Below are positions 1-64,000 of a stretch of DNA of 64,000 nucleotides, in pieces (within the stretch, counting starts at the first letter, position 1; every line of letters begins with the position of its first letter). The stretch covers positions 930,001 through 994,000 of the forward strand of contig NZ_CP019914.1 in assembly GCF_002214805.1 (NCBI RefSeq), given 5' to 3'. A model generated the notes under the pieces. It did no database searches and was not told the DNA's origin. It worked only from the letters and a program-made list of their open reading frames with translations. Position numbers and translations under genes: made by a program. Origin of the DNA: Brachyspira hampsonii. Its GTDB lineage: Bacteria; Spirochaetota; Brachyspiria; Brachyspirales; Brachyspiraceae.

Positions 1-788
1 ATAAATATTATAAATTTAAGGGGACTTAAACTTAAATCTTCTATTATGTCAGTTATAAATGATAATTGACTTTTCTTAACCTCTATAAGTCTTAATCCTT
101 CATCTTTAAACATATTGGCTATTGCTTTTATTGTGCTGCTTTTTCCTGTTCCGGCATCACCGTAAAGAAGTATATTATTAGCCTTTTTACCTTCAAGCAG
201 ACTTTTAGTATTTGATATAACCTTGCTTCTCTCTCTTTCATAACCATATAATTGTTTAATATCCTGCATATCCTTATGCTTTGCAGGTATAATATTTTTT
301 TTATCATCAAGAGTAAACATATTATTATAAAAAAATATTCCATGACCTTTCTTAGGAATTTCTTCTATATGTTTTTTATATAATTCATAAAAATTTATTT
401 TCTTACATTCTAACTTTGATATTTGATTGGAATATTTATCTGAAAATAATGTATTAAAATCAAATGAAGATAAAAAATCAAAGAAATTTAATTCATTTTT
501 TAGTGCATTTTTTAATGTATCATTTATATGTTCATTTCTTAAGAATTTATTTATATATATATTATTATCCTGAAATATTTGTTCTAATATATAATCGCCT
601 ATAGTATCGCTATATTTAAAAAGTTCATATAAAAAGTCAGAATAATAATCTATTACTTTTATTTCATTATTATCATTATAAACTTCCAAAAATTTTAATA
701 ATTTTTTTATAACTTTTGTTTTTATGATATTTCTGAATATTACTATATTAGAGAATCCAATTCTTATTTGTGTTATTTGATTATCCAT
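1..788 (-). CDS. DUF815-family ATP-binding protein (3' end beyond window)
   Basis: I read this frame directly from an ATG at 788 down to base 1 with no stop, so the C-terminus lies outside the window. The first ~165 residues are helical and unrecognised. They are followed by a GYERER segment, the phrase NNILLYGDAGTGKSS (Walker A) and GLRLIEV, ending in KFIIFI just ahead of where Walker B should come. This order is characteristic of DUF815 (PF05673), a family of P-loop ATPases related to AAA+ proteins whose substrate is not established. It is likely cytoplasmic. There is only a weak purine-rich sequence before the ATG. It is divergent from the chemoreceptor gene at 1028. Confidence 0.8.
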   Translation of the reverse strand, partial: MDNQITQIRIGFSNIVIFRNIIKTKVIKKLLKFLEVYNDNNEIKVIDYYSDFLYELFKYSDTIGDYILEQIFQDNNIYINKFLRNEHINDTLKNALKNELNFFDFLSSFDFNTLFSDKYSNQISKLECKKINFYELYKKHIEEIPKKGHGIFFYNNMFTLDDKKNIIPAKHKDMQDIKQLYGYERERSKVISNTKSLLEGKKANNILLYGDAGTGKSSTIKAIANMFKDEGLRLIEVKKSQLSFITDIIEDLSLSPLKFIIF

Positions 789-904
789 TTATCATTATTC
801 CGTAATTATTTTTTATAGTGATATATTTTAAGTTTATTATTAATAATATTCAAGCACTTTTTATGTAATTTTTTTTTAAATTTTATCTATAAAATGTAAT
901 TTTT

Positions 905-932
905 TTGTTATATTTAACATGTAATGTATAAT
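905..932 (+). promoter_or_regulatory. Candidate sigma70 promoter of the chemoreceptor gene
   Basis: TTGTTA (905-910) and TATAAT (927-932) are separated by 16 bp, giving a predicted start near 939 and a leader of about 90 nt. A GGAGA ribosome-binding site lies at 1014-1018. The call is consensus matching only, in AT-rich DNA. Confidence 0.45.
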
Positions 933-1027
933 TTATATAGGAAAAATACTTAATTTTTTTAAATAAATGGTTAAGTAATTCCGAAATCATTATAAAAAAA
1001 TAAAAACTTTACTGGAGATATTTTACT

Positions 1028-2689
1028 ATGAAGATAAGAACTCGATTTATTATGTTTGGCATATACACTTTTGTTGTAACTCTATTATTGATATATCTTC
1101 AGATAAGAATAGTAAGAAGTGTAACAGAATATAGCCGCATTTATCAGCATACTATAAAGTCATCTGCTATAGCAAGGCAGTATCAGCAAAATTCAGCGTT
1201 TTTAACTCAGTTTGTAAGAAGTTATGTAGCTACAGGTGATGCCAAATATGAACAAGCATATAATGACTGTATAGCTATATCAGGCGGTACAAAACCTACA
1301 CCATTAAATTATGACAGAGGTATGTATTGGTCTATTTATTTAGGCAGTGGTCAAAAGCCTTCTTATGACGGAGAAACTAAATCATATTCTAATGTTATGA
1401 AAGATTTGAATTTCTCTAAAGAAATGTTTGATTATTTAACTTTGTCTAAAAGCCGTTCAGAAGAATTGGTAAAATTAGAAGTTCAGGCTATGGAAATAAT
1501 AAAAAGTATTCCTAGAAATCCGGATGGAAGCATACCTGATGAATATAAAGCTAGACAGTTAGAAGCTATAGAGCTTGTTAATGGTAAATCTTATGAACAA
1601 AGTGTTGCACAAATAATGACACCTATCAATCAGTTTTTTGATAAACTTGATTCTGATAATAATTTAAGTTTACAAAATGCTGCAAAAGAAGTTAAAAAAG
1701 ATACTATATTATTTTTTATATGTTTATTTTTAGTAGGATTTTCTGTTGTAATTTTCTTGGCTTCTTTAGGAAGAAAAATAGGAAAGAATTTGAGATTATG
1801 TGTTCATTTGGCTTCAGAAATATCTAATGGTAATCTAACTGTAAAAATAGATTCAAGCAAATACAAAGGCAATAGCGAATTTGATTCACTTCTAAGCAGT
1901 TTTGATAACATGATATCTCATTTAAGAGAAATTATAACAAGAGTTTTAGAAAGCTCAAGAGAGATTTCAGAGGCAGCTACAGAGATAGCTCATGGTAATA
2001 CTGATTTATCAAGCCGAACAGAAACTCAGGCTTCGCATTTGGAAGAGACAGCTTCATCTATGGAGCAAATTGCCTCTACAATAAAATCATCTGCTGATAA
2101 TTCTTTAAGAGGTAATCAGATGATGCAGGATTCTGAAAAATCAGTTCAGGAAGCTGGGGATATAATAGAGGCTACTACTAATAATATAGAACTTGTGTTT
2201 GAAGCAAGTAATAAAATTACTGATATCACTAAAATAATAGAAAATATAGCTTTCCAAACTAATATATTGGCACTTAATGCTGCAGTAGAAGCTGCCCGTG
2301 CCGGTGAACAAGGTAAAGGATTCGCTGTAGTAGCAAGTGAAGTAAGAAACTTAGCTCAAACTAGTCAGTCTTCTGTTAAAGATATTACTTCTTTAATTGC
2401 TGACTCTAATGATAAGATTAGAATAGCCACTGAAACAGCTAGAAAATCAAAAGAAATATTTATGGACATAGAACAAAAAATTGAAGATACTTCTAAGATT
2501 ATGCAGGATATTAGTGCTATGGCAGTAGAACAGCAGGCAGGAGTAGATCAGGTAAATATGGCAGTTTCACAAATGGATCAATCCACTCAGCAAAATGCCG
2601 CTTTGGTAGAAGAGGCTACAGCTTCTTCTGAGGCATTAATGGGACAGGCACAGGAATTAGTTAACTTGATGAATTTCTTTAAAGTTTAA
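1028..2689 (+). CDS. Methyl-accepting chemotaxis protein
   Basis: A 553-residue transmembrane chemoreceptor. A first membrane segment spans about residues 8-28, a sensory region of about 195 residues faces the periplasm, and a second membrane segment spans about 224-246. A HAMP linker and a long helical signalling domain follow. The signalling hairpin tip is unmistakable around residues 405-445 ([38 protein letters not shown]), the part that contacts CheW and CheA. Glutamine/glutamate-rich methylation-type segments flank it. No C-terminal CheR-tethering pentapeptide is seen; the protein ends in NFFKV. The periplasmic ligand domain is not recognised, so the attractant is unknown. The gene is monocistronic with its own terminator. 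Confidence 0.95.
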
Positions 2690-2712
2690 TATTTATAAAA
2701 TATACTTTATAT

Positions 2713-2750
2713 AAACAATAACAGTATACTATACTGTTATTGTTTTTTTA
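2713..2750 (+). terminator. Rho-independent terminator after the chemoreceptor
   Basis: A perfect 15-bp stem (2713-2727 with 2731-2745) with a 3-nt loop, followed by a T run. Confidence 0.85.
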
Positions 2751-2888
2751 TTATATAAAAAATTAATATTAGTTTATTAACATAAAACTTCAATATTTTA
2801 ATAATAATTATATAGCATTTTAATCAATGATATTATATAATTATTATCATTATTTTATTAAATAAAAAAGAGCGGAGATATATATATT

Positions 2889-3761
2889 ATGACCTTTACA
2901 GATTTAATTATGACTTTAAATAAATTTTGGAGTGAAAACGGATGCATAATACAGCAAGGCTATGATTTAGAAGTAGGAGCAGGAACATTTAACCCAGCAA
3001 CTGCATTAAGAGCATTGGGACCAGAACCATTTAGCGTAGCCTATGTAGAACCGTCAAGAAGACCAACTGATGGAAGATACGGAGAAAATCCTAATAGACT
3101 TCAGCATTATTATCAGTATCAAGTTATAATGAAACCATCTCCGGAAAATATTCAGGATTTATATATACAAAGTTTAGAAGCATTAGGCATAAGTTTTAAA
3201 GATCATGATATAAGATTCGTTCATGATGACTGGGAATCCCCTACCCTTGGTGCTTGGGGATTAGGCTGGGAAGTTTGGCTTGATGGTATGGAAATAACTC
3301 AATTTACATATTTCCAAGCAGTTGGAGGAATAAATTTAAAACCTATTACAGGTGAAATTACTTACGGACTTGAAAGAATATGTATGTATTTGCAAAATAT
3401 AGATAATGTTTATGACTTAGAATGGGGACATGGCATAAAATACGGAGATGTACATTTACAGGGAGAAAAAGAATTCTCTAAATACAATTTTGAAGTTGCT
3501 GATACTGATATGTATTTCAGACATTTCAAAGAATATGAAAATGAATGTGATAGATGCTTGGCTAATGGCTGCGTTCTGCCTGCTTATGACATGGTGATGA
3601 AAAGTTCACATGTATTCAATATGCTTGATGCTAGAAATGCTATAAGTGTAACTGAAAGGGCTGGATATATAGCAAGAGTAAGAGAACTTATGAAAAAAGT
3701 TTCTGCTGCCTATATAGAATCAAGAGAAAAATTAGGTTATCCATTAATAAAAAATAAATAA
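2889..3761 (+). CDS. glyQ: Glycine--tRNA ligase, alpha subunit
   Basis: A 290-residue class II aminoacyl-tRNA synthetase subunit that activates glycine with ATP. It needs the beta subunit (GlyS) for tRNA charging. The family hallmarks are present: [19 protein letters not shown] near the N-terminus, [19 protein letters not shown], and the [20 protein letters not shown] region around residues 120-143. Length matches the usual ~290-300. A purine-rich GAGCGGAGA sits just before the ATG. In most genomes glyS follows directly. Here the next gene is an encapsulin cargo gene behind a terminator, and no glyS is found in the window. Confidence 0.97.
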
Positions 3762-3800
3762 ATTTCTTTTTTATAGTATTAATTTTATACTTATTAAATA

Positions 3801-3837
3801 AAAAAGCTGTCATTTTATATAATGGCAGCTTTTTTAT
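3801..3837 (+). terminator. Rho-independent terminator after glyQ
   Basis: A 14-bp stem (3801-3814 with 3821-3834, one G-U pair) around a 6-nt loop, ending in a T run. Confidence 0.85.
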
Positions 3838-3868
3838 TTAAAAAATCATTAATTTTTTTATAATGATA

Positions 3869-3896
3869 TTGACTTTATTTTTTAATTATATATACT
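3869..3896 (+). promoter_or_regulatory. Candidate promoter of the encapsulin operon
   Basis: TTGACT (3869-3874), a 16-bp spacer and TATACT (3891-3896) lie about 55 bp before the cargo gene. An AAGGAG ribosome-binding site is at 3937-3942. No obvious Fur box was recognised. Confidence 0.55.
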
Positions 3897-3951
3897 ATTT
3901 ATTAGTAATTAATACTATTAAGTAACTAAATTAATAAAGGAGACTAATATT

Positions 3952-4305
3952 ATGCCTAGTTTTGCAAATCCATTTAATGCAAATGTGAACAGAAAAGTAA
4001 CTAAAGAAGAATTAATACAAGCGGTAAGACTTGATATTGCCGGAGAATTGGAAGCTATATATTTGTATGATGCTCATGTTATGGCTACAGATGACCCTGT
4101 TGCAAAGGCAGTATTAGCTGACATTAGAGATGAAGAAAAAGCACATGTTGGAGAGCTTATGGCTTTGCTTAGACATTTAGATCCTAAGGAAGCAGAACAT
4201 TTTGAATCCGGTCAATTAGAAGTTAAAGAGATGATGGAAGAGCTTGGAATAAAAGAGCCTAATTTATCTGGGCTTACAGTTGGAAGTTTGAAAAAAGACA
4301 ATTAA
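3952..4305 (+). CDS. Encapsulated ferritin-like cargo protein (EncFtn type)
   Basis: A 117-residue half-ferritin with two long helices. Residues E32, E62 and H65 fall at the positions known to bind the di-iron ferroxidase centre in encapsulated ferritins (context GELEAIYLY and DEEKAHVGE). The protein ends in LTVGSLKKDN, which matches the classic C-terminal targeting peptide that docks cargo to the inner surface of an encapsulin shell. The shell gene starts 25 bp downstream in the same operon. By family knowledge, the protein oxidises Fe(II) for mineral storage inside the nanocompartment. It has a clear Shine-Dalgarno and its own promoter. Confidence 0.95.
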   Translation: MPSFANPFNANVNRKVTKEELIQAVRLDIAGELEAIYLYDAHVMATDDPVAKAVLADIRDEEKAHVGELMALLRHLDPKEAEHFESGQLEVKEMMEELGIKEPNLSGLTVGSLKKDN

Positions 4306-4330
4306 TAATAAACATTAAAGGAGAATATAT

Positions 4331-5140
4331 ATGGATTATTTAGCTAGAGAAAGTTCGCCTTTTGAAGAAAATTTTTGGCAGAATATAGATAAAGTTGTTG
4401 TTGAAACAGCAAGCAGAACACTTATAGGAAGAAGATTTTTATCTATTTACGGACCTCTTGGTGCCGGTGCTATAAGCGTTCAGTATGATAAAAGCTACAG
4501 AGAAGAAGTTTTTGAAGATGGTTTTGTAAAGACTTCAGGAAGAAAATCTGTTGAGCTTCCTCAGATTTATCAGGATTTTACTTTATTATGGAGAGATTTG
4601 GAAAATAATATTTCAAATAAACTTCCTTTAGATTTATCTATTGTATCTCAGGCAGCTCAGACACTTGCTAACAAAGAAGATAATTTAATATTCAATGGAA
4701 ATGACTTTTTAGAATTAAAAGGAATACTCAATGCTGAAGGAGTACAAAAATTAAAAATCTCTGATTGGGGACAAGGTGAGAATCCTTATACTGATATAGT
4801 AAAAGCTATAAATATGATTAGAGAAAAAGGCATTGTAGGAAGATTTGTATTATGTTTAAGCCAATCATTATATTTTGATTTGCAGAGAATACAGCAAGGC
4901 ACAGGAATGACAGAGGCACAGAGAATATCCAGCATGATTGGAAATCTTTATAATGTACCTGTTATCAAGGGAAAGAAAGCAGCATTGATTTGTTCAGAGC
5001 CTCAGTATATGGATTTGGCTGTTGGAATAGATATGTCTACTGCATATTTAGAACAGAAAGATTTAAATCACAGCTTCAGAATAATGGAAACTATTATACC
5101 TAGAATAAAAGACTCTAATGCAATAGTTGTTTTAGAATAG
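4331..5140 (+). CDS. Encapsulin shell protein (family 1, HK97 fold)
   Basis: A 269-residue protein with the family 1 encapsulin pattern: an N-terminal LARESSPF segment, WQNIDKVVVETASRTLIGRRFLSIYGPLGAG, and a C-terminal IMETIIPRIKDSNAIVVLE. It self-assembles into an icosahedral HK97-fold compartment, and length fits the T=1 type (~265 residues). It follows the cargo ferritin in one operon, with AAAGGAG before the ATG, so cytoplasmic iron storage or oxidative-stress protection is the expected role. The fold relates to phage capsids, but no phage gene surrounds it. Confidence 0.96.
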   Translation: MDYLARESSPFEENFWQNIDKVVVETASRTLIGRRFLSIYGPLGAGAISVQYDKSYREEVFEDGFVKTSGRKSVELPQIYQDFTLLWRDLENNISNKLPLDLSIVSQAAQTLANKEDNLIFNGNDFLELKGILNAEGVQKLKISDWGQGENPYTDIVKAINMIREKGIVGRFVLCLSQSLYFDLQRIQQGTGMTEAQRISSMIGNLYNVPVIKGKKAALICSEPQYMDLAVGIDMSTAYLEQKDLNHSFRIMETIIPRIKDSNAIVVLE

Positions 5141-5170
5141 TTTGTTTCATAATAACTCTTTAAAAATTAT

Positions 5171-5210
5171 AAGCCTGCAGGTTATATAAAATCTGCAGGT
5201 TTATTTATAT
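5171..5210. terminator. Terminator between convergent encapsulin and DUF2157 genes
   Basis: A 10-bp stem (5171-5180 with 5193-5202, one G-U pair) in the space between convergent genes; its right arm overlaps the stop codon of the minus-strand gene. The T tract is broken (TTTATTTATATTTT). Confidence 0.6.
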
Positions 5211-6184
5211 TTTATTATCCGCTCTATTATTACACCTATTAATATTGTTGATAAACCCAATATTATAAAAAATATCCAAGTATTCATTCTCAAATAGAAA
5301 TATTCAAAATATCTTATATAAAGATTAAGAATAATAAAAAATATTGAATATACTACTATTAAAGAAATTTTTAACTTATAGCCTATTACAAAAATAATTA
5401 TATCTATAAATAAAAATAATAAACTATATATTAACAATTCAGACGATCCATATTCAAATATTATAGGCTCTGCATTATTTCCAAATATTGACATTATTGC
5501 AAGTATTATATTTAAATATAATATTCCAACCGTATAATATATAATTGAAAAATTAGAATATCTCTCTGAAATTTTTTTATTGATATCAGTTATTCCTATT
5601 AAAAACATTAATATGCTTGTTATAATAAATCTTATATAATTATTAAGCGTTAAATCAATTCCAGATATATCGAAGCCTTCAAAACCATACCAAGTTATTA
5701 AACCTATTATCGCAATAGATAATACAGCATAGTTTTTTTTTATATATGCTATTATAAAAAATAACATTATGCTTATAAGAGACAGTAAAATAAAATTATC
5801 TTTATTATGAGTGATAATATATGATAAAGTAAAAATAAATGCTGATAAAAATATAGAAGAAATGGATATTATTGCAGAAGAAGTTTTTGGTAAGTAAATA
5901 TCTTTTCTTTTAAGTATTTCATCAATTATAAATCCTAATAAAAAAAGCAAAGCGAATAAAAACGCTATAAAATAAAGAGAAAAAATATAGAAACTTATAA
6001 AAGCAATAAATCCAATAGCTACCATTATAATACCCGTTATCATTATAGCTTTTATAATGGGCTGCCAATCTATATAATCATCTCTATACATTTTAGATAA
6101 TACTTCAAACTGTTCATTAGTTATGAGATTATCTTTATTCCACTTTTTTAACTCTTTAAGTAAAAATCTATTTTTGCTTCCCAT
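5201..6184 (-). CDS. DUF2157-like polytopic membrane protein
   Basis: A 327-residue inner-membrane protein. The soluble N-terminus (about 45 residues, with ELKKWNKDNLITNEQFEVLSKMY) matches the start of DUF2157 proteins. It is followed by nine or ten hydrophobic segments. The function of the family is not known. The gene lies 5 bp behind the small gene 6190-6510, so the two are probably co-transcribed. Assignment rests on the N-terminal pattern and topology only. Confidence 0.7.
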   Translation of the reverse strand: MGSKNRFLLKELKKWNKDNLITNEQFEVLSKMYRDDYIDWQPIIKAIMITGIIMVAIGFIAFISFYIFSLYFIAFLFALLFLLGFIIDEILKRKDIYLPKTSSAIISISSIFLSAFIFTLSYIITHNKDNFILLSLISIMLFFIIAYIKKNYAVLSIAIIGLITWYGFEGFDISGIDLTLNNYIRFIITSILMFLIGITDINKKISERYSNFSIIYYTVGILYLNIILAIMSIFGNNAEPIIFEYGSSELLIYSLLFLFIDIIIFVIGYKLKISLIVVYSIFFIILNLYIRYFEYFYLRMNTWIFFIILGLSTILIGVIIERIIKYK

Positions 6185-6189
6185 GATAT

Positions 6190-6510
6190 TTAATAGTCTT
6201 TAAATATTTGTGTTTTTATAAATTGCATATTATCCAATGTATATCTAGTATAATCATTATCATTATGATTCATAGTTCTTAAAGCTCTTGTATATTTAAT
6301 AAAATTTATAAAAGTATTCATCAAATTGGAAGGAACAATATTTTCAATATCAAGTTTTATATTATCATTAATACTGTCTGAATTTTCTAATATTATCAAA
6401 TTGCAAAATTCATCTTTATGTTTGAAAAAATTATCCAAATCATTATTTTCCAAATATGAAATGAGTTCATTTAATTTATCAGATATTAATTGTAAATCTT
6501 TACTGCTCAT
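6190..6510 (-). CDS. Hypothetical small helical protein
   Basis: A 106-residue soluble protein rich in Asn, Asp, Leu and Ile, predicted to be mostly helical, with no signal peptide or recognised motif. It sits directly upstream of the DUF2157 gene with a 5-bp gap, which suggests translational coupling. The antisense reading frame at 6326-6607 is taken as a shadow, since this frame has the operon context. Confidence 0.6.
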   Translation of the reverse strand: MSSKDLQLISDKLNELISYLENNDLDNFFKHKDEFCNLIILENSDSINDNIKLDIENIVPSNLMNTFINFIKYTRALRTMNHNDNDYTRYTLDNMQFIKTQIFKDY

Positions 6511-6709
6511 ATATACAATTAAATATTATAATCAAATAATTGCAATAGCTAAATATGAATATTTGTATAACATTTTAATAAATGTAATTAAACTTTACAT
6601 TTATTAAGTTTTTATATATATTTATAAAAGACTATGTATAATATGTATTATTATATCTATTAAAACATATATTTTATGTAAATTTTTTGTAAATTATATG
6701 TAAACTATA

Positions 6710-6737
6710 TTGGCAAATATACGATTTAGGCTATACT
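6710..6737 (+). promoter_or_regulatory. Candidate promoter and TGTAAA repeats ahead of the PepSY-like gene
   Basis: TTGGCA (6710-6715), a 16-bp spacer and TATACT (6732-6737). Just upstream (about 6677-6705) the hexamer TGTAAA occurs three times at intervals of about 11-12 bp, a layout seen with direct-repeat-binding response regulators. No regulator could be identified. Confidence 0.45.
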
Positions 6738-6802
6738 TATAATTGTAAAGATAATTTACATAGAACAAAACAATAAAAAATAAAAACAAAAGGAGATTTA
6801 CT

Positions 6803-7234
6803 ATGACTAAAAAATTATTTGCTTTATTAATAACTTTAACTATAATTTCTACTTCAAGTGCTTTTGCTGATTGGGTAGTACCTGCTTCTTCACTTCCTCA
6901 GAGAGCTAGAAGTTTCATACAGCAAATTTATCCAAATGTACAAATATGGAAAGTAGAAAGAGATGACGGAAAATTTGAGGTAAAATTATCTAACGGAGCC
7001 AAAATAGACTTCTTATATAATGGCGATTGGCATAGCATAGACGGTGAGTATAACGCTGTACCTTTCTCTGCTTTACCTGCTAATATAGCCAGCACTATAA
7101 GAAATACTTATCCTCAGGCTGCTGTTATAGATGTAGAAAAAGAATGGGGTAATTACAAAGTTAAATTAAATAACTTTATGGAATTATTTATCTCTGCTAA
7201 CGGACAGTTAAGGGGACAAAAATTTGATGATTAA
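6803..7234 (+). CDS. PepSY-like periplasmic protein
   Basis: A 143-residue exported protein. A signal peptide of about 22 residues ends at SAFA-DW. Two repeats of the PepSY_like fold (PF11396) follow, each with the pattern 'aromatic-P-x-V ... W/D-V-E ... Y-K-V-K-L ... G'. The family resembles BLIP/PepSY domains and is thought to bind ligands or inhibit peptidases; the true role is unknown. The ribosome-binding site is AAAGGAG. Two related copies, one broken, occur at 33270 and 33908. Confidence 0.85.
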   Translation: MTKKLFALLITLTIISTSSAFADWVVPASSLPQRARSFIQQIYPNVQIWKVERDDGKFEVKLSNGAKIDFLYNGDWHSIDGEYNAVPFSALPANIASTIRNTYPQAAVIDVEKEWGNYKVKLNNFMELFISANGQLRGQKFDD

Positions 7235-7277
7235 TTAAAATATATTATACAGATTAATTTATGAAAAATACTAATTA

Positions 7278-7312
7278 AAAAGAGGGCTAAAAAATAGCTC
7301 TCTTTTTTTATC
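7278..7312 (+). terminator. Rho-independent terminator after the PepSY-like gene
   Basis: A 12-bp stem with G-U pairs (7278-7289 with 7295-7306) followed by a T run. The A-rich left arm means it could also act on the convergent helicase gene. Confidence 0.75.
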
Positions 7313-7353
7313 GTATATTTTTATCAAGTTTATTACTTACAACAAAAAACAAA

Positions 7354-9351
7354 TTATTTATTTTCAGGTTTTAAAGAAGCCTTTAAGTTAGAGAAAAATT
7401 CCTCTTCATTCATAGCCATTTCTTCAGGCAAATTCTCGCTCATTTCCTCCAAAAATACAGAAGGCGTGCATTCAACCTTTCTTCCCATCTTGGTTCTGCT
7501 TCTGCAGTATGTAAGAGTTAAATGCTTTTTAGCCCTAGTCATAGCAACATAACAAAGTCTTCTCTCCTCTTCCAATCCATTTTCATCTAAACTTTTCTGA
7601 TGCGGCATAATACCATCTTCCATTCCGCATATATAAACATAAGGAAACTCAAGTCCTTTAGCAGCATGTATACTCATAAGCATAATGCCTTTCTTTTTAT
7701 CCTCTTCATCATTTTGCTCTTCTATGCTCATAAGTAAAATTCTATCTAAATAATTTTTTAAAGTAGCGTTTTTATTAGACTTTTCATATTCAAGTATGCC
7801 GTTCATAAGAGATTCCACATTCTCCATTTTCTTAGCACCCTGCTCTTTTGTATCGCTTGAATTTAAAATCTCATTATGATAAGCAATAACATCTAAAAAC
7901 TTATTTATATTCTCATATAGTTTAGGACGCTCTAAATCATTTTTATCAACAGTAAATAAATTATGATAATGCTCTATAACTTCAAGAAAATCTTTTATCC
8001 CTGCTTTAGCCTTAGGAGAAATTTCTTCCATACTCTCATAATTGAGTAATGTATCATAGAGTGAAACTCCATTTTTTATACTAGCTTCATTAAGATTATT
8101 TATTGCAACCGCCCCTATTCCTCTTTTAGGTATATTTATAACCCTAAGCAAAGATACCTCATCTTCAGGATTAACAAATAAATTAAGATAAGCAAGTATA
8201 TCTTTAATCTCCTTTCTTTCATAAAACTGAAAAGCACCAACAACAGTATAAGGCAAACCTCTAAGTCTGAAAGCCTCTTCAAAAAGTCTTGACTGAGCAT
8301 TCATTCTAAAAAGTACAGCAAAATCTTCATAATTTAATCTTTTAGTGATAGAATAATTTATTATAGAGTCAGCAACAAATTGAGCTTCCTCCCTCTCATC
8401 TTCGCATGGCATTATAGTAGGAGGTATTCCTTCCTCACCTTCTGCCACCACCTTTTTATCTTTTCTTTGTGTATTTTTGCTTATTACGGAATGTGCTGCC
8501 TCAAGTATTGCTTTTGTACTTCTGTAATTTTTTGTAAGCGTTACTATTTTTGCATCAGGATACTCATTTTCAAATGATAATATATTTGATACATCAGCAC
8601 CTCTGAATGCATATATACTCTGATCATCATCTCCTACAACGGCAATATTTCTATATTTTGATGCAAGCAAAGTTGTAAGTTTATACTGTGCAAAATTAGT
8701 ATCCTGATATTCATCTACCATTATATATCTGAATCTTTCCTGATATTTTTCAAGAACCTCCGGAAACTCTATATATAAATCTATTGTCAGATTAATAAGA
8801 TCATTAAAATCAACGGCATTATATCCTTTTAAATAGCTTTGATAAACTTCATAAACTCTCTTAGCAATTTTTTCCAAATCATCATGAGGCTCTACTTCAT
8901 AAGGCTTCATCAAATTATTTTTATATCTATCTATATACCAAGCAAATAAATTTTCATCATAATTGAGAGTATTAATTTTTATTTCTCTTAAAATATTTCT
9001 TATCAAAGTACGGCTGTCAGATGAAGAATAAATGCTAAAATTATTTTTGTATCCTAACTTTTCAATATCGCCTTTAAGCACCCTAACGCAAAAAGAATGG
9101 AAAGTGCTTACTACTAATTGCTTAGGCTTTTCTTTTAGAAGTTTTGTTATACGCTCACGCATTTCAGCTGCAGCTTTATTGGTAAAAGTAACAGCGAGTA
9201 TCTGACTAGGAAGAACTCCATGCTTTATTAAATATGCAATTCTCTCTGTAATAACTCTAGTCTTTCCGGATCCTGCTCCTGCCAATGCAAGCAAAGGTCC
9301 GTCAATATGTTCTACCGCTTGTCTTTGTTCTTCATTTAACATTAATGCCAT
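7354..9351 (-). CDS. UvrD/PcrA/Rep-type superfamily 1 DNA helicase
   Basis: A 665-residue ATP-dependent 3'-5' DNA helicase for repair or replication restart. Motifs in order: Walker A AGAGSGKT (residues 24-31), motif Ia TFTNKAAAEMRERI, motif II DEYQDTN, motif III GDDDQSIYAFRGA, motif IV LTKNYRST, motif V SIHAAKGLEFPYVYICG and motif VI YVAMTRAKKHL. Length is closer to Rep (~670) than PcrA (~720), so I do not choose a gene name. The start is supported by GAGAGG about 12 nt upstream. Monocistronic. Confidence 0.95.
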   Translation of the reverse strand: MALMLNEEQRQAVEHIDGPLLALAGAGSGKTRVITERIAYLIKHGVLPSQILAVTFTNKAAAEMRERITKLLKEKPKQLVVSTFHSFCVRVLKGDIEKLGYKNNFSIYSSSDSRTLIRNILREIKINTLNYDENLFAWYIDRYKNNLMKPYEVEPHDDLEKIAKRVYEVYQSYLKGYNAVDFNDLINLTIDLYIEFPEVLEKYQERFRYIMVDEYQDTNFAQYKLTTLLASKYRNIAVVGDDDQSIYAFRGADVSNILSFENEYPDAKIVTLTKNYRSTKAILEAAHSVISKNTQRKDKKVVAEGEEGIPPTIMPCEDEREEAQFVADSIINYSITKRLNYEDFAVLFRMNAQSRLFEEAFRLRGLPYTVVGAFQFYERKEIKDILAYLNLFVNPEDEVSLLRVINIPKRGIGAVAINNLNEASIKNGVSLYDTLLNYESMEEISPKAKAGIKDFLEVIEHYHNLFTVDKNDLERPKLYENINKFLDVIAYHNEILNSSDTKEQGAKKMENVESLMNGILEYEKSNKNATLKNYLDRILLMSIEEQNDEEDKKKGIMLMSIHAAKGLEFPYVYICGMEDGIMPHQKSLDENGLEEERRLCYVAMTRAKKHLTLTYCRSRTKMGRKVECTPSVFLEEMSENLPEEMAMNEEEFFSNLKASLKPENK

Positions 9352-9717
9352 AATAAAAAATACCTCTCATTTTGAAAAGCTATTATATATCATATTAAAA
9401 TAATGTAAAATTTAGAATTAATATATTTTTGACTATTATTTAATTTTAAATAAAAAAACTGTTTTCAAATATATTAATTTATTTACTCTATAATCTGATT
9501 ATAAGAATTATTATTTAAATTATATATAATATTTATTAATTATTTATTACTTTAATAATTATTAACTTAATATTTTCATAACAAATCTCTCTATATATAT
9601 AAAACATATTTGATAAATTGAATATAAACTACTAAAATACATTTGCAAAAATATTTTAAAATGATACTATAAACAATATAATTTTTTAAAAAGCAATTAG
9701 TTTAGTAAGGAAATAAA
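9352..9717. other. Intergenic region between divergent helicase and ispG genes
   Basis: 366 bp of very AT-rich DNA between two divergent genes. It must hold both promoters; a TATAAT at 9677-9682 lies before ispG, but no good -35 box was found with it. No gene, RNA or repeat was recognised. Confidence 0.5.
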
Positions 9718-10785
9718 ATGAATATAGATAATATTAACGATATAAGAAAAAAAGTAAAAACTATAAAAATTGGAAATGTTTTAATAGGCGGAAACAATCC
9801 CATTAGTATACAGTCTATGACAAATACAGATACTAGAAATATAAAAGATACTGTTGAGCAGATAAAATCTCTTGAAGATGCGGGGGTTGATATAGTAAGG
9901 CTTGCCGTTTTGGATATGGATGCTGCAAAAGCTATCAAAGAAATAAAAAATCAAACCAAAGTACCTTTAATTGCTGATATACATTTTGATTATAGATTGG
10001 CATTAGAAAGTATGAAAAGCGGTATTGATTCTTTAAGACTTAATCCGGGTAATATAAAAGATAAAGAAAAAGTAAAAGAAGTTATAAAAGAAGCTAAAGA
10101 AAGAAACCTTACAATAAGGGTTGGAGTAAATGGCGGAAGTTTGGACAGAAGCGTATACAAAGAGGTAACTCCTGAAAACATGGTGAAAAGTGCCGCTGAA
10201 CATATAAAACTTATGGAAGATTTAGATTTTACTAATATAAAAGTATCTTTAAAATCTTCAGATATAAAAACTACAATAGAAGCTAATACCCTATTTAGAG
10301 AAAAATTCAATTATCCTATACATTTAGGTGTAACAGAGGCGGGAACTTTAAGAAGCTCACTCATAAAAAGTACAAGTGCTTTATCATATTTAATAATGCA
10401 GGGTATTGGCGATACTATAAGATACTCCATAACAGGAGATCCTGTAGAAGAAGTAATGGCAGGAAGAATGCTCCTTAAATTTTTAGGCATAAGAAATGAA
10501 CCTTCTATAGAAATAATATCATGTCCTACATGCGGAAGATGTCAGGTAAATGTTGAAGAGGTAGCCAGCTTTATAGAAAAACATGTTCAGAATATCAAAA
10601 AGAATATCACCATAGCTATTATGGGATGCGTTGTAAATGGTCCGGGAGAAGCAAGGCATGCTGATTTCGGAGTGGCTGGAACAGGAGACGGCAATTTTAT
10701 ATTTTTTGAAAAGGAAAATGAACCTATAAAAGTAGCTAAAGATAATATTATAAATTTCCTTACAAAAAAAATAGAAGAGTTCTAA
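9718..10785 (+). CDS. ispG: 4-hydroxy-3-methylbut-2-en-1-yl diphosphate synthase (IspG/GcpE)
   Basis: A 355-residue enzyme of the MEP isoprenoid pathway. It converts methylerythritol cyclodiphosphate to HMBPP using a [4Fe-4S] cluster. The cluster cysteines are visible as C269 and C272 (SCPTCGRC) and C304 (MGCVVNGPGEA). The N-terminal TIM-barrel shows SIQSMTNTDTRN and ADIHFDYRLA. It is the short bacterial form without the plant-type insert. AAGGAA precedes the ATG. Its presence indicates a mevalonate-independent isoprenoid route. Confidence 0.97.
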   Translation: MNIDNINDIRKKVKTIKIGNVLIGGNNPISIQSMTNTDTRNIKDTVEQIKSLEDAGVDIVRLAVLDMDAAKAIKEIKNQTKVPLIADIHFDYRLALESMKSGIDSLRLNPGNIKDKEKVKEVIKEAKERNLTIRVGVNGGSLDRSVYKEVTPENMVKSAAEHIKLMEDLDFTNIKVSLKSSDIKTTIEANTLFREKFNYPIHLGVTEAGTLRSSLIKSTSALSYLIMQGIGDTIRYSITGDPVEEVMAGRMLLKFLGIRNEPSIEIISCPTCGRCQVNVEEVASFIEKHVQNIKKNITIAIMGCVVNGPGEARHADFGVAGTGDGNFIFFEKENEPIKVAKDNIINFLTKKIEEF

Positions 10786-10919
10786 CAAATTTTATTCATA
10801 TATTAAATAATTTGTACTTATATTTAGTAAAATATTCAGCTTTGCTAATGTATAAATATTGAAAAAAATTAAAATATATGTTAGAGTATTAAAAATTATA
10901 TTTTTTAGGATTTGAGGAA

Positions 10920-10964
10920 GCATACAGCATACAGCATACAGCATACAGCATACAGCATACAGCA
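10920..10964 (+). repeat. Heptanucleotide tandem repeat (GCATACA, 6.4 copies)
   Basis: Six perfect copies of GCATACA (10920-10961) followed by a partial GCA. The array is far richer in G+C than the flanks and is not in a credible coding frame. It ends about 104 bp before the TPR gene at 11068. Perfect short repeats of this kind vary in number by strand slippage. Confidence 0.95.
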
Positions 10965-11067
10965 AGCCATAACTACATCAAAAATAAAAATTTTTTTTCA
11001 TCTATTTTTGTAAATAGAAATATTCTATATTTTAAACTTACCCTAGAAAATATATTTGGGGTAATAA

Positions 11068-12420
11068 ATGAATAAAAAAATAAAAGATATAATAATAAAC
11101 ATAAAAGAATCGTATAAAAATAATCTATATTTATTATCCGAAAAATTATTATCTGATATAGTAAAAGAAGATTTAAAATATTATAAATTATATGTTCTAT
11201 TTGCCTATTTAATGCAGTTAGAAAACGATGAAGATAAATTAAAAATATCTATTGAATACTTTTCAAAAGCAATAAAATCAAATAAATATTATTTATTAGC
11301 ATATTGCTATAGATATAAAACCTGTAAAAAATTATTAGAAATGTATAAATCAAAAAATAATGAATATACAAAAGAATTAGAACGATTAATGAAGCTGGAT
11401 ATAGAATATTTAAAAAATGTATCTAATAATTTTATAATAAAAAAACATATAAAAAATTTCATTAAAAATCCGCTATCCTATTATGATAAAGAGAAACTTA
11501 TATTAAAAACTTCCTCTCAAATAAAAAACTATATAAAGTATTTTAATAGAGAAAAAGTGAAATATGATTATATAGACATAATGGAAAATTATAACTCTTT
11601 TATTAATAAAAATAATGATGATTATAAAGTCTATAATCTAAGAGGATTTTTGAAATATAATCTTAAGATATATGATGAAGCATTGGAAGATTTCAATAAA
11701 TCAATCAGTATTAATTCAATACAGGCTGAAAGTTATTATAACAGAGCAAAACTTTATTATGCATTAAAAAATTATGAAGAAGCTTTAAAAGATTTCAGAA
11801 AGGCACAGAAAATATTTGTAAGAAATCAATTTGATTCGCCTTTAGATATAATAAAATGCGATCATTACATAGCTTGGTGCAATTATAATTTAGAGAGAGA
11901 TGAAAAAATATTTTTGGATATTGAAGTGGATGATGATATTAATGATTTTTCTGAAGGCTACTACAATAGCGGCAAATTAAAATTTAATAAAAAAAATTAT
12001 GAAGAAGCTTTAAAAATATTTTCTAAAGTGGATAAAAACAATAAAAATTATACCAAAGTAAAATATTATAAAAATGTATGCGAAAATAAAATTAATAACA
12101 ATATCAATATTAATTTAATAATTAATACTTTAAGATTATCTGATATTTATAAATATGAAAATGATTTTCATATTGCAGGAAATTTATGCAATGAAGCTTT
12201 AGAATATATTGAATGTTTAAAAGAGAAAAATGATTTTTGGTATTTCTATCTTAAAGGAATTGCTGTATATGAATTATATGATATATCTTTTTGGGATTAT
12301 AAATTAAAAGAAGAAGCATTGTATTATCTTAATAAAGCCAAAGATAATATTGAAAAAGAAAGCAAATATTACCAAAGAATAGAAGAAATAATAATGGGGA
12401 TTATAGAATATGGTATTTGA
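11068..12420 (+). CDS. TPR-repeat protein
   Basis: A 450-residue cytoplasmic-looking protein with no signal peptide. At least two clear TPR units lie around residues 180-250 (YNLRGFLKYNLKIYDEALEDFNKSI, then SYYNRAKLYYALKNYEEALKDFRKA). A further unit begins near residue 305 (NSGKLKFNKKNYEEALKIF). TPRs mediate protein-protein contacts, and the partner is unknown. The gene overlaps the next one by 11 bp, so the two are translationally coupled. A hairpin CTATTT-TTGT-AAATAG (11002-11017) and the heptanucleotide array lie upstream. Very Lys/Asn/Tyr-rich, as expected from the base composition. Confidence 0.8.
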   Translation: MNKKIKDIIINIKESYKNNLYLLSEKLLSDIVKEDLKYYKLYVLFAYLMQLENDEDKLKISIEYFSKAIKSNKYYLLAYCYRYKTCKKLLEMYKSKNNEYTKELERLMKLDIEYLKNVSNNFIIKKHIKNFIKNPLSYYDKEKLILKTSSQIKNYIKYFNREKVKYDYIDIMENYNSFINKNNDDYKVYNLRGFLKYNLKIYDEALEDFNKSISINSIQAESYYNRAKLYYALKNYEEALKDFRKAQKIFVRNQFDSPLDIIKCDHYIAWCNYNLERDEKIFLDIEVDDDINDFSEGYYNSGKLKFNKKNYEEALKIFSKVDKNNKNYTKVKYYKNVCENKINNNININLIINTLRLSDIYKYENDFHIAGNLCNEALEYIECLKEKNDFWYFYLKGIAVYELYDISFWDYKLKEEALYYLNKAKDNIEKESKYYQRIEEIIMGIIEYGI

Positions 12421-13699
12421 TATAAATACAAAAAATATAGAATTCAATTATAAAGATTCAAAAAAATGTATTTCTTCTTTGAATGAGATAATAAATGCTA
12501 GTAAAAATATTTATATAATTGAAAGCGTATCCGGAAGAGAAAAATACACTAATAAAGATTATAAAGTAAGAAAAGTAATCATAAAAAATAATGGTATATT
12601 TGATTATGACAGTTCTGAAAAGATAAAATATATAAATAAAAATGAGATAAACAGCATAATAAATAAATCATATACATATTTTTTAAGCAGAGATGCCTTT
12701 ATAGAATATTACAATATATTGTATAATAATAAAATAGACAGCGAAGAATATATAAAAAGAATAAAAGAAAGAATAAAGCAAAGTCAATATATAAAATCAG
12801 TATTTCCTGCATATAAATTGAAAAGCGAAGAAAAAGGAAAAGAAGGTTATTTTTATTCTTTAGAAGAAATTGAGTTATTTGACATAATAGCAGAATATTT
12901 TGAACTTGAAAGGAGTAAATTAAAAGATATTTTATACAGCAAAGATAATAATTATTATAATATTATAAATGCCAAAATAAAATGCTTATATAACAATATT
13001 CAAAATTACAAATCAAAAGATAATGATAAAATGATATATTATGATTATAAATTATACTTCATACCTTTTTACATTTTTGACAATTTCAAACATAAGAAAA
13101 TTACAGAAAATGAACATAATGAACTTTTAAAATCATACAAAAAACTTTATAAATCATTAAAAAAAGATACGAAAGAAAAAAAAGAATATTTATATATGGG
13201 ATTCAAACTAGAAAACAAAGAAACATTTTATAAAAAAAATCTTATAAAAATATTTGAAGTATTTTCTTATGAAGATTATAAAAATGATGCATATCTGGAA
13301 AAATATATTGACTTAAATAAAAAATTAATTGAATATCAGACAGAACATAATAGATATATAAAGAATTATACGAATTTTTTCAATGATAAAATATTAATTT
13401 TTTTATACTTTACAGATAGGATTTCTAATGATGACTTTTTATTCTTCAAAAGAAATATAGAAGAATTAAAAAAAATCAATAGTGAAAATAATAATGAATA
13501 CGAACCTATAAAGCTAACAAAAAAAGATGAAGATTCAATTTATAAAATAATAATAAAAAATAACTATCAAAAAACAGACATAGGATATATAGAGCTTTAT
13601 AATTTCACAAAACATTATTACAAAAATTTTAAAGAACAATATACACGCCATATAGAATTAATTTTAAAATACAGCATATTCAAAAAAATTTTAAAATAA
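12410..13699 (+). CDS. Hypothetical protein coupled to the TPR gene
   Basis: A 429-residue soluble protein, very rich in Lys, Asn, Tyr and Ile, with no recognised motif, signal peptide or membrane segment. The ATG lies inside the last codons of the TPR gene (11-bp overlap), so both proteins are probably made together and may interact. The N-terminal 60 residues look beta-rich (IYIIESVSGREKY, YKVRKVIIKNNG) and the remainder helical. I cannot assign a function. Confidence 0.7.
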   Translation: MVFDINTKNIEFNYKDSKKCISSLNEIINASKNIYIIESVSGREKYTNKDYKVRKVIIKNNGIFDYDSSEKIKYINKNEINSIINKSYTYFLSRDAFIEYYNILYNNKIDSEEYIKRIKERIKQSQYIKSVFPAYKLKSEEKGKEGYFYSLEEIELFDIIAEYFELERSKLKDILYSKDNNYYNIINAKIKCLYNNIQNYKSKDNDKMIYYDYKLYFIPFYIFDNFKHKKITENEHNELLKSYKKLYKSLKKDTKEKKEYLYMGFKLENKETFYKKNLIKIFEVFSYEDYKNDAYLEKYIDLNKKLIEYQTEHNRYIKNYTNFFNDKILIFLYFTDRISNDDFLFFKRNIEELKKINSENNNEYEPIKLTKKDEDSIYKIIIKNNYQKTDIGYIELYNFTKHYYKNFKEQYTRHIELILKYSIFKKILK

Positions 13700-13701
13700 T
13701 T

Positions 13702-13733
13702 TTTGAAGTATTTAAAAAACTTAATACTTCAAA
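13702..13733 (+). terminator. Possible terminator hairpin after the TPR operon
   Basis: A perfect 11-bp inverted repeat (13702-13712 with 13723-13733) just after the stop codon. No T run follows, so it may be an RNA-stabilising hairpin rather than a true terminator. Confidence 0.4.
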
Positions 13734-13833
13734 TGCAATTAACAAAATATAGTTTATATTAACCAAGCATAACTTATTAAAGGAAAATAATCTTTAATTG
13801 TTATAAATAAAAAATATTAATAAGGGGTTTTTT

Positions 13834-14670
13834 ATGAAACACTTGAAAAAAATTATTTTCACAGCTGTATTAGCAGCAGCATTAAGCACATCGGCATTCG
13901 CAGCAAGCGGATTTGAGTTCATACTCAATGTACCGTTAGGAATGTCAATATCAATAGATAATTATTATTCCAGTCATATTTCATCTTCTGGGACAGTGAA
14001 TCAATCAGCAAATGTACTTTATAAAACTCCGGCAGGATTAGGATTTGATACAGGAGTATCTGCTCAAGTAGGATATATGTGGCAGGTATTAAATAATTTC
14101 GGTATAAGCCTTTTAGGAGAAATAGGATACAGTTTTGATTCTAGTTTCGGACAATATAGTTTTGACCAAGCAAATGTAACTGACGGATTTAAAGTTCCAG
14201 GTGCTAAGGATGAAGACACTGCTAGTACGCTTGTTGGAAGATATCCTGATGGTTTTAAAATATCTACATACACACATAATTTAAAAATTGGTATATTACC
14301 TAAATTCAATATTAATGCATTTTCTATAGGTATAGGCGGCGGTATCATAGTTCCTATGGCTGTAAGCATGTATGGCGAACTTAATGGGGAAAGCGGAAAA
14401 ATGGGCGGAGATAATGCTAAATATAAAATAGTAAATCCTGTAGGTTTTTATGGTAAAATAACTTTTGATTATTCAATATTCTTTACTGATAAAATAGCTA
14501 TGAATATAGGTTTATATACAGGTGTTGATATGGTTTCAGGAACTGAAATAACTTTGGAGGAAGGAAGTATTGCTGGTCAAACTGTAAGAAGATATGACAG
14601 TTCAATGCTATTTACTTATGATATAGGATTACAAGTAGGTTTCAGATTCGGACCTAAAGCTTTTAATTAA
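13834..14670 (+). CDS. Outer-membrane beta-barrel family protein
   Basis: A 278-residue exported protein. The signal peptide ends at SAFA-ASG (about residue 23). The mature part alternates polar and hydrophobic residues as in beta-barrels, with phrases such as GFDTGVSAQVGYMWQ, GISLLGEIGYSFD, IGILPKFNINAFSIGIGGG and IGLQVGFRFGP. The same phrases recur in the two minus-strand paralogues at 19629 and 20435, which defines a small family. It is likely an outer-membrane or periplasm-facing porin-like protein; the exact function is unknown. It has its own terminator. Confidence 0.75.
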   Translation: MKHLKKIIFTAVLAAALSTSAFAASGFEFILNVPLGMSISIDNYYSSHISSSGTVNQSANVLYKTPAGLGFDTGVSAQVGYMWQVLNNFGISLLGEIGYSFDSSFGQYSFDQANVTDGFKVPGAKDEDTASTLVGRYPDGFKISTYTHNLKIGILPKFNINAFSIGIGGGIIVPMAVSMYGELNGESGKMGGDNAKYKIVNPVGFYGKITFDYSIFFTDKIAMNIGLYTGVDMVSGTEITLEEGSIAGQTVRRYDSSMLFTYDIGLQVGFRFGPKAFN

Positions 14671-14710
14671 TTTTTGACATAAGCTGTTAAATTAAAACAA
14701 TCAATATTAT

Positions 14711-14754
14711 AAAAATCCTGTCTTATATTTTAAGTTGTAAGGCAGGTTTTTTAT
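14711..14754 (+). terminator. Rho-independent terminator after the outer-membrane protein
   Basis: The stem CCTGTCTTA / TAAGGCAGG (14717-14725 with 14738-14746, one G-U pair) is flanked by A and T runs. Confidence 0.8.
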
Positions 14755-14867
14755 TATTTTTTATATAATAATTTATTATTTTTATATTTACAAATTAAAT
14801 TTATCAATAAAAAAACCGAATTTGCTTTAATAAGAATATGAAATTTTAATAATTAAGGGTATTTATT

Positions 14868-15926
14868 ATGAAAAAGATTTATATATTAATATTATTATTT
14901 ATGATGACTATTAATATATATCCTAATATTTCAGACAATACTTATACGGATAAATACCTGCTTCTTACATTTAACGGAACTATAGATAACTCTCCTATAA
15001 CTATGCATATAAAAATAAAAAATCCTGATTCTATTATAGAAGGGAAAATCAGCACAATAAAAGGGCATTATAAATATGTAAGCAATAATAATGCTATACA
15101 ATTGGAAGGCAGTATTGATAAAAAAGGTATGACTATAAAGACTCCGAATAATGAAATTTTTGCTTTTACTTTTAATGAAAATCAATTATACGATATAATA
15201 AATTCAAAAAATGAAATATATGTTAATTTAAATGGTAAATGGAGAAATAATGATAAATCATCAGGATGCAGCATAAAAACTATCAAATTTATTCATTGTC
15301 TTTATGAAATATATATAGAAAAAGAGTATAAAGAAAATACCGGTTCTATAGGGGCAATATACATAGAAGATAAATCTTTGGCTATATATAAAGGCGAGTT
15401 AACAAATACAGCATTAAATGAATTAATCTCTGATATGAATGATAATCTCGATAAAAGCCTGCAAACATATAATGATGATAATTTGAATAATACTCAATTT
15501 GTATCTATTTCAGATTACTTTGATAATAATATATTTTCTATTATCAATTATTATGATGTATACTATTTGGAAAATGATATGATTTATAAATCTTCTGTAA
15601 GCATATTTGATATAGATTCATTGGTAAAAATAAATAATTATTTAGGAAATTTAGTATATGACACTGAAAAATTCAGAACTTTTTTAAAAAACAAGATAAA
15701 AGAACAAAATCCCAATTATGAGAATGATAATTTCAGAGAATATTTTGATGAATATATAACCTCTCTTAATTATGCTGAAATATATTTCAATACTGATGCT
15801 TCTATAACTATTCATTTCTTTTTTACAAGAGAAAAGATGGAATATAGCTTTATAAATATAAATATTGAGGAATTAAAACCTTATATAAAACCTGATAGTT
15901 TTTACAAGTATTTATTTTCTAATTAG
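14868..15926 (+). CDS. Hypothetical exported protein
   Basis: A 352-residue protein with an N-terminal signal peptide (hydrophobic ILILLFMMTINIY, cleavage near residue 19-21) and no lipobox cysteine. The N-terminal third looks beta-rich (YLLLTFNGTIDNSPITMHIKI). The C-terminal half has a shape reminiscent of DUF3298/RsiV-type domains (ELKPYIKPDSFYKYLF at the end), but this is a weak resemblance that I could not test. Probably periplasmic. Monocistronic, followed by the cdaA promoter. Confidence 0.6.
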   Translation: MKKIYILILLFMMTINIYPNISDNTYTDKYLLLTFNGTIDNSPITMHIKIKNPDSIIEGKISTIKGHYKYVSNNNAIQLEGSIDKKGMTIKTPNNEIFAFTFNENQLYDIINSKNEIYVNLNGKWRNNDKSSGCSIKTIKFIHCLYEIYIEKEYKENTGSIGAIYIEDKSLAIYKGELTNTALNELISDMNDNLDKSLQTYNDDNLNNTQFVSISDYFDNNIFSIINYYDVYYLENDMIYKSSVSIFDIDSLVKINNYLGNLVYDTEKFRTFLKNKIKEQNPNYENDNFREYFDEYITSLNYAEIYFNTDASITIHFFFTREKMEYSFININIEELKPYIKPDSFYKYLFSN

Positions 15927-15961
15927 ATACTTATAAAATTTTTTATCATACTAATAAAATA

Positions 15962-15989
15962 TTTACAAATTATATATTTGTGATATAAT
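15962..15989 (+). promoter_or_regulatory. Candidate promoter of the cdaA operon, giving a near-leaderless mRNA
   Basis: TTTACA (15962-15967), a 16-bp spacer and TATAAT (15984-15989). The predicted transcript would begin about 3 nt before the cdaA ATG at 15999, and no convincing Shine-Dalgarno is present. Confidence 0.45.
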
Positions 15990-15998
15990 GAGAAAGCG

Positions 15999-16781
15999 AT
16001 GCTTTATGTAATAAATAATTTTATATCAACTTCAAATTGGCGATATTTCTTTTATGGTCTGGATATAATATTGGTTGCTGTATTATTTTATATTATATAT
16101 ATGCTTATGTATAATACAAGGGCTTACAGTATAGCAATAGGCTTTATAATACTATTCTTTATAACCTTAATAGCAAAAGTATTCGGACTTTCTACATTAT
16201 CTTGGATATTTGATCAATTCTTTCAAGTAGGACTTATAGCCATTGTAGTGATATTCCAAGCAGAAATAAAACATGCTTTAAGAATATTAGGCGGAAGAGC
16301 ATTTTTAAAAAAGTCATTCAGATATGATGAAGATCAAATACAAAAAATATTGAGTGCCACATTCAATTTATCATATAAAGGATATGGTGCTTTAATAGTC
16401 TTTCAAAGAAATATATCTCTTCATTCTTTAGTTGATAGAGCGGTAAAGCTTAATGCGGACATATCCATAGAGCTTATTGAAGCTATATTTTTCAAGAATA
16501 ATCCTATTCATGACGGTGCTGCCATAATAATGGAAAATAGAATAGCAGCTGCAAGTGCTTATCTTCCGCTTACAGAAATAGAGCCTCAAATAAAAAATAG
16601 AAGACTAGGAACTAGACATAGAGCAGCACTAGGTATTTCAGAACAAACAGATGCAGTGGTGGTTGTAGTTTCAGAGGAAACTCAATGCGTATCTATTGTT
16701 CATAATGGTATATTAGAATATAATTTAAATAGAGAAGAATTATATAAAAGGCTTGGGGAACTTTTAGAGATAAAAAAATGA
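15999..16781 (+). CDS. cdaA: Diadenylate cyclase CdaA
   Basis: A 260-residue membrane enzyme that condenses two ATP into c-di-AMP. Three N-terminal membrane segments (about residues 15-85) precede the DisA_N catalytic domain. The two catalytic signatures are intact: D172-G173-A174 in PIHDGAAI and R206-H207-R208 in GTRHRAA. It overlaps the downstream cdaR gene by 4 bp. In many bacteria cdaA-cdaR is followed by glmM; here the operon continues instead with a NusG-domain protein and a Gx transporter. Confidence 0.97.
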   Translation: MLYVINNFISTSNWRYFFYGLDIILVAVLFYIIYMLMYNTRAYSIAIGFIILFFITLIAKVFGLSTLSWIFDQFFQVGLIAIVVIFQAEIKHALRILGGRAFLKKSFRYDEDQIQKILSATFNLSYKGYGALIVFQRNISLHSLVDRAVKLNADISIELIEAIFFKNNPIHDGAAIIMENRIAAASAYLPLTEIEPQIKNRRLGTRHRAALGISEQTDAVVVVVSEETQCVSIVHNGILEYNLNREELYKRLGELLEIKK

Positions 16782-17794
16782 AAAGTAAAAAAACATCGAA
16801 TTTAAGTAAATTTAACTTTAAAAAAATATTAGCTCGTATAACTAATAGATTAGGTATTAAATTACTATGCCTTTTAATGTCATTTTTATTGTTCCTATTC
16901 GTGAGATATCAAAAAGAATATACTAAAGACTATGTTACAAAAATAGAAATAAAAAATACCCCTTCAAGATTATTAATAGAAAATGATGTACCTGAAAATA
17001 TTACAATAACATTAAAAGGATTTAAAGATAATATTTATGAACTTCCTACAGAATTTAGTGCCTATATAGATCTTACAAATGCTGTTATAGGCAGCAATAT
17101 GTATGAAGTCCTTTTAGAGGGTGATATAGATTACTCTAAAATGAATATTACAGTAAATCCTAGTCAAATACCTATAGTACTAGATGAACTATCATATAAA
17201 ACAGTGCCTATAAAAGTACCTATAATAGGAAAAACTTCTTACGGACTTACAATTGATGATATAAAAGTAAATCCTTCCAACACTATAATATCAGGTCCCA
17301 AAACTTTAGTATCATCTATAGATGAAATTAACACTTATAATGTGGATATAACAGGTAAATATTTGGATTATTCTACAATATCGAGAATTAATTTACCTAT
17401 AAACATAAAATCTGATGTTTCAAGAGTAAATGTTAGTATCATCTTTAATAGAAACCTTGAAAAAATAGAATTTAATAATATTGCAATTAAAATAGACAAC
17501 CTAGACGGAAAATTTAAAATAAACAATGCTAATCCGCTTATAATAAATAAAATAAGTTTAGAAGCCAATAAAGTAATGCTGTCAAATTTATCACCTGATG
17601 ACATTAAATTATATATAGATTTGCAAGAATTAACTAATGCAGGTATTTATTCAAATATATCAGTAGAAGCCAATATACCTGAACATACCAGACTCTTAAA
17701 AATAGAACCTTCATTTTTTGATATTGAAATAACAGAAAGAGATACTAATGAAAGTACAAATGAATATAATTTAAATAATGTATCTAATGAATAA
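16778..17794 (+). CDS. cdaR: YbbR-domain protein, CdaA regulator CdaR
   Basis: A 338-residue protein with a basic N-terminus, one membrane segment (about residues 28-45) and an extracytoplasmic part built of YbbR repeats (repeated ITLKGFKDNIYEL, VPIKVPIIGKTSYG, VNPSNTIISGPKTLV phrases). In Firmicutes CdaR binds CdaA and modulates its activity. The ATGA overlap with cdaA shows translational coupling. The acidic, Asn-rich tail is less conserved. Confidence 0.9.
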   Translation: MKSKKTSNLSKFNFKKILARITNRLGIKLLCLLMSFLLFLFVRYQKEYTKDYVTKIEIKNTPSRLLIENDVPENITITLKGFKDNIYELPTEFSAYIDLTNAVIGSNMYEVLLEGDIDYSKMNITVNPSQIPIVLDELSYKTVPIKVPIIGKTSYGLTIDDIKVNPSNTIISGPKTLVSSIDEINTYNVDITGKYLDYSTISRINLPINIKSDVSRVNVSIIFNRNLEKIEFNNIAIKIDNLDGKFKINNANPLIINKISLEANKVMLSNLSPDDIKLYIDLQELTNAGIYSNISVEANIPEHTRLLKIEPSFFDIEITERDTNESTNEYNLNNVSNE

Positions 17795-17810
17795 GGTAAA
17801 TTAGTAAATA

Positions 17811-18173
17811 ATGAAAAGATTAAAATACGGCGATGTATTAATATTTTTATTTATAATTATTTTCTCATTTTTTTATGCTAAGAGCTTAATTTCAAATAAA
17901 AGCAGTAAAATAATAATAGATACTTATGAAAAATCTTTCAGATATGATTTAAATACCGACAGAGAAATCACTGTTAATGGTTTATTAGGCGAATCAAAAA
18001 TCGTTATAAGCAATAGACAAATCATGTTTGAAAGCTCTCCATGCAGGGATAAACTATGCATTAAAGCAGGTGCACTAAAAAATTCACCTATAATATGTAT
18101 GCCAAATGGTATATCTATAAGATTTGAAAAAAATATGGAGAACAATATAGAAATAGATTCCATAGTTCAATAG
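17811..18173 (+). CDS. NusG domain II-containing protein (DUF1312-like)
   Basis: A 120-residue protein with one N-terminal membrane segment (about residues 8-25) and a single beta-rich domain of the NusG_II type (PF07009). The domain shows the paired cysteine segment SSPCRDKLCIKAG and a later PIICMPNG. Despite the name, it is not a transcription factor. The family is usually found next to Gx transporter genes, as here (8 bp gap). The function is not established; the cysteines suggest a redox or metal role outside the membrane. Confidence 0.85.
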   Translation: MKRLKYGDVLIFLFIIIFSFFYAKSLISNKSSKIIIDTYEKSFRYDLNTDREITVNGLLGESKIVISNRQIMFESSPCRDKLCIKAGALKNSPIICMPNGISIRFEKNMENNIEIDSIVQ

Positions 18174-18181
18174 GATTATTT

Positions 18182-18715
18182 ATGTTATTTTTAGAAAATA
18201 TAAAATCTCATACAGGCAAAAGAAGAATATACGATATAATATTTTTTGCTTTTTTATCATCATTTATTGCCGCTGTTGAAAATATGTTTCCAAGACCTAT
18301 ACCATATTTCAGAATAGGATTTTCTTTTGTTATTGTGTTAATGGTTGTAGATGTATTTACTTTCAGAGAACTGCTGCTTCTTATATTTATAAAGAATGTT
18401 TCTGTTGCTTTGGCTTTTGCTTATATATTAACGCCTCCTTTTTATTTAGGATTATGCGGAGGTATAACATCAATTATAGTAATGAAACTAATGAGCTATT
18501 TTAAAAATATATTTTCTATATTCGGTGTGAGTTTAGCCGGTTCTTTAATAAGTAATTTATCTCAGGCTTTTTTATCAAAATATTTATTTAAATTGCCGGA
18601 TATAAGATTTTTAATAGTACCTGTATTTATATTATCACTTATCACAGGAAGCATAGTCGGCATTATAACTATGATATTATGCAATGATAATTATAAAAAA
18701 GACTTCAATAATTAA
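18182..18715 (+). CDS. Gx transporter family protein (heptaprenyl diphosphate synthase component I-like)
   Basis: A 177-residue polytopic membrane protein with about five membrane segments, matching the Gx_transp family (PF07456): VENMFPRPIPYFRIGFSFVIVL and LGLCGGITSIIVMKLM. Such proteins resemble S components of ECF-type transporters, but the substrate is unknown. It is the last gene of the cdaA operon and may serve the same envelope-related process as the NusG-domain partner. Confidence 0.8.
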   Translation: MLFLENIKSHTGKRRIYDIIFFAFLSSFIAAVENMFPRPIPYFRIGFSFVIVLMVVDVFTFRELLLLIFIKNVSVALAFAYILTPPFYLGLCGGITSIIVMKLMSYFKNIFSIFGVSLAGSLISNLSQAFLSKYLFKLPDIRFLIVPVFILSLITGSIVGIITMILCNDNYKKDFNN

Positions 18716-18765
18716 AATAATTATCAAAGCCTTTTATATTTTTAGATTATAATTAATTAACTTTA

Positions 18766-19611
18766 TTATTTTTGACTAGGATCAAAAACAGTATCTTCAT
18801 TCAATAAATATTTATATTCTGTAAGATAATAAGCTATAAGCTCATTAACTTGTTTTTCATATTTATTTTTTAAACTTGGTTTAGTCCCATTTATTGCATC
18901 TTTCCATAATATTTGATTTAAAATGTCAGTTACTACCCCCTGAAGAGTATAAGGAACTTTATATTTCCCTACATGATGAAAACCTATATTATGCATATGT
19001 TCATGAAACATTAAACCTGCTGTATTAGCGTATGCCTGACTTTCCATATAAGTAGAATAGTTGCCAAATAAAGCAGAATCTATACTGCCCCAATTACCGC
19101 TGCTGAATCCTACCCATCTGCCTGTAGGTATTTGATTTTCAGGCTGAAGACCATGACGAAGATATCTTGATTTTCCCATTTCACCTGTACCAACCCCAGC
19201 TGCTGTATTCATTTTTCTATATACAAAATCATATTTAAGAGAACGAACAGTATCTATAACTTTTTGAGCATTATATTTTTCTCCTACTTTAAGTTCTTGT
19301 CCGTCATAGCTGTCATTTACAGAAGAACCCAATTCAGCATCCGCAGCCTTTATACGGCTTGCAAACTCATCAGTATTAACTGCCAATCTGATAAGAGCCA
19401 TACATATTAACATATACTTTTTTTCATCAACTGTAATAGTTGTGTATTTTGATAATTCACTGGCTATCTCAAAACTTTCTATACCAACCTGCCAATATGG
19501 GTATTTTTTATCAATACTTTCTTTACTAAAATCATCAGGCTTTAATGCATTATTATTACATCCTAAAACAGCAAGCAGCAGCAAATTAAATACAAATAAT
19601 TTTTTTACCAT
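18766..19611 (-). CDS. Lipoprotein with metzincin-type zinc-protease motif
   Basis: A 281-residue lipoprotein. The lipobox AVLGC places the lipidated cysteine at C18. Near the C-terminal third lies H203-E204-x-x-H207-x-x-G210-x-x-H213, the full extended zinc-binding motif of metzincin metalloproteases, with E204 as the likely catalytic base. A Met-turn is not obvious, and the overall family is not recognised. The gene is last in a minus-strand cassette with two outer-membrane proteins (17-bp gap; strong AAGGAG site), so it probably acts at the cell surface or periplasm. A surface protease is the best inference. Confidence 0.75.
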   Translation of the reverse strand: MVKKLFVFNLLLLAVLGCNNNALKPDDFSKESIDKKYPYWQVGIESFEIASELSKYTTITVDEKKYMLICMALIRLAVNTDEFASRIKAADAELGSSVNDSYDGQELKVGEKYNAQKVIDTVRSLKYDFVYRKMNTAAGVGTGEMGKSRYLRHGLQPENQIPTGRWVGFSSGNWGSIDSALFGNYSTYMESQAYANTAGLMFHEHMHNIGFHHVGKYKVPYTLQGVVTDILNQILWKDAINGTKPSLKNKYEKQVNELIAYYLTEYKYLLNEDTVFDPSQK

Positions 19612-19628
19612 ATTTTTCTCCTTATAAA

Positions 19629-20399
19629 TTAATTATTAGGCAGTATTCTTATGCCAACTTGAAAACCTATATCAAAACTAGATATAGTTTGTTTTGTTAT
19701 TTTAGCTATACTTTGATTATTTAATATAGTATTTTTAAAAGACATACCAAAATCTCCTCCTATATAACCACCCAATACTAATGCTAATTTCTTATCCGTA
19801 TAAACTTCATAATCTACAGAAACTCTAAGATATGGTATTATAGGCACATCAAATACATTTTTTATCTGAAATGCATTATAATTTTCTATATTTCTATCAA
19901 TATTCTTAGCATCATAATTTATATAAGATGACATAGCTCTGGCATATAGAGGCACTTTAATTCCTACATTCACTCCGAATGCAAATTTCTTCCAATTAAA
20001 TTTAGGATATATACCAAAAGACATACTCTCAAACATATAAACATAACTATTTTCATTTTTTTTATCCCCACTCATACTATAAAATGAAAACTCATCATGA
20101 TTATATCCTAATTCACCTAAAACACTTATACTAAAATCTTTATTTATATCAAATCTGTATCCTATATGAAATAAAAAACCTGCATCGAATCCCGCTGATG
20201 ATTTTCTATTTACCTGTTTTACTGCTGATTCAAATTGAGTTTTCTGCTGTGATGTTGGATTTTTATTAGTTAAACTATACTGATTTATTCCAATACTTAA
20301 ACCTAATGGAACAAATATTCCTAATTCTATACCGCTTTTAGCAAAAACAGTAAGGCAGCTTAAAAACATTATTATAAATATATTCAATACTTTTTTCAT
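19629..20399 (-). CDS. Outer-membrane beta-barrel family protein (paralogue)
   Basis: A 256-residue exported protein. The signal peptide ends near VFA-KSG. The mature part shares a family layout with its neighbour at 20435 and with 13834: SGIELGIFVPLGLSIGINQY at the start, a central GFDAGFLFHIGYRFD and GELGYNHDEF, and a C-terminal FDIGFQVGIRI. Alternating hydrophobic strands support a beta-barrel in the outer membrane. It is the middle gene of a three-gene cassette (35 and 17 bp gaps). Confidence 0.75.
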   Translation of the reverse strand: MKKVLNIFIIMFLSCLTVFAKSGIELGIFVPLGLSIGINQYSLTNKNPTSQQKTQFESAVKQVNRKSSAGFDAGFLFHIGYRFDINKDFSISVLGELGYNHDEFSFYSMSGDKKNENSYVYMFESMSFGIYPKFNWKKFAFGVNVGIKVPLYARAMSSYINYDAKNIDRNIENYNAFQIKNVFDVPIIPYLRVSVDYEVYTDKKLALVLGGYIGGDFGMSFKNTILNNQSIAKITKQTISSFDIGFQVGIRILPNN

Positions 20400-20434
20400 A
20401 ATTTTCTCTTTATCAACTTTTTTAATACTTAATA

Positions 20435-21217
20435 TTAATTCATAGGTCTTATTTTAACGCCTACTTGTATACCTAAATCTACACTTGATATATTTTCTAT
20501 AGGGGCATCAATTTGATTATTGATTTTTGAGCCTTTTATCTGATATCTTAAAGCAAAGTCATAATCAATATATGCTCCTAAAACTATATCAAATTTCTTA
20601 GATGTATATACTGAATAATCTAAAGTTAATTTTAAATATGCTATTATATTTGAAGTAAAATAGTCTTTGTAATTTTTCATATCTATCATTTTTATAGTTT
20701 CAGCTGTATAATCTAATGTTTGATTATAGCCTGAATTATTGATTGTGCCGGATAAAAATATTTTCATTCCTACGCCTACACCAAAAGAAAATCTTTTATA
20801 ATTAACTTTAGGTAAAATACCAATAACAAGGCTGTCAAAAGTATAGTAACGATAATTCTGCTGTTTAAGTGCCGGAACATCTGTTTTACTGTCTTTCAAT
20901 CTGTAATTAAAAGTGTCTCTGCTGTATCCAAGCTCTCCCATAAAACTAAAACTAATTTCTTCATTTAATTCTAGTCTATAGCCTGCCTGAAATAAAGCAC
21001 CCGCATCAAACCCAATATGAGAAGTCCTTGTATTATTTGTAACATAAGTATTGTATGTAGCTGCCTGCTGATTATTTAAACTTGATGGAGCTTTGTCATA
21101 ATAATGAATACCTACATTAAAACCTATAGGAACAAAAACGCCAAGCTCTAATCCGCTTTTTGCAAATACCGAATAAGAAAGAACAAATAACACCGCTAAT
21201 ATTTTACATAATTTCAT
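20435..21217 (-). CDS. Outer-membrane beta-barrel family protein (paralogue)
   Basis: A 260-residue exported protein whose signal peptide ends near VFA-KSG. It is a clear tandem paralogue of the next gene, sharing the SGLELGVFVPIGFNVGIHYY start, GFDAGALFQAGYRLE, GELGYSRDTF and the ending VDLGIQVGVKIRP. Divergence sits mostly between these strands, as expected for surface loops. First gene of the cassette, so its promoter should lie in 21218-21352, which it shares with the divergent hydrolase gene. Confidence 0.75.
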   Translation of the reverse strand: MKLCKILAVLFVLSYSVFAKSGLELGVFVPIGFNVGIHYYDKAPSSLNNQQAATYNTYVTNNTRTSHIGFDAGALFQAGYRLELNEEISFSFMGELGYSRDTFNYRLKDSKTDVPALKQQNYRYYTFDSLVIGILPKVNYKRFSFGVGVGMKIFLSGTINNSGYNQTLDYTAETIKMIDMKNYKDYFTSNIIAYLKLTLDYSVYTSKKFDIVLGAYIDYDFALRYQIKGSKINNQIDAPIENISSVDLGIQVGVKIRPMN

Positions 21218-21315
21218 TGTAACCCTTAATTTTTATATTCTATTTTTATATAATAACACATGTTGTCATATTAATCAAACGGTATTATTATAAAATTAAT
21301 TAGTTATTTTTATCA

Positions 21316-21344
21316 TTGTAATAATAACTATTATTCTATATAAT
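21316..21344 (+). promoter_or_regulatory. Candidate promoter of the hydrolase gene, giving a leaderless mRNA
   Basis: TTGTAA (21316-21321), a 17-bp spacer and TATAAT (21339-21344). The predicted start is about 2 nt before the ATG at 21353, and no Shine-Dalgarno is visible. Confidence 0.5.
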
Positions 21345-21352
21345 ACTAAATT

Positions 21353-22297
21353 ATGGATATATTTTTTGAAGAATATGTAAATATAAATGGTATAGAACAA
21401 TATTTTATACATTACCCCAAAAAATCGGATACAACTTTATTGTTTTTGCATGGAGGTACTGGAGAAAGCGAAGCATATTTTCTATATGAAATGCATTCAA
21501 AAACTCAAAATTATAATTTAGTGTACTATGATCAAAGAGGTACAGGAAAAACTCAGGCAAGAAATAAATCAAAAGATAAAGATATAACTATAGATAAACT
21601 GCTTATAGATTTGAAAGAAACAATTAATTATATTAAATTAAGATATAATTCTAAATATACTATTTTGCTTGGGCATTCTTGGGGAAGTGTTTTAGGAATT
21701 GAATTCATAAAAAAATTTCCTAATTTAGTTTCTGCCTATATTGGTATGGGACAGCTTGTAAATTTTAAAATTGGAGAGAAAACCGGATTCGATTATTGTT
21801 ATGATATTGTGCAAAAAAGCAATAATCAGAAATATATCAAAAAAATAGAAAAATTAAAAAATTATCCCTTTATTATTAATAAAAATAATGTATTTGAAAT
21901 ATTTAAAAATTTCAGAGAGATACAAGTAAAATATAAATTAGCCGGATATTATGAAGGCAATGATAAATTAAATAAAATAATTAAACAAAGTCCCATATAC
22001 TCATTTAAAGATATATTTAATAATAATTCATTAATCTTAAATAAAAATCTTATATATTATATAATTGATTATGACACAAGTAAATTTACAAATTTCAGTA
22101 TACCTATATTTTTTATATGCGGTGCTAATGATTGGCAGGTACCAACTGTTATTGTAAAAGAATACTATAAAACAATAACAGCCCCTGATAAAGATTTATT
22201 TATAGCAGAAAATGCAGGACATCTTCTCAATATAGAAAATACAAAAGATTATAACACTATAGTAGAAGGTATATGCAGCAGGGTAAACGGACATTAA
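21353..22297 (+). CDS. Alpha/beta hydrolase, proline iminopeptidase-like
   Basis: A 314-residue cytoplasmic hydrolase. The HGGTG motif forms the oxyanion hole, YDQRGTGKT follows, the nucleophile serine lies in GHSWGS, the acid is the Asp of CGANDWQVP, and the histidine lies in NAGHLL. The HGGxG plus DQRGxG combination is typical of prolyl aminopeptidase (S33) relatives, which release N-terminal proline from peptides. Substrate specificity cannot be fixed by eye. The gene has no ribosome-binding site and a promoter positioned for leaderless translation. Confidence 0.85.
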   Translation: MDIFFEEYVNINGIEQYFIHYPKKSDTTLLFLHGGTGESEAYFLYEMHSKTQNYNLVYYDQRGTGKTQARNKSKDKDITIDKLLIDLKETINYIKLRYNSKYTILLGHSWGSVLGIEFIKKFPNLVSAYIGMGQLVNFKIGEKTGFDYCYDIVQKSNNQKYIKKIEKLKNYPFIINKNNVFEIFKNFREIQVKYKLAGYYEGNDKLNKIIKQSPIYSFKDIFNNNSLILNKNLIYYIIDYDTSKFTNFSIPIFFICGANDWQVPTVIVKEYYKTITAPDKDLFIAENAGHLLNIENTKDYNTIVEGICSRVNGH

Positions 22298-22391
22298 TCT
22301 TCCAAATTTCAAAGTCTATAGATTTTAAAGTTCCATATTGTGCATAATAGACAAAAATAATATTTGATTATTTATCTAAATTACAAAAAAT

Positions 22392-23990
22392 TTATTTAGA
22401 TATTGGCTCAGGAGAATAGCCTAATTTCCTTGATTCTTCAAAATAATACTTGCTTTTTTCAGTATATTCCTTCATCTTTTCAGCTGTAATAGTTGTAAGT
22501 TTTGCATATTCATCATAAACCAATGATAGATAATAATAACTTTCAGCTAAAACAGAATTTGATTTATTATTCTTAATAGATTTTAAAAAGCTATATTCAG
22601 ATTCCTTTAAATCTTTTACCTGTTTTTCTAATTTGTATTTATAAAGTGATGTTATACCGCCATTATTCAAAAGATAAAAATTATCCTTTTCTAAAGTAAG
22701 TCCATGCTTTATATCTTTTTCAGCATTATCTAAACTTTCTATATCTTTATAAATTTTATAATCTGTCAAATAAAGCCATCCTCTGTTTATATATATAGAA
22801 GTATTATTATCATCTATAGTAAGAGCCTTATTATAATTATCTAAAGACATCTGAAAATATTTTTTATCATGAGTATTTTTATATTTTTCATTATAAAGAT
22901 CTGAATATATAAGTAATGTGCTTAAATCATCTTTATCATTATTATCACTAACTATCCTATTATAATCATTTAAAGCTAAATTAAAGTAATTCTCATTAGA
23001 TGTATAATGATATTTTTTAGTATAAAGAACTGCTCTGTCTTTCAAAGTGTCTGTGCTGCTATATTCATTAAAACTATTAATATCTATTATTTTATTATAA
23101 TCTTTTAAAGCAGCATCAAAATATTTATCTTCAGAAGTTTCTTCATATTTTTTATTAAACAGCAATGCCCTGCTTTTCAATACAGCCGTATTATTATCAT
23201 CAAAACTCAATATTTTCGTATATATGTTTATGGCATTATCATCATTTCCATTTTCAACCTCTCTTAAAGCCATAAGGGATAATTCATTTATATCTAAATT
23301 TTCATCATTCTTATTTTTCTTTATAACATTCCAAAATAAATTATCTCCATTCTTATTGTATTTATAATAATCATTTTTCAAAACTAATTTATCCCCATCA
23401 TTATTTGTATCAATAATTTTTTGCCCATTATCTAAACCTATTGAATTAATAACACCTGATGCATCCAATTTATTAATACTTTCATCTTTTTTACCTTCGT
23501 TATTATCATTGTTGTCTTTATTAAAAAAACTAACATCTGAATCAGCATTTTCTAATGCTTCAGACTTATTCCCACTAAATAAAAACATAGAGGCAATAAT
23601 AGTAAATACGGTGCCTGCAAATATAATAGCTATAGTTCTAGTATCTACATTTAATAGTCCGCTTCTATCTATAATTGAATTGAAACTATTAACATGGGGG
23701 GCAATATATTCTTTATATTTTATTTCTAGTAAATAATCTAAATTTTTCTTTATATTATTTCTATTTAGAATATCATTTTTATTGCTTAATTGAGTATTAG
23801 TCTGTATATTATTTTTATATGAATAGAATTTAGTATATGTGTTTGAACTATATATCCAATAGCATATTCCGGCAATCAATAAAATAAGGAACAATGTTGT
23901 TAACATAACAACATTTGAAGAAGATTTTTCTATTTCAGGTTCATAATTTTCTTCATTTTTTATAAAATTATGTTCTTCTTCCATTTCCAT
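22392..23990 (-). CDS. Membrane-anchored TPR protein
   Basis: A 532-residue protein. An acidic N-terminus is followed by one membrane segment (about residues 27-47) and a second near 112-132, after which a long region carries TPR-like repeats (residues ~230-520; repeated LSFDDNNTAVLKSRALLFNKKYEET, ALKDYNKIIDINS, DYNRIVSDNND). The repeat arm ends up on the same side of the membrane as the N-terminus, presumably the cytoplasm. It probably acts as a scaffold. The partner is unknown. A C-terminal TPR helix ends in KYYFEESRKLGYSPEP. Confidence 0.7.
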   Translation of the reverse strand: MEMEEEHNFIKNEENYEPEIEKSSSNVVMLTTLFLILLIAGICYWIYSSNTYTKFYSYKNNIQTNTQLSNKNDILNRNNIKKNLDYLLEIKYKEYIAPHVNSFNSIIDRSGLLNVDTRTIAIIFAGTVFTIIASMFLFSGNKSEALENADSDVSFFNKDNNDNNEGKKDESINKLDASGVINSIGLDNGQKIIDTNNDGDKLVLKNDYYKYNKNGDNLFWNVIKKNKNDENLDINELSLMALREVENGNDDNAINIYTKILSFDDNNTAVLKSRALLFNKKYEETSEDKYFDAALKDYNKIIDINSFNEYSSTDTLKDRAVLYTKKYHYTSNENYFNLALNDYNRIVSDNNDKDDLSTLLIYSDLYNEKYKNTHDKKYFQMSLDNYNKALTIDDNNTSIYINRGWLYLTDYKIYKDIESLDNAEKDIKHGLTLEKDNFYLLNNGGITSLYKYKLEKQVKDLKESEYSFLKSIKNNKSNSVLAESYYYLSLVYDEYAKLTTITAEKMKEYTEKSKYYFEESRKLGYSPEPISK

Positions 23991-24072
23991 GCAAAAATCC
24001 CGATATTAAGTAAGATATTTATCGGATTGCATTTCATAAAAAGAAATAAATATGATAACTTAATCGTATTTT

Positions 24073-24849
24073 TTAAATGTTATTATTCTCGTAATATTCT
24101 CTAATCATATTAATAATTTTTTCATTACCTGTATCATAAGCATAATCTAAAGCCGTATTTGAATCATTATCTCCAATATTAATATTAGGATTATATTTAA
24201 GTAAAATATTAATTATATCAATATTTTCTCTTATAACAGCAAAAATCAATGCACTTTTACCATCATTACTAACAATATTAATATCAGCATTATTGTCTAA
24301 TAAAATATTAACAGCATCTTCATAATAATTTATAACCGCCTGTATTAATGCAGTATATCCCATATTGTTTTGATGATTAATATCAATGTCAAACTCTAAT
24401 ATTTTTTTAACCATATCCGTATTCTTGGAAAAACAAGACTCTATCAATACATTGTTTCCGTCATTATTTACTTGATTAATATTAGAACCATTTTCTAATA
24501 AGACATTAAAAATATCATAATGTCCTCCGGCAGCTGCTGCCATAATAGCACTATATCCGAAATTATTAACTATATTTACATCAGCATTATTTTTTATAAG
24601 TAAATCAACTATATCATTAAATCCGTTAAAAGAAGCAATCATTAAAGGAGATATTTTATCAATGTCAAGTATATTGGTATCAATTCCATTATCTAATAAC
24701 TCTTTTACTCCTTTATAATTATTCTGCTGAACATATATAAAAATTTTATCTTCATATCTATTGATATCATATTTATTGTCGCTTATTATATACTCTGAAT
24801 ATAAAAAACCATTAAATATGATAAATATTAAAATTAAATATTTTTGCAT
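24073..24849 (-). CDS. Exported ankyrin-repeat protein
   Basis: A 258-residue protein with a signal peptide (YLILIFIIFNGFLYS) and six or so ankyrin repeats from about residue 48 onward (patterns such as DKISPLMIASFNGFNDIVDLLIKNNADVNI repeated at 33-residue spacing, with the TPLxxA motif varied to YSAIMAAAAGGH). Ankyrin repeats bind proteins. Export suggests a periplasmic or surface role. Two other ankyrin genes (25345, 32266) lie nearby. Confidence 0.85.
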   Translation of the reverse strand: MQKYLILIFIIFNGFLYSEYIISDNKYDINRYEDKIFIYVQQNNYKGVKELLDNGIDTNILDIDKISPLMIASFNGFNDIVDLLIKNNADVNIVNNFGYSAIMAAAAGGHYDIFNVLLENGSNINQVNNDGNNVLIESCFSKNTDMVKKILEFDIDINHQNNMGYTALIQAVINYYEDAVNILLDNNADINIVSNDGKSALIFAVIRENIDIINILLKYNPNINIGDNDSNTALDYAYDTGNEKIINMIREYYENNNI

Positions 24850-24920
24850 AATAATATCCGCAATAAATTTATAAATATATATAACGGATTATATAAAATT
24901 ATGTTAAATATTTTTTATAA

Positions 24921-24948
24921 TTGAAAAAATAATAACATGCTGTATAAT
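24921..24948 (+). promoter_or_regulatory. Candidate promoter giving a leaderless mRNA
   Basis: TTGAAA (24921-24926), a 16-bp spacer and TATAAT (24943-24948). The expected start, about 7 nt downstream, coincides with the ATG at 24955. The in-frame ATG at 24937 would lie inside the promoter and so cannot be the start from this promoter. Confidence 0.5.
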
Positions 24949-24954
24949 AAAAAT

Positions 24955-25365
24955 ATGAATACAATTATGTTTGAAATAGTAATGTTTAGCCCAATACTAA
25001 TCGCTCAAAGTTTAATAACATTATTATTATTTATTGTATTATACTATTTTATAAAAATGATAAATGTTTTTTTGATTAGATTCTTTCATATAGAAGAAAA
25101 ACTATTAGATAAACTTCATATTATTTCATTCGTATCTATTAATATATTAATTAGTACTTATTTCATCATTAGGCTTTTATACAATGTAAATACTTATGGC
25201 ACAGATTTAAATACATTTATAGATAAAGATAATCAAGTGTATCTTGGAAATGTAATATTTACTTTTATTTTTATATTAGAAAGTATAATTATTTCTAGTA
25301 TTTGTGTTTTTAAAAATCATATAAATGAATATGTTTTAAAAAAATTATTTAGAAACAGTTTTTAA
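24955..25365 (+). CDS. Small membrane protein, unknown function
   Basis: A 136-residue protein with three strongly hydrophobic segments (about residues 5-35, 52-75 and 96-120), so a small inner-membrane protein. No family recognised. The start is taken at 24955 rather than the in-frame ATG at 24937, because a well-formed promoter occupies 24921-24948 and would begin the transcript at 24955. Its last 21 bp overlap the convergent ankyrin gene. Confidence 0.6.
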   Translation: MNTIMFEIVMFSPILIAQSLITLLLFIVLYYFIKMINVFLIRFFHIEEKLLDKLHIISFVSINILISTYFIIRLLYNVNTYGTDLNTFIDKDNQVYLGNVIFTFIFILESIIISSICVFKNHINEYVLKKLFRNSF

Positions 25366-25920
25366 ATACTCTGCTGCTTCTTTCTGCTCTTTACGAATAG
25401 CAAATTCTAAAGCTCTTTCACCGTCTTTATTTTTATGCTCTATATCTGCCCCATTTTCTATTAATAATTTCATTGTTTCTATATCATTTATACCAGCAGC
25501 AAACATTAATGGTGTTACAAGTTTGAAATTCTTAGCATTAACATCAGCACCCGCCTCAATCAATGCCCTTATTATATCATGCTCTTTTGTTAGAGAGGCA
25601 TAAAGTAGAGCTGAAAATAAAGGTTTATCTCTTAAATTAACATCAGCCCCAGAATCTATTAAATACTCAGCTATTTTCACCTGTTTCTCAGCACATGCGA
25701 ACATTAAAGCGGTTATTCCTGTTCTGCTTCTTGAATTTAAATTAGCACCTTCTTCTACTAAAAGTTTGGCTATATCAAAATAACCTTTCTTAGAACAAAT
25801 CATAAGCAATGTAAATTTAGATTCTTCATCTCTGGCATCTGCCAAAGTATTATCAGACTCCAAACATTTTTTCACATTCTCTATATCATTATTTTTCACA
25901 TACTCAACTATATCAGACAT
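25345..25920 (-). CDS. Cytoplasmic ankyrin-repeat protein
   Basis: A 191-residue protein made almost entirely of five ankyrin repeats (TLLMICSKKGYFDIAKLLVEEGANLNS and four more at 33-residue spacing) with no signal peptide. Probably a protein-protein adaptor. It lies 25 bp upstream of the ABC transporter permease on the same strand, but its product has no obvious link to transport. The 3' end overlaps the convergent small membrane protein gene by 21 bp. Confidence 0.85.
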   Translation of the reverse strand: MSDIVEYVKNNDIENVKKCLESDNTLADARDEESKFTLLMICSKKGYFDIAKLLVEEGANLNSRSRTGITALMFACAEKQVKIAEYLIDSGADVNLRDKPLFSALLYASLTKEHDIIRALIEAGADVNAKNFKLVTPLMFAAGINDIETMKLLIENGADIEHKNKDGERALEFAIRKEQKEAAEYLKTVSK

Positions 25921-25945
25921 TTTGGTAAAGCCCTCTTAAATAAAA

Positions 25946-26653
25946 TTACTGCCATTTATAAGATTCTACAAACATAGTAGATATTGATATACATGCAACA
26001 GCCCAAATTAAAAAGAATATAACATTCTGTATATCTATCATACCCTTAGTAAAATCAGAAAAGTATGTTGTTATAGAAATAGCATTCAATATCTTGCTTG
26101 CTCCTGTAAACATTTCACTAAGCCAATTTATTATATAGGCAAATATTCCCATAGAAACACCCAAAATAGCAGCTACTAACTGACTTTTAGATATACTTGT
26201 TGCAATAAGTCCAAGTCCAAGTATTGCAGTACCTAAAAGAAATAATCCCAAATATCCGCTGAATATTACTCCAATATCAGGCTTGCCAAATACCATAAGA
26301 AGTATAGGATAAACAAAAGTCATCACAAGAAGTGAAGCATATACAACCAATACAGATAAATATTTTCCTAAAACATATTGTAATGAAGTGATTGGTGCTG
26401 TCATTATAAGTTCAAAAGTTCCGGAAGCCCTTTCCTCTGCTATAAGTTTCATACAAAGAATAGAAAGGAATAATATTGTAAAAAATCCAATATTATACAT
26501 AGTATTTTCCATAACGGCAAGTCTGCTATAATAGATTTCTATAGTAAAAAAGTATCCTGTCAAAGCAAGATATATAAATCCTAATATATAATATAATGGC
26601 GATACATAAAAAGATTGAATTTCTCTTGAAAATACAACATATATATTTCTCAT
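25946..26653 (-). CDS. ABC-2 type transporter permease (GldF/NosY-like)
   Basis: A 235-residue membrane protein with six membrane segments. The cytoplasmic phrase AEERASGTFELIMTAPITSLQYVLGKY is the signature of ABC-2 permeases that resemble GldF and NosY. It pairs with the ATPase gene 25 bp upstream. Such systems export unknown substrates. The GldG-like auxiliary protein that often accompanies this permease is absent from the window; the next gene encodes an ankyrin protein. Confidence 0.9.
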   Translation of the reverse strand: MRNIYVVFSREIQSFYVSPLYYILGFIYLALTGYFFTIEIYYSRLAVMENTMYNIGFFTILFLSILCMKLIAEERASGTFELIMTAPITSLQYVLGKYLSVLVVYASLLVMTFVYPILLMVFGKPDIGVIFSGYLGLFLLGTAILGLGLIATSISKSQLVAAILGVSMGIFAYIINWLSEMFTGASKILNAISITTYFSDFTKGMIDIQNVIFFLIWAVACISISTMFVESYKWQ

Positions 26654-26678
26654 TTATCTTAACCTCTTAATTAATTAT

Positions 26679-27677
26679 TTATTCTTTATTATTTTCTGCA
26701 TTCAATACAGCATCTCTGATATATTTAGATTTATCAAAATCCTCATTTTTCTTCTTATCTGTAAAGTAAATGAATACTTCTTCTAACGATCTTTCTTTAG
26801 CCCTTATCTCCAGAACATCAAAATTATTATTAACTAAATGCTTAACTATTTGTGCCCTAGAATCATTACCTCTCTCGCATTCAATAAGAATATCCCCATA
26901 AGAATTAGCTTCTGCCTGAATAACTCCATTAACTTCCCTAACACATAAAAGAGCATCATTATATCTGTCAGCTACTTTAAGTTCTATATTACCTCCTAAT
27001 ATTTCTCTATCCATAGCCATTTTTAAACCTTCTATTGTGTCTTCAGCAATCAGCTCTCCGCTGTCTATAATTAAAGCCCTTTCACAAGTATCTTCAACTT
27101 CGCTTAATATATGAGTAGAAAGTATAACAGTTCTTGTTCCGCCTAAACTTTTTATTAAAGACCTAACTTCTATTAATTGATTAGGGTCTAAACCGCTTGT
27201 AGGTTCATCTAATATCAAAACTTCAGGATCATGTATTATTGCCTGTGCTATTCCTGTACGCTGCTTATAACCTTTTGATAAATGCCCTATTATTCTATTT
27301 CTGTATTTTGTGAGTCCTGTTATTTCTATAGTATTTTCCAAAGCAGTTTTTATATGTTTTCTTGGTATGCCTTTAAGTTTTGCACAAAATCTAAGATAAT
27401 CTATAACTGTCATTTCAGTATATAGAGAAACATTTTCAGGCATATACCCTATTCTTTTTTTAATTTCTATAGGATTGTCGTAAACCTCATAATCATCTAA
27501 ATAAACATATCCGCTTGTAGCAGGAAGATAACCTGTAATTATACGCATCATGGTGCTTTTGCCAGCTCCATTCGGACCTAAAAAACCTACTATTTCTCCC
27601 TTGTTTATAGTGTAGGATACTCTTTTTAATGCTATATGTTCTCCATAATACTTAACTATATTATCAACTTTGATCAT
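26679..27677 (-). CDS. ABC transporter ATP-binding protein (GldA-like)
   Basis: A 332-residue ATPase. Walker A is GPNGAGKST (about residues 35-43), the signature is LSKGYKQR (canonical LSGGQ varied, as is common in this subgroup), and Walker B is VLILDEPTSGLDP with H-loop STHILSE. A C-terminal extension of about 100 residues, beta-rich, matches the ABC-2 type ATPases. It forms an exporter with the permease at 25946. It is the first gene of the operon, with its promoter in 27678-27830. Confidence 0.93.
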   Translation of the reverse strand: MIKVDNIVKYYGEHIALKRVSYTINKGEIVGFLGPNGAGKSTMMRIITGYLPATSGYVYLDDYEVYDNPIEIKKRIGYMPENVSLYTEMTVIDYLRFCAKLKGIPRKHIKTALENTIEITGLTKYRNRIIGHLSKGYKQRTGIAQAIIHDPEVLILDEPTSGLDPNQLIEVRSLIKSLGGTRTVILSTHILSEVEDTCERALIIDSGELIAEDTIEGLKMAMDREILGGNIELKVADRYNDALLCVREVNGVIQAEANSYGDILIECERGNDSRAQIVKHLVNNNFDVLEIRAKERSLEEVFIYFTDKKKNEDFDKSKYIRDAVLNAENNKE

Positions 27678-27830
27678 TAAAAATCCTTTAAATATTAATT
27701 ACAACAAAAGAATGTTATATTCTACAGTAAAATTATAATTTATCAATATATATTTTAATTATATATTATCGCAAAATAATATTTTTTCAGTAATAAAAAA
27801 TTATCATCAATACTTAAAAATTATATAAAT

Positions 27831-27863
27831 AAAAAAGCCTGCCTACTTAGACAGACTTTTTTT
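27831..27863 (-). terminator. Rho-independent terminator of the HEAT-repeat gene
   Basis: On the minus strand the stem AAAAAGTCTG / CAGGCTTTTT (one G-U pair) is followed by a T run. Confidence 0.75.
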
Positions 27864-27898
27864 ATTCTAAATTAAATTAATGTTTTTATTAACTAATA

Positions 27899-28621
27899 TT
27901 ACTGAGCTGCAGTATCAGTAGTAGTAGTTGTATTGTTATTTCCGCTATCTGATGAAGGTTTAATATTTTTTATAGCATCAACAGCAGCTTGTCTAACAAC
28001 TACAAAGTATTGATCATTTTGAGCTAAATCTATTAAATCACTTAAAGCAGCCTGATCACCTATTTTACCTAAAGCAACAGCAACTTCATAAACTATAGCC
28101 TGAGTTTTAGCTAATCTTAATTGGAAAAGCAAAGCAGCTACACCTTTAGGACTTCCTATTTCGCCTAATGCCTGAGCAGCAGCTATAATATTAGAAGTTT
28201 CTTGTTCAGAATATAACATTTGTGATATATATTCTACAGAAGTTTCTGACTTAGCAGCTTTAGCAGCCTGTAAAGCCTGATAACGAACCATAGAATCAGA
28301 ATTTTGACTGCTAGGTGCATTTAAACCATAGCTTACATATCTGTTAATTGCTTCTAATAGAGTTTCAGAACTAGCACCTTTTTCACTTAAAGCTTTGAAG
28401 CACATAGCTTTAACTTGAGGACTGCCGCCTTCTATAGCTGATATTAAAAGTTTTTCATCTTGAGCAGCCAATGCATCCACAAAATTTTGAGCTAATTGTT
28501 CTCTTGGCTTATTGCCTGTAGTTTCTGTATCGGCAGTAGTTGTGGCAGCAGTATCTTGAGCAAAAACAGATGATAAAGAAAATGCAAACATTAATGTTAC
28601 GATAAATATTTTCTTGAGCAT
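27899..28621 (-). CDS. Exported HEAT-repeat protein
   Basis: A 240-residue protein. The signal peptide ends near VFA-QD, then comes a Thr/Ala-rich linker (TAATTTADTETTG), then five or so HEAT/PBS-lyase-like helical repeats (YQALQAAKAAKSETSVEYIS, AAAQALGEIGSPKGVAALLF, VAVALGKIGDQAALSDLI). The C-terminus is a low-complexity Asn/Thr tail. It is likely a periplasmic scaffold. It is monocistronic with its own terminator. A functional partner could not be inferred. Confidence 0.8.
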   Translation of the reverse strand: MLKKIFIVTLMFAFSLSSVFAQDTAATTTADTETTGNKPREQLAQNFVDALAAQDEKLLISAIEGGSPQVKAMCFKALSEKGASSETLLEAINRYVSYGLNAPSSQNSDSMVRYQALQAAKAAKSETSVEYISQMLYSEQETSNIIAAAQALGEIGSPKGVAALLFQLRLAKTQAIVYEVAVALGKIGDQAALSDLIDLAQNDQYFVVVRQAAVDAIKNIKPSSDSGNNNTTTTTDTAAQ

Positions 28622-28802
28622 TATACAACCCCTTAATATATTAACTTCTATTAATAATACTATTATTATTCAATAATTGCAAGCAAATTTAAAAAATTTA
28701 TAAAAAAATAATCATATATAAAAATACTGTATTTCTCATATATACTAAATTTTTATTAACGGATAATTTTTAAATTAATTATTAATAAATTCTATATATC
28801 TA

Positions 28803-28830
28803 TTGCAAAAAGATGTATGTGTTTTATAAT
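28803..28830 (+). promoter_or_regulatory. Candidate promoter of the dhaKLM operon
   Basis: TTGCAA (28803-28808), a 16-bp spacer and TATAAT (28825-28830). An AGGAG ribosome-binding site is at 28875-28879. No adjacent DhaR- or DhaS-type regulator gene is seen. Confidence 0.5.
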
Positions 28831-28887
28831 ATAAATATATTAAGTAACATAATATATACAAAATAAAAAAATATAGGAGCGGGAATT

Positions 28888-29883
28888 ATGAAAAAAATAA
28901 TTAATGATATAAATAATATAATATTAGAGGAACTTCAAGGCATGGAAAAAGCATATTCTAATATTTTAAAAGTTAATTATGATCCTATATATGTAATAAG
29001 AGCCAATAAAAATAGTAAAGTATCGCTAATTTCAGGAGGAGGTTCAGGGCATGAACCTTTACATGCCGGATTTGTAGGATATGGTATGCTTGATGCAGCT
29101 TGTCCGGGTGAGATATTTACTTCACCTACTCCGGATCAAATGGAAGAAGCTGCAAAATCAATAAATAATGATAAAGGAATCGTATTTCTAGTAAAAAATT
29201 ATACCGGAGATGTTATGAATTTTCAAATGGCTGAAGAATTATGTAAAGCTGAAGGTATTGATGTTAGAAGTATTATTATAGATGATGATGTATCTGTAAA
29301 AGACAGTTTATACACCACAGGAAGAAGAGGAGTCGGAGCTACTGTATTTTTTGAAAAGATATGCGGAGCTTCTGCTGAGAGAGGCGATGATATAAATAAA
29401 GTTTTGGAATATGCAAATTATTGTAAAGAAAATGCCAGATCTATGGGCATGGCTTTAACTTCATGCATAGTTCCGGCAGTCGGAAAACCTACATTTGATA
29501 TATCTGATAATGAAATGGAAATGGGTATAGGAATACATGGAGAACCGGGAAGAGAAAGGACAAAACTGAAAACATCTTCTGAAATAGCAGAAATAATGAT
29601 GGAGGCTATATGCTCTGATATACCGTATAAAAATGGAGATGAAGTTATATGTATGGTTAATGGTATGGGGGCTACTCCTCTAATGGAACTTTACATATTG
29701 TACAATGATGCTGTTAAAATAGCTGAAAGAAAAGGAATAAAAATAGTAAGAAACTTAATAGGTAATTATGTTACTTCTATAGATATGGCAGGTGCTTCTA
29801 TTAGTTTAATGAAAATTAATGATGATATATTAAAACTTTGGGATTATCCCGTACATACAGCTGCTTTAAGATGGGGGATATAA
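28888..29883 (+). CDS. dhaK: Dihydroxyacetone kinase subunit DhaK
   Basis: A 331-residue subunit that binds dihydroxyacetone covalently. GGGSGHEPLHAGFVGYGMLD is the substrate pocket and H217 in GIGIHGEPGRER is the histidine that forms the hemiaminal with the substrate. The subunit transfers the phosphate delivered by DhaL. The first gene of a dhaK-dhaL-dhaM set. The 216-bp gap to dhaL is unusually long for this operon and carries a hairpin. Confidence 0.97.
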   Translation: MKKIINDINNIILEELQGMEKAYSNILKVNYDPIYVIRANKNSKVSLISGGGSGHEPLHAGFVGYGMLDAACPGEIFTSPTPDQMEEAAKSINNDKGIVFLVKNYTGDVMNFQMAEELCKAEGIDVRSIIIDDDVSVKDSLYTTGRRGVGATVFFEKICGASAERGDDINKVLEYANYCKENARSMGMALTSCIVPAVGKPTFDISDNEMEMGIGIHGEPGRERTKLKTSSEIAEIMMEAICSDIPYKNGDEVICMVNGMGATPLMELYILYNDAVKIAERKGIKIVRNLIGNYVTSIDMAGASISLMKINDDILKLWDYPVHTAALRWGI

Positions 29884-29888
29884 TAGCA

Positions 29889-29927
29889 GACAAATCAATT
29901 CATGAAGTTATAAGCTGATTGTTTGTC
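29889..29927 (+). other. Intercistronic hairpin after dhaK
   Basis: An inverted repeat (29889-29899 with 29918-29927, ten pairs and one bulged T) 5 bp after the dhaK stop, with no T run behind it. It could stabilise or process the dhaK message and make dhaK expression differ from dhaLM. The rest of the 216-bp gap shows no gene. Confidence 0.4.
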
Positions 29928-30099
29928 AAATGAAAAATTTAATATTGTTTTTTAAATAAAATTTTTTATTAATAACATAGCAATAATAAATATAGTTTTA
30001 AAATACAAAAAAGATAAATATAAAAATTGCAGGCATCGGGAAAATTTATTTGGCATAACATTTTAGCAAACAATTTTTATTTTTATAAAGGATATATTT

Positions 30100-30714
30100 A
30101 TGTGTAATAATGCAAAAATAAAAGAATGGCTTATTAATCTATCTCTTGTATACGATGAAAATAAAGATTATCTTACAAAATTGGATGCTGATATAGGAGA
30201 TGCTGATCATGGAATAAATATGAGCAGAGGTTTTGGTTTTGTTAGAGATGCTTTAAGTAAAGATGATAATTCTTCAATATCTGCTATATTTAAACAAACA
30301 GCAACACTTCTTATAAAAAATGTAGGCGGAGCTTCAGGACCTTTATACGGTACTTTCTTTCTTAATGCTAGTATAGTTTCTGCTAATAAAGAGGAATTAA
30401 CATTGAAAGATATAACAGAAATATTTAATAAAGGAATAAATGCTATATCAGCATTAGGAAAATCCAAAGAAGGTGAAAAAACTATGCTTGATACTCTGCT
30501 GCCGGCTTTTAATGCTATGAAAGAAAACAATGAAAATATAGAAGATTTTAAAAGCAAAGTATTAACATCGGCAGAAAATGGAATGAAATCAACTATAGAT
30601 ATGATTGCTACTAAGGGAAGAGCCAGCTATTTAGGAGAAAGGAGTGCAGGTCATCAGGATCCGGGAGCAGCTTCTTCATTTATGATGATAAAAGAATTAA
30701 TAAATATTTTATAA
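30100..30714 (+). CDS. dhaL: Dihydroxyacetone kinase subunit DhaL
   Basis: A 204-residue subunit carrying tightly bound ADP, which is phosphorylated by DhaM and passes the phosphate to dihydroxyacetone held on DhaK. The magnesium-binding aspartates lie in DADIGDADHG near residue 30. VGGASGPLYGTFF and the C-terminal GRASYLGERSAGHQDPGAAS are family signatures. It is 24 bp from dhaM. Confidence 0.97.
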   Translation: MCNNAKIKEWLINLSLVYDENKDYLTKLDADIGDADHGINMSRGFGFVRDALSKDDNSSISAIFKQTATLLIKNVGGASGPLYGTFFLNASIVSANKEELTLKDITEIFNKGINAISALGKSKEGEKTMLDTLLPAFNAMKENNENIEDFKSKVLTSAENGMKSTIDMIATKGRASYLGERSAGHQDPGAASSFMMIKELINIL

Positions 30715-30738
30715 AAAATTATATTAAAAGGAATTAAT

Positions 30739-32184
30739 GTGGTTAGTTTAATATTTGTTTCACATAGTTACAAACTTGCTAAAATTGCAGCAGAATACAT
30801 AAAAGAAGTTACTAATATTAATAATGTGGATATATCATTTTCAGGCGGAACAGGAAATAATCATAAAGAAATTGGTACAGATGCTGTTGATGTTTTTAAT
30901 GCAATAGAGAGAGTATATTCAGATGACGGCGTTATTATATTTTGTGATTTGGGAAGTGCTTTGATAAGTTCTGAACTTGCAATATCTATGCTTGATGAAG
31001 AAAAATCAGCGAATGTTAGAATGACTTCAGCTCCTTTTATAGAAGGAGGAATAAATGCCGCTATACAGTCTTCATTAGGTAAAAATATAGACGAGGTTAT
31101 TAATGAATCTCTTGAAAGCCTTACACCTAAAATATCTTATGTTAAAGATAAAGTTGATTATAATACAAATAATGAAGTATTAGATAATATAGAATTTAAA
31201 GATTATATTAAAGGAGAATATAAGATATTATTAGAAAATGGTTTTCATGCAAGACCTGTATTTATGTTTATTAATTTGATAGCCAATTCTAAAAGCGAGG
31301 TGTATATTTCAAATAAAACTAAACATAAACCTCCTGTATCTGCAGATAGTATCACTAAAGTAACATTATTAAATATAGAATATGGAGATGTGATGGAAAT
31401 ATATGCTAAAGGACCTGATGCTTATCAAGTTTTAGAGCGATTTGAACATTTGGTAAATGGAAAATTTGAAACAAAAAAGAAAACACCTCAGCAAAACACT
31501 ATAAATAATAATATTATTATAGTCTCTGACGGATATGTAGTTGGAAAAGCAGTTTATATGTATTTTGGTATAGATGTAAAAAAAGAATATATAAAAGATA
31601 CAAAGGCTGAAAAAGATAAATTCAACACAGCAATTGAAAATGTGAAAAAGGATCTCATAGAACAAAAAACAATCATAGAAGAAAAAAATCTTCAAAATAA
31701 TGAATATCTAATCTTTGAAACTTATATATCTATGCTTTTTGATGATTATGCTTTAAAAGAAGTATACGATTTAATAGATAATAAAAAATATTCTGCTGCT
31801 TATTCATACAATAAAGTAATGAGAAATATATTCAAAAGTTTTGATTCTTTAGATGAAGGATACATAAAAGAAAGAAAATATGATATAGAAGATATACTAT
31901 ATCAAGTTTTAAAATATTTATTAGATATAAAAATTAATATGCCTAGTGATGATGATACAATATTAATAGTTGATAATGTATATGCTTCTATTGTAACTGA
32001 ATTAGGGCAGAATATAAAAGGTGTGATTTCTATAAATGGAAGTGCTGTTTCTCATGCGGCTATACTTTTAAAATCATTAAATATACCTTATATTATATAT
32101 AACTCTGCTATGGAATTAAAAGGAAAAGACATAGTTATAGATACTAAAAACAAAGAAGGAAAATTTGTTTATTTAAAAAAATAA
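30739..32184 (+). CDS. dhaM: DhaM phosphotransfer protein (EIIA-HPr-EI fusion)
   Basis: A 481-residue phosphotransferase that relays phosphate from the PTS to DhaL. Three domains are visible: an EIIA-Man-type domain with H9 (FVSHSYKLA), an HPr domain with H170 (NGFHARPVF) and an EI N-terminal-like domain with H439 (GSAVSHAAIL). This resembles the long DhaM of E. coli (~470 residues) rather than the single-domain Firmicute form. The start is GTG at 30739, since the ATG two bases upstream is out of frame and hits a stop. AAAGGA lies 6 nt before it. Confidence 0.95.
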   Translation: MVSLIFVSHSYKLAKIAAEYIKEVTNINNVDISFSGGTGNNHKEIGTDAVDVFNAIERVYSDDGVIIFCDLGSALISSELAISMLDEEKSANVRMTSAPFIEGGINAAIQSSLGKNIDEVINESLESLTPKISYVKDKVDYNTNNEVLDNIEFKDYIKGEYKILLENGFHARPVFMFINLIANSKSEVYISNKTKHKPPVSADSITKVTLLNIEYGDVMEIYAKGPDAYQVLERFEHLVNGKFETKKKTPQQNTINNNIIIVSDGYVVGKAVYMYFGIDVKKEYIKDTKAEKDKFNTAIENVKKDLIEQKTIIEEKNLQNNEYLIFETYISMLFDDYALKEVYDLIDNKKYSAAYSYNKVMRNIFKSFDSLDEGYIKERKYDIEDILYQVLKYLLDIKINMPSDDDTILIVDNVYASIVTELGQNIKGVISINGSAVSHAAILLKSLNIPYIIYNSAMELKGKDIVIDTKNKEGKFVYLKK

Positions 32185-32265
32185 TAGCTTTTACTATAAT
32201 AATTTTATATTGTTTTATAAACATATTACCGGTATATAAATTTTATATAAAATTTGGAAAAGACA

Positions 32266-32739
32266 ATGAATTTCAACACTATCATCATAGTTGTAATAGT
32301 AGCCGTAATAATATTATGGCCTATTATAAAAAAAATAACTAAAAATATTAGAATAGAAAGCTCAGAAAATATACATATAGCTTGTTTATATGGCGATCTT
32401 TCAAAAATTAAGAGACTGCTAGCCTCCGGTGTTAATATTAATTCAAAAGATTTCAGCAATAAAACTCCTTTGATGTATGCTGCTGAAGACGGTGCTTTAG
32501 ACACTATTGAATACCTCATTAAAAATGGTGCTAATATCAATGATATGGATGTAAGAGGAGATACTGCTTTAATAATAGCTGTAAAAAATAATAATATAAA
32601 AGCTACGCAGATGCTTATAGAAAATGGGGCTGATTTAAGAGTAAAAAATGAAGATAACAAAGATGCTCTTAATATAGCTAAAGATATGGGATGCAAAGAA
32701 ATTGTTGATTTTATAGAAAATAAAAGAGAAAATATATAA
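32266..32739 (+). CDS. Ankyrin-repeat protein with N-terminal membrane segment
   Basis: A 157-residue protein. A hydrophobic N-terminus (IIIVVIVAVIILWPII, about residues 4-20) looks like a membrane anchor, followed by four ankyrin repeats (NIHIACLYGDLSKIKRLLASG, TPLMYAAEDGALDTIEYLIKNG and two more). Start taken as ATG 32266, with GGAAAAG in front; an in-frame TTG at 32254 is possible. It ends in a terminator hairpin that overlaps the stop. Third ankyrin gene in the window. Confidence 0.8.
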   Translation: MNFNTIIIVVIVAVIILWPIIKKITKNIRIESSENIHIACLYGDLSKIKRLLASGVNINSKDFSNKTPLMYAAEDGALDTIEYLIKNGANINDMDVRGDTALIIAVKNNNIKATQMLIENGADLRVKNEDNKDALNIAKDMGCKEIVDFIENKRENI

Positions 32740-32760
32740 AATACATTTTCTCTTTTAATA
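32721..32760 (+). terminator. Terminator hairpin overlapping the ankyrin gene 3' end
   Basis: A perfect 13-bp stem (32721-32733 with 32745-32757) whose A-rich left arm and T-rich right arm could act on both strands. Confidence 0.7.
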
Positions 32761-32776
32761 CTAATTTTTTTATTTA

Positions 32777-33013
32777 TTAATTATTATTGCTTCTTGTTAT
32801 ATTTGTGGATCCGCATATTGGACAATGAGACACTGAATCTTCAATGATATCATCAATTTGAGAAATATCATCATCTTCTGATATATTAATTTCTTTGTCA
32901 TCTACTGCCCAAAAATTAGAACAATCTTTACAATAGAAATGTATTAGATATTCTCTATAAGTTGGATAATTGCCCTCTATTTTTCTATATCCATCTATAA
33001 TGTTATGAGCCAT
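32777..33013 (-). CDS. Small zinc-ribbon protein
   Basis: A 78-residue protein with two CxxC pairs, YCKDC (residues 28-32) and HCPICGS (residues 63-69), separated by an acidic stretch (SEDDDISQIDDIIED). This is the layout of a zinc ribbon in a small regulatory or adaptor protein. No family name can be given. It is convergent with the ankyrin gene and monocistronic. Confidence 0.7.
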   Translation of the reverse strand: MAHNIIDGYRKIEGNYPTYREYLIHFYCKDCSNFWAVDDKEINISEDDDISQIDDIIEDSVSHCPICGSTNITRSNNN

Positions 33014-33269
33014 ACTCCCTCCTATTTTTACTTTATATTAGAATAATTTAAGATTTTTTTATAAAAAGTCAATATTTTTTTGTAAATTATTTTTAATAAA
33101 GAGTTTTTTTGTATACAAATTTCATATAAAAAATTATATAAAATTACTAAAATATAATATTATTAAAAAAATTGTAAAAAAATGATGTTATTCATAAACA
33201 ATATTTTACACAAAAAAAATCTATAAGTTTTAATTACTGCTAAATGATTTTAATAAATAGGAGAAGCGT

Positions 33270-33707
33270 ATGAAGAAAAAATTAAAACTTTTCATCTCTA
33301 TAGTATCTTTAATGATGCTTTCAAGCCTAATTTTAACAGCAGAGGATATGCCTATACAAGCTAATCAATTACCTCAAAATGCTTAGACTTTTGTAAAAAC
33401 TAATTTCCCAAATGATCAAATAGTTTATGCAGAACAAGACAGACAATCATATAAAGTGGAATTAGCAAGCGGAATAGAAATTGACTTTGATAAATCTGGA
33501 AATTGGACTGATGTATCTGGAAATAATAGGCCTATACCTACTCAATTTATACCTGCTGCAATATTAAATGCTGTAAAAACAAAATACCCTCAGATTGAAG
33601 TGTTGGATATAAGCAAAGAATATAATAGTTACAAATTAAAACTATCAAATAATAGAGAAGTTTATGTATCTAATAACGGACAGATAACAGGGGATAAATT
33701 AGATTAA
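33270..33707 (+). pseudogene. PepSY-like gene broken by an in-frame stop
   Basis: The frame starts at ATG 33270 (AGGAGAAG in front), encodes a signal peptide, and meets TAG at codon 39 (33384-33386). It then continues open to TAA at 33705-33707, 146 codons in all including the two stops. The intact paralogue 200 bp downstream has CAG (Gln) at the same place and the same total length, so a single C-to-T change explains the break. The downstream part is otherwise well preserved (TFVKTNF, YAEQDRQSYKVELASG), which implies a recent loss, a suppressed stop, or a sequencing artefact. Confidence 0.9.
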
Positions 33708-33726
33708 TAATTAAAAAATCAATAAA

Positions 33727-33760
33727 AGATCCGGCATATTTTATTAATGCCGGATTTTTT
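33727..33760 (+). terminator. Rho-independent terminator after the PepSY pseudogene
   Basis: The 9-bp stem ATCCGGCAT / ATGCCGGAT (33729-33737 with 33747-33755) is followed by a T run. Confidence 0.85.
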
Positions 33761-33845
33761 TATTTAAAATATATTTACATTATTTACTTTTTATTTACTT
33801 TTTTATATTTTAAGTAAATTTTTTTTTAAAATATTGTAAAATAAC

Positions 33846-33874
33846 TTGACATTTATCTGTTTATGCATTATCAT
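33846..33874 (+). promoter_or_regulatory. Strong candidate sigma70 promoter of the intact PepSY-like gene
   Basis: A consensus TTGACA (33846-33851), a 17-bp spacer and TATCAT (33869-33874). Upstream (33770-33825) TTTACA/TTTACT repeats occur several times, the reverse complement of the TGTAAA motif seen before 6803. AAAGGAG is at 33894-33900. Confidence 0.7.
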
Positions 33875-33907
33875 ATAAGTATAACAAAAAACAAAAGGAG
33901 TTATCTT

Positions 33908-34345
33908 ATGATAAAACATTTAAAACAAATTATATTAATCTCATCTGTAATGATGCTGTTTGCTGTTAGTGCCTTTGCTGCTGACATAGCTATACAGGCA
34001 AATCAGCTTCCTAAAAAAGCACAGGATTTTGTGAAAGCTAATTTTGCAAATGATCAAATAGTTTATGCTGAGCAGGACAGACAATCATATAAAGTGGAAT
34101 TGGCTAGCGGCGTAGAAATTGATTTTGATAAAAATGGAGATTGGACTGATGTAGCTGGAAATAATCAGCCTATAACTACAAAATTTGTACCTGCTAATAT
34201 AATTAAAACAGTAGAAGCTAAATATCCTCAAGTTCCTGTATTAGAAATAAGCAAAGAATATTTAAGCTTTAAATTAAAATTAGGAAACAACAGAGAAGTT
34301 TATGTTGATAACAACGGCAAAATTGTAGGAGATAAATTAGACTAA
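33908..34345 (+). CDS. PepSY-like periplasmic protein
   Basis: A 145-residue exported protein. The signal peptide ends at AFA-AD. The mature part holds two PepSY_like repeats (YAEQDRQSYKVELASGVEIDF and VLEISKEYLSFKLKLGNNREV). The start is the ATG at 33908 behind AAAGGAG; an upstream in-frame ATG at 33863 lies inside the promoter and is rejected. It is nearly identical in parts to the broken copy at 33270 and more distantly related to 6803. Confidence 0.88.
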   Translation: MIKHLKQIILISSVMMLFAVSAFAADIAIQANQLPKKAQDFVKANFANDQIVYAEQDRQSYKVELASGVEIDFDKNGDWTDVAGNNQPITTKFVPANIIKTVEAKYPQVPVLEISKEYLSFKLKLGNNREVYVDNNGKIVGDKLD

Positions 34346-34360
34346 TAATCTAATAAAAAA

Positions 34361-34392
34361 AAGGGCTGACAGTTAATTGTCAGTCCTTATTA
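34361..34392. terminator. Bidirectional terminator between PepSY-like and LTA-synthase-like genes
   Basis: An 11-bp stem (34361-34371 with 34379-34389, one G-U pair) preceded by an A run. On the minus strand the A run becomes a T run, so it fits the convergent gene as well. Confidence 0.7.
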
Positions 34393-34402
34393 TTATAGAA
34401 AA

Positions 34403-36157
34403 TCAATTATTTATACATTCATAAAAATACTTTTGTCCTCTAAATAAATCTTGAGATAATATTCTCTGAGCGTTATTCTGCTTATATGACAAACTATCTT
34501 TATCTATTTCTATTCTGACTATTTTTCCATTATCATTTGTGTAAAATGAATTATAAAATCTTATAATGCCGTCAGTTTTATCTTTATACAATAATGATAT
34601 TATAGAATTTGTATAATCAGCTCCTGTATTTACCGCAACAAACATAGGTATATTTTCAGGAGGAAATCCATTCTCTTCAAATTTATAATAGCCGTTAGTT
34701 CCATTCCATATCAATATAGGAGAAATATCATAAGAATAAAAGAAATCATCTTTGATTGAATCATCTATAGATGAATTATGTATTATAGTTTTTAAATACG
34801 GATACAAATGATCATGTTTAAATATTATCAAAGCATCCGGATATTTTTCTAATATAGTATTTTTTGTATCTATTATATCTTTGGCCGTTAATGCAGAATT
34901 TTCCATTGTTTCAACTAAAACAGGTATATCTCTTTTATCTATTTTATCCATAAATCTTTTATTATTTTCATATACATCTAAGTCATTTTCAACATGGCTT
35001 CCTGCATGTCCCATAAATGTAAATCCTGTTATAAATACAGGCTTGTCAAAATCATTAGTATTTATATAATTTTTTATATTTGTAAGTCCTAAATTAAATA
35101 CGACCTCATCTATACCTATATTGGGAAATAATGAATCAAGATAATATGTTACATCTGATTCCTCTAAAGCTATAGTATAATATCCATTTTCTTTCATCAA
35201 ATAAGGCAAAGCTGTGTATACAGGTGTTTTCTGTTTTTTAGGAAATATAGGAGAAGTTCCTGTAAGCCCTGAAATTCTGGCAAATAAACTTCCATAGCTG
35301 TCATTAGGTCCTACTTTAGTTGAATTACTTGCCCATTCTCTGTATTCTTCAGGAAACGGATCTTTATCCATTAAAGGAAGAAAATGTTCATAATCATAAA
35401 AAGATTCTAAAAATATTACAAATACATCTCTCTTTTTATCCAAGTCATAAGATAGTATTAAATGGGATATATCTCTTTTATTCTGTGCATCTTTTAATAT
35501 GTTAACTGCCTCCTGTACATTTTCCATATTTGAATTTACTTTCATAAATTTATCATAAGAAATTCTATAGCTTATAGTGTTAATAATACCGTACTTATTG
35601 GCTATATTAATATAATCAACATATATAGAATCCATTTTGATATTTCTAAAAAATGATATATAAGTTACAGCCGCAACTATTAAAGTCATTATAACAGCTT
35701 TTTTAATATCTATTTTATACATTTTAATCAATCTATATATAAAATATAAAGCATAGGCAAGTAAAAGTCCGAAATACAAAATAGTAGCTGATACTGTTAT
35801 AATTTTCATATATAACGGAAGAACCTCTATAAGAGAAGGATACAAATCCGGCATATCAGTAAAAAATAAAGGCTTGGATTCTATAGTAATTCCCAATGGT
35901 TCTATAGCAAAAAAAGAAAATACGGCAACTATTATAAAAAAATAAGATATATAATTATTTTTATTAGATAGTATATATGATATTACAGAAAACAAATAAA
36001 TATACAATATATCAGCAATGCTGAAATTCATTTTCATCACTGAAAACATCGGAAATAAAATTTGAGTTATAGAATAATACAGTAATAATATTAATAATAA
36101 AGAAATCAAATAAAAACTATTATCTTTAAATTTTATATTTTTCATATATGAGTCCAT
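34403..36157 (-). CDS. Sulfatase-family membrane enzyme (LTA synthase / phosphoglycerol transferase-like)
   Basis: A 584-residue inner-membrane protein. About five membrane segments fill the first ~190 residues and are followed by a periplasmic alkaline-phosphatase-fold domain: FVIFLESFYDYEHFLP, NDSYGSLFARISGLTGTSP where the nucleophile is expected, FITGFTFMGHAGSH and ALIIFKHDHLYPYL near the end. The layout matches LtaS/OpgB-type phosphoglycerol transferases. The nucleophile is Thr in LtaS; here only Ser/Thr in the GxxDSYGS stretch are candidates, so substrate is uncertain. In a Gram-negative spirochaete it probably modifies an envelope glycan rather than making LTA. Confidence 0.75.
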   Translation of the reverse strand: MDSYMKNIKFKDNSFYLISLLLILLLYYSITQILFPMFSVMKMNFSIADILYIYLFSVISYILSNKNNYISYFFIIVAVFSFFAIEPLGITIESKPLFFTDMPDLYPSLIEVLPLYMKIITVSATILYFGLLLAYALYFIYRLIKMYKIDIKKAVIMTLIVAAVTYISFFRNIKMDSIYVDYINIANKYGIINTISYRISYDKFMKVNSNMENVQEAVNILKDAQNKRDISHLILSYDLDKKRDVFVIFLESFYDYEHFLPLMDKDPFPEEYREWASNSTKVGPNDSYGSLFARISGLTGTSPIFPKKQKTPVYTALPYLMKENGYYTIALEESDVTYYLDSLFPNIGIDEVVFNLGLTNIKNYINTNDFDKPVFITGFTFMGHAGSHVENDLDVYENNKRFMDKIDKRDIPVLVETMENSALTAKDIIDTKNTILEKYPDALIIFKHDHLYPYLKTIIHNSSIDDSIKDDFFYSYDISPILIWNGTNGYYKFEENGFPPENIPMFVAVNTGADYTNSIISLLYKDKTDGIIRFYNSFYTNDNGKIVRIEIDKDSLSYKQNNAQRILSQDLFRGQKYFYECINN

Positions 36158-36256
36158 AAAAACTAAAATATTAAATACATATTATATAATATATATTTTT
36201 TTATACAATTATTTATTATTTTTTTATCTATATAAAAAATATAATATAAAAATATA

Positions 36257-37483
36257 TTAATTTCTTTCTTTTCCAATATAAAACAAATCTTTTTTTGAAT
36301 AACTTTCATACAGATTCATTATCTGAAGCATCAATCCTATTTCTATACAATTTTCATCTACATCAAATAATCCATTATGTGCTTTATATACTATCCCCTT
36401 CTTTTCATTCCTAGCACCTATATAAAAAAATGCCCCCGGTTTATTCTGAATAAAAAAAGAAAAATCTTCAGAACCTAAAGAAGGACTTAATTCTAATACT
36501 TTATTTTCACCCAACAACTTAGAAGCATTATCTCTTATAATATCTGAAGCATCTTTCCAATTTACAAGACTTGCAAAATAAACAGTTTCTATAAACTCAG
36601 CATCGCCGTCAAAAGAATTTGCTGCAAACTTTATAATCTTTTTTATTCTAGATTTTACTCTATCAATAATACTTTCTTTTAAAGCTCTTATGGTGCCTGT
36701 CATTTCAACATAATCGCATATTATATTTGTAGCAGTTCCTCCATTAATAGTACCTACTGTAACAACGGCACTATCCTCTGCCGCAATATTTCTGCTTATT
36801 ACTGTTTGTAAATCATTTATTATTTTTGATGCAATAACTATAGCATCAACACCTCCTGAAGGGTTAGCCCCATGACTGCTTTTTCCATAAACTTTTATTA
36901 TAAAATCTAAACAGCTAGCATTGACTATATTATCATTTACCTGTATATATCCAATATCAGCATTAGATGAAACATGAAGACCGTATATAACATTAACATT
37001 TTCTAATGCATTGTCTTTTATCATACGCAAAGCACCGCCTGTAGTTTCTTCTGCAGGCTGAAATATTAAACGAACATTGCAAGGAGGAATAATTTTTTCT
37101 TTATTATCAGCACTATTTGAAAATATATTTGCTATTCCCATATTAACAGTAGTATGCACATCATGTCCGCAAGCATGGCAAATACCTTTATTCTTAGAGG
37201 AATAATCACAATGTTTTAAATCCTCTATTGGGAGAGCATCAATATCCGCCCTAAAAGCAACAGTAAAATTTTTATCAATACCATCAATATCAGCTATGAT
37301 ACCTGTACCGGCAGATTTTGTTCTATGCCTTATATTATGAGATGTTAAATATTTGGATATTAATTCCATAGTTCTAAACTCTTCATTCGATAGTTCAGGA
37401 TTGGAATGTATATCTCTTCTTATGCTGATTAATTCTTTTTTTATGCTTTTTATTTTATTTTTTATTAAATCTAATTCTTCCAT
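36257..37483 (-). CDS. M20 family amidohydrolase (hippurate hydrolase / N-acyl amino acid amidohydrolase-like)
   Basis: A 408-residue metallohydrolase of the M20D type. Metal ligands are visible in HACGHDVHTT (Cys and His), PAEETTGGA (Glu pair), YGLHVSS (His) and AHNGLFDVDE (His) near the C-terminus. It starts with the typical RRDIHSNPELSNEEFRTMELI. Such enzymes remove acyl groups from amino acids or act on indole-acetyl or hippuryl conjugates. The substrate cannot be fixed. It lies 23 bp downstream of a Cof phosphatase gene. Confidence 0.9.
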   Translation of the reverse strand: MEELDLIKNKIKSIKKELISIRRDIHSNPELSNEEFRTMELISKYLTSHNIRHRTKSAGTGIIADIDGIDKNFTVAFRADIDALPIEDLKHCDYSSKNKGICHACGHDVHTTVNMGIANIFSNSADNKEKIIPPCNVRLIFQPAEETTGGALRMIKDNALENVNVIYGLHVSSNADIGYIQVNDNIVNASCLDFIIKVYGKSSHGANPSGGVDAIVIASKIINDLQTVISRNIAAEDSAVVTVGTINGGTATNIICDYVEMTGTIRALKESIIDRVKSRIKKIIKFAANSFDGDAEFIETVYFASLVNWKDASDIIRDNASKLLGENKVLELSPSLGSEDFSFFIQNKPGAFFYIGARNEKKGIVYKAHNGLFDVDENCIEIGLMLQIMNLYESYSKKDLFYIGKERN

Positions 37484-37506
37484 AAAACAACTATCTTTTA
37501 AATTTA

Positions 37507-38310
37507 TTATATTGAAAAAATGCGGCTTAAAAACTTTCCAACCCCATCTTCATCATTAGAAAGAGTAATATAATCAGCTTTTTGTTTTACAGTTTCTTCA
37601 GCATTTCCCATAGCAACACCAATACCGGCACATTCAATCATTTCAATATCATTCAAATTATCACCAAAAGCAATTGTATCTTTTATATCTATACCCTTTT
37701 TATTACAAATCCATTTCAAAGCATTACCCTTGCTTACATCTTTGCATATTATTTCTAATAATGTTTCGCCTGAAAAACAAGAATTAACATCAAAATTAGA
37801 TTCTATATCCATTTTTAATTTATTTAAAATTTCTCTATTTCCAAAAATGATTATCTTATCAAATCTATAATCTTCTATGTTCTCTATACCAACAGTAATT
37901 TCTCTGGTTTTTTCAATTTGTACATATGATTTTATAGGAAAGTCTTCTTTTGACACTATATATTTTAAATCATCAAAAAAATGCAAACATACATTATATT
38001 TTTCTGCTAATTTAATAATGCATTTTGATATATTTTCATCTAGTCTTTTTCTGTATAAAATATTTCCATTAAAATCTATAATATTAGAGCCATTCATAAC
38101 AATAGAATAATTATTATTATCTAAAATATCATTATACTTCTTTACTCCGTCAAATCCTCTTCCGCTTGATAATATAAGTTCTATTTTATAATCATTAATA
38201 AGTTTATTTAATATATCCTTAGTATAATTTCCTATTTCTTTTTTATTGTTAAGTAAAGTACCGTCTAAATCTGTAGCTATTAATTTTATTTTATCTTTTG
38301 AGATATTCAT
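37507..38310 (-). CDS. Cof-type HAD-IIB family hydrolase
   Basis: A 267-residue cytoplasmic phosphatase. Motif I is DLDGTLL (nucleophile Asp), motif II ILSSGRG, and motif III/IV GDNLNDIEMIECAGIGVAMGNA. The cap is inserted as in IIB members. These usually act on sugar phosphates or flavin and pyridoxal phosphates. It is the same length as the gene upstream (38331) and clearly its tandem duplicate, sharing KEDFPIKSYVQ, YRFDK and CFSG phrases. Confidence 0.92.
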   Translation of the reverse strand: MNISKDKIKLIATDLDGTLLNNKKEIGNYTKDILNKLINDYKIELILSSGRGFDGVKKYNDILDNNNYSIVMNGSNIIDFNGNILYRKRLDENISKCIIKLAEKYNVCLHFFDDLKYIVSKEDFPIKSYVQIEKTREITVGIENIEDYRFDKIIIFGNREILNKLKMDIESNFDVNSCFSGETLLEIICKDVSKGNALKWICNKKGIDIKDTIAFGDNLNDIEMIECAGIGVAMGNAEETVKQKADYITLSNDEDGVGKFLSRIFSI

Positions 38311-38330
38311 TATTTATCCTTAAATATAAA

Positions 38331-39134
38331 TTATAATTCAAAAAAATTTTTTAAAAACCTTCCTACTCCATCTTCCTCATTAGAAAGAGTAACATAATCA
38401 GCTTTTTGTTTTACAATTTCTTCAGCATTTTCCATAGCAACTCCAATACCAGAATATTCTATCATCTCTATATCATTAAAATTGTCTCCAAATGCTATAG
38501 TATCTTTTATATCTATTTTTTTATTTTCACAAATCCATTTTAAAGCATTGCCTTTATTTGCTTCTTTATCTACAGCTTCTAAAAATAAAGTACCTGAAAA
38601 ACAAGTATGAACACTATTTAATTCATCAATTTCTTTTTTTAATTTTTCTAAAATATCTCTTTGACCTAATATAAGCATTTTATCAAATCTATAGTCATTG
38701 ATATTTTCAAGTCCCATAACTACATTAACTTTATTTTCTCTTTGAACATAAGATTTTATTGGAAAATCTTCTTTTGATACTATATATTTTCCATTATCAT
38801 AAACATGAATACATACATCATATTTTTTTGATAACTCTATTATTTCTTTGGATGCATCTTCATCTAAAGTCTTTCTAAATATTATTTTTCCATTATTATC
38901 AGCAATAGAAGCTCCATTGAATATTATAGAGTAAGTATTATTTTCTAATATTTCATTATAATTTTTTATTCCTTCATAAGGTCTTCCGCTTGATAATATA
39001 AAGTTTATATTATATTCATTGATAAGTTTTTTAATTATTTGTTGATTATATTCTGAAATTTCTTTATTGCCGTTAAGCAAAGTGCCGTCCAAGTCAGCTG
39101 CTATTAATTTTATTTTTTCTTTTGAAATATTCAT
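38331..39134 (-). CDS. Cof-type HAD-IIB family hydrolase (tandem paralogue)
   Basis: A 267-residue phosphatase with the same motifs as its neighbour: DLDGTLLN, FILSSGRP and GDNFNDIEMIEYSGIGVAMENA. Twenty bp separate the two genes, so they form an operon with the M20 gene. The pair has diverged in the cap (YDVCIHVYDNGKY versus YNVCLHFFDDLKY), which suggests different but related substrates. Confidence 0.92.
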   Translation of the reverse strand: MNISKEKIKLIAADLDGTLLNGNKEISEYNQQIIKKLINEYNINFILSSGRPYEGIKNYNEILENNTYSIIFNGASIADNNGKIIFRKTLDEDASKEIIELSKKYDVCIHVYDNGKYIVSKEDFPIKSYVQRENKVNVVMGLENINDYRFDKMLILGQRDILEKLKKEIDELNSVHTCFSGTLFLEAVDKEANKGNALKWICENKKIDIKDTIAFGDNFNDIEMIEYSGIGVAMENAEEIVKQKADYVTLSNEEDGVGRFLKNFFEL

Positions 39135-39215
39135 AATATATCCTTATACATTAAAAAAATATAACAGGTATAGTTAAAATATTTATATATACTTGTTTAT
39201 AATATTAATTATTTT

Positions 39216-42200
39216 TTATTTAAAATAATTTACACCATTTTCAAAAATATTGTAAATATCTTTTGTGATGATGTTTTTGTATAGATTATTTGCGTATCTT
39301 TCACTATGTCCCATTTTACCCAATACTTTTCCATCTTCTGAAATTATACCTTCTATAGCATAAGCCGAACCATTAGGATTAAATCTAAACTCATTAGTAG
39401 GTTCTGATTCAAAATTGACATATTGGGTAGCAACTTGTCCTTTTTTTATTAACTCTTTTATAATATTTTCATCGGCAAAGAATCTGCCCTCACCATGTGA
39501 AACAGGAACAACCAATTCGCTTCCAACAGGTATATTGTAAAGCCAAGGAGAATTATTTGACACTACCTTTGTTGTAACCATTTGAGAAATATGCCTTCCT
39601 ATTTTATTGAATGTAAGAGTTGGTGAGTTTTCTGTAATGTTACCTATTTTTCCATAAGGAAGAAGCCCAGACTTTATTAAAGCCTGAAAACCGTTGCATA
39701 TACCTAAAACAAGCCCATCTCGTTCTAATAATTTATGTATAGAAGTTTTTATTTTTTCATTTGTAAGTATTGCTGAAATAAACTTTCCAGAACCGTCTGG
39801 CTCATCAGCTGCACTAAATCCGCCCGGTATCATAAATATTTGAGAATTATCTATTTTTTTAGACATCTCTTCTATTGACTCTTTTATGTACTCTGGTTTT
39901 ATATTTCTAAATACAAATATGTCGGTTGAAGCTCCTGCATCAGAAAATACTTTCTGAGTATCATATTCGCAGTTTGTACCTAAGAATGAAGCTATTAAAA
40001 CATTAGGCTTAGCTTTTTTGTTTTTGCATATAAAAGGAGTTTTTCTCTCATAAATAGCTAGAGGATAAATTTCTATTTCTTCATTAGTTTTATAAGGGAA
40101 TACTGACGATAATTTTTCAAGCCATGATTTTTCTATTTCTTCTAAGTCTACAACTTCACCGCATACTTTTATTTTGTATTCATTGATAGTTTTTCCTATT
40201 AGAATAGCATTTTTATAATTTAATTCTTCTTTAGTTTCTACTATAAATGAAGCAGGCATAAGATTAAAGAAGTAAAGCTCATCTTTTATATTAACGCCTA
40301 TTCTGTTGCCGAAAGACATTTTTGTTAAAGCCTCAGCAATACCTCCAAATTTAATTGTATATGCTGATAGTATTTTCTTATCTTTTATATTTTGATGTAA
40401 AAAGTCAAAGTTTTCTTTTATCTCTTCTACATTAGGCATGTAATTTTCTTTCATATTATGCTTTATCAAGTAAACATAATTATTAGCAGATTTGAACTCT
40501 GGAGAAATTACATCATTGCTGTCAATAGCTGCTACTGCAAATGATATTAAAGTGGAAGGCACAGATATATTATTAAAAGTACCGCTCATAGAATCCTTTC
40601 CGCCTATAGCTGGTATATCAAACTCTGTCTGAGCATATATTGTACCAAGTAATGCCGAATAAACTTTTCCCCATTTTTTAGCATCATTGCCTAACTTTTC
40701 AAAATATTCTTGGAATGATAGTCTTATATTTTTATAATCTATTCCAACAGAAACAAGTTTTGACATAGATTCTATTACAGAGTATATTCCGCCATGAAAC
40801 TCAGACCATTTCATAATAGAAGGATTATACCCCCAAGTAATAGCAGAAGCTGTATTAATTTCTTTTGCATTATTATCAAATATTGGTATTTTTTGAATGC
40901 TTACATCACTTGGAGTCATTTGATATTTTCCTCCGAAAGGCATTAACACTGTAGAAGCTCCTATTGATGAGTCAAACATTTCAATTAAACCTTTTTGAGA
41001 AGCGACATTCAAATCTTCTGCCATATTAAACCAATGCGATTTTAAAGAGCATGCATTTTTTGTACTGAAAGGATTATTTTCAAAATCAATATTTTTTAAT
41101 ACGGCATTAGTTTCCTGTTTAGCTCCGTTGGTATCTAAAAACTTACGGCTTATATCTACAATTTTTTTGCCTTTCAAGTACATCACAAGTCTGTTAGTAT
41201 CAGTTATTACAGCAACCTTTGTAGCTTCAATATTTTCATCATTGGCTAATTTTATAAAGTTATCAGCATCTTTACTTTCAACTACAACAGCCATTCTCTC
41301 CTGAGATTCTGATATTGCTAGTTCAGTACCATTTAGCCCTAAATATTTTACAGGAAGCACATCAAGATTAATGTCAATTCCGTCAGATAATTCTCCAATA
41401 GCAACTGAAACTCCGCCCGCACCGAAATCATTACATTTTTTTATTAATTTTGTAACTTCTTTATTTCTAAATAGTCTCTGTATTTTTCTCTCTTCTGGGG
41501 CATTACCCTTTTGTACCTCAGCACCGCATAGTCTTAAAGATGTGTCAGTATGGCTTTTTGATGAACCTGTAGCTCCTCCGCATCCGTCTCTTCCTGTTCT
41601 TCCGCCAAGCACTATAACAATGTCGCCTGCTTTTGGTTTTTCTCTTCTTACATAGCTTACTGGAACAGCTCCTACTACTGCACCTACTTCAAGTCTTTTT
41701 GCTTTATATCCTTCATCATATATTTCATTAACTAAGCAAGTTGTAAGTCCTATTTGGTTTCCGTAAGAAGAATATCCTGCTGCTGCAGTAGTAGTAATTT
41801 TCTTTTGAGGAAGTTTCCCAGCCAAAGTATCTTCTAATTTTTCTAAGGGGTTTGCACTTCCTGTAACTCTTATCGCCTGATATACATAGCTTCTTCCAGA
41901 TAGAGGATCTCTTATAGCTCCTCCCAAACAAGTAGAAGCTCCTCCAAAAGGTTCAATCTCTGTTGGGTGATTATGAGTTTCATTTTTAAACATTAATAAA
42001 TATTTTTCTATCTTGTTTTTTCCGTTTTCATCTACAGCATCAACATCTATATAAATAGAACATGCATTTATCTCATCTGAAATCTCTAAATCTTCAAGCT
42101 TGCCTTTTTTCTTTATATATTTTGCTGATACCGTAGCCATATCCATTAAGTTAATATCTCTTTTACTGTCAACATCTTCACCGTAAAGCTCTTTTCTCAT

Positions 42201-42974
42201 ATCATAGTATCTATTAATGGTATTAAGTATTACTTCTGCAAAATTACTTTTATTTTCTTTTAATGCATCTTCTAACTGCACATCATTAATTTTTGTCATA
42301 AATGTTGTGTGTCTGCAGTGATCTGACCAATATGTATCAAGAACTTTTATTTCTGTTTCTGTTGGGTTTCTTTTTTCTTCATTTTTGAAATAATTCTGTA
42401 CGAACTCTATATCTTTATATGTCATAGCCAAATCAAGATTATTTCTATACTCTGCTAATTCTTCACTGTTGAAATTAATAAAGTTTTCTACTTCTTTTAT
42501 ATCATCAGCTTTTTGAGATTCTTCTATTTCTAATTTACTTAAATCTTTTTCTCTGCTTTCTACAGGGTTAATATAGAATTTTTTTATTTTTTCTATAGTG
42601 CTTTCATCAATATTGCCTTCAAAAACTATAACCTTACCGCTTACTATAGAAACATTTTCAATATTGTTATATATTAGTTTAAGGCATTGAACTGCTGAAT
42701 CTGCCCTTTGGTCAAACTGACCTGGTAAATATTCCACTGCAAAATGTTTTAAGTTTTCAAAGTCTTTCTTTTCAACTATTTTATCAGTAGGAGGCTCTGA
42801 AAATATTACTTTAATAGATTTATTTAACTGACTTTCTTCTATATTAAAGATATCATAAACATTAAGAAGTCTTATACTAGATTTTATTTTAAAATTTTCT
42901 TTTAATTGATTTTCTAATCTTTTAGCTTCCAAATTAAAGCCGTCTTTTTTTTCTATAAAGATACGATAATTCAT
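39216..42974 (-). CDS. purL: Phosphoribosylformylglycinamidine synthase, large single-chain form
   Basis: A 1252-residue enzyme of purine synthesis that makes FGAM from FGAR, glutamine and ATP. The N-terminal linker and two AIRS-like synthase halves (DTYWSDHCRHTTF, FKNETHNHPTEIEPFGGAST, GGRTGRDGCGGATGSS, PAIGGKDSMSGTF) are followed by a C-terminal glutaminase: NVLIASFLGTNCEYDTQKVF, catalytic Cys in GICNGFQAL and His/Glu in SHGEGRF. Hence purL and purQ are fused, as in proteobacteria and some clostridia. No other pur gene is adjacent and no purine riboswitch is seen upstream. Confidence 0.97.
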   Translation of the reverse strand: MNYRIFIEKKDGFNLEAKRLENQLKENFKIKSSIRLLNVYDIFNIEESQLNKSIKVIFSEPPTDKIVEKKDFENLKHFAVEYLPGQFDQRADSAVQCLKLIYNNIENVSIVSGKVIVFEGNIDESTIEKIKKFYINPVESREKDLSKLEIEESQKADDIKEVENFINFNSEELAEYRNNLDLAMTYKDIEFVQNYFKNEEKRNPTETEIKVLDTYWSDHCRHTTFMTKINDVQLEDALKENKSNFAEVILNTINRYYDMRKELYGEDVDSKRDINLMDMATVSAKYIKKKGKLEDLEISDEINACSIYIDVDAVDENGKNKIEKYLLMFKNETHNHPTEIEPFGGASTCLGGAIRDPLSGRSYVYQAIRVTGSANPLEKLEDTLAGKLPQKKITTTAAAGYSSYGNQIGLTTCLVNEIYDEGYKAKRLEVGAVVGAVPVSYVRREKPKAGDIVIVLGGRTGRDGCGGATGSSKSHTDTSLRLCGAEVQKGNAPEERKIQRLFRNKEVTKLIKKCNDFGAGGVSVAIGELSDGIDINLDVLPVKYLGLNGTELAISESQERMAVVVESKDADNFIKLANDENIEATKVAVITDTNRLVMYLKGKKIVDISRKFLDTNGAKQETNAVLKNIDFENNPFSTKNACSLKSHWFNMAEDLNVASQKGLIEMFDSSIGASTVLMPFGGKYQMTPSDVSIQKIPIFDNNAKEINTASAITWGYNPSIMKWSEFHGGIYSVIESMSKLVSVGIDYKNIRLSFQEYFEKLGNDAKKWGKVYSALLGTIYAQTEFDIPAIGGKDSMSGTFNNISVPSTLISFAVAAIDSNDVISPEFKSANNYVYLIKHNMKENYMPNVEEIKENFDFLHQNIKDKKILSAYTIKFGGIAEALTKMSFGNRIGVNIKDELYFFNLMPASFIVETKEELNYKNAILIGKTINEYKIKVCGEVVDLEEIEKSWLEKLSSVFPYKTNEEIEIYPLAIYERKTPFICKNKKAKPNVLIASFLGTNCEYDTQKVFSDAGASTDIFVFRNIKPEYIKESIEEMSKKIDNSQIFMIPGGFSAADEPDGSGKFISAILTNEKIKTSIHKLLERDGLVLGICNGFQALIKSGLLPYGKIGNITENSPTLTFNKIGRHISQMVTTKVVSNNSPWLYNIPVGSELVVPVSHGEGRFFADENIIKELIKKGQVATQYVNFESEPTNEFRFNPNGSAYAIEGIISEDGKVLGKMGHSERYANNLYKNIITKDIYNIFENGVNYFK

Positions 42975-43213
42975 TGATACTATTTTCCTAATTAATTTTT
43001 TAATATAATGATTATATATGCAATGCTTATTATATCAATAGTTTTGAAAAGTGATTTTTGTTATAATTATTTTTATTAATAAAAAATTCTATATAATTTT
43101 TAGTCGATAGTTCATTATTTTTACTGTAATTACTCATATAAAAAGAAAATAGCTATTTTTAATTTTTATATTAATGTTATAATAATATAAGTATTTTATT
43201 ATGAGGCTATAAC

Positions 43214-43597
43214 ATGAAAATATCTCATATTGCTGTTTGGGTTAAAGATTTAGATAGTATTAAAAATTTTTATATTAGGTATTTTAATTGTAAATGCAAT
43301 GAAAAATATATAAACGAGAAAAAAGGCTTTGAATCATATTTTCTCACATTTGAAGATAACTGCCGATTAGAAATAATGACTAGAAAGGATATAAAGGATA
43401 GAAACACTAACGATGATATATACGGATTTGCTCATATTGCCTTGTCTGTTGGAAGCAAAGAAAAAGTTGACAGCCTAACAAAAGAATTAGAAAGTGACGG
43501 ATTTAAAATCGCATCATATCCAAGAACTACAGGCGACGGATATTATGAGAGTGTAATACTAGACAATGAAAATAATAAAATAGAGATAACTATATAA
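43214..43597 (+). CDS. VOC superfamily protein (glyoxalase/dioxygenase-like)
   Basis: A 127-residue protein with the beta-alpha-beta-beta-beta layout twice: KISHIAVWVKDLDSIKNFYIRYF at the start and GFAHIALSVGSKEKVDSLTKELE in the middle, ending NNKIEITI. His and Glu residues at the ends of the strands (H5, H75 and the Glu of IEITI) fit a metal site. The reaction is not predictable. GAGG precedes the ATG, and the amidohydrolase gene follows after 19 bp. Confidence 0.88.
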   Translation: MKISHIAVWVKDLDSIKNFYIRYFNCKCNEKYINEKKGFESYFLTFEDNCRLEIMTRKDIKDRNTNDDIYGFAHIALSVGSKEKVDSLTKELESDGFKIASYPRTTGDGYYESVILDNENNKIEITI

Positions 43598-43616
43598 AAA
43601 TTAAGAGGTTATAAAA

Positions 43617-45311
43617 ATGAAAAAATTATATTTTGTATTATTAATGATTTTATCTGTATTATCCATTTCATGTTATGATAAAATAACTCATAAGATAAAA
43701 GTTTATCATAATGGCAATATACTTACTATGATAGGCGAAGAACCTTCTTATGCTAGAGCCATTGAAGTGAGAGATAATACAATAATGAAAATAGCATACA
43801 CAGAAGAAGATGAAAAAAGTATTTTAAATAATGTATATACTGAAGCGGTAGATTTAAAAGGCAAAACTTTAATGCCGGGATTTATAGATTCTCATAGCCA
43901 TTTAGTGAGATTTGCTCAAGCTCTTACAACAGTAGATTTGACAGGCTCTACTAATATGCTTGAGATTGCTCAAAAAATTACTAATTATATAGAAGTTAAT
44001 AAATTAAAACCAGATGCTTGGGTAGTTGGTTTCGGATATGATAATAATTTACTTCCGGGCAAAAAAAATCCAAACAGAGATGATTTGGATAAAATTTCAA
44101 CTACTCACCCAATATTTATAACGCATGCCTCAGGACATGTCGGAGCTATGAACTCAAAGGCATTAGAAGAGTTCGGAGTTAATGAAAATACCCCTGATAT
44201 ACCCGGAGGCGTAATAGAAAGATATCCTGACAGCAGAAAACCTACAGGATATATGGAAGAGGCAGCATTTATGCATTATGCACAGAGTATTAAATTTTCT
44301 TTTACAGATGAGGATTTGATGAACTTTATCAATCAGGCAGAAGATGTTTATTTGGGATACGGTATTACAACAGCACAGGATGCATTAATTTCTACGGCAG
44401 AATTTCCTCTTATAAATAATATGATAACTAATAACAGATTCAAAATAGATATTATAGGATTTATAGACTTAAAAAATTCTTATTCATTGGCTAAAACTAA
44501 TAGTGAAATGCTAGGCAATTACAAGAACAGATTTAAAATAGGCGGATATAAAATATTTTTGGACGGTTCTCCTCAAGCAAAAACAGCATGGCTTGAACAG
44601 CCTTATGTAAGCGGTCCTGCAAGATACAGAGGATATGGAATATATAGCAACAGCGATGTAGAAAAATTTGTAGAAACTGCATTAGATGATAAAATGCAGC
44701 TTCAGGCTCATTGCAATGGAGATGCCGCAGCAGATCAGTATATTAATGCTTTCAGTAATGTTATGATAAAAAGAAATACAACAAATAATTACAGAGCAGT
44801 TTTAGTTCATAGCCAAATAATAAGGGAAGAACAGTATACTTCTATGTCAAATTTTAATATAATACCTTCTATATTTGTAGCACATGTTTATTATTGGGGA
44901 GATGTTCATTTAGCAAATTTAGGTATGGAAAGAGCTTCTCAAATTAGTGCTTCAAAAACAGCATTAAATAATAATTTAGCATTCACATATCATCAGGACA
45001 CACCTGTAATAAAACCTAATATGCTTGAAACTATTTGGTGTGCCGTTAATAGGATTACTAAAGATGGCGTATTACTAGGAGAAAATCAAAAAGTTACTCC
45101 TTATGAGGCTTTAAAGGCTATAACTATTAATGCAGCTTATCAAAATAAAGAAGAACATTTAAAAGGAACTATAGAAGAAGGTAAATTAGCTGATTTAGTT
45201 ATATTAAGCGATAATCCTCTAACTTGCGATCCTATGAAAATAAAAGATATAGAAGTGCTTGAAACTATAAAAGAAGGAAAAACTTTGTATACAAAAAAAT
45301 CTGAATTATAA
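43617..45311 (+). CDS. Amidohydrolase-family lipoprotein (YtcJ-like)
   Basis: A 564-residue protein. The lipobox SISC puts the lipid anchor on C19, so it lies outside the cytoplasmic membrane, unusual for this family. Amidohydrolase_3 features: HNGNILTM, GFIDSHSHL (metal-binding HxH), AHCNGDAAADQYI, VLVHSQII, TYHQDTPV (metal Asp region) and the C-terminal ITINAAYQNKEE, ADLVILSDNP. It resembles YtcJ-type hydrolases of unknown substrate. It is co-oriented with the VOC gene and ends at a terminator. Confidence 0.88.
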   Translation: MKKLYFVLLMILSVLSISCYDKITHKIKVYHNGNILTMIGEEPSYARAIEVRDNTIMKIAYTEEDEKSILNNVYTEAVDLKGKTLMPGFIDSHSHLVRFAQALTTVDLTGSTNMLEIAQKITNYIEVNKLKPDAWVVGFGYDNNLLPGKKNPNRDDLDKISTTHPIFITHASGHVGAMNSKALEEFGVNENTPDIPGGVIERYPDSRKPTGYMEEAAFMHYAQSIKFSFTDEDLMNFINQAEDVYLGYGITTAQDALISTAEFPLINNMITNNRFKIDIIGFIDLKNSYSLAKTNSEMLGNYKNRFKIGGYKIFLDGSPQAKTAWLEQPYVSGPARYRGYGIYSNSDVEKFVETALDDKMQLQAHCNGDAAADQYINAFSNVMIKRNTTNNYRAVLVHSQIIREEQYTSMSNFNIIPSIFVAHVYYWGDVHLANLGMERASQISASKTALNNNLAFTYHQDTPVIKPNMLETIWCAVNRITKDGVLLGENQKVTPYEALKAITINAAYQNKEEHLKGTIEEGKLADLVILSDNPLTCDPMKIKDIEVLETIKEGKTLYTKKSEL

Positions 45312-45336
45312 ATTGATTAAATAAAATTAAAATGAT

Positions 45337-45378
45337 AAATTACTGCATTTTTTATAAAAATAAATGCAGTAATTTTTT
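45337..45378. terminator. Bidirectional terminator between amidohydrolase and MATE genes
   Basis: A perfect 14-bp stem (45337-45350 with 45362-45375) with flanking A and T runs, between two convergent genes. Confidence 0.85.
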
Positions 45379-46699
45379 ATATATTATGTTTTTCCAATTC
45401 TATAATTTTTCTAATCTTAACAAAATAAATTATGTATATAATCACTGTAGATATTAAAATAGCAATTCCAAATCTTAAAGTTATGTTCAAAAGTGTAACC
45501 TCATATACTCCTTTTAAATACAAGATGAAATATGGTATATTGAAAAAAGTATTAACTATAAAAGACTGAAGAAGCATATATTTAATTTGTCCTATAGCGT
45601 ACAATAAATTAGATATGATATTATAATATGCATAGAATATATAAAAAGGAAAAAGTATCATAATCAATGACATAACAGATTCAAGATTTTGGGCATTCAT
45701 TATATACTTCATAAAATATTTGTATGTAGGTATCAATGCTATCCATATAATAACACATATAGTTGTAAGAAGAACATAAGGCTTTAAACTTCTGCTATGA
45801 TCTTTGGATAAATCTGTTTTTATCAATGTGCCTATTTGATTTATAGGAATTAAAAGCCAAGCCCAATAAAAAGAATTTGCAACCCAATAATTACCCTGCT
45901 CTCCCACAATATTAATCATTCTCAAAAGCACTATACTATAAATTAAATTTCTATAAAATGATTCAAGTCCTGATATTACATTTAATGAACTTATTTTCTT
46001 ATTCCACAAAAATTGAAGTTTTATTTTATCAAAAATATTATATCCGCTTTTACTTAATAATATTAAAGCTATTATTACAGAAATTAAATTCGATATTATA
46101 TTATTATATGCTATACCATTAACACCCAAATTCAAAGATATAGGATATTGAGAAACAAAAAGAATATCAAAAATAATAGTTAAAAACATTTTTATTGTAG
46201 TTATTACAAAAATAGATTTATAATTTTCCAAAGCTGTATGAACTATTATCATCAAATTAAACAATACTATAGTGATATTAGCCAAAGACTCTAATCTTAT
46301 ATATGCAGTAGTTTGCTGATAAAGTTCTGTCTGCTGCTTCATAACAGTAACTAAATGACCTGCAAATACATTTATAACAAAAGCCATTATTATATATATA
46401 AAAGTTATTATTAATATAGAGCTTCTTACTTTATTGATGAATATATATTTTTCTTCAAATGAATCTTTATCTTTTATTTTACCAAAGAAGAAAAAAAGAG
46501 GTGCTATTATAGCTTCCTCAAATACCTCGTATATGATTCCAAGCCACATTTGCTGAGAGGCAATATTTATTCCGCTTGCATTAGGATAACTGTCAAGCAA
46601 ATATATCCTGAATGTTGAATAAATAGAAGGAATCAGAGCCTGTATCATAAGAACGATAAAAAGTCTGAAATTAATTCTTTTTATTAAATTTATAGACAT
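45377..46699 (-). CDS. MATE-like multidrug/metabolite transporter
   Basis: A 440-residue polytopic membrane protein with about twelve hydrophobic segments. The pattern of two six-helix halves and short phrases such as NIASQQMWLGIIYEVFEEAI and LGVNGIAYNNIISNLISVIIAL fit the MATE/MVF superfamily. No diagnostic substrate motif is seen. It would act as a Na+ or H+ antiporter by family knowledge. Monocistronic. Confidence 0.75.
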   Translation of the reverse strand: MSINLIKRINFRLFIVLMIQALIPSIYSTFRIYLLDSYPNASGINIASQQMWLGIIYEVFEEAIIAPLFFFFGKIKDKDSFEEKYIFINKVRSSILIITFIYIIMAFVINVFAGHLVTVMKQQTELYQQTTAYIRLESLANITIVLFNLMIIVHTALENYKSIFVITTIKMFLTIIFDILFVSQYPISLNLGVNGIAYNNIISNLISVIIALILLSKSGYNIFDKIKLQFLWNKKISSLNVISGLESFYRNLIYSIVLLRMINIVGEQGNYWVANSFYWAWLLIPINQIGTLIKTDLSKDHSRSLKPYVLLTTICVIIWIALIPTYKYFMKYIMNAQNLESVMSLIMILFPFYIFYAYYNIISNLLYAIGQIKYMLLQSFIVNTFFNIPYFILYLKGVYEVTLLNITLRFGIAILISTVIIYIIYFVKIRKIIELEKHNI

Positions 46700-46851
46700 G
46701 ATTCATTTCCTAATTTATTTTTTATAGATATGAAATTATAATATATCAACAATATATTTACATCAATATTTTTATTTATAAAATTTTTATAAATAAAATA
46801 AAAACTAATATTTATTAATTATTGCTTAATAATAAAAATAGCATATAAAAT

Positions 46852-46880
46852 TTGATTTTTGAGATTTTTTTTACTATACT
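46852..46880 (+). promoter_or_regulatory. Candidate promoter of the EF-G-like gene
   Basis: TTGATT (46852-46857), a 17-bp spacer and TATACT (46875-46880), predicting a leader of about 125 nt. The 314-bp gap 46700-47013 holds this promoter; nothing else was recognised in it. Confidence 0.5.
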
Positions 46881-47013
46881 TGAGTTATCATGCATTACTT
46901 AGTTTTCTATGAATCAGCTTATTCTTTAAGCTTCTTTAGAAACAAGTCAAATCATATAACAAATAATAATCTATTACATCAAAATAATTTCTGTTACCAA
47001 AGGAGGAATGTTT

Positions 47014-49104
47014 ATGGGAAAAATTTATAACCCAGAAAGTATTCGTAATGTTGCACTTTTAGGACATGTGGGAAGCGGTAAAACTAGTTTGAATGAAGCC
47101 TTACTCTATAGAGCTAAATCTATAGATAAAAAAGGTGAAATCGAAAGAGGAACTACAGTCAGTGATTATACAGACGAAGAAATCAAGCAAAAAATGTCCA
47201 TAAGAACTTCTTTAAGTTTTATAGAATGGAAGGATCATAAAATTAATTTGCTGGACATTCCTGGGTCGGGTGATTTCAGCGGTGAGATTAACCCTGCTTT
47301 AAGAGTGGCTGAATCATGTATTGTTGTTATAGATGCAGAATTCGGAATACAAATAGAAACAGAAAAACATTGGCAGATGGCTAATAATTTCAGAAGACCT
47401 AGAATAGTATTTATCAATAAAATAGATAAAGAAATGGTTGATCATAAAGCTTTATTAGAAAAAATTGAAAATAACTTTAAAGAACCTCCTGTAGTTCCTA
47501 TACAAATTCCTATGGGTAATGGTAAAGATTTTAAAGGTATAATAGATGTTATTTATCATAAAGCATATTTCAGAGATGATCATGGAAAAATAGTAGAGGC
47601 AGAAATACCTGAAGAATATTATGAAGAGTACAGAGCAACACGCGACAGATTAAAAGAATTAGTATGCGAAGTTGATGACGGACTTATGGAAAGATATTTA
47701 GACGGCGGAAAATTTACAGATGAAGAATATATAGAAGCTCTAACAAAATCTATACTTCAATATAAAGTAGTACCTATTCTATTTGGAACTTCTATAAGAG
47801 ATATAGGTATGGGAGCGGTACTAGATACTATAATAAGATATATGCCTTCGCCTTCTTATGTACCTGTTACAGACGGTACAGACCTTTTAACTAATGAACC
47901 TGCAACAAGAAGCATATTAGGTGATGATAATCCTTTCGCTGCATTTGTGTTTAAAACTACTATAGATCAATATGCCGGAAGAATCTCTTTCTTTAAAGTT
48001 CGTTCCGGAAGTATAAAAAGCGGCGATGAAATATATAATTCCAGAACAGGTAAAAAAGAAAAAGTATCTCATATATATATGGCTAGAGGAAAAAAACAAA
48101 TAGAAAGCGACACTATTACAGCAGGAGATATAGGAGTATTAGCAAAACTTTCAGACTGCAGAACAGGCGATACTATAAGTTCTCCGTCTGCCCCATTCCA
48201 ATTCTTACCTCTTAAAGTCCCTCAGCCTATATACTTTACCGCTATTAAAATACTCAAAAATGATATAAAAGCTCTTGAAGTACTTGATACTATTGCTCAG
48301 GAAGATTTAACTTTTCATGTAGAGTATGACAGTGAAACTAAAGAAACTATCATTAAAGCTATGGGTGCTTTACAGGTAAAATTAGCATTGGAAAGAGTAG
48401 TATCTCTTACTAAAGCTGAAATAGAACAAAGTGTTCCTAGAGTAGCATACAGAGAAACTATAAGAAAGAAAGCTCAGGCACAATACAGACATAAAAAACA
48501 ATCCGGAGGAAGCGGACAGTTCGGAGAAGTTCATTTAGAAGCAGAACCCCTTCCTAGAGACGGCGGTTATGAATTTATTAATGATATATTCGGAGGAGCT
48601 ATACCTAAACAATATATACCGGGAGTAGAAAAAGGTATACAAGATGCTATGGCACAGGGACCTTTGGGAAGATATCCTATGGTTGATATAAAAGTAAGAC
48701 TTTTTGACGGTAAATACCATGATGTAGACTCTAATGAATTGTCATTTAGAATAGCAGGTTCTATGGCAGCAAAAGAAGCATTCAAAAATGCAAGTCCTGT
48801 ATTATTAGAGCCTATTATGAAAGTTACAGTTTATGTGCCTGAGGAGTTTACAGGTGCTATAATGAATGAACTTACAGGTAAAAGAGGAAAAATTTTGGGT
48901 ATGGAAGCAGCATCAAATACTATACAGATGATTAAAGCTGAAGTTCCATTATCTGAAATGCTTACTTACTCTATAGAAATGAAAGCATCTACTTCAGGAA
49001 GAGGTACTTTTGAAATGGAGCATTCCCACTATCAAGAGCTTACAGGACCTTTAGCCGATAAGGTTATAGAGGAAAGAAAAGCATTGCTTGGCAGCGGAGA
49101 GTAA
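47014..49104 (+). CDS. EF-G-like translational GTPase (FusA2 type)
   Basis: A 696-residue ribosome-associated GTPase paralogue of EF-G. G1 is GHVGSGKT, G4 NKID, and the domain IV phrase AQYRHKKQSGGSGQFGEV and the domain V region (LTYSIEMKASTSGRGTFEM) are all present. G3 reads DIPGSGDF instead of the EF-G DTPGH, so the catalytic His position holds Ser, as in other EF-G2-like paralogues. The start is ATG 47014, seven nt after a strong AGGAGG; an earlier in-frame ATG at 47008 sits on the ribosome-binding site and is rejected. The canonical fusA is not in the window. Confidence 0.9.
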   Translation: MGKIYNPESIRNVALLGHVGSGKTSLNEALLYRAKSIDKKGEIERGTTVSDYTDEEIKQKMSIRTSLSFIEWKDHKINLLDIPGSGDFSGEINPALRVAESCIVVIDAEFGIQIETEKHWQMANNFRRPRIVFINKIDKEMVDHKALLEKIENNFKEPPVVPIQIPMGNGKDFKGIIDVIYHKAYFRDDHGKIVEAEIPEEYYEEYRATRDRLKELVCEVDDGLMERYLDGGKFTDEEYIEALTKSILQYKVVPILFGTSIRDIGMGAVLDTIIRYMPSPSYVPVTDGTDLLTNEPATRSILGDDNPFAAFVFKTTIDQYAGRISFFKVRSGSIKSGDEIYNSRTGKKEKVSHIYMARGKKQIESDTITAGDIGVLAKLSDCRTGDTISSPSAPFQFLPLKVPQPIYFTAIKILKNDIKALEVLDTIAQEDLTFHVEYDSETKETIIKAMGALQVKLALERVVSLTKAEIEQSVPRVAYRETIRKKAQAQYRHKKQSGGSGQFGEVHLEAEPLPRDGGYEFINDIFGGAIPKQYIPGVEKGIQDAMAQGPLGRYPMVDIKVRLFDGKYHDVDSNELSFRIAGSMAAKEAFKNASPVLLEPIMKVTVYVPEEFTGAIMNELTGKRGKILGMEAASNTIQMIKAEVPLSEMLTYSIEMKASTSGRGTFEMEHSHYQELTGPLADKVIEERKALLGSGE

Positions 49105-49134
49105 TAATTAGAGGTAATGTATATAAAAATAAAG

Positions 49135-49163
49135 TTGATATTTTTTATATACTATCATATAAT
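49135..49163 (+). promoter_or_regulatory. Candidate promoter of the EIIA/zinc-ribbon gene
   Basis: TTGATA (49135-49140), a 17-bp spacer and TATAAT (49158-49163), with AGGAG before the ATG at 49194. It would separate this gene from the EF-G-like gene upstream. Confidence 0.6.
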
Positions 49164-49193
49164 ATTAGAATATGTATAAAACTAGGAGATTGT

Positions 49194-50012
49194 ATGCTCA
49201 AAATAATTGACAAAATCACAAAAGAACATGTATTTGAAGACTTGGAATCAAAAGACAAAGAATCACTTTTTAGAGCGTTAAGTGAAAAAATTGCACCAGT
49301 TGCTTCTGCTTCTGCAGATGCTATATTCGATGCATTCAAAAAACGTGAAGATGAATACACTACTAACATTGGAAATGGGGTTGCTGTTCCTCATGGAAGA
49401 ATACAAGGTTATGGAAAAACTGATATATTTGTTGGTTTCTTAAAAGATGAAATTAACTATGATTCAGACTCTGATGAAAAAAGTCCTGTTAAACTTGTAT
49501 TTGCAATACTTTCCGATCTTGATAACCCACAGGATTACCTTTTAAACCTTTCTCAAATTTTCTTCTTGGTAAATCAAAAAGAAATACTTGATAAAGTTAT
49601 GGCTACTAAAAGCTATGATGAACTTGCTTCTGTTTTAGAATCATTCAAAAAATTAGATGAAAAATTTGAAGCTGAAAAACAAATTAAATTCTTAATTGAA
49701 CTTGAAAGAGCTGAAATACAAATTAAAGCTTATGAACTTTACAGCTCTACTCACTCTCAGCAAAAATCTGATGTTGTTTTAGAAGAGTATAAAAAATACA
49801 AAGACACTATATTAAGCAAAATTGATGTTGCTGTATTAGAAAATTACAAAAGGATTAAAGAAAATAAAGGTGAAGCCCTAGCTAAAATAGAAAATTACAA
49901 ATGCAGTGCTTGTAATGTTGCTATACCTAAAATGACTGTTAATGAAGTTAGAAGACAAAATCAAATTATTATGTGCTTCCACTGCGGAAGAATATTATTT
50001 ACTACTGACTGA
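49194..50012 (+). CDS. EIIA (PtsN-like) domain fused to a C4 zinc ribbon
   Basis: A 272-residue cytoplasmic protein. The N-terminal ~150 residues are a fructose/nitrogen-type PTS EIIA domain, with phosphoryl-accepting H67 in GVAVPHGRIQGYGK. A helical, charged linker (residues ~155-230) leads to a zinc ribbon with cysteines C237, C240, C261 and C264 (CSAC ... CFHC), similar to the zf-RING_7/C4-type domain. It is likely regulatory rather than a sugar transporter component, since no EIIB or EIIC gene is nearby. The domain fusion is unusual. Confidence 0.88.
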   Translation: MLKIIDKITKEHVFEDLESKDKESLFRALSEKIAPVASASADAIFDAFKKREDEYTTNIGNGVAVPHGRIQGYGKTDIFVGFLKDEINYDSDSDEKSPVKLVFAILSDLDNPQDYLLNLSQIFFLVNQKEILDKVMATKSYDELASVLESFKKLDEKFEAEKQIKFLIELERAEIQIKAYELYSSTHSQQKSDVVLEEYKKYKDTILSKIDVAVLENYKRIKENKGEALAKIENYKCSACNVAIPKMTVNEVRRQNQIIMCFHCGRILFTTD

Positions 50013-50020
50013 TAACATTA

Positions 50021-50434
50021 ATGATAAGTAATTTATTAAAAATATGGACAGCTAAAAGAAATGTTTTAATAATACTTCTTTTAGCTTTCCTTTATATTTC
50101 ATGCTCGCCTAATAAACCTAGCTCTCTTCTTTCTGAGTTTTATAACTACCCTAATCCCTTTTCGCCTTCTAACGGTGAGAATACTACATATAAGGTATCC
50201 ATTGAAAGCGGTGAAATTATAAGTGCAAAAGTGGAAATATATTCTCAAAATGGTGATTTAATGGATTCAAAAGATTTAATTATTGATGCTTCAAAAAAAA
50301 CAGCATCTTGTATATGGTCCGGACTTGATAAAAATGGTAAATATCTTCCTTCTGCCGTTTATAATGCTAAAGCAACAGTAAAAGATAATCAGGATTCCAC
50401 ATTTACAGCTGAATTCAAAACTTCTATAAGATAA
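50021..50434 (+). CDS. Lipoprotein with FlgD-like Ig domain
   Basis: A 137-residue lipoprotein. A basic start and a hydrophobic stretch lead to lipobox LYISC (C28). The rest resembles the FlgD_ig fold often found at the C-terminus of T9SS-type or surface proteins (YPNPFSPSNGENTTYKVSI, VEIYSQNGDLM, WSGLDKNGKYLPSAVYNAKATVKD). It is 8 bp behind the EIIA gene, so co-transcribed. The substrate or partner is unknown. Confidence 0.75.
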   Translation: MISNLLKIWTAKRNVLIILLLAFLYISCSPNKPSSLLSEFYNYPNPFSPSNGENTTYKVSIESGEIISAKVEIYSQNGDLMDSKDLIIDASKKTASCIWSGLDKNGKYLPSAVYNAKATVKDNQDSTFTAEFKTSIR

Positions 50435-50528
50435 TAAGATAAAATCAGAAAATTAAAATAAAACTATTAATTAAATAAGCTTTATATTGTTGTTAGCGAT
50501 AAACTTTTTATTTATGCATTATTAAAAA

Positions 50529-50566
50529 TCAGCTGACAACTTCATTCATCAGTTATCAGCTGCTCC
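50529..50566 (-). terminator. Probable terminator of the 50576-51697 gene
   Basis: A GC-rich inverted repeat (CAGCTGATAACT paired with AGTTGTCAGCTG, one mismatch) followed on the minus strand by ATTTTTAA. Confidence 0.6.
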
Positions 50567-50575
50567 TTTATAGCT

Positions 50576-51697
50576 TTAATTAGAATTCTTTATTTTTTCT
50601 ATCCAAGTATTATATTCTTCTTCTGATATTTCATCTAATATCTTCACATAAGGTTTTAATTTCTGATGAGGTTTTGTGAAATAGCTTATATCCCATTTTA
50701 CAGGTTTTGTCCACATTCCTTCACTATCCATAATCAGTATATGAGTGCCGTCTAAATCAGGAATTTCTTCCGGAGACATATCACTATATAATATTTTATA
50801 ACAATCCAATTCACCATTCTCATCTTCAATATTGTAACTGCCGTCTTTTTGAAGTGCATATATGGTGTAATACTGCTGATGTGCCTCTGTTTCCATTAAT
50901 TCCTGAGGATGTTCATTTCCAATGGCTATATTATAAATAGTTTCATTAAACTCATAATTATCTATACCGTATCTTTTTAATAATCCTTTTTTATATAATT
51001 CTGCTTCTAATAGTGTTATAAGATAATATCCATTACTCATATCTGAAGCCTCTATATAAAAACCTCTCTGTACTTTAGAAGAAAGAACAAGAATTTTTGT
51101 CTTACAGCATGCCTCTATACCAATATGTATATATGATAAAGCATTAATATAAGGCTCTAAATATTCTATATGATCTTCAAGTCCTAAATTAATAAAATAC
51201 TTTCTTAAATCCTGATTAGAACATATAACCGTCATAACAGGAGGAATCATCATATCAATTCCAATAAATGCCTCTAATGGTTTATAATCTAATCTGTACA
51301 TAATATCTATATTAATGCGGGCTATATCATCATCAGTAAGATCATCTTCGTCTACATTATAAAGCTGAGCGGCATTCTCTATAAAACGGCAGGCATTATC
51401 TATATTTCTAAAAAATAAATTAATAATATTTTTACCTATTTCATCATCTATTATATCTTCATGATGAATTGAATGTCCTACAAAATTGGCAGCATAGTAT
51501 GATTTTAGTATATCCATATTTTCAAATTCTGATGCTATTTGTCTGCATATATCCAATTCTTTATCATGATTTTCTTTTACATACTCTTTTAATTTTAAGA
51601 ATTTCTCGTTTTGAGATACAAGTTTTTTATTTGCAACTTCTTCAACATTTGATTTTTGCTTAGTGTAGTCAATATACTCTTTTAATATGTCTTCCAT
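50576..51697 (-). CDS. Hypothetical acidic protein
   Basis: A 373-residue soluble protein with many Glu/Asp residues and no signal peptide or membrane segment. The N-terminal ~60 residues are coiled-coil-like, the middle is helical (SIHHEDIIDDEIGKNIINLFFRNI, ALSYIHIGIEACCKTKILVL), and the C-terminal part is beta-rich (GTHILIMDSEGMWTKPVKWDISYF). No family recognised. It lies 35 bp downstream of the DUF554 gene on the same strand. Confidence 0.6.
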   Translation of the reverse strand: MEDILKEYIDYTKQKSNVEEVANKKLVSQNEKFLKLKEYVKENHDKELDICRQIASEFENMDILKSYYAANFVGHSIHHEDIIDDEIGKNIINLFFRNIDNACRFIENAAQLYNVDEDDLTDDDIARINIDIMYRLDYKPLEAFIGIDMMIPPVMTVICSNQDLRKYFINLGLEDHIEYLEPYINALSYIHIGIEACCKTKILVLSSKVQRGFYIEASDMSNGYYLITLLEAELYKKGLLKRYGIDNYEFNETIYNIAIGNEHPQELMETEAHQQYYTIYALQKDGSYNIEDENGELDCYKILYSDMSPEEIPDLDGTHILIMDSEGMWTKPVKWDISYFTKPHQKLKPYVKILDEISEEEYNTWIEKIKNSN

Positions 51698-51731
51698 TGA
51701 TAATATCTCCTAACATTTTTTATATATTATA

Positions 51732-52430
51732 TCATAAAAATTGAATATAAGGTATAAGTAAAACAAGTAAAATAGAATAAATTAAAGCAGGAAGAAAATC
51801 TCCTGTTTTTATTTTAGTTAATTTTAATAAATTTATTCCTATCATCATAACTGTAGCCCCTCCTACAGCAGAAACTTCATTAAGCATTGTTTCAGAAACA
51901 TAAGGCTCTAAAAAAGATGAAAGTATAGTTAAAGCACCTTGATATACAAATATGCTTATTATAGAAAAAGCAACTCCTATACCATAAACTGTAGCCATAA
52001 ATACTGCAACAAATCCGTCTATTACACTTTTAGTGAATATTAAATCATATATACCTTGAGTTCCTGCCTGAAATGAGCCTAATATAGACATAGAGCCTGA
52101 ACAGAAAAGTATTGAAGAAGTTAAAAATCCTAAAGCAAAATTACCTGAATTTTCCTTAAAAGCAAATTTATTTTTTAAAAACTCTCCGAAAAATTCTATT
52201 TTTTCTTCTATTCTAAAGAATGTACCTGTAACTCCTCCAAGCATTATTGACACAGCAAATATCAATATATGCTTTGTAGTTATAGCCATAGTTATACCGA
52301 TAGTAAGAGATATTATACCTGCTGCTATAAAAACAGGTTCTTCATACCTTTTTGATAATTTATTTTTAAATGCAAAACCTATAACAGAACCTACAAGAAC
52401 TGCTATCATATTAACAAAAACCGCTATCAT
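51732..52430 (-). CDS. DUF554-family membrane protein
   Basis: A 232-residue polytopic membrane protein with about six or seven segments, starting MIAVFVNMIAVLVGSVIGFAFK and carrying the family phrases GGVTGTFFRIEEKIE and LTSSILFCSGSMSILGSFQ. DUF554 members (YqgA/YdfK) have no assigned role. Its promoter must lie between 52431 and 52505, since aroK ends at 52506 on the same strand. Confidence 0.85.
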   Translation of the reverse strand: MIAVFVNMIAVLVGSVIGFAFKNKLSKRYEEPVFIAAGIISLTIGITMAITTKHILIFAVSIMLGGVTGTFFRIEEKIEFFGEFLKNKFAFKENSGNFALGFLTSSILFCSGSMSILGSFQAGTQGIYDLIFTKSVIDGFVAVFMATVYGIGVAFSIISIFVYQGALTILSSFLEPYVSETMLNEVSAVGGATVMMIGINLLKLTKIKTGDFLPALIYSILLVLLIPYIQFL

Positions 52431-52505
52431 ACTTTAATCCTAACATTATTATAATATATAATTAGCTATATAAATTAAATAATATAATGCTTCTTTCAAA
52501 TTTTA

Positions 52506-53039
52506 TCAACAGTAATTTTTTATGCTTTCATAAAATTTTTTAAAAGTATTATCAATATTATCTTCCCAACTGTGATGAGTGAATATAATATGTGCTGATT
52601 CTCTGTATAATCTGTCTCTTTGTTTTGATAATTCCAACAATTTATTTTTATCTTTAGCAAGAAGAGGTCTTTGAGAAGGATCTATATTTTCAAGTATGAT
52701 GTCAGGATTTCTGTCTACAAAAATAGTTAATCCTTTATCCTTCATAATATTTCTATTTTTTTCAGAGAGAACTATACCTCCGCCTGTAGATATGACGGCA
52801 TTACTTAGGCTGCTTAATTCCTGCAATACATCACTTTCAAGATTTCTAAAATAAGTCTCTCCATTATTAGCAAAAATCTCTGTTATAGTACTGCCCTCTT
52901 TATCTTCTATAAAAGAATCCATATCATAAAACTGATAATTTAATTTTTTAGCGAGCATTTTTGATAATGCACTTTTTCCGCATCCCGGCAAACCTATAAT
53001 AAATATAATTTTACTATTTTTTATATCTTTATTATTCAT
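52506..53039 (-). CDS. aroK: Shikimate kinase
   Basis: A 177-residue kinase that phosphorylates shikimate in the aromatic pathway. Walker A GLPGCGKSALSK, the substrate-binding DMDSFIEDKEG, FRNLESDVL and the STGGGIVLSE loop, and the lid region SQRPLLAK are present. The start is taken as the ATG at 53039, with AGGTG six nt upstream; the longer GTG at 53048 is less favoured. It overlaps the pheA stop by 8 bp, so both are one operon. Confidence 0.95.
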   Translation of the reverse strand: MNNKDIKNSKIIFIIGLPGCGKSALSKMLAKKLNYQFYDMDSFIEDKEGSTITEIFANNGETYFRNLESDVLQELSSLSNAVISTGGGIVLSEKNRNIMKDKGLTIFVDRNPDIILENIDPSQRPLLAKDKNKLLELSKQRDRLYRESAHIIFTHHSWEDNIDNTFKKFYESIKNYC

Positions 53040-54156
53040 TATATACACCTAAAATAATTAAATTTTCAACGCTTTTTTTAAACTCTTCAAACTCTGATTT
53101 GTTCTTTTTAAAATCACCTGTCATATCAATATAAAAATAATACTGCCATTTTCTTTCAACATGCGGACGGCTTACTATAGAAGTTAAATTAAAACTTTTT
53201 AATTTCTCCAAAGAATCCGCCAAACTTCCTTCTTCATGAGGAAGAAGAAATCTGATAGTCATTTTATTGCCTGTTGTTAAAGCATTATCATAATTAGCAA
53301 CTATAATAAAACGAGTGGTATTGCCTTTAATATTTTCAATATTTTCTTCAAGCATTTCTAAATCATAAATTTTGCAAGAATGCTTATTAGAAATGGAAGC
53401 CATAGTTTTATCGTCTCCATTAGAAACTATGAATGCTGCTTCTGCTGTATTAGATGATGTTAACTCTTCAAAATTATTTTCTTTTATAAAATTAGAACAT
53501 TGTTTTAAAGCCTGATGATGGGATATTACTTTTTTAATATCTTTTATACTAGTGCCTTTTTTTGCCATAAGTCCGTATTCTATAGGAAGATAAACTTCTC
53601 CGACTATCTTACAATTATAATCAGCAAGTATATCCAAAACTTCATTAACCATCCCTGTGGAAGAATTCTCTAAGGGCAAAACTCCGTAATAACATTCTCC
53701 GCTTCTTATGCTCTCAAGTACATCATCAAAATGTTCTTTCTTTACAAGTTTAGCATTCTCACCAAAAAATTTTAAAGCCGCTTCATGTCCGTTTCCGCCT
53801 TCTCTGCCCTGATATACTATTTTTTCATCGTATTTTATATTTTCTTTATTATCATCTTTTTTATCTTCTGCTGAATTATATCCTCCAATCAAATGTTTCT
53901 GAAGCTGTTTTGATGTATACATTATATCATTATAAATAGTAGTAATTAATCCTGATAATTCTTTATTTTCAAGCAATTCTATTTTTTTTGCTATTACTTC
54001 TTTTTCTCTTTTAGGATCGAATATAGGGGCATTATATTTCTTTTTTGTCTCCCCCACTTTCAAACTTATTTTCATTCTTTCATCTATCAAATTTACTATC
54101 TGCTTATCTATTGAGTCAATTTCTTTTCTTAATTCCTGTAATTCATCATTAAGCAT
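53032..54156 (-). CDS. pheA: Bifunctional chorismate mutase / prephenate dehydratase (P-protein)
   Basis: A 374-residue enzyme making phenylpyruvate from chorismate. The chorismate mutase domain spans residues ~1-90 (LRKEIDSIDKQIVNLIDERM, KYNAPIFDPKREKEV), the prephenate dehydratase domain ~112-288 (YQGREGGNGHEAALKFFG, YGVLPLENSSTGMV, TTRFIIV), and a C-terminal ACT domain ~295-370 (LPHEEGSLADSLEKLKSFNLTSIVSRPH) for Phe feedback. The ESRP-like motif is present as SRPHVER. It is operonic with aroK. Confidence 0.95.
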   Translation of the reverse strand: MLNDELQELRKEIDSIDKQIVNLIDERMKISLKVGETKKKYNAPIFDPKREKEVIAKKIELLENKELSGLITTIYNDIMYTSKQLQKHLIGGYNSAEDKKDDNKENIKYDEKIVYQGREGGNGHEAALKFFGENAKLVKKEHFDDVLESIRSGECYYGVLPLENSSTGMVNEVLDILADYNCKIVGEVYLPIEYGLMAKKGTSIKDIKKVISHHQALKQCSNFIKENNFEELTSSNTAEAAFIVSNGDDKTMASISNKHSCKIYDLEMLEENIENIKGNTTRFIIVANYDNALTTGNKMTIRFLLPHEEGSLADSLEKLKSFNLTSIVSRPHVERKWQYYFYIDMTGDFKKNKSEFEEFKKSVENLIILGVYNE

Positions 54157-54269
54157 AATTATATCCCTTTTATAAATTTAAATATTTAAGATTATACTAA
54201 ATAGATTTCAAATTGTAAAGGATTTTATTTTTTATAAATTATATAAAGCTCTAAATTTAATAAAAGCTA

Positions 54270-54354
54270 GGGCGGGTGCTTTGATATCTATATAAAACAA
54301 AGAAAGAAATTAATTTTAATTTTAAAAAAATTAATAAGTATAGTGGGCGGGGGA
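54270..54354 (-). repeat. GC-rich intergenic element, copy 1 (reverse)
   Basis: Box GGGCGGGTGCT (54270-54280) and box GGGCGGGGGA (54345-54354), with 68 nt between the GGGCGGG cores. It is the reverse complement of the copy at 63766-63887, with the same flanking bases (GGGCGGGTGCT and GGGGGAnTTA). The outer CACGC box is not found. Confidence 0.75.
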
Positions 54355-54390
54355 TTAGAGAAAAGTTCAAAAGAAAATTTATTTTAATTT

Positions 54391-54509
54391 CCCACCCTTT
54401 AAGTTTATAGTTTACTCTGTAATATGTATTTTATTTATATTGATAACTAATCAAGAAAAAGCATACCCACCCAAGCATTTTTTAAATTTTATGGCTTTTA
54501 ACTGCACGC
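54391..54509 (+). repeat. GC-rich intergenic element, copy 2 (forward)
   Basis: Boxes CCCACCCTTTA (54391-54401), AGCATACCCACCCAA (54460-54474) and CACGC (54505-54509). The two CCCACCC cores are 68 nt apart, and CACGC is 32 nt after the second. Together with copy 1 it makes an inverted pair. Confidence 0.8.
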
Positions 54510-54701
54510 GATAAATAGAATTCTAATTTATAGTGCAATTATATAATTTCAGACTAGATTTGTTTTTATTAAAGTCTTTTATATTTTATTTATAAATGTT
54601 TCTTATTTAAATTAAAGATATAATTTATTAATTTCTCTATATTAAAACAGTTATATTTTTTATACTCTTCATAATCAATAATATTAATAAAGTATAAATT
54701 A

Positions 54702-54729
54702 TTGACTTTATACAACATAAGTATAGAAT
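54702..54729 (+). promoter_or_regulatory. Candidate promoter of the pnuC-nadR operon
   Basis: TTGACT (54702-54707), a 16-bp spacer and TAGAAT (54724-54729). No NiaR- or NadQ-type operator was identified; a regulator binding site cannot be excluded. Confidence 0.4.
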
Positions 54730-54760
54730 AATAAAAAATTATTTAAATAAAAAAACTATA

Positions 54761-55450
54761 ATGAAAAATTTTATAAAAAATGAACTTAAAAATTGGAAAG
54801 CTTTAGAAGTATTATGGACACTAACAGCAAGCGGTATAATATTGTCGCTTTCTATATATTGGAAAGAAAATATTATAGGCATAGTATCATCAATAAGCGG
54901 TATATTATGCGTAATACTTACAGGTAAAGGAAAATTATCTTCATATATATTTGGAATGATTAATACTATTCTATATTCGTATATTGCTTTTAATGCCAAA
55001 TACTATGGTGAGTTTATGCTTAATGTCTTCTATTATATACCTATGAATATAGCCGGGTTTATACTTTGGAGCAGAAATTTAAATAAAGAAAACAGCGAAG
55101 TTATAAAAACAAAATTGGATAATAAATATAAAACTATAATATTTACTTTCTCTTTTATATCAATATTTATTTACGGACTTATATTAAAAAAATTAGGAGG
55201 CTCTCTTCCCTTTGTAGATAGTGCAAGTACAGTATTTGCTATAACAGCTCAGATACTATGCATAAAAAGATGTTCAGAACAATGGATAATGTGGATATTA
55301 GTAAACATTTTAAATATTTCTATATGGTATATTAACTTTTCAATTGGAGGAGATAATATAGCAACTTTACTTATGTGGAGTGTATATTTAGTTAATGCTA
55401 TATTTATGCTTATAAAATGGTACAAAGAAGCAAATGCTGCAAAAAATTGA
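54761..55450 (+). CDS. pnuC: Nicotinamide riboside transporter PnuC
   Basis: A 229-residue membrane protein with seven hydrophobic segments and the PnuC hallmarks WTLTASGIILSLSIYWKE, LSSYIFGMINTILYSYIAF and YYIPMNIAGFILW. It takes up nicotinamide riboside for NAD synthesis. It lies upstream of nadR (43-bp gap), the salvage enzyme for the same compound, so the two form an uptake-and-use unit. No Shine-Dalgarno is evident before the ATG. Confidence 0.95.
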   Translation: MKNFIKNELKNWKALEVLWTLTASGIILSLSIYWKENIIGIVSSISGILCVILTGKGKLSSYIFGMINTILYSYIAFNAKYYGEFMLNVFYYIPMNIAGFILWSRNLNKENSEVIKTKLDNKYKTIIFTFSFISIFIYGLILKKLGGSLPFVDSASTVFAITAQILCIKRCSEQWIMWILVNILNISIWYINFSIGGDNIATLLMWSVYLVNAIFMLIKWYKEANAAKN

Positions 55451-55493
55451 TAAATTAAGTATTTAATAAAAATAATTATTATTCGGAGTTTTT

Positions 55494-56504
55494 ATGTATA
55501 ATGTAGGAATGTACGCAGGATCATTCAATCCAATTCATCTAGGTCATGTAAGATGCATAATAGAAGCAGCTAATCAATGCCGAACTCTTTATATAATTTT
55601 ATGCATTGGAAATAATAGAAATGAAATTGACAGAAAAATTAGATACAGATGGATTTATCAATTAACCAAACATATAGGAAATGTAAAAATTCTATTTATA
55701 GAAGATAATGCAAAAACAAAAGAAGATTATACAGAAGATTTATGGGAAGAGGATTCTATAAAAATTAAAAATGCTATAGGCAGAAAGATTGATGCAGTAT
55801 TTTTGGGAGATGATTATAAAGATAAAGATTCTTTTTATACGAGATACTATAAAGAGTCAGAATTAATATTTATAGAGAGAAATGAAATAAGTTCTACAAA
55901 GATTAGAGAAAATGTTTATAAGTATTGGGATTATATTCCTAATATAGTAAAGCCTTATTATACAAAAAAAATTTTACTTTTGGGAAGCGAAAGTACAGGA
56001 AAGTCAACACTTACAATTAATTTAGCGAATTATTATAATACCAACTATATAGAAGAAGCAGGCAGAGAATTATCCGAAAAATCTGGAACGGATTTGCTTA
56101 TGCTTTCAGAAGATTTTACAGAAATACTTTTAACTCATAAACTAAATGAAATAAAGGCATTAGAACATAGCAATAAAATATTATTTATAGATACTGATGC
56201 TGTAATTACAAATTTTTATATGCATTTTTTGAAAGATGAAAATATAATTAATAATGAAATATTAGCAAAGGCAATTATTAATATAAATAAATATGATGCA
56301 GTATTATTTTTAGAACCTGATGTGGATTTTGTTCAGGACGGAGACAGAAGCGAAGTAATAAAAAATGACCGAGAAAAATACAGCAGGAAAATAAAAGATA
56401 TACTTGATAATCTAAAAATTAAATATTATTCTATAAACGGAGATTATCAGTCGAGGTTTAAGAAGTCTGTTTTCATAATAGATGGGTTATTAGAAAACAA
56501 ATAA
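55494..56504 (+). CDS. nadR: NadR-type bifunctional NMN adenylyltransferase / ribosylnicotinamide kinase
   Basis: A 336-residue enzyme. The N-terminal nucleotidyltransferase half has YAGSFNPIHLGHVRCI and the ISSTKIREN signature. The kinase half has Walker A LGSESTGKSTL, YIEEAGRE, DTDAVIT and FLEPDVDFVQDGDR. Unlike E. coli NadR, there is no N-terminal DNA-binding domain, so it has no repressor function. With PnuC it converts imported nicotinamide riboside to NAD. Confidence 0.93.
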   Translation: MYNVGMYAGSFNPIHLGHVRCIIEAANQCRTLYIILCIGNNRNEIDRKIRYRWIYQLTKHIGNVKILFIEDNAKTKEDYTEDLWEEDSIKIKNAIGRKIDAVFLGDDYKDKDSFYTRYYKESELIFIERNEISSTKIRENVYKYWDYIPNIVKPYYTKKILLLGSESTGKSTLTINLANYYNTNYIEEAGRELSEKSGTDLLMLSEDFTEILLTHKLNEIKALEHSNKILFIDTDAVITNFYMHFLKDENIINNEILAKAIININKYDAVLFLEPDVDFVQDGDRSEVIKNDREKYSRKIKDILDNLKIKYYSINGDYQSRFKKSVFIIDGLLENK

Positions 56505-56656
56505 TTATATATTTATAAGATTTAATTATTAATATACATCTATTGGCTATATAATACTTTACTTTTATCTGTATTTTAGTATAATAGTTTAGCAAATATT
56601 ACTTTGTATTATTTAGCATGTTTTAATATTAAAATTATTATTAGGGAAATTAATAA

Positions 56657-57643
56657 ATGACTTTTGTATCTCCAAAATTTTTATTCTTACTTCTGACTTT
56701 ACCTATTATAATATTTTTATATATACAAACAAGAAAAAATCATTCATACTCAGTAAAGCATCCAAGGGTAAGTATGTCAAAAGTGTTAAAATCAAGATAC
56801 TATGTAAAAGATATACCATTTATATTTATAATATTGGCACTTGCTTTTTCTATTATAGGTTTAGCTCGTCCTGCAAAAGTTTCACATTTATCGGATATTA
56901 ACGGAGAAGGTGTTTATATTTCTCTTGTTGTCGATGTGTCGCCTTCTATGATGGCTGAAGATATGATGCCTACAAGACTTGAAGCTTCTAAAAAAACTAT
57001 GATAGATTTTATAAAAAAAAGAAATTTTGATAAAATAAGTTTAGTAGCATTTGCATTGAGAGCTTCTGTACTATCACCTGCTACCTTTGATTACACTTCA
57101 TTAGAAGAAGAAATAAAAAAGATAGAAATAGATGAAGAAGGTTCTACTTCTATAGGACTTGGAATTGCAACTGCTGTTGATATGCTTAGAAGTGTTAAAG
57201 AGGATAATGAAAAGATTATTATACTTCTTACAGACGGAGAAAATAACTCTGGAGAAATAGATCCTAAATTAGCTTCTGAAATAGCTTCCAATTTCAATAT
57301 CAAAATATACACAATAGGTATAGGCGATGCTAATGGAAGTCATGCTTGGGTAACTTATGATGATCCTAACTATGGTAAAAGAAGAATAAGAGCCGATTTT
57401 ACTCTTAATGAAGAAGCTTTAATTGACATAGCAGCAACTACAGGCGGAAAATACTTTAATGCTAAAAATGCTTCAGCTTTGGATAATGTTTATAATACAA
57501 TAGACAGATTAGAGAAAAAACCCATATTAGATGATGATTTAATTCAGTATAAAGAATTGTATAAGCCGTTTATAATAATAGCTTTTCTTTGTTTATGCCT
57601 GAGTATTATACTTTCTACAACTAGATTCTTAATAATACCATAG
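56657..57643 (+). CDS. VWA-domain membrane protein (BatA-like)
   Basis: A 328-residue protein with membrane segments near residues 5-23 and 52-70, a von Willebrand A domain in between and beyond (MIDAS motif DVSPSM, later TDGENNSGEIDP), and a C-terminal membrane segment (FIIIAFLCLCLSIIL). This is the BatA architecture (aerotolerance family). The usual MoxR ATPase and DUF58 partners are not in the window. Role: membrane-linked complex assembly in the periplasm, by family inference. Confidence 0.88.
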   Translation: MTFVSPKFLFLLLTLPIIIFLYIQTRKNHSYSVKHPRVSMSKVLKSRYYVKDIPFIFIILALAFSIIGLARPAKVSHLSDINGEGVYISLVVDVSPSMMAEDMMPTRLEASKKTMIDFIKKRNFDKISLVAFALRASVLSPATFDYTSLEEEIKKIEIDEEGSTSIGLGIATAVDMLRSVKEDNEKIIILLTDGENNSGEIDPKLASEIASNFNIKIYTIGIGDANGSHAWVTYDDPNYGKRRIRADFTLNEEALIDIAATTGGKYFNAKNASALDNVYNTIDRLEKKPILDDDLIQYKELYKPFIIIAFLCLCLSIILSTTRFLIIP

Positions 57644-57746
57644 TTTGACATGTATTACAATATTTAATTAATACTATATGTAATAATAATTATTATAAAA
57701 ATTAATAGTTATTCATACTAAATTGTAATAATTATTAAATATTTTA

Positions 57747-57775
57747 TTGACTATTTATATTAACTAATATAAAAT
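57747..57775 (+). promoter_or_regulatory. Candidate promoter of metK
   Basis: TTGACT (57747-57752), a 17-bp spacer and TAAAAT (57770-57775), giving a leader of about 27 nt, too short for a SAM riboswitch. Confidence 0.55.
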
Positions 57776-57808
57776 AGATTGATTATATTTTAATAAAGAG
57801 GTAAAACT

Positions 57809-58993
57809 ATGGCAGAGATAAAAAATTATTATTTCTCTTCTGAATCGGTAACAGAAGGCCATCCTGATAAGATCTGCGATGCTGTAAGCGATGCAGTCTT
57901 AGACGAATGTTTAAAACAAGATCCAAATTCAAGAGTAGCTTGCGAAACTTTAGCAAAAACAGGTATGATTTTTATTGCTGGAGAGATAACTACAAAAGCT
58001 AAATTGGATTATCAAAAAATCGCCAGAGATACCGTAAGGCGAATAGGTTACACAAGCAGCGAAATGGGTTTTGACGCTGATACTTGTGCGGTAATGGAGG
58101 CTATTGCTGAGCAGTCTCCTGATATAGATATGGGTGTTAGTGCCGGTAAGGGATTATTTAATTCTGAATCATCAAATGTTTCTGAAGGTGCAGGCGACCA
58201 AGGTATAATGTTCGGTTATGCTATAAATGAAACTGAAACTTTTATGCCTTTAACTATATATTTAGCTCATAGATTGGCAGAGCGTTTGGCTAAAGTTAGA
58301 AAAGACAAAATAGTTGACTATTTAAGACCAGACGGCAAAAGTCAGGTTACTGTTGAATATAAAGACGGTAAAGCCGCTAGAATAGAAGCCGTTGTTATTT
58401 CCACTCAGCATGCCGCAGGCGTTGATCACAAACAAATAGAAGCTGACATAAAAAAACATGTTATTAGTGAAATATGTCCTGCTAATATGCTTGATGAAAA
58501 CACTAAATACTACATTAACCCAACAGGTTCATTTGTAGTAGGCGGACCTATGGGCGACTGCGGATTAACAGGAAGAAAAATTATCGTAGACAGCTACGGC
58601 GGACATGGTGCACATGGCGGCGGAGCTTTCTCTGGTAAAGACCCTACAAAAGTAGACAGAAGTGCTTGCTATATGGCTAGATATGTTGCTAAAAATATAG
58701 TAGCTTCCGGCATAGCTGACAGAGCTTTAGTTCAGTTTGCTTATGCTATAGGAGTACCTGAGCCTTTATCTGTATATGTTAATACTTTCGGTACAGCAAA
58801 AGTTCATGATGAAGTATTGGCTAATATAGTTACTAAAGAGCTTGATTTAACTCCTGCTGGTATAATCAAAAGATTAGATTTGAGAAGACCTATTTATGAA
58901 AAAACTACAGCTTACGGACATTTCGGAAGAGAGCTTCCAGAGTTCACTTGGGAGAAAACAGATATAAAAGATTTGTTTGCTAATGCTAAATAA
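57809..58993 (+). CDS. metK: S-adenosylmethionine synthase
   Basis: A 394-residue enzyme joining methionine and ATP to make SAM. Signatures: [16 protein letters not shown] near the start (ATP and Mg binding), [12 protein letters not shown], and [16 protein letters not shown]. Length matches the family. It has a good promoter and terminator of its own, so it is expressed alone. Confidence 0.98.
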
Positions 58994-59030
58994 TTAAAAA
59001 AATAAAATATAAAAAGTTTTAAACATTCAG

Positions 59031-59064
59031 GGCTTGTTAATAAAATATTAGCAAGCCTTTTTAT
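59031..59064 (+). terminator. Rho-independent terminator after metK
   Basis: An 11-bp stem (59031-59041 with 59047-59057, one G-U pair) followed by a T run. Confidence 0.85.
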
Positions 59065-59088
59065 TATAAATATTTTTAGGATATCATT

Positions 59089-59979
59089 ATGAGAAAATTA
59101 AGAAACGATTTTATGAAAGATCCAGATTTAATAAAAGTAGTTGATATAGTAAAAAAAGATGATACTTTGTTATTTTGTATAAGAGAAAATAATATTAATG
59201 TTTATTATAGAGGAGTAAGTATTTTAAAATTTGAAGATGGTAAAGGAATAGATAAATCAAATTATAATAAAGTATATCTTTCAAATTCTGAATTAAATAC
59301 ATCTAATGTAGATGAATGGATTAAAAATATTGTAGCATTAAAGAATTTAGTTGATACACAAATAAGTAACTTCCAAACAGAAAAAGAATTTCAGCAATTG
59401 GTGGTTAGAACAAATACAAGTTCTAAATTGGCATTGGAGTCGGATTATTATTTTGTTGATATTGAAAGTATAGATCCTGATATGAAAGAATGCCGATTTG
59501 ATATAGTTGGTTTTAAATGGACTAATAGAAAAAATATTAGTAAATGCCAATTGTGTATCGTAGAAATGAAATATGGTAAAGATGCTTTTGATAATATGAA
59601 TAAACATTTTAGTGATATCTTATATTTAGACGGACATTCTCATCTTGATGATTTAAAAATACAAACTATAAGTCAATTTAGACAATTAATAGAATTAGGA
59701 TTAATAAATTTAAGAAGCGGAGCAGATAAAAATGCAGATGATATTAAAGAATTAGATAAAAAAGCAGAATGTATTATTTTGTTTGCCGATTTGAATCCTA
59801 AAAGTGAGCTTACTTATAGAATATATAAAGAAGCTATAAAAACACAATCTCAATCAAAAAATATAGAAATAAAATTTGCAGTATCTTCATTTATGGGATA
59901 TGCATTATTCAATCAATTTATATTAGACTTGGATCAATTTAAAGACTTCTGCACCAGACTAAAAATAAAAAATTTCTAA
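59089..59979 (+). CDS. Hypothetical protein with PD-(D/E)XK-like nuclease pattern
   Basis: A 296-residue soluble protein. In the second half the phrase RFDIVGFKW is followed, after a stretch of about 15 residues, by QLCIVEMKYG: D138, then E159-x-K161. A hydrophobic strand with Asp, then a strand with ExK, is the core signature of PD-(D/E)XK nucleases. The N-terminal part (residues 1-110) is not recognised. It may be a defence or repair nuclease, or an inactive relative; the assignment is from motif shape only. It is flanked downstream by a strong terminator and a MITE-like element. Confidence 0.55.
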   Translation: MRKLRNDFMKDPDLIKVVDIVKKDDTLLFCIRENNINVYYRGVSILKFEDGKGIDKSNYNKVYLSNSELNTSNVDEWIKNIVALKNLVDTQISNFQTEKEFQQLVVRTNTSSKLALESDYYFVDIESIDPDMKECRFDIVGFKWTNRKNISKCQLCIVEMKYGKDAFDNMNKHFSDILYLDGHSHLDDLKIQTISQFRQLIELGLINLRSGADKNADDIKELDKKAECIILFADLNPKSELTYRIYKEAIKTQSQSKNIEIKFAVSSFMGYALFNQFILDLDQFKDFCTRLKIKNF

Positions 59980-59985
59980 ATTATA

Positions 59986-60033
59986 AAAAGCATACTAATA
60001 TTTATAATGCATATTAGTATGCTTTTATTTTAT
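59986..60033 (+). terminator. Rho-independent terminator
   Basis: A perfect 16-bp stem (59986-60001 with 60011-60026) with a 9-nt loop and a T-rich tail. Confidence 0.85.
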
Positions 60034-60036
60034 TAA

Positions 60037-60249
60037 TAGACTTGTTTCAAAACTACTTGACAAGATTATATATATGAATTTTAGTAATTTATTAATTATA
60101 AAAACAATGTTTTATATATTGTATAACTTATTATTCTAGTATATAAATATGCAGTCCTTCGCCTACCGACCGCAGAGCGTGGCACAACTGTGTACTTCGT
60201 AGGACTAGTCCACACAAATTTATAAAAAATTAGTTTTAAAACAAGTCTA
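60037..60249. mobile_element. MITE-like element with terminal inverted repeats and GC-rich core
   Basis: Left end TAGACTTGTTTCAAAACTA (60037-60055) and right end TAGTTTTAAAACAAGTCTA (60231-60249) are inverted repeats of 19 bp with one mismatch, both ending in TA. This fits a TA target duplication of the kind left by IS630/Tc1-type transposases. There is no transposase gene inside. The core (60151-60215) is far richer in G+C than the genome and contains several small inverted repeats (CCTAC/GTAGG, CACA/TGTG), so it could fold as RNA or DNA structure. Confidence 0.7.
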
Positions 60250-60326
60250 ATATAATACTCACACTACTATTTTTAATATTTTAATATATAATACTTTTCA
60301 CTAATAAAACAAAAGGCTTAAATAAA

Positions 60327-61394
60327 ATGATACTTAAAGAACTTACAATTCGTTCTTTTAGAAATTACAATGAAAATTTATTTGAATTCTCTGACAAAAT
60401 AAATGTGCTTTACGGACATAACGGCTGCGGTAAAACTAATATACTTGAAGCAATATATATGCTTGGAAACGGAGTATCATTTAGAACAAGACTTGACAGA
60501 GAGCTTGTACAAAATGGAAGTGATAATTATTTTTTGAGAGGCATTTTCAGAGAAGATGAATTAAATTATGACACTAATATAGAAATAGCATACCAAAAAA
60601 AAGTAAAAAAGGTATTTATAGATAAAAAAGAAGTGTCTTCAAGAAAAGATTTAATAGGAAGAATACTTTATGTTATATTTCTGCCAAATGATACTGACTT
60701 GGTAATAGCAGAGCCTAAATTAAGAAGAGATTATTTTAACATGCTAATATCAACAATATCATCAGAATATTTGCTTGCATTAATCAAATATAATAAACTC
60801 TTAAAAATGAGAAATATTTGTATCACTACAAAACCTAATGAAGCATACATTTATAATAATGATATAGCCAAACTTTCCATTTATATAGCTGGTGAAAATA
60901 AAAAATATTCTTCTCTTTTAGAAGATAAAATGAATGAAATCTATAAAAATATTTTTAATAATGAAAACCCTTATGCTATAAAATATCAGTCTACCATAGA
61001 AGACATATCAAATGAAAATGAATACATAAAAAAACTAGAAAGCACTTTAAACGAACAAATAAGAATGCGTACCACATATTTTGGGATACATAGAGCAGAG
61101 TATCAATTCTTTTACAAAGATTCGCTTTCAAAAAAATTCTCATCTCAGGGCGAGAAAAGAATGTTTACTCTTATAATGAAACTTGCAAGTGAAAAAATAT
61201 TATCAGAATACAGAAAAAAATCCCCTATTCTGCTTATTGATGATGCTATGCTTGAGCTTGATAATACAAGACGAGATAATATACTTGAATACATAAAAAC
61301 ATTAGGACAGGTATTTATTACCGTTACAGAAAAAGAGAAAGTGAAAAACTTTGAAAACGGAAAAGTTTTTGATATACCAAATATAAGAATGTAA
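60327..61394 (+). CDS. recF: DNA replication and repair protein RecF
   Basis: A 355-residue SMC-like ATPase that helps load RecA at gaps. Walker A is GHNGCGKTN (about residues 31-39), the signature is SSQGEKRMFTLIMKLA and Walker B ILLIDDAMLELD. Length matches the family. In most bacteria recF sits beside dnaN and gyrB near the origin; here it stands alone in an accessory-looking area next to a MITE-like element. It ends close to a DUF285 fragment. Confidence 0.95.
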   Translation: MILKELTIRSFRNYNENLFEFSDKINVLYGHNGCGKTNILEAIYMLGNGVSFRTRLDRELVQNGSDNYFLRGIFREDELNYDTNIEIAYQKKVKKVFIDKKEVSSRKDLIGRILYVIFLPNDTDLVIAEPKLRRDYFNMLISTISSEYLLALIKYNKLLKMRNICITTKPNEAYIYNNDIAKLSIYIAGENKKYSSLLEDKMNEIYKNIFNNENPYAIKYQSTIEDISNENEYIKKLESTLNEQIRMRTTYFGIHRAEYQFFYKDSLSKKFSSQGEKRMFTLIMKLASEKILSEYRKKSPILLIDDAMLELDNTRRDNILEYIKTLGQVFITVTEKEKVKNFENGKVFDIPNIRM

Positions 61395-61414
61395 AAATTA
61401 TAAAATAGCCAAAA

Positions 61415-61561
61415 ATTAAATACAAACCTCAAACTAGAGAAGAATTGCAAAAGTTGGCGAAAGATGAAAATATATATTTGCGTGATATTGATACAAGTTT
61501 AATTACTGATATGAGCAGATTATTCAGAAATACAGTTTTCAGGTTCGCCTATAGAAAATAA
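61415..61561 (+). pseudogene. DUF285/BspA-type surface-protein fragment lacking a start codon
   Basis: Reads KYKPQTREELQKLAKDEN... DIDTSLITDMSRLF in frame to a TAA (61559-61561). This is the N-terminal part typical of DUF285 (BspA-like leucine-rich surface) proteins, cut off before the repeats. There is no ATG in frame after the upstream TAG at 61406. It is the left copy of a 173-bp direct repeat. Confidence 0.75.
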
Positions 61562-61589
61562 TCCACATTCTTAGTATATAGAAAATTAA
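61417..61589 (+). repeat. Direct repeat, left copy (173 bp)
   Basis: Aligns with 63571-63743 without gaps; about 12 mismatches in 173 bases by eye (about 93% identity). The pair brackets the ATPase and nuclease genes. Confidence 0.9.
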
Positions 61590-61642
61590 TTGATTATAGT
61601 ACAATTATATAATAGAAATGAGTAATAAAAATAAGAATTATA

Positions 61643-62152
61643 TTATAATATTAGAGGATTTTTGGATGAACATATTATTTTATTTCCATTAGATCGTCTT
61701 TTATCATTATTTGAAACAACAATAACATAATAAATTAAATTAAACATATTCTTAGGTTTTATTTTAGATTTATCATACAAAATTTTTGCTAATTTTTTTG
61801 ATTTATTTTCTATACCATGAGGAATTTTATTTTTTTCTTTACTAACTATATAAGTCTTTAATTCTTTAGTATCTATTAAATGTTTTAACTTAACATTATT
61901 TGAAATATTTTTAATCGTTTCTATAATTTGAATATATGCTTTATCTATTTTTTGACCTTTTAATTCTATAAAATTAGAAACTTCTTTTTCTCTATATGCT
62001 AAATAATCACATTTTTTTACATCATCACTAAATATACCATTATCGACTTTTATAATAAAAATATCATTATCTGCTTTTATATAAAGTTTTGTTTGTGCAT
62101 CTGACAAAGTTTTTATATCATCTTTTTTTAATAACTCATAATTACTGTTCAT
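61643..62152 (-). CDS. Small predicted PD-(D/E)XK-type nuclease, partner of the ATPase
   Basis: A 169-residue soluble protein. CDYLAYREKEVSNFIELKG gives D49, then E63-x-K65, with a hydrophobic strand before each, followed by a helix (KAYIQIIETIKN). That is the core of the restriction-endonuclease fold. The remainder is Lys-rich and may bind nucleic acid (KSKIKPKNMF). The gene overlaps the upstream ATPase gene by 11 bp, so both are made together. No family name can be given; the assignment is from motif shape and gene pairing. Confidence 0.6.
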   Translation of the reverse strand: MNSNYELLKKDDIKTLSDAQTKLYIKADNDIFIIKVDNGIFSDDVKKCDYLAYREKEVSNFIELKGQKIDKAYIQIIETIKNISNNVKLKHLIDTKELKTYIVSKEKNKIPHGIENKSKKLAKILYDKSKIKPKNMFNLIYYVIVVSNNDKRRSNGNKIICSSKNPLIL

Positions 62153-63434
62153 TATTTAATTCCATATCAAATAATTTAGTATATGTTTCATTAATAGTAT
62201 TAGATATATCATCTATTTCTTCGCAGTTAATTTCATTTTCTTCATTAATAAGATTTGTATATCTAAAATCATTTAAATATAATTTAAAAGCATTTATTTC
62301 ATTAGGATTAATATATGAATATTCCCCCACAATATTATTAATTTTTTCAATTTTTTCTTTATTGTTTTTATAATTTTCTTTTAATTTTCCAGCATACAGT
62401 AAATTATTTGCACTTGTCAATATATAAGGACTATGAGTTGTAATCAAAATATTACTATTGGTTATATTCATAAAATTAACAATGAAGTCTATAATTTCTT
62501 TTTGCATATTAGGATATAAATGGGCTTCTGGTTCTTCTATTATAACAAAAATATTTTTTTTATTAAGCCATATTATACCTAATAAAACATTTAAAAGCCA
62601 CAGTATTTCCTGCTGTCCAGACGATATTTTATCTACAGGTATTTTTTTATTAGTATTATCCAATTTTATATATCCAAACTTATCATCACAAAAATACTGC
62701 CCCCCCATATATTTTTCTATTTTTTTATTCATTTCATTTAAAATTATTTTTTTGTCATCATCATTGACATTTTTTACAAAATTTCTAACTCCATCTTTAA
62801 ATAAGAACTCTATTTTTTCAACAAGTGTAAGAAAAGGATAAAATATAAAATCTATAGTATTATAATCCAATCTAGTTCTTTGATTATTCAATAATGCTAT
62901 AGAACTTCTTGAGGCTGGTATATAATAAGTTATTAATTCATTTTCAAAAAAATCATTTATTTCTTTACCTATTCCTCTTTCAAAAATATCTTCAAACCTT
63001 ACCACACTATTAACATTTAAATATTCCCCAAAAAGTCTTTTTATATCTATTTCTAATTTATTAAAAAATATTATTATATTCTCACTATAATTAATATCTA
63101 GATTATTATTTTTTTTTGTAATTTCTATATAAGTATTATATTTGTATACATATTTTAAATATAAATCATTATCTATATTCTCCAATTTCCCAAATATACT
63201 TATAAAAAAATCTTTTATTATATTATAATATATTTCTTTTATCCTGTATTGTATTTTATTTTTATAAGCAAATATATAAAATCTTATTTGAGTATTTATT
63301 TCTTTGAAGAAAAATATTGCTTTACTTATTGTGCTTTTTCCTGAAGATTGTTCGCCTATAATCAAATTAAATCTATTAATTTCCATTTCAAAATCTTTTA
63401 CTACAAGCAAATTCTTAATAATTATTTTCTGCAT
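62142..63434 (-). CDS. AAA/ABC-type ATPase (AAA_15/AAA_21-like, OLD-related)
   Basis: A 430-residue SMC/ABC-like ATPase. Walker A GEQSSGKST (residues 27-35), ABC signature ISSGQQE, Walker B VIIEEPEAHLYP (with two Glu), and the H-loop ITTHSPYIL. The middle region (residues ~90-260) is a helical insertion. No TOPRIM domain is attached, which separates it from OLD nucleases. The start is ATG 63434 with GGAG five nt upstream; a longer ATG at 63452 has no such site. Its product probably gates the small nuclease encoded by the overlapping gene, as in other ATPase-nuclease defence pairs. Confidence 0.85.
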   Translation of the reverse strand: MQKIIIKNLLVVKDFEMEINRFNLIIGEQSSGKSTISKAIFFFKEINTQIRFYIFAYKNKIQYRIKEIYYNIIKDFFISIFGKLENIDNDLYLKYVYKYNTYIEITKKNNNLDINYSENIIIFFNKLEIDIKRLFGEYLNVNSVVRFEDIFERGIGKEINDFFENELITYYIPASRSSIALLNNQRTRLDYNTIDFIFYPFLTLVEKIEFLFKDGVRNFVKNVNDDDKKIILNEMNKKIEKYMGGQYFCDDKFGYIKLDNTNKKIPVDKISSGQQEILWLLNVLLGIIWLNKKNIFVIIEEPEAHLYPNMQKEIIDFIVNFMNITNSNILITTHSPYILTSANNLLYAGKLKENYKNNKEKIEKINNIVGEYSYINPNEINAFKLYLNDFRYTNLINEENEINCEEIDDISNTINETYTKLFDMELNNEQ

Positions 63435-63461
63435 ATTATCTCCATTAATCATATAAAAACT

Positions 63462-63490
63462 ATTATACTTAAAATATAAAAAATTGTCTA
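63462..63490 (-). promoter_or_regulatory. Candidate promoter of the ATPase-nuclease operon
   Basis: On the minus strand TAGACA (63490-63485), a 17-bp spacer and TATAAT (63467-63462). The leader to the ATG at 63434 is about 20-25 nt with a ribosome-binding site. Confidence 0.6.
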
Positions 63491-63565
63491 TATTGAAAAT
63501 TTTAGGTTTATATATATATTATAAAAAATAGCATTAATAATTATATGTTTTTATAGGAATACATT

Positions 63566-63715
63566 ATGCATAAATACAAACCTCAAACTATAGAAGAATT
63601 GCAAAAGTTGGTGAAAGATGAAAATACATATTTAGGTGATATTGATACAAGTTTAATTACTGATATGAGCAGATTATTTAGAAATACATTTTTCAGGTTA
63701 GCCTATAGAAAATAA
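63566..63715 (+). CDS. Truncated DUF285/BspA-type reading frame (49 residues)
   Basis: ATG at 63566, with TAGGA 10 bp before it, reads HKYKPQTIEELQKLVKDENT... DIDTSLITDMSRLFRNTFF and stops at 63713-63715. It has the N-terminal region of DUF285 surface proteins but no leucine-rich repeats and no signal peptide. It may still be translated as a 49-residue peptide; more likely it is a remnant. Right copy of the direct repeat; contrast with the left copy, which has lost its ATG. Confidence 0.55.
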   Translation: MHKYKPQTIEELQKLVKDENTYLGDIDTSLITDMSRLFRNTFFRLAYRK

Positions 63716-63743
63716 TCCTCTTTCTTTGTATATAGTAAATTAA
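63571..63743 (+). repeat. Direct repeat, right copy (173 bp)
   Basis: Gap-free match to 61417-61589, including the 3' flank after the stop codon (GTATATAG ... AAATTAA). Confidence 0.9.
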
Positions 63744-63765
63744 AAAATAAAATTTTATTATAACT

Positions 63766-63887
63766 CCCCCGCCCTTTATATTTTTTTGTTTTAATTAACT
63801 ATTTTATTTTCATAATATTTATAACTTTATTAGAATTTTTAGCACCCGCCCAAATTGGTTTAAATTTGTTGTATTTTCACCGCACGC
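63766..63887 (+). repeat. GC-rich intergenic element, copy 3 (forward)
   Basis: Boxes CCCCCGCCC (63766-63774), AGCACCCGCCCAA (63841-63853) and CACGC (63883-63887). The CCCGCCC cores are 70 nt apart and CACGC is 31 nt after the second core. A mirrored GCGTGCG occurs at 63952-63958. No coding region is found from 63716 to the window end. Confidence 0.8.
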
Positions 63888-64000
63888 AAAACTATATTAA
63901 AAAATTAATTTCATTATTGATACAATTTAAATTTATTATAAAAGTGAATTCAGCGTGCGTTAAAGAGATTATCAAATTTACAAAATTAACTAATTAAAAA

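Follow-up and report, generated by a model that had tools for sequence, protein, structure and literature searches.

What is the 213-nt element with inverted ends and a GC-rich centre that lies upstream of a recF-like gene in a Brachyspira chromosome, where does it come from, and how did its core arise? We examined it in a window of 64,000 nucleotides (C1:930001-994000 of the 3.19 Mb Brachyspira genome referred to here as G000). The stretch at 60037-60249 is a MITE, in itself an element of an ordinary kind but from an unreported lineage. We consider it probable that it derives from an IS5-family insertion sequence (IS), and that its core was built by double-hairpin units added at fixed sites.

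The element and its setting

The first-pass annotation had described 19-bp inverted ends finishing in TA, a GC-rich centre and a strong terminator in front, and in all these respects it was right. The ends (60037-60055 against the reverse complement of 60231-60249) read TAGACTTGTTTCAAAACTA on the left and, as reverse complement, TAGACTTGTTTTAAAACTA on the right, with a single mismatch, and the arms can be extended to 25 nt with an 88% match. The centre, 60151-60215, has 58% GC as compared with 26.6% for the window and 27% for the genome, and among all 65-nt stretches in the window about 1 in 12,800 reaches this value. The terminator is a hairpin with 16-bp arms at 59986-60026. There is no ORF of at least 60 aa within the 213 nt, and the GAC...GTC termini are bounded by a 5-bp direct repeat, TAATA, at 60034-60038 and 60248-60252. 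The features are the following.

60034-60038, no strand: left copy of the target duplication, TAATA, with the ANT core at 60035-60037 (sequence; empty-site comparison of sister copies)
60037-60055, plus strand: left terminal inverted repeat (TIR), its start identical to the left ends of the autonomous IS
60037-60149, plus strand: conserved, AT-rich left portion of the element; copies are about 75-90% identical
60150-60159, plus strand: conserved core entry TGCAGTCCTT, the left flank of insertion site A
60160-60179, plus strand: degenerate unit remnants at site A, CGCC... and a half-unit CGC-aga-GCG at 60171-60179 (sequence; comparison with intact units)
60183-60201, plus strand: double-hairpin unit CAC-aact-GTG TAC-ttc-GTA, related to CAC-gact-GTG TGC-ttc-GCA
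60202-60230, plus strand: right part GGACTAGTCC..., which belongs to one of the two kinds of right end and runs into the right TIR
60231-60249, minus strand: right terminal inverted repeat
60248-60252, no strand: right copy of the target duplication, TAATA (sequence)
33174-33201, minus strand: empty site, in the window, of a MITE present at the orthologous place in the B. hampsonii comparison genome

The gene starting downstream of the element at 60327 is named recF from a reading of its predicted protein, which is conserved across the genus. A metK-like gene (57809-58993) precedes the MITE, and between the two lies a 296-aa ORF (59089-59979, plus strand) with no Pfam or PADLOC match; several relatives have other genes, or no gene at all, between metK and recF. 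Farther downstream, on the minus strand, 62142-63452 encodes an AAA_15/AAA_21 ATPase with best PADLOC matches to AriA and related defence ATPases, and is overlapped by a 169-aa ORF (61643-62152) with no Pfam or PADLOC match. The two genes possibly form a two-gene defence system.

A MITE family across the genus

The proposal of a multicopy, non-autonomous inverted-repeat element was confirmed by a DNA search of the window's own genome, which contains about 40 copies, most of them with about 130 nt of the left side in common, at 75-88% identity. Matches occur in 25 of 26 Brachyspira genomes (none in G001), with 38-64 each in G004, G005, G007, G009, G015 and G018. Given such repetition in its own genome and throughout the genus, we reject a chance origin of the element. 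When aligned, the copies agree in their inverted ends and in an AT-rich left part that is conserved. The right end comes in two kinds, and the core varies greatly in length; complete copies measure about 150 to 411 nt, with a median of about 240. High copy number without a transposase of its own is as expected of an IS5-family MITE. One copy, at about 3176 kb in G000 (L026, 1504-1768), appears to have inserted inside the left part of another.

Open-access literature searches on Brachyspira returned no mention of MITEs or of repeats like these, an absence that is itself weak evidence. One Brachyspira species had been reported to be free of insertion sequences; the genus carries a large IS5-derived MITE family.

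An autonomous relative of the IS5 family

The first-pass annotation also anticipated an autonomous relative with the same ends, and such a relative exists as a multicopy IS in G011. In G000, the remnant of an ORF (71 aa) is preserved within one copy (L013/L062). Its sequence pointed to G011, in which an open frame of 192 aa terminates at the right inverted repeat. This frame matches PF01609 and PF13359 (DDE_Tnp_1, 5.7e-20; DDE_Tnp_4, 8.2e-19) as well as the NCBIfam IS5 family NF033581 (4e-28). The G011 assembly has 14 left and 13 right IS ends, which nearly all coincide with contig breaks and begin TAGACTTGTTTCAAAA. This end is found at 28 exact places, mostly 128 or 247 nt from a contig edge, as expected if an IS present in many copies had interrupted the assembly; the two ends of the IS were joined by inference from these two classes of contig edge, not read on one contig. 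On the left side the IS ends have the sequence TAGACTTGTTTCAAAAGTACTTGACAA, which many MITE copies share and from which the window copy departs at one base; the match to the MITE extends across about 28 nt. The family thus has inverted ends in common with an IS5-family element (NF033581/PF13359), as IS5-family MITEs do.

Elsewhere in the genus the transposase is present as degenerate pieces or not at all, so that the MITEs look stranded in most species, including that of the window. Remnants of this kind lie beside other ORFs in two places. In G000 (L062 1-2101, C1:83700-85800), two adjoining IS5-family transposase remnants lie beside a cytidylyltransferase-like ORF; tandem copies of the 5-bp motif TGGTC close this ORF and are possibly a phase-variable tail. 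In G011 (L107), integrase-type transposase ORFs at 280-1191 and 1894-2823 stand on either side of an IS5-family remnant; these two ORFs have a nearly identical middle stretch in common, and G011 seems rich in insertion sequences.

The element of the window would then descend by deletion from an IS5-family IS that has ISL2-like ends and duplicates ANT within TANTA. For MITEs, transposition by a transposase supplied in trans and working on shared ends is an established mechanism, and the IS transposase would have mobilised this copy in the same manner, inserting it upstream of recF. It would now be stranded in a genome that keeps only remnants of that transposase.

Target site and empty sites

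The first-pass annotation had taken the terminal TA as a duplicated target and the insertion as being of the Tc1/mariner/IS630 type. The element does start and finish with TA, and its target is AT-rich, but the transposase with the same ends is of the IS5 family and the empty sites do not fit a TA-only duplication. Neither that duplication nor an IS630 transposase relative was found, and we give an IS630-type origin next to no weight. The data point instead to an ANT-type duplication within a TANTA target. In 48 of 58 good copies the same base precedes the left TA and follows the right TA, as compared with 26.8 expected (0 of 20,000 shuffles).

The same annotation had foreseen insertion polymorphism, and clean empty sites are indeed found. 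Copy L008 of G000 is missing from both the B. hampsonii comparison genome and G004, and copies L015 and L019 from the former; the window has the reciprocal case at 33174-33201. In each of these comparisons the empty site lacks one base relative to the joined flanks, which fits an ANT duplication inside TANTA and not a TA-only duplication. Clean empty sites with a short target duplication are, again, in keeping with an IS5-family MITE. Since the ends are symmetric, the TANTA data are compatible with readings of 1, 3 (ANT) and 5 bp. We take the 3-bp ANT duplication to be a feature of the ISL2 subgroup of IS5, and the subgroup naming of this IS rests on it. The window copy's own locus in the B. 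hampsonii comparison genome reads TTAATATAATACTC, as predicted, on the right side, which is the side that counts, as the sequence further left is non-homologous. L015 and G014 (L042) have the MITE at one common site with different right ends.

Double-hairpin units in the core

The small inverted repeats noted earlier in the GC-rich centre are real: the window copy contains a single intact double-hairpin unit (60183-60201) and remnants of others. Cores differ between copies by discrete 18-20-nt GC-rich blocks of this architecture, among them CGCC-gca-GGCG TAC-ttc-GTA, CAC-gact-GTG TGC-ttc-GCA, TGCC-gaa-GGCA CGC-aga-GCG, CACC-aaa-GGTG GAC-ttc-GTC and CGC-gact-GCG GGC-tgt-GCC. Between the window's unit and the second of these, the change from TGC/GCA to TAC/GTA is compensatory.

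A grammar of stem 3-4, loop 3-5, stem 3, loop 3 and a minimum GC of 50% has 69 matches in 80 cores, against a mean of 2.7 (maximum 6) in dinucleotide shuffles; as the grammar was read from the same copies, this contrast shows that the pattern is real, not how general it is. The window's unit, with 47% GC, falls under the filter of this count, and several cores are degenerate and do not parse into units. In 25 distinct 20-nt unit variants, mostly cut out by their flanks and not by pairing, 97% of stem cells are paired, and slid structures fail. Two-sided stem changes number 32 in this set (shuffle mean 9.4; 0 of 500 shuffles reach 32), a count that leans somewhat towards structure because the nested variants were picked by eye.

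The units occupy a few fixed sites in a MITE core that, when empty, reads GCAGTCCTTTTGCTTCTTTG... Site A (GCAGTYYTT_TGSTTCT) holds a single T in 58 of 89 cores, and nearly all the others have 19, 20, 35, 38 or 57 nt. At site B, T is found in 27 of 48 cores, and the remainder have 20 to 37 nt, or 38, 57 and 75 where site A is also filled. Site E has G in 23 of 33 cores (19-20 nt in the remainder), site C has one A or C in 39 of 79, and site P, which belongs to another repeat backbone, has either T or a 20-nt unit. From these net lengths, most units replace one nucleotide, and those of the CGC-aga-GCG type two. The fillings of 38, 57 and 75 nt are nested stacks of units, up to four deep, as in L193:

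CGCC-[TGCC-ga[CACC-[TGCC-tta-GGCA CGC-ttc-GCG]a-GGTG GAC-ttc-GTC]-GGCA CGC-aca-GCG]a-GGCG TAC-ttc-GTA

No target duplication accompanies the units. Precise placement, nesting within one another and a short GC-rich hairpin form with compensatory variation are all traits that they have in common with SDRs and double-hairpin elements.

The unit pattern CGCCGNAGGCGTACTTCGTA is practically confined to the genus. Among genomes of 84,980 species it was found in 53 stretches, 52 from Brachyspira and one a lone Rhizobium match. Allowing two mismatches, there are 32 in the B. hampsonii comparison genome and 3 each in G000 and G009, with 0 for the reversed control. By pattern-based sorting, 36 of 57 exact matches lie in this MITE and 21 elsewhere, 20 of the latter in other Brachyspira repeat backbones or too worn to sort. 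In 375 kb around the matches, 122 of 138 grammar units fall outside ORFs of at least 90 aa, though such ORFs cover 73% of the sequence. Units are seen in other GC-rich backbones of several Brachyspira genomes (L281-L333), for example ...CTTGCACTTT[unit]TGGTTCTTT...GGGAAAAAGAAC, and the same set includes a MITE-like repeat with ends TAGACCTGTTGCAATTTTG that also carries them.

How the units may have spread

We infer that units were inserted to give the filled states, rather than excised to give the empty ones, and that they spread as mini mobile elements. The ancestral MITE core would have been short, with GC-rich units of 18-20 nt (stem 3-4 and loop 3-4, then stem 3 and loop 3) added at fixed sites, each usually replacing one nucleotide (two where units of the CGC-aga-GCG type nest) without target duplication, and later units often sitting in the first loop of an earlier one. 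The spread most likely took place as single-stranded hairpins, either captured or copied through template-switching during replication or repair. Loops and short T- or G-rich stalls could have served as capture points, and homologous exchange between cores may have been an accessory.

A bolder proposal, which we make tentatively and with less than even confidence, is that the units are mobile elements in the true sense and belong with the smallest known. Each would replace one nucleotide, frequently one in a hairpin loop, through an undescribed hairpin-based copying or capture, and they would spread without Y1 transposases and, in the MITE-rich genomes, without reverse transcriptases. The Y1 transposase PF01797 was found in 0 of 26 Brachyspira genomes, with 5 of 14 control genomes positive. 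This bears directly on the idea that the units are REP-like palindromes spread by RAYT or another transposase of the IS200/IS605 Y1 type. Short GC-rich hairpins, mostly extragenic and without target duplication, are what such a system would leave, but given the lack of PF01797 throughout the genus we regard it as very improbable. The reverse transcriptase PF00078 is absent in G000, G004, G005, G007, G009, G015 and G018 and present in 7 other genomes, so an RNA route could have operated in ancestors.

A doubtful but more serious alternative is that the units do not move by themselves, being old modules of MITE cores. Gene conversion or homologous recombination would have shuffled them between copies, and transposition of the MITEs would have raised their number. 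Units do recur at the same few sites, most copies lie within MITE-like repeats, and sites A and P both have CTTT[unit]TG(C/G)TTCT around the unit, so that exchange between these two backbones is possible. Shuffling accounts poorly, however, for units nested in each other's loops to a depth of four with changing partners, or for the same unit at sites A and B, where the common flanks are just T before and TG after. It also has to account for nearly identical backbones that differ by units, such as L190 and L191 (97.5-100% identity for such backbones). On a tree of the left backbone, unit states at three sites change 11, 7 and 11 times, a result that falls short of proof, the 118-nt tree being weakly resolved. 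Counting against insertion, the genomes yielded no orthologous pair of otherwise intact MITEs of which one has a unit and the other lacks it, and the old shared copies L014, L021 and L002 have diverged cores.

The first-pass annotation had suggested a functional RNA or a protein-binding block. On that account the core would be a selected structured RNA or protein-binding array, and the units its variants. Compensatory changes do preserve the hairpins, and both strands of the element out-fold dinucleotide shuffles (z of -3.2 and -3.4). Yet the number of units varies from none to eight in closely related elements, complete copies without units are common, and an Rfam scan of the element gave sub-threshold chance matches only, with no fitting family. 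Covariation is also expected if DNA structure was needed for spread. A selected function is thus unlikely, and what is seen is a stack of inserts that varies in number and kind.

Comparison with known systems

How very small hairpin repeats (SDRs, DHEs, GC clusters) spread is unsettled, and both RNA intermediates and DNA transposition have been proposed. Brachyspira offers tens of copies at a few fixed sites of one MITE backbone, with empty states of one nucleotide and nested stacks that record the order of insertion. With such sites, states and stacks in MITE-rich genomes that have no recognised reverse transcriptase or Y1 transposase, the standard mechanisms become directly testable.

The MITE itself resembles other IS5-family (ISL2-like) MITEs in having ends in common with an IS5-family element, an AT-rich target, a short duplication and high copy number without transposase in most genomes; it differs in its variable, GC-rich core of nested double hairpins. 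Such a core is of a rare and poorly explained kind and, as far as we could check, the first in a spirochaete.

The closest known counterparts of the units are cyanobacterial SDRs and mitochondrial double-hairpin elements. The SDRs of Nostoc and its relatives, in the work of Elhai and colleagues in 2008, are reportedly of about 21-27 nt with a common hairpin structure that shows compensatory changes, and are said to be embedded in minitransposons and nested in their own copies. The likeness lies in the size of about 20 nt, the compensatory fold, the residence in minitransposons, the self-nesting and the precise insertion. The Brachyspira units differ in phylum and sequence, in their strict double-hairpin grammar, in replacing one nucleotide and in having no HIP1-type target. 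PMC4390886 cites a precise insertion of SDR5 into HIP1, and the 2008 work is cited in both PMC3116915 and PMC4390886.

The double-hairpin elements (DHE) of Allomyces mitochondria lack duplications, and an RNA route has been proposed for them (PMC2800124); the GC clusters of yeast merge into larger ones and shuffle (PMC4478555). Like the units, both are GC-rich hairpins in AT-rich genomes, whereas the units are chromosomal and bacterial, uniform at 18-20 nt, nested to a depth of four and borne by a MITE; yeast GC clusters, in addition, have AG/ACT duplications and the units none. REP/REPIN sequences with their RAYT are also short GC-rich extragenic palindromes of bacteria, but they are paired inverted REPs, whereas the Brachyspira units are two adjacent mini-hairpins in a genus without Y1 transposase.

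Follow-up and report, generated by a model that had tools for sequence, protein, structure and literature searches.

A two-gene ATPase and putative nuclease module of Brachyspira, related to the defence candidate PDC-M29

A gene pair at a recF-like locus of Brachyspira hampsonii

The DNA analyzed here, termed the window, is a stretch of 64,000 nucleotides from Brachyspira hampsonii (contig NZ_CP019914.1, positions 930,001 to 994,000), in which two overlapping genes, A and B, stand between two copies of a direct repeat and next to a recF-like gene (Table 1). The gene positions, the overlap of 11 bp, and the D49…E63-x-K65 core of the small protein, all of which had been proposed in an earlier sequence-only reading of the window, are present.

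Table 1. Features of the locus, in window coordinates
Feature	Position	Strand	Basis
recF-like flanking gene	60327..61394	+	Pfam SMC_N
Left copy of internally deleted DUF285 gene (direct repeat)	61417..61589	+	repeat search, DUF285 alignment
Gene B, 169-aa PD-(D/E)XK-like protein, core D37, D49, E63-L-K65, Q75	61643..62152	-	ORF, alignment, model
Gene A, ABC/SMC-type ATPase, 430 aa (AAA_15/AAA_21)	62142..63434	-	ORF list, Pfam, nine-copy comparison
Gene A motifs: Walker A GEQSSGKST, signature ISSGQQE, Walker B VIIEEPEAHLYP, H-loop THSPY			
Promoter-like TAGACA-N17-TATAAT of the two-gene operon	63462..63490	-	scan and subfamily comparison
Right copy of the same DUF285 remnant (direct repeat)	63571..63743	+	repeat search, DUF285 alignment

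The open reading frame of gene A is listed as 62142-63452 on the reverse strand, but the ATG at 63434, from which the gene had already been counted, is the better start, since it is preceded by GGAG and since the upstream position reads ATT rather than ATG in G008, one of the five copies of subfamily one (see below). The protein matches AAA_15 (7e-23) and AAA_21 (2e-18) in Pfam, and no TOPRIM family was matched there at E<=1, in agreement with its prior description as an ABC-type ATPase devoid of TOPRIM. The cores of the segments that we take to be the Walker A, signature, Walker B and H-loop motifs are invariant in all nine Brachyspira copies. Among PADLOC models, two for AriA rank highest on gene A, followed in third place by PDC-M29A (60.7 bits, E 3.7e-17).

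Just upstream of gene A lies a promoter-like site with 11 of 12 matches. Its support does not come from the scan, which found 19 sites, fewer than in shuffled sequences (mean 27.4), but from its presence in all five subfamily-one copies, where it is kept with small changes (a spacer of 16 nt in G008, and TAGACT in G019); the suggestion that the pair has its own promoter is upheld to this extent. Since the two genes overlap, A and B are probably carried on one transcript.

The small protein as a putative PD-(D/E)XK nuclease

D49, E63 and K65 of gene B are invariant in the nine Brachyspira copies. The analysis was extended to an alignment of 20 B proteins from Brachyspira and relatives, which includes eight rows of PDC-M29B and excludes the partial B genes of loci L129 and L130 as well as the B protein of Persicobacter; D37, E63, K65 and Q75 are invariant in every row, and the position of D49 is occupied by D in 17 and by E in three, as counted by eye. 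Gene B recognized no family of either Pfam or PADLOC at E<=1, and the weak rows obtained from NCBIfam (HYExAFE, E 0.045) and PHROGs (phrog_28128, function unassigned, E 0.0028) were not used; neither was a Pfam row for the B protein of L109 (PriX, E 0.0015, below the Pfam cut-off). Matches of a 20-sequence profile to the sequences of solved structures, the best being eIF3 subunit B (E 0.0096), were taken as chance.

A structural model based on the 20-sequence alignment reached a pLDDT of 91.4 and a pTM of 0.89, and an earlier one based on the nine Brachyspira sequences (pLDDT 53.5) was set aside. When this model is compared with solved structures, FokI, Can1, Can2, Cdn1, BsmI and EndoMS/NucS, all PD-(D/E)XK nucleases, fill ten of the 12 highest rows, and acetyl-CoA carboxylase fills the other two; the Z scores of the 12 rows (5.0-5.7) lie in a range which the tool itself warns may reflect a common arrangement. 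Foldseek gave a best E of 0.09, which is insignificant, and no match under E 0.001 among viral models. Given the weakness of the individual matches, the PD-(D/E)XK fold is likely rather than proven for gene B; the view that the partner is PD-(D/E)XK-like nevertheless gains from the D…E-x-K core of the 20-row alignment and from the predominance of such enzymes among the structural rows.

A search of 392 genomes in the phylum with a profile of the nine Brachyspira B copies (A1) recovered all nine, together with B-like genes outside the genus in G364, G105 and G367 (E 1.2e-6, 2e-5 and 0.01, respectively); a match in G021 (E 2.4e-4) was dropped as probably spurious, being located inside a 726-aa frame. 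No record of the window's gene B was found in phages, plasmids or viral contigs, and a search of plasmids and phages with the B protein of L109 yielded nothing useful. Among the matches listed for the contig search with gene B of the window was one Brachyspira relative, 85% identical in B.

Pairing and distribution within the genus

Each species is represented by a single genome in the sample of 26 from Brachyspira, some of them incomplete; gene A was detected at E<1e-90 in nine, and gene B in the same nine. All nine copies have A followed by B, adjacent and on the same strand, and the other 17 genomes, among which are incomplete assemblies, lack the pair. The conserved pairing that co-occurrence was expected to reveal is thus found in every carrier of the genus and also, beyond it, in G105 and G367; in G364, the B-like gene is located on a 4.7-kb contig without an ATPase.

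The nine copies fall into two subfamilies. Subfamily one (G000, G009, G013, G008 and G019), whose B proteins are 83-86% identical to that of the window, occupies four distinct sites, the recF site being common to G000 and G009. Subfamily two (G005, G023, G003 and G020; B 57-60% identical to the window) keeps to a single chromosomal position in its four genomes, in the vicinity of heat-shock-like genes, a fixed location of the kind less expected of mobile defence. When G019 is compared with the four remaining members of subfamily one, the pair is 90.6-91.6% identical in DNA, and recF 80.8-81.9%. The greater likeness of the pair points to horizontal transfer, and subfamily one, judged by recF as the single yardstick gene, appears to have moved between species. 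The unit conserved in its five copies runs from the promoter through both genes to about 25 bp past B; the flanks diverge beyond it, with the exception of part of a DUF285 remnant on the ATPase side that is shared by G000 and G009. No integrase or transposase was noticed beside the pair when the ORF list was inspected by eye (first 60 residues per ORF). Patchy presence and differing flanks, both anticipated by the sequence-only reading, describe the pair in this sample.

The position of the pair in the window evokes a role as a DNA-repair accessory linked to recF, an idea to which the adjacency in two genomes and the SMC/ABC-type ATPase character shared by gene A and RecF lend some appeal. The gene at 60327-61394, which we take to be recF, has a strong match in 22 of the 26 genomes (one partial), and differing genes follow it; the pair, however, is present at only two of the 21 recF loci examined, is located elsewhere in the seven other carriers (in G020 as read from a 5.5-kb contig, in a genome where a full recF was not found), and is missing from the 17 genomes mentioned above. 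A recF-linked repair function was rejected on the count of recF loci, and we regard it as extremely improbable.

Direct repeats derived from a DUF285 gene

The repeats that bracket the pair are gap-free and identical at 161 of 173 positions, which agrees with the previous estimate of about 93%, and are far beyond chance, the next longest direct repeat in the 6-kb region being only 60 nt at 70%. They had been described as fragments of a DUF285 gene. The DUF285 origin holds, but neither is a plain fragment: in each, the 5' part of DUF285 genes (about positions 2-116) is fused to the 3' part (about 120-173), with an internal deletion. The same junction in both copies implies that both descend from one internally deleted DUF285 gene.

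The other recF loci provide alleles with which the window can be compared. Apart from the two with the pair, the 21 include two with a DUF285 remnant and without the pair (G023 and G003), nine with a DUF285-like gene directly behind recF (as read from about 270 bases), and eight with something else. The recF site of the close relative G023 carries one copy of the repeat and lacks the pair, and the sequence of G000, once one repeat unit and the pair are subtracted, is colinear with it for about 480 bases, so that the comparison of related strains does reveal a single-repeat form of the site. At the recF site of G003 there is a different gene with a CapP-like peptidase part. The single-copy allele of G023 fits loss or gain of the pair through recombination between the repeats, for which these, being homologous, would offer a route at the recF site: either recombination at the remnant brought the pair in, or the pair once stood between two remnants in G023 and was lost there. 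Loss in G023 and G003 is one fair reading, since G009 carries the pair at the same place.

Gap-free direct repeats on both sides of the pair, together with the single-copy site of G023, could also suggest a transposable or integrative unit of which the repeats form the ends, in line with the earlier reading of the locus as a mobile or recombination-inserted cassette. Several observations argue against this possibility. The conserved unit is bounded by the promoter at one end and by a point some 25 bp past B at the other, both inside the repeats; besides A and B, the interval between the repeats holds no ORF of at least 50 aa other than three frames that run antisense to the two genes; G009, which also carries the pair at the recF site, shows a partial remnant on a single side, and in G013, G008 and G019 the pair is not flanked by two copies; and the two repeats, as remnants of DUF285, share the same internal deletion. 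Repeats as element ends were rejected on the basis of the flanks in other carriers, the limits of the conserved unit and the shared deletion, and we hold this explanation to be very improbable. The repeats are incidental to the working of the pair, and may serve its gain and loss.

Three of the four distinct sites of the mobile subfamily are near DUF285 loci, and 1.0-2.5% of the chromosome is that near in the two genomes measured. The corresponding P of 4e-6 to 6e-5 is post hoc, with coordinates copied by hand and DUF285 scraps ignored; an enrichment of the mobile subfamily beside DUF285 loci is suggestive at this level. Decayed DUF285 genes may act as spots where cargo genes come and go in Brachyspira.

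Relationship to the candidate system PDC-M29

PDC-M29 is a phage defence candidate of PADLOC-DB 2.0.0 composed of two genes, A and B. PDCs are presented as candidates obtained by 'guilt by embedding' that await validation (PMC12988326; PMC10855318). PDC-M29 was not found by name in a literature search whose scope excluded bioRxiv preprints, and a search on Brachyspira and defence returned, among the matches listed, no title dealing with the pair.

A profile of eight PDC-M29A proteins with no Brachyspira rows (A4) scored 75-89 bits on five ATPases of the pair versus at most 35.2 bits on 16 other Brachyspira ATPases (393-487 aa, from 19 loci, L028-L046), indicating that gene A is closer to PDC-M29A than to other ATPases. 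The reverse direction separates less cleanly, since a Brachyspira ATPase profile scored 36-79 bits on ten PDC-M29A proteins and up to 45 on other ATPases. A search of viral contigs with A4 yielded nothing useful. As for the small protein, profile-profile comparison of Brachyspira B with PDC-M29B gave a probability of 87% (E 3.7e-6), with the CD and (V/I)E(L/I)K cores aligned. The PADLOC model for PDC-M29B had no hit on B of the window at E<=1, and matched in ten of the 392 genomes of the phylum, none of them a Brachyspira.

In G105 and G367, outside the genus, the B-like gene immediately follows an ATPase with a match to PDC-M29A (1.6e-93 and 6.4e-95, respectively), and the B-like proteins of G105 and G364 match PDC-M29B (4e-6 and 5e-7), that of G367 giving no such match. 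Of the ten loci of PDC-M29B in the phylum, six have an intact ORF for the ATPase immediately upstream and three have pieces of one; at the tenth, L129, no ATPase was found, and at L130 both genes look degraded. By sequence comparison, the pair is a divergent Brachyspira branch, or relative, of the candidate PDC-M29, and the profile comparison and the A4 scores do not support the proposal that it constitutes an undescribed system.

Genomic surroundings and proposed function

Restriction genes accompany some relatives of the pair. Plasmid CP012867.1 of Persicobacter carries a PDC-M29 pair (A 6e-147, B 6e-48) between a type III methyltransferase and a gene that matches PADLOC models for Orf5, HEC-06 and type IV restriction, and which we take to be DUF262-like. 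In Brachyspira G008, about 190 bp separate the end of a type IV restriction enzyme gene (6e-36) from the start of the ATPase, with a gene for a type II methyltransferase about 4 kb upstream of the pair; in G005, a methyltransferase is found at about 4.5 kb. One neighbor of the pair in G019 and an orphan gene of the window (59089-59979) gave no match to defence families. Of the nine Brachyspira copies, only that of G008 was seen directly beside a restriction gene, neighbors having been compared with defence families in G008, G005, G019 and the window.

An ABC-type ATPase with a PD-(D/E)XK-like partner, their conserved pairing, conserved presumed catalytic residues, and a patchy and horizontal distribution are observed by computation; the formation of an A-B complex, the trigger, the target and a defence outcome are inferred. 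The reading that we favor, with moderate confidence, is that of a two-gene defence module on a divergent branch of PDC-M29, in which an ABC ATPase and a PD-(D/E)XK nuclease would act together to cut the DNA of the invader or of the host. Gene A should dimerize, with composite ATP sites, and with B bound would sense a sign of an invading phage or plasmid, probably some unusual state of DNA or nucleotides. By binding or hydrolyzing ATP, A would then release or load B, which would cut nucleic acid, most likely DNA, leading to the destruction of the invader or of the infected cell's DNA.

The same module could instead defend through a nuclease that cuts RNA, tRNA for example, and thereby arrests the growth of the infected cell. 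Can1, Can2 and Cdn1, which are among the structural rows of B, belong to CRISPR ancillary nucleases of which some cut RNA besides DNA. PD-(D/E)XK enzymes, however, cut DNA for the most part, and gene B is unlike PtuB, an HNH protein; RNA cleavage is possible, but unlikely. It is also unlikely that the pair in Brachyspira represents a defence type of its own, undetected as a pair by the catalogues searched and with a distinct trigger or target, whose two genes alone pass from species to species and enter decaying DUF285 loci by homologous recombination, the repeated genes being shared as a parking place for defence cargo.

A selfish, addiction-like arrangement, with B toxic alone, A restraining it, and selection acting on maintenance rather than on defence, would match the compact overlapping operon, its patchy distribution, and a conserved unit limited to the promoter and two genes. 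Pfam also calls AAA_21 a 'putative AbiEii toxin, Type IV TA system', but the family is carried by the ATPase and not by B. Toxin-antitoxin pairs rarely include a full ABC-type ATPase such as A; relatives of the pair adjoin restriction genes in CP012867.1 and G008; and the degradation of both genes at L130 suggests that the pair can be lost. We therefore consider addiction improbable, and retain a defence module as the preferred reading.

Comparison with known systems

Three known systems resemble the pair in part. Septu joins an ATPase gene to a gene for a small nuclease partner, a layout that recurs here, and models and chains of PtuA, from Septu (PtuA-PtuB) and retron-associated PtuAB, match the region of gene A; gene B, in contrast, has a D…E-x-K core and no HNH or PtuB match, and membership in Septu was rejected, B being not HNH by the Pfam and PADLOC searches (E<=1) and by its core. 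The AriA models of PARIS (AriA-AriB), which lead the PADLOC matches of gene A, cover its AAA_15/AAA_21 region, but gene B, with no family at that same threshold, has no AriB (DUF4435) match in PADLOC or Pfam, and PARIS was rejected in turn. Gabija and OLD share a related ATPase core, the GajA models listed by PADLOC matching gene A within residues 262-373 at best; they differ in that gene A has no TOPRIM match (Pfam, E<=1), on which grounds membership was rejected, and gene B has no helicase match. The pair had been set apart from Septu and from OLD/Gabija by its composition, and the missing HNH, PtuB and TOPRIM matches in Pfam and PADLOC bear this out.

PDC-M29 is the system with which the pair shares both components. 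Gene order and adjacency are the same, the ATPase is homologous, including a conserved C-terminal tail, and so is the small protein, with its CD…(V/I)E(L/I)K…Q core. In contrast, Brachyspira B is only 18-24% identical to the eight aligned PDC-M29B rows, is not seen by the PADLOC B model, and, as judged by eye, extends further at the C-terminus and is shorter at the N-terminus. PDC-M29 would be wider than its models, with a diverged branch in nine of 26 Brachyspira genomes that is invisible to the B model, and the Brachyspira pair gives the candidate a concrete, if provisional, biochemical reading, that of an ATPase-gated PD-(D/E)XK nuclease with four invariant residues.

Chromosomal setting of the pair

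At loci L015 and L016, one series of genes follows both the subfamily-one pair of genome G019 and the subfamily-two pairs on their downstream side: a gene of 450-463 aa, then two genes that we take to be grpE-like and dnaK-like. The two branches, dissimilar as they are, thus have a chromosomal neighbourhood in common. In G003, a gene with a CapP/RmrA-like peptidase part occupies the place behind the recF-like gene, instead of the pair (Table); the N-terminus of its product appears nuclease-like by eye.

The orphan gene across recF is present in 5 of the 26 Brachyspira genomes, being split in two of these, and its product has no family match in Pfam or PADLOC. A stretch of this product, FDIV...IVEMK, resembles a PD-(D/E)XK core by eye. 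The short element is probably a member of a miniature inverted-repeat element family, as suggested by its inverted ends, the lack of any internal ORF of at least 50 aa, and its 52 matching stretches, many of them partial, across the same genome.

Table. Features near recF and single homologues of gene A or B
Feature	Position	Strand	Remarks
Orphan gene, 296 aa	window 59089-59979	+	recF side opposite to pair
Short element	window 60030-60256		25-nt inverted ends, 88% complementary
Gene with CapP/RmrA-like peptidase part	L078:5291-6505	-	G003, behind recF
B-like gene	L108:1028-1483		G364, 4.7-kb contig; PDC-M29B match 5e-7
PDC-M29A ATPase gene	L131:4001-5239		Microcystis phage Mic1, MN013189.1; PDC-M29A match 1.8e-187

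Homologues seen singly

No ATPase was found on the G364 contig (a genome from elsewhere in the phylum) that carries a B-like gene, and the gene ahead of the latter may encode another nuclease. In Microcystis phage Mic1, no annotated B gene stands beside the ATPase gene, whose product matches the ATPase of PDC-M29, the two-gene phage defence candidate of PADLOC.
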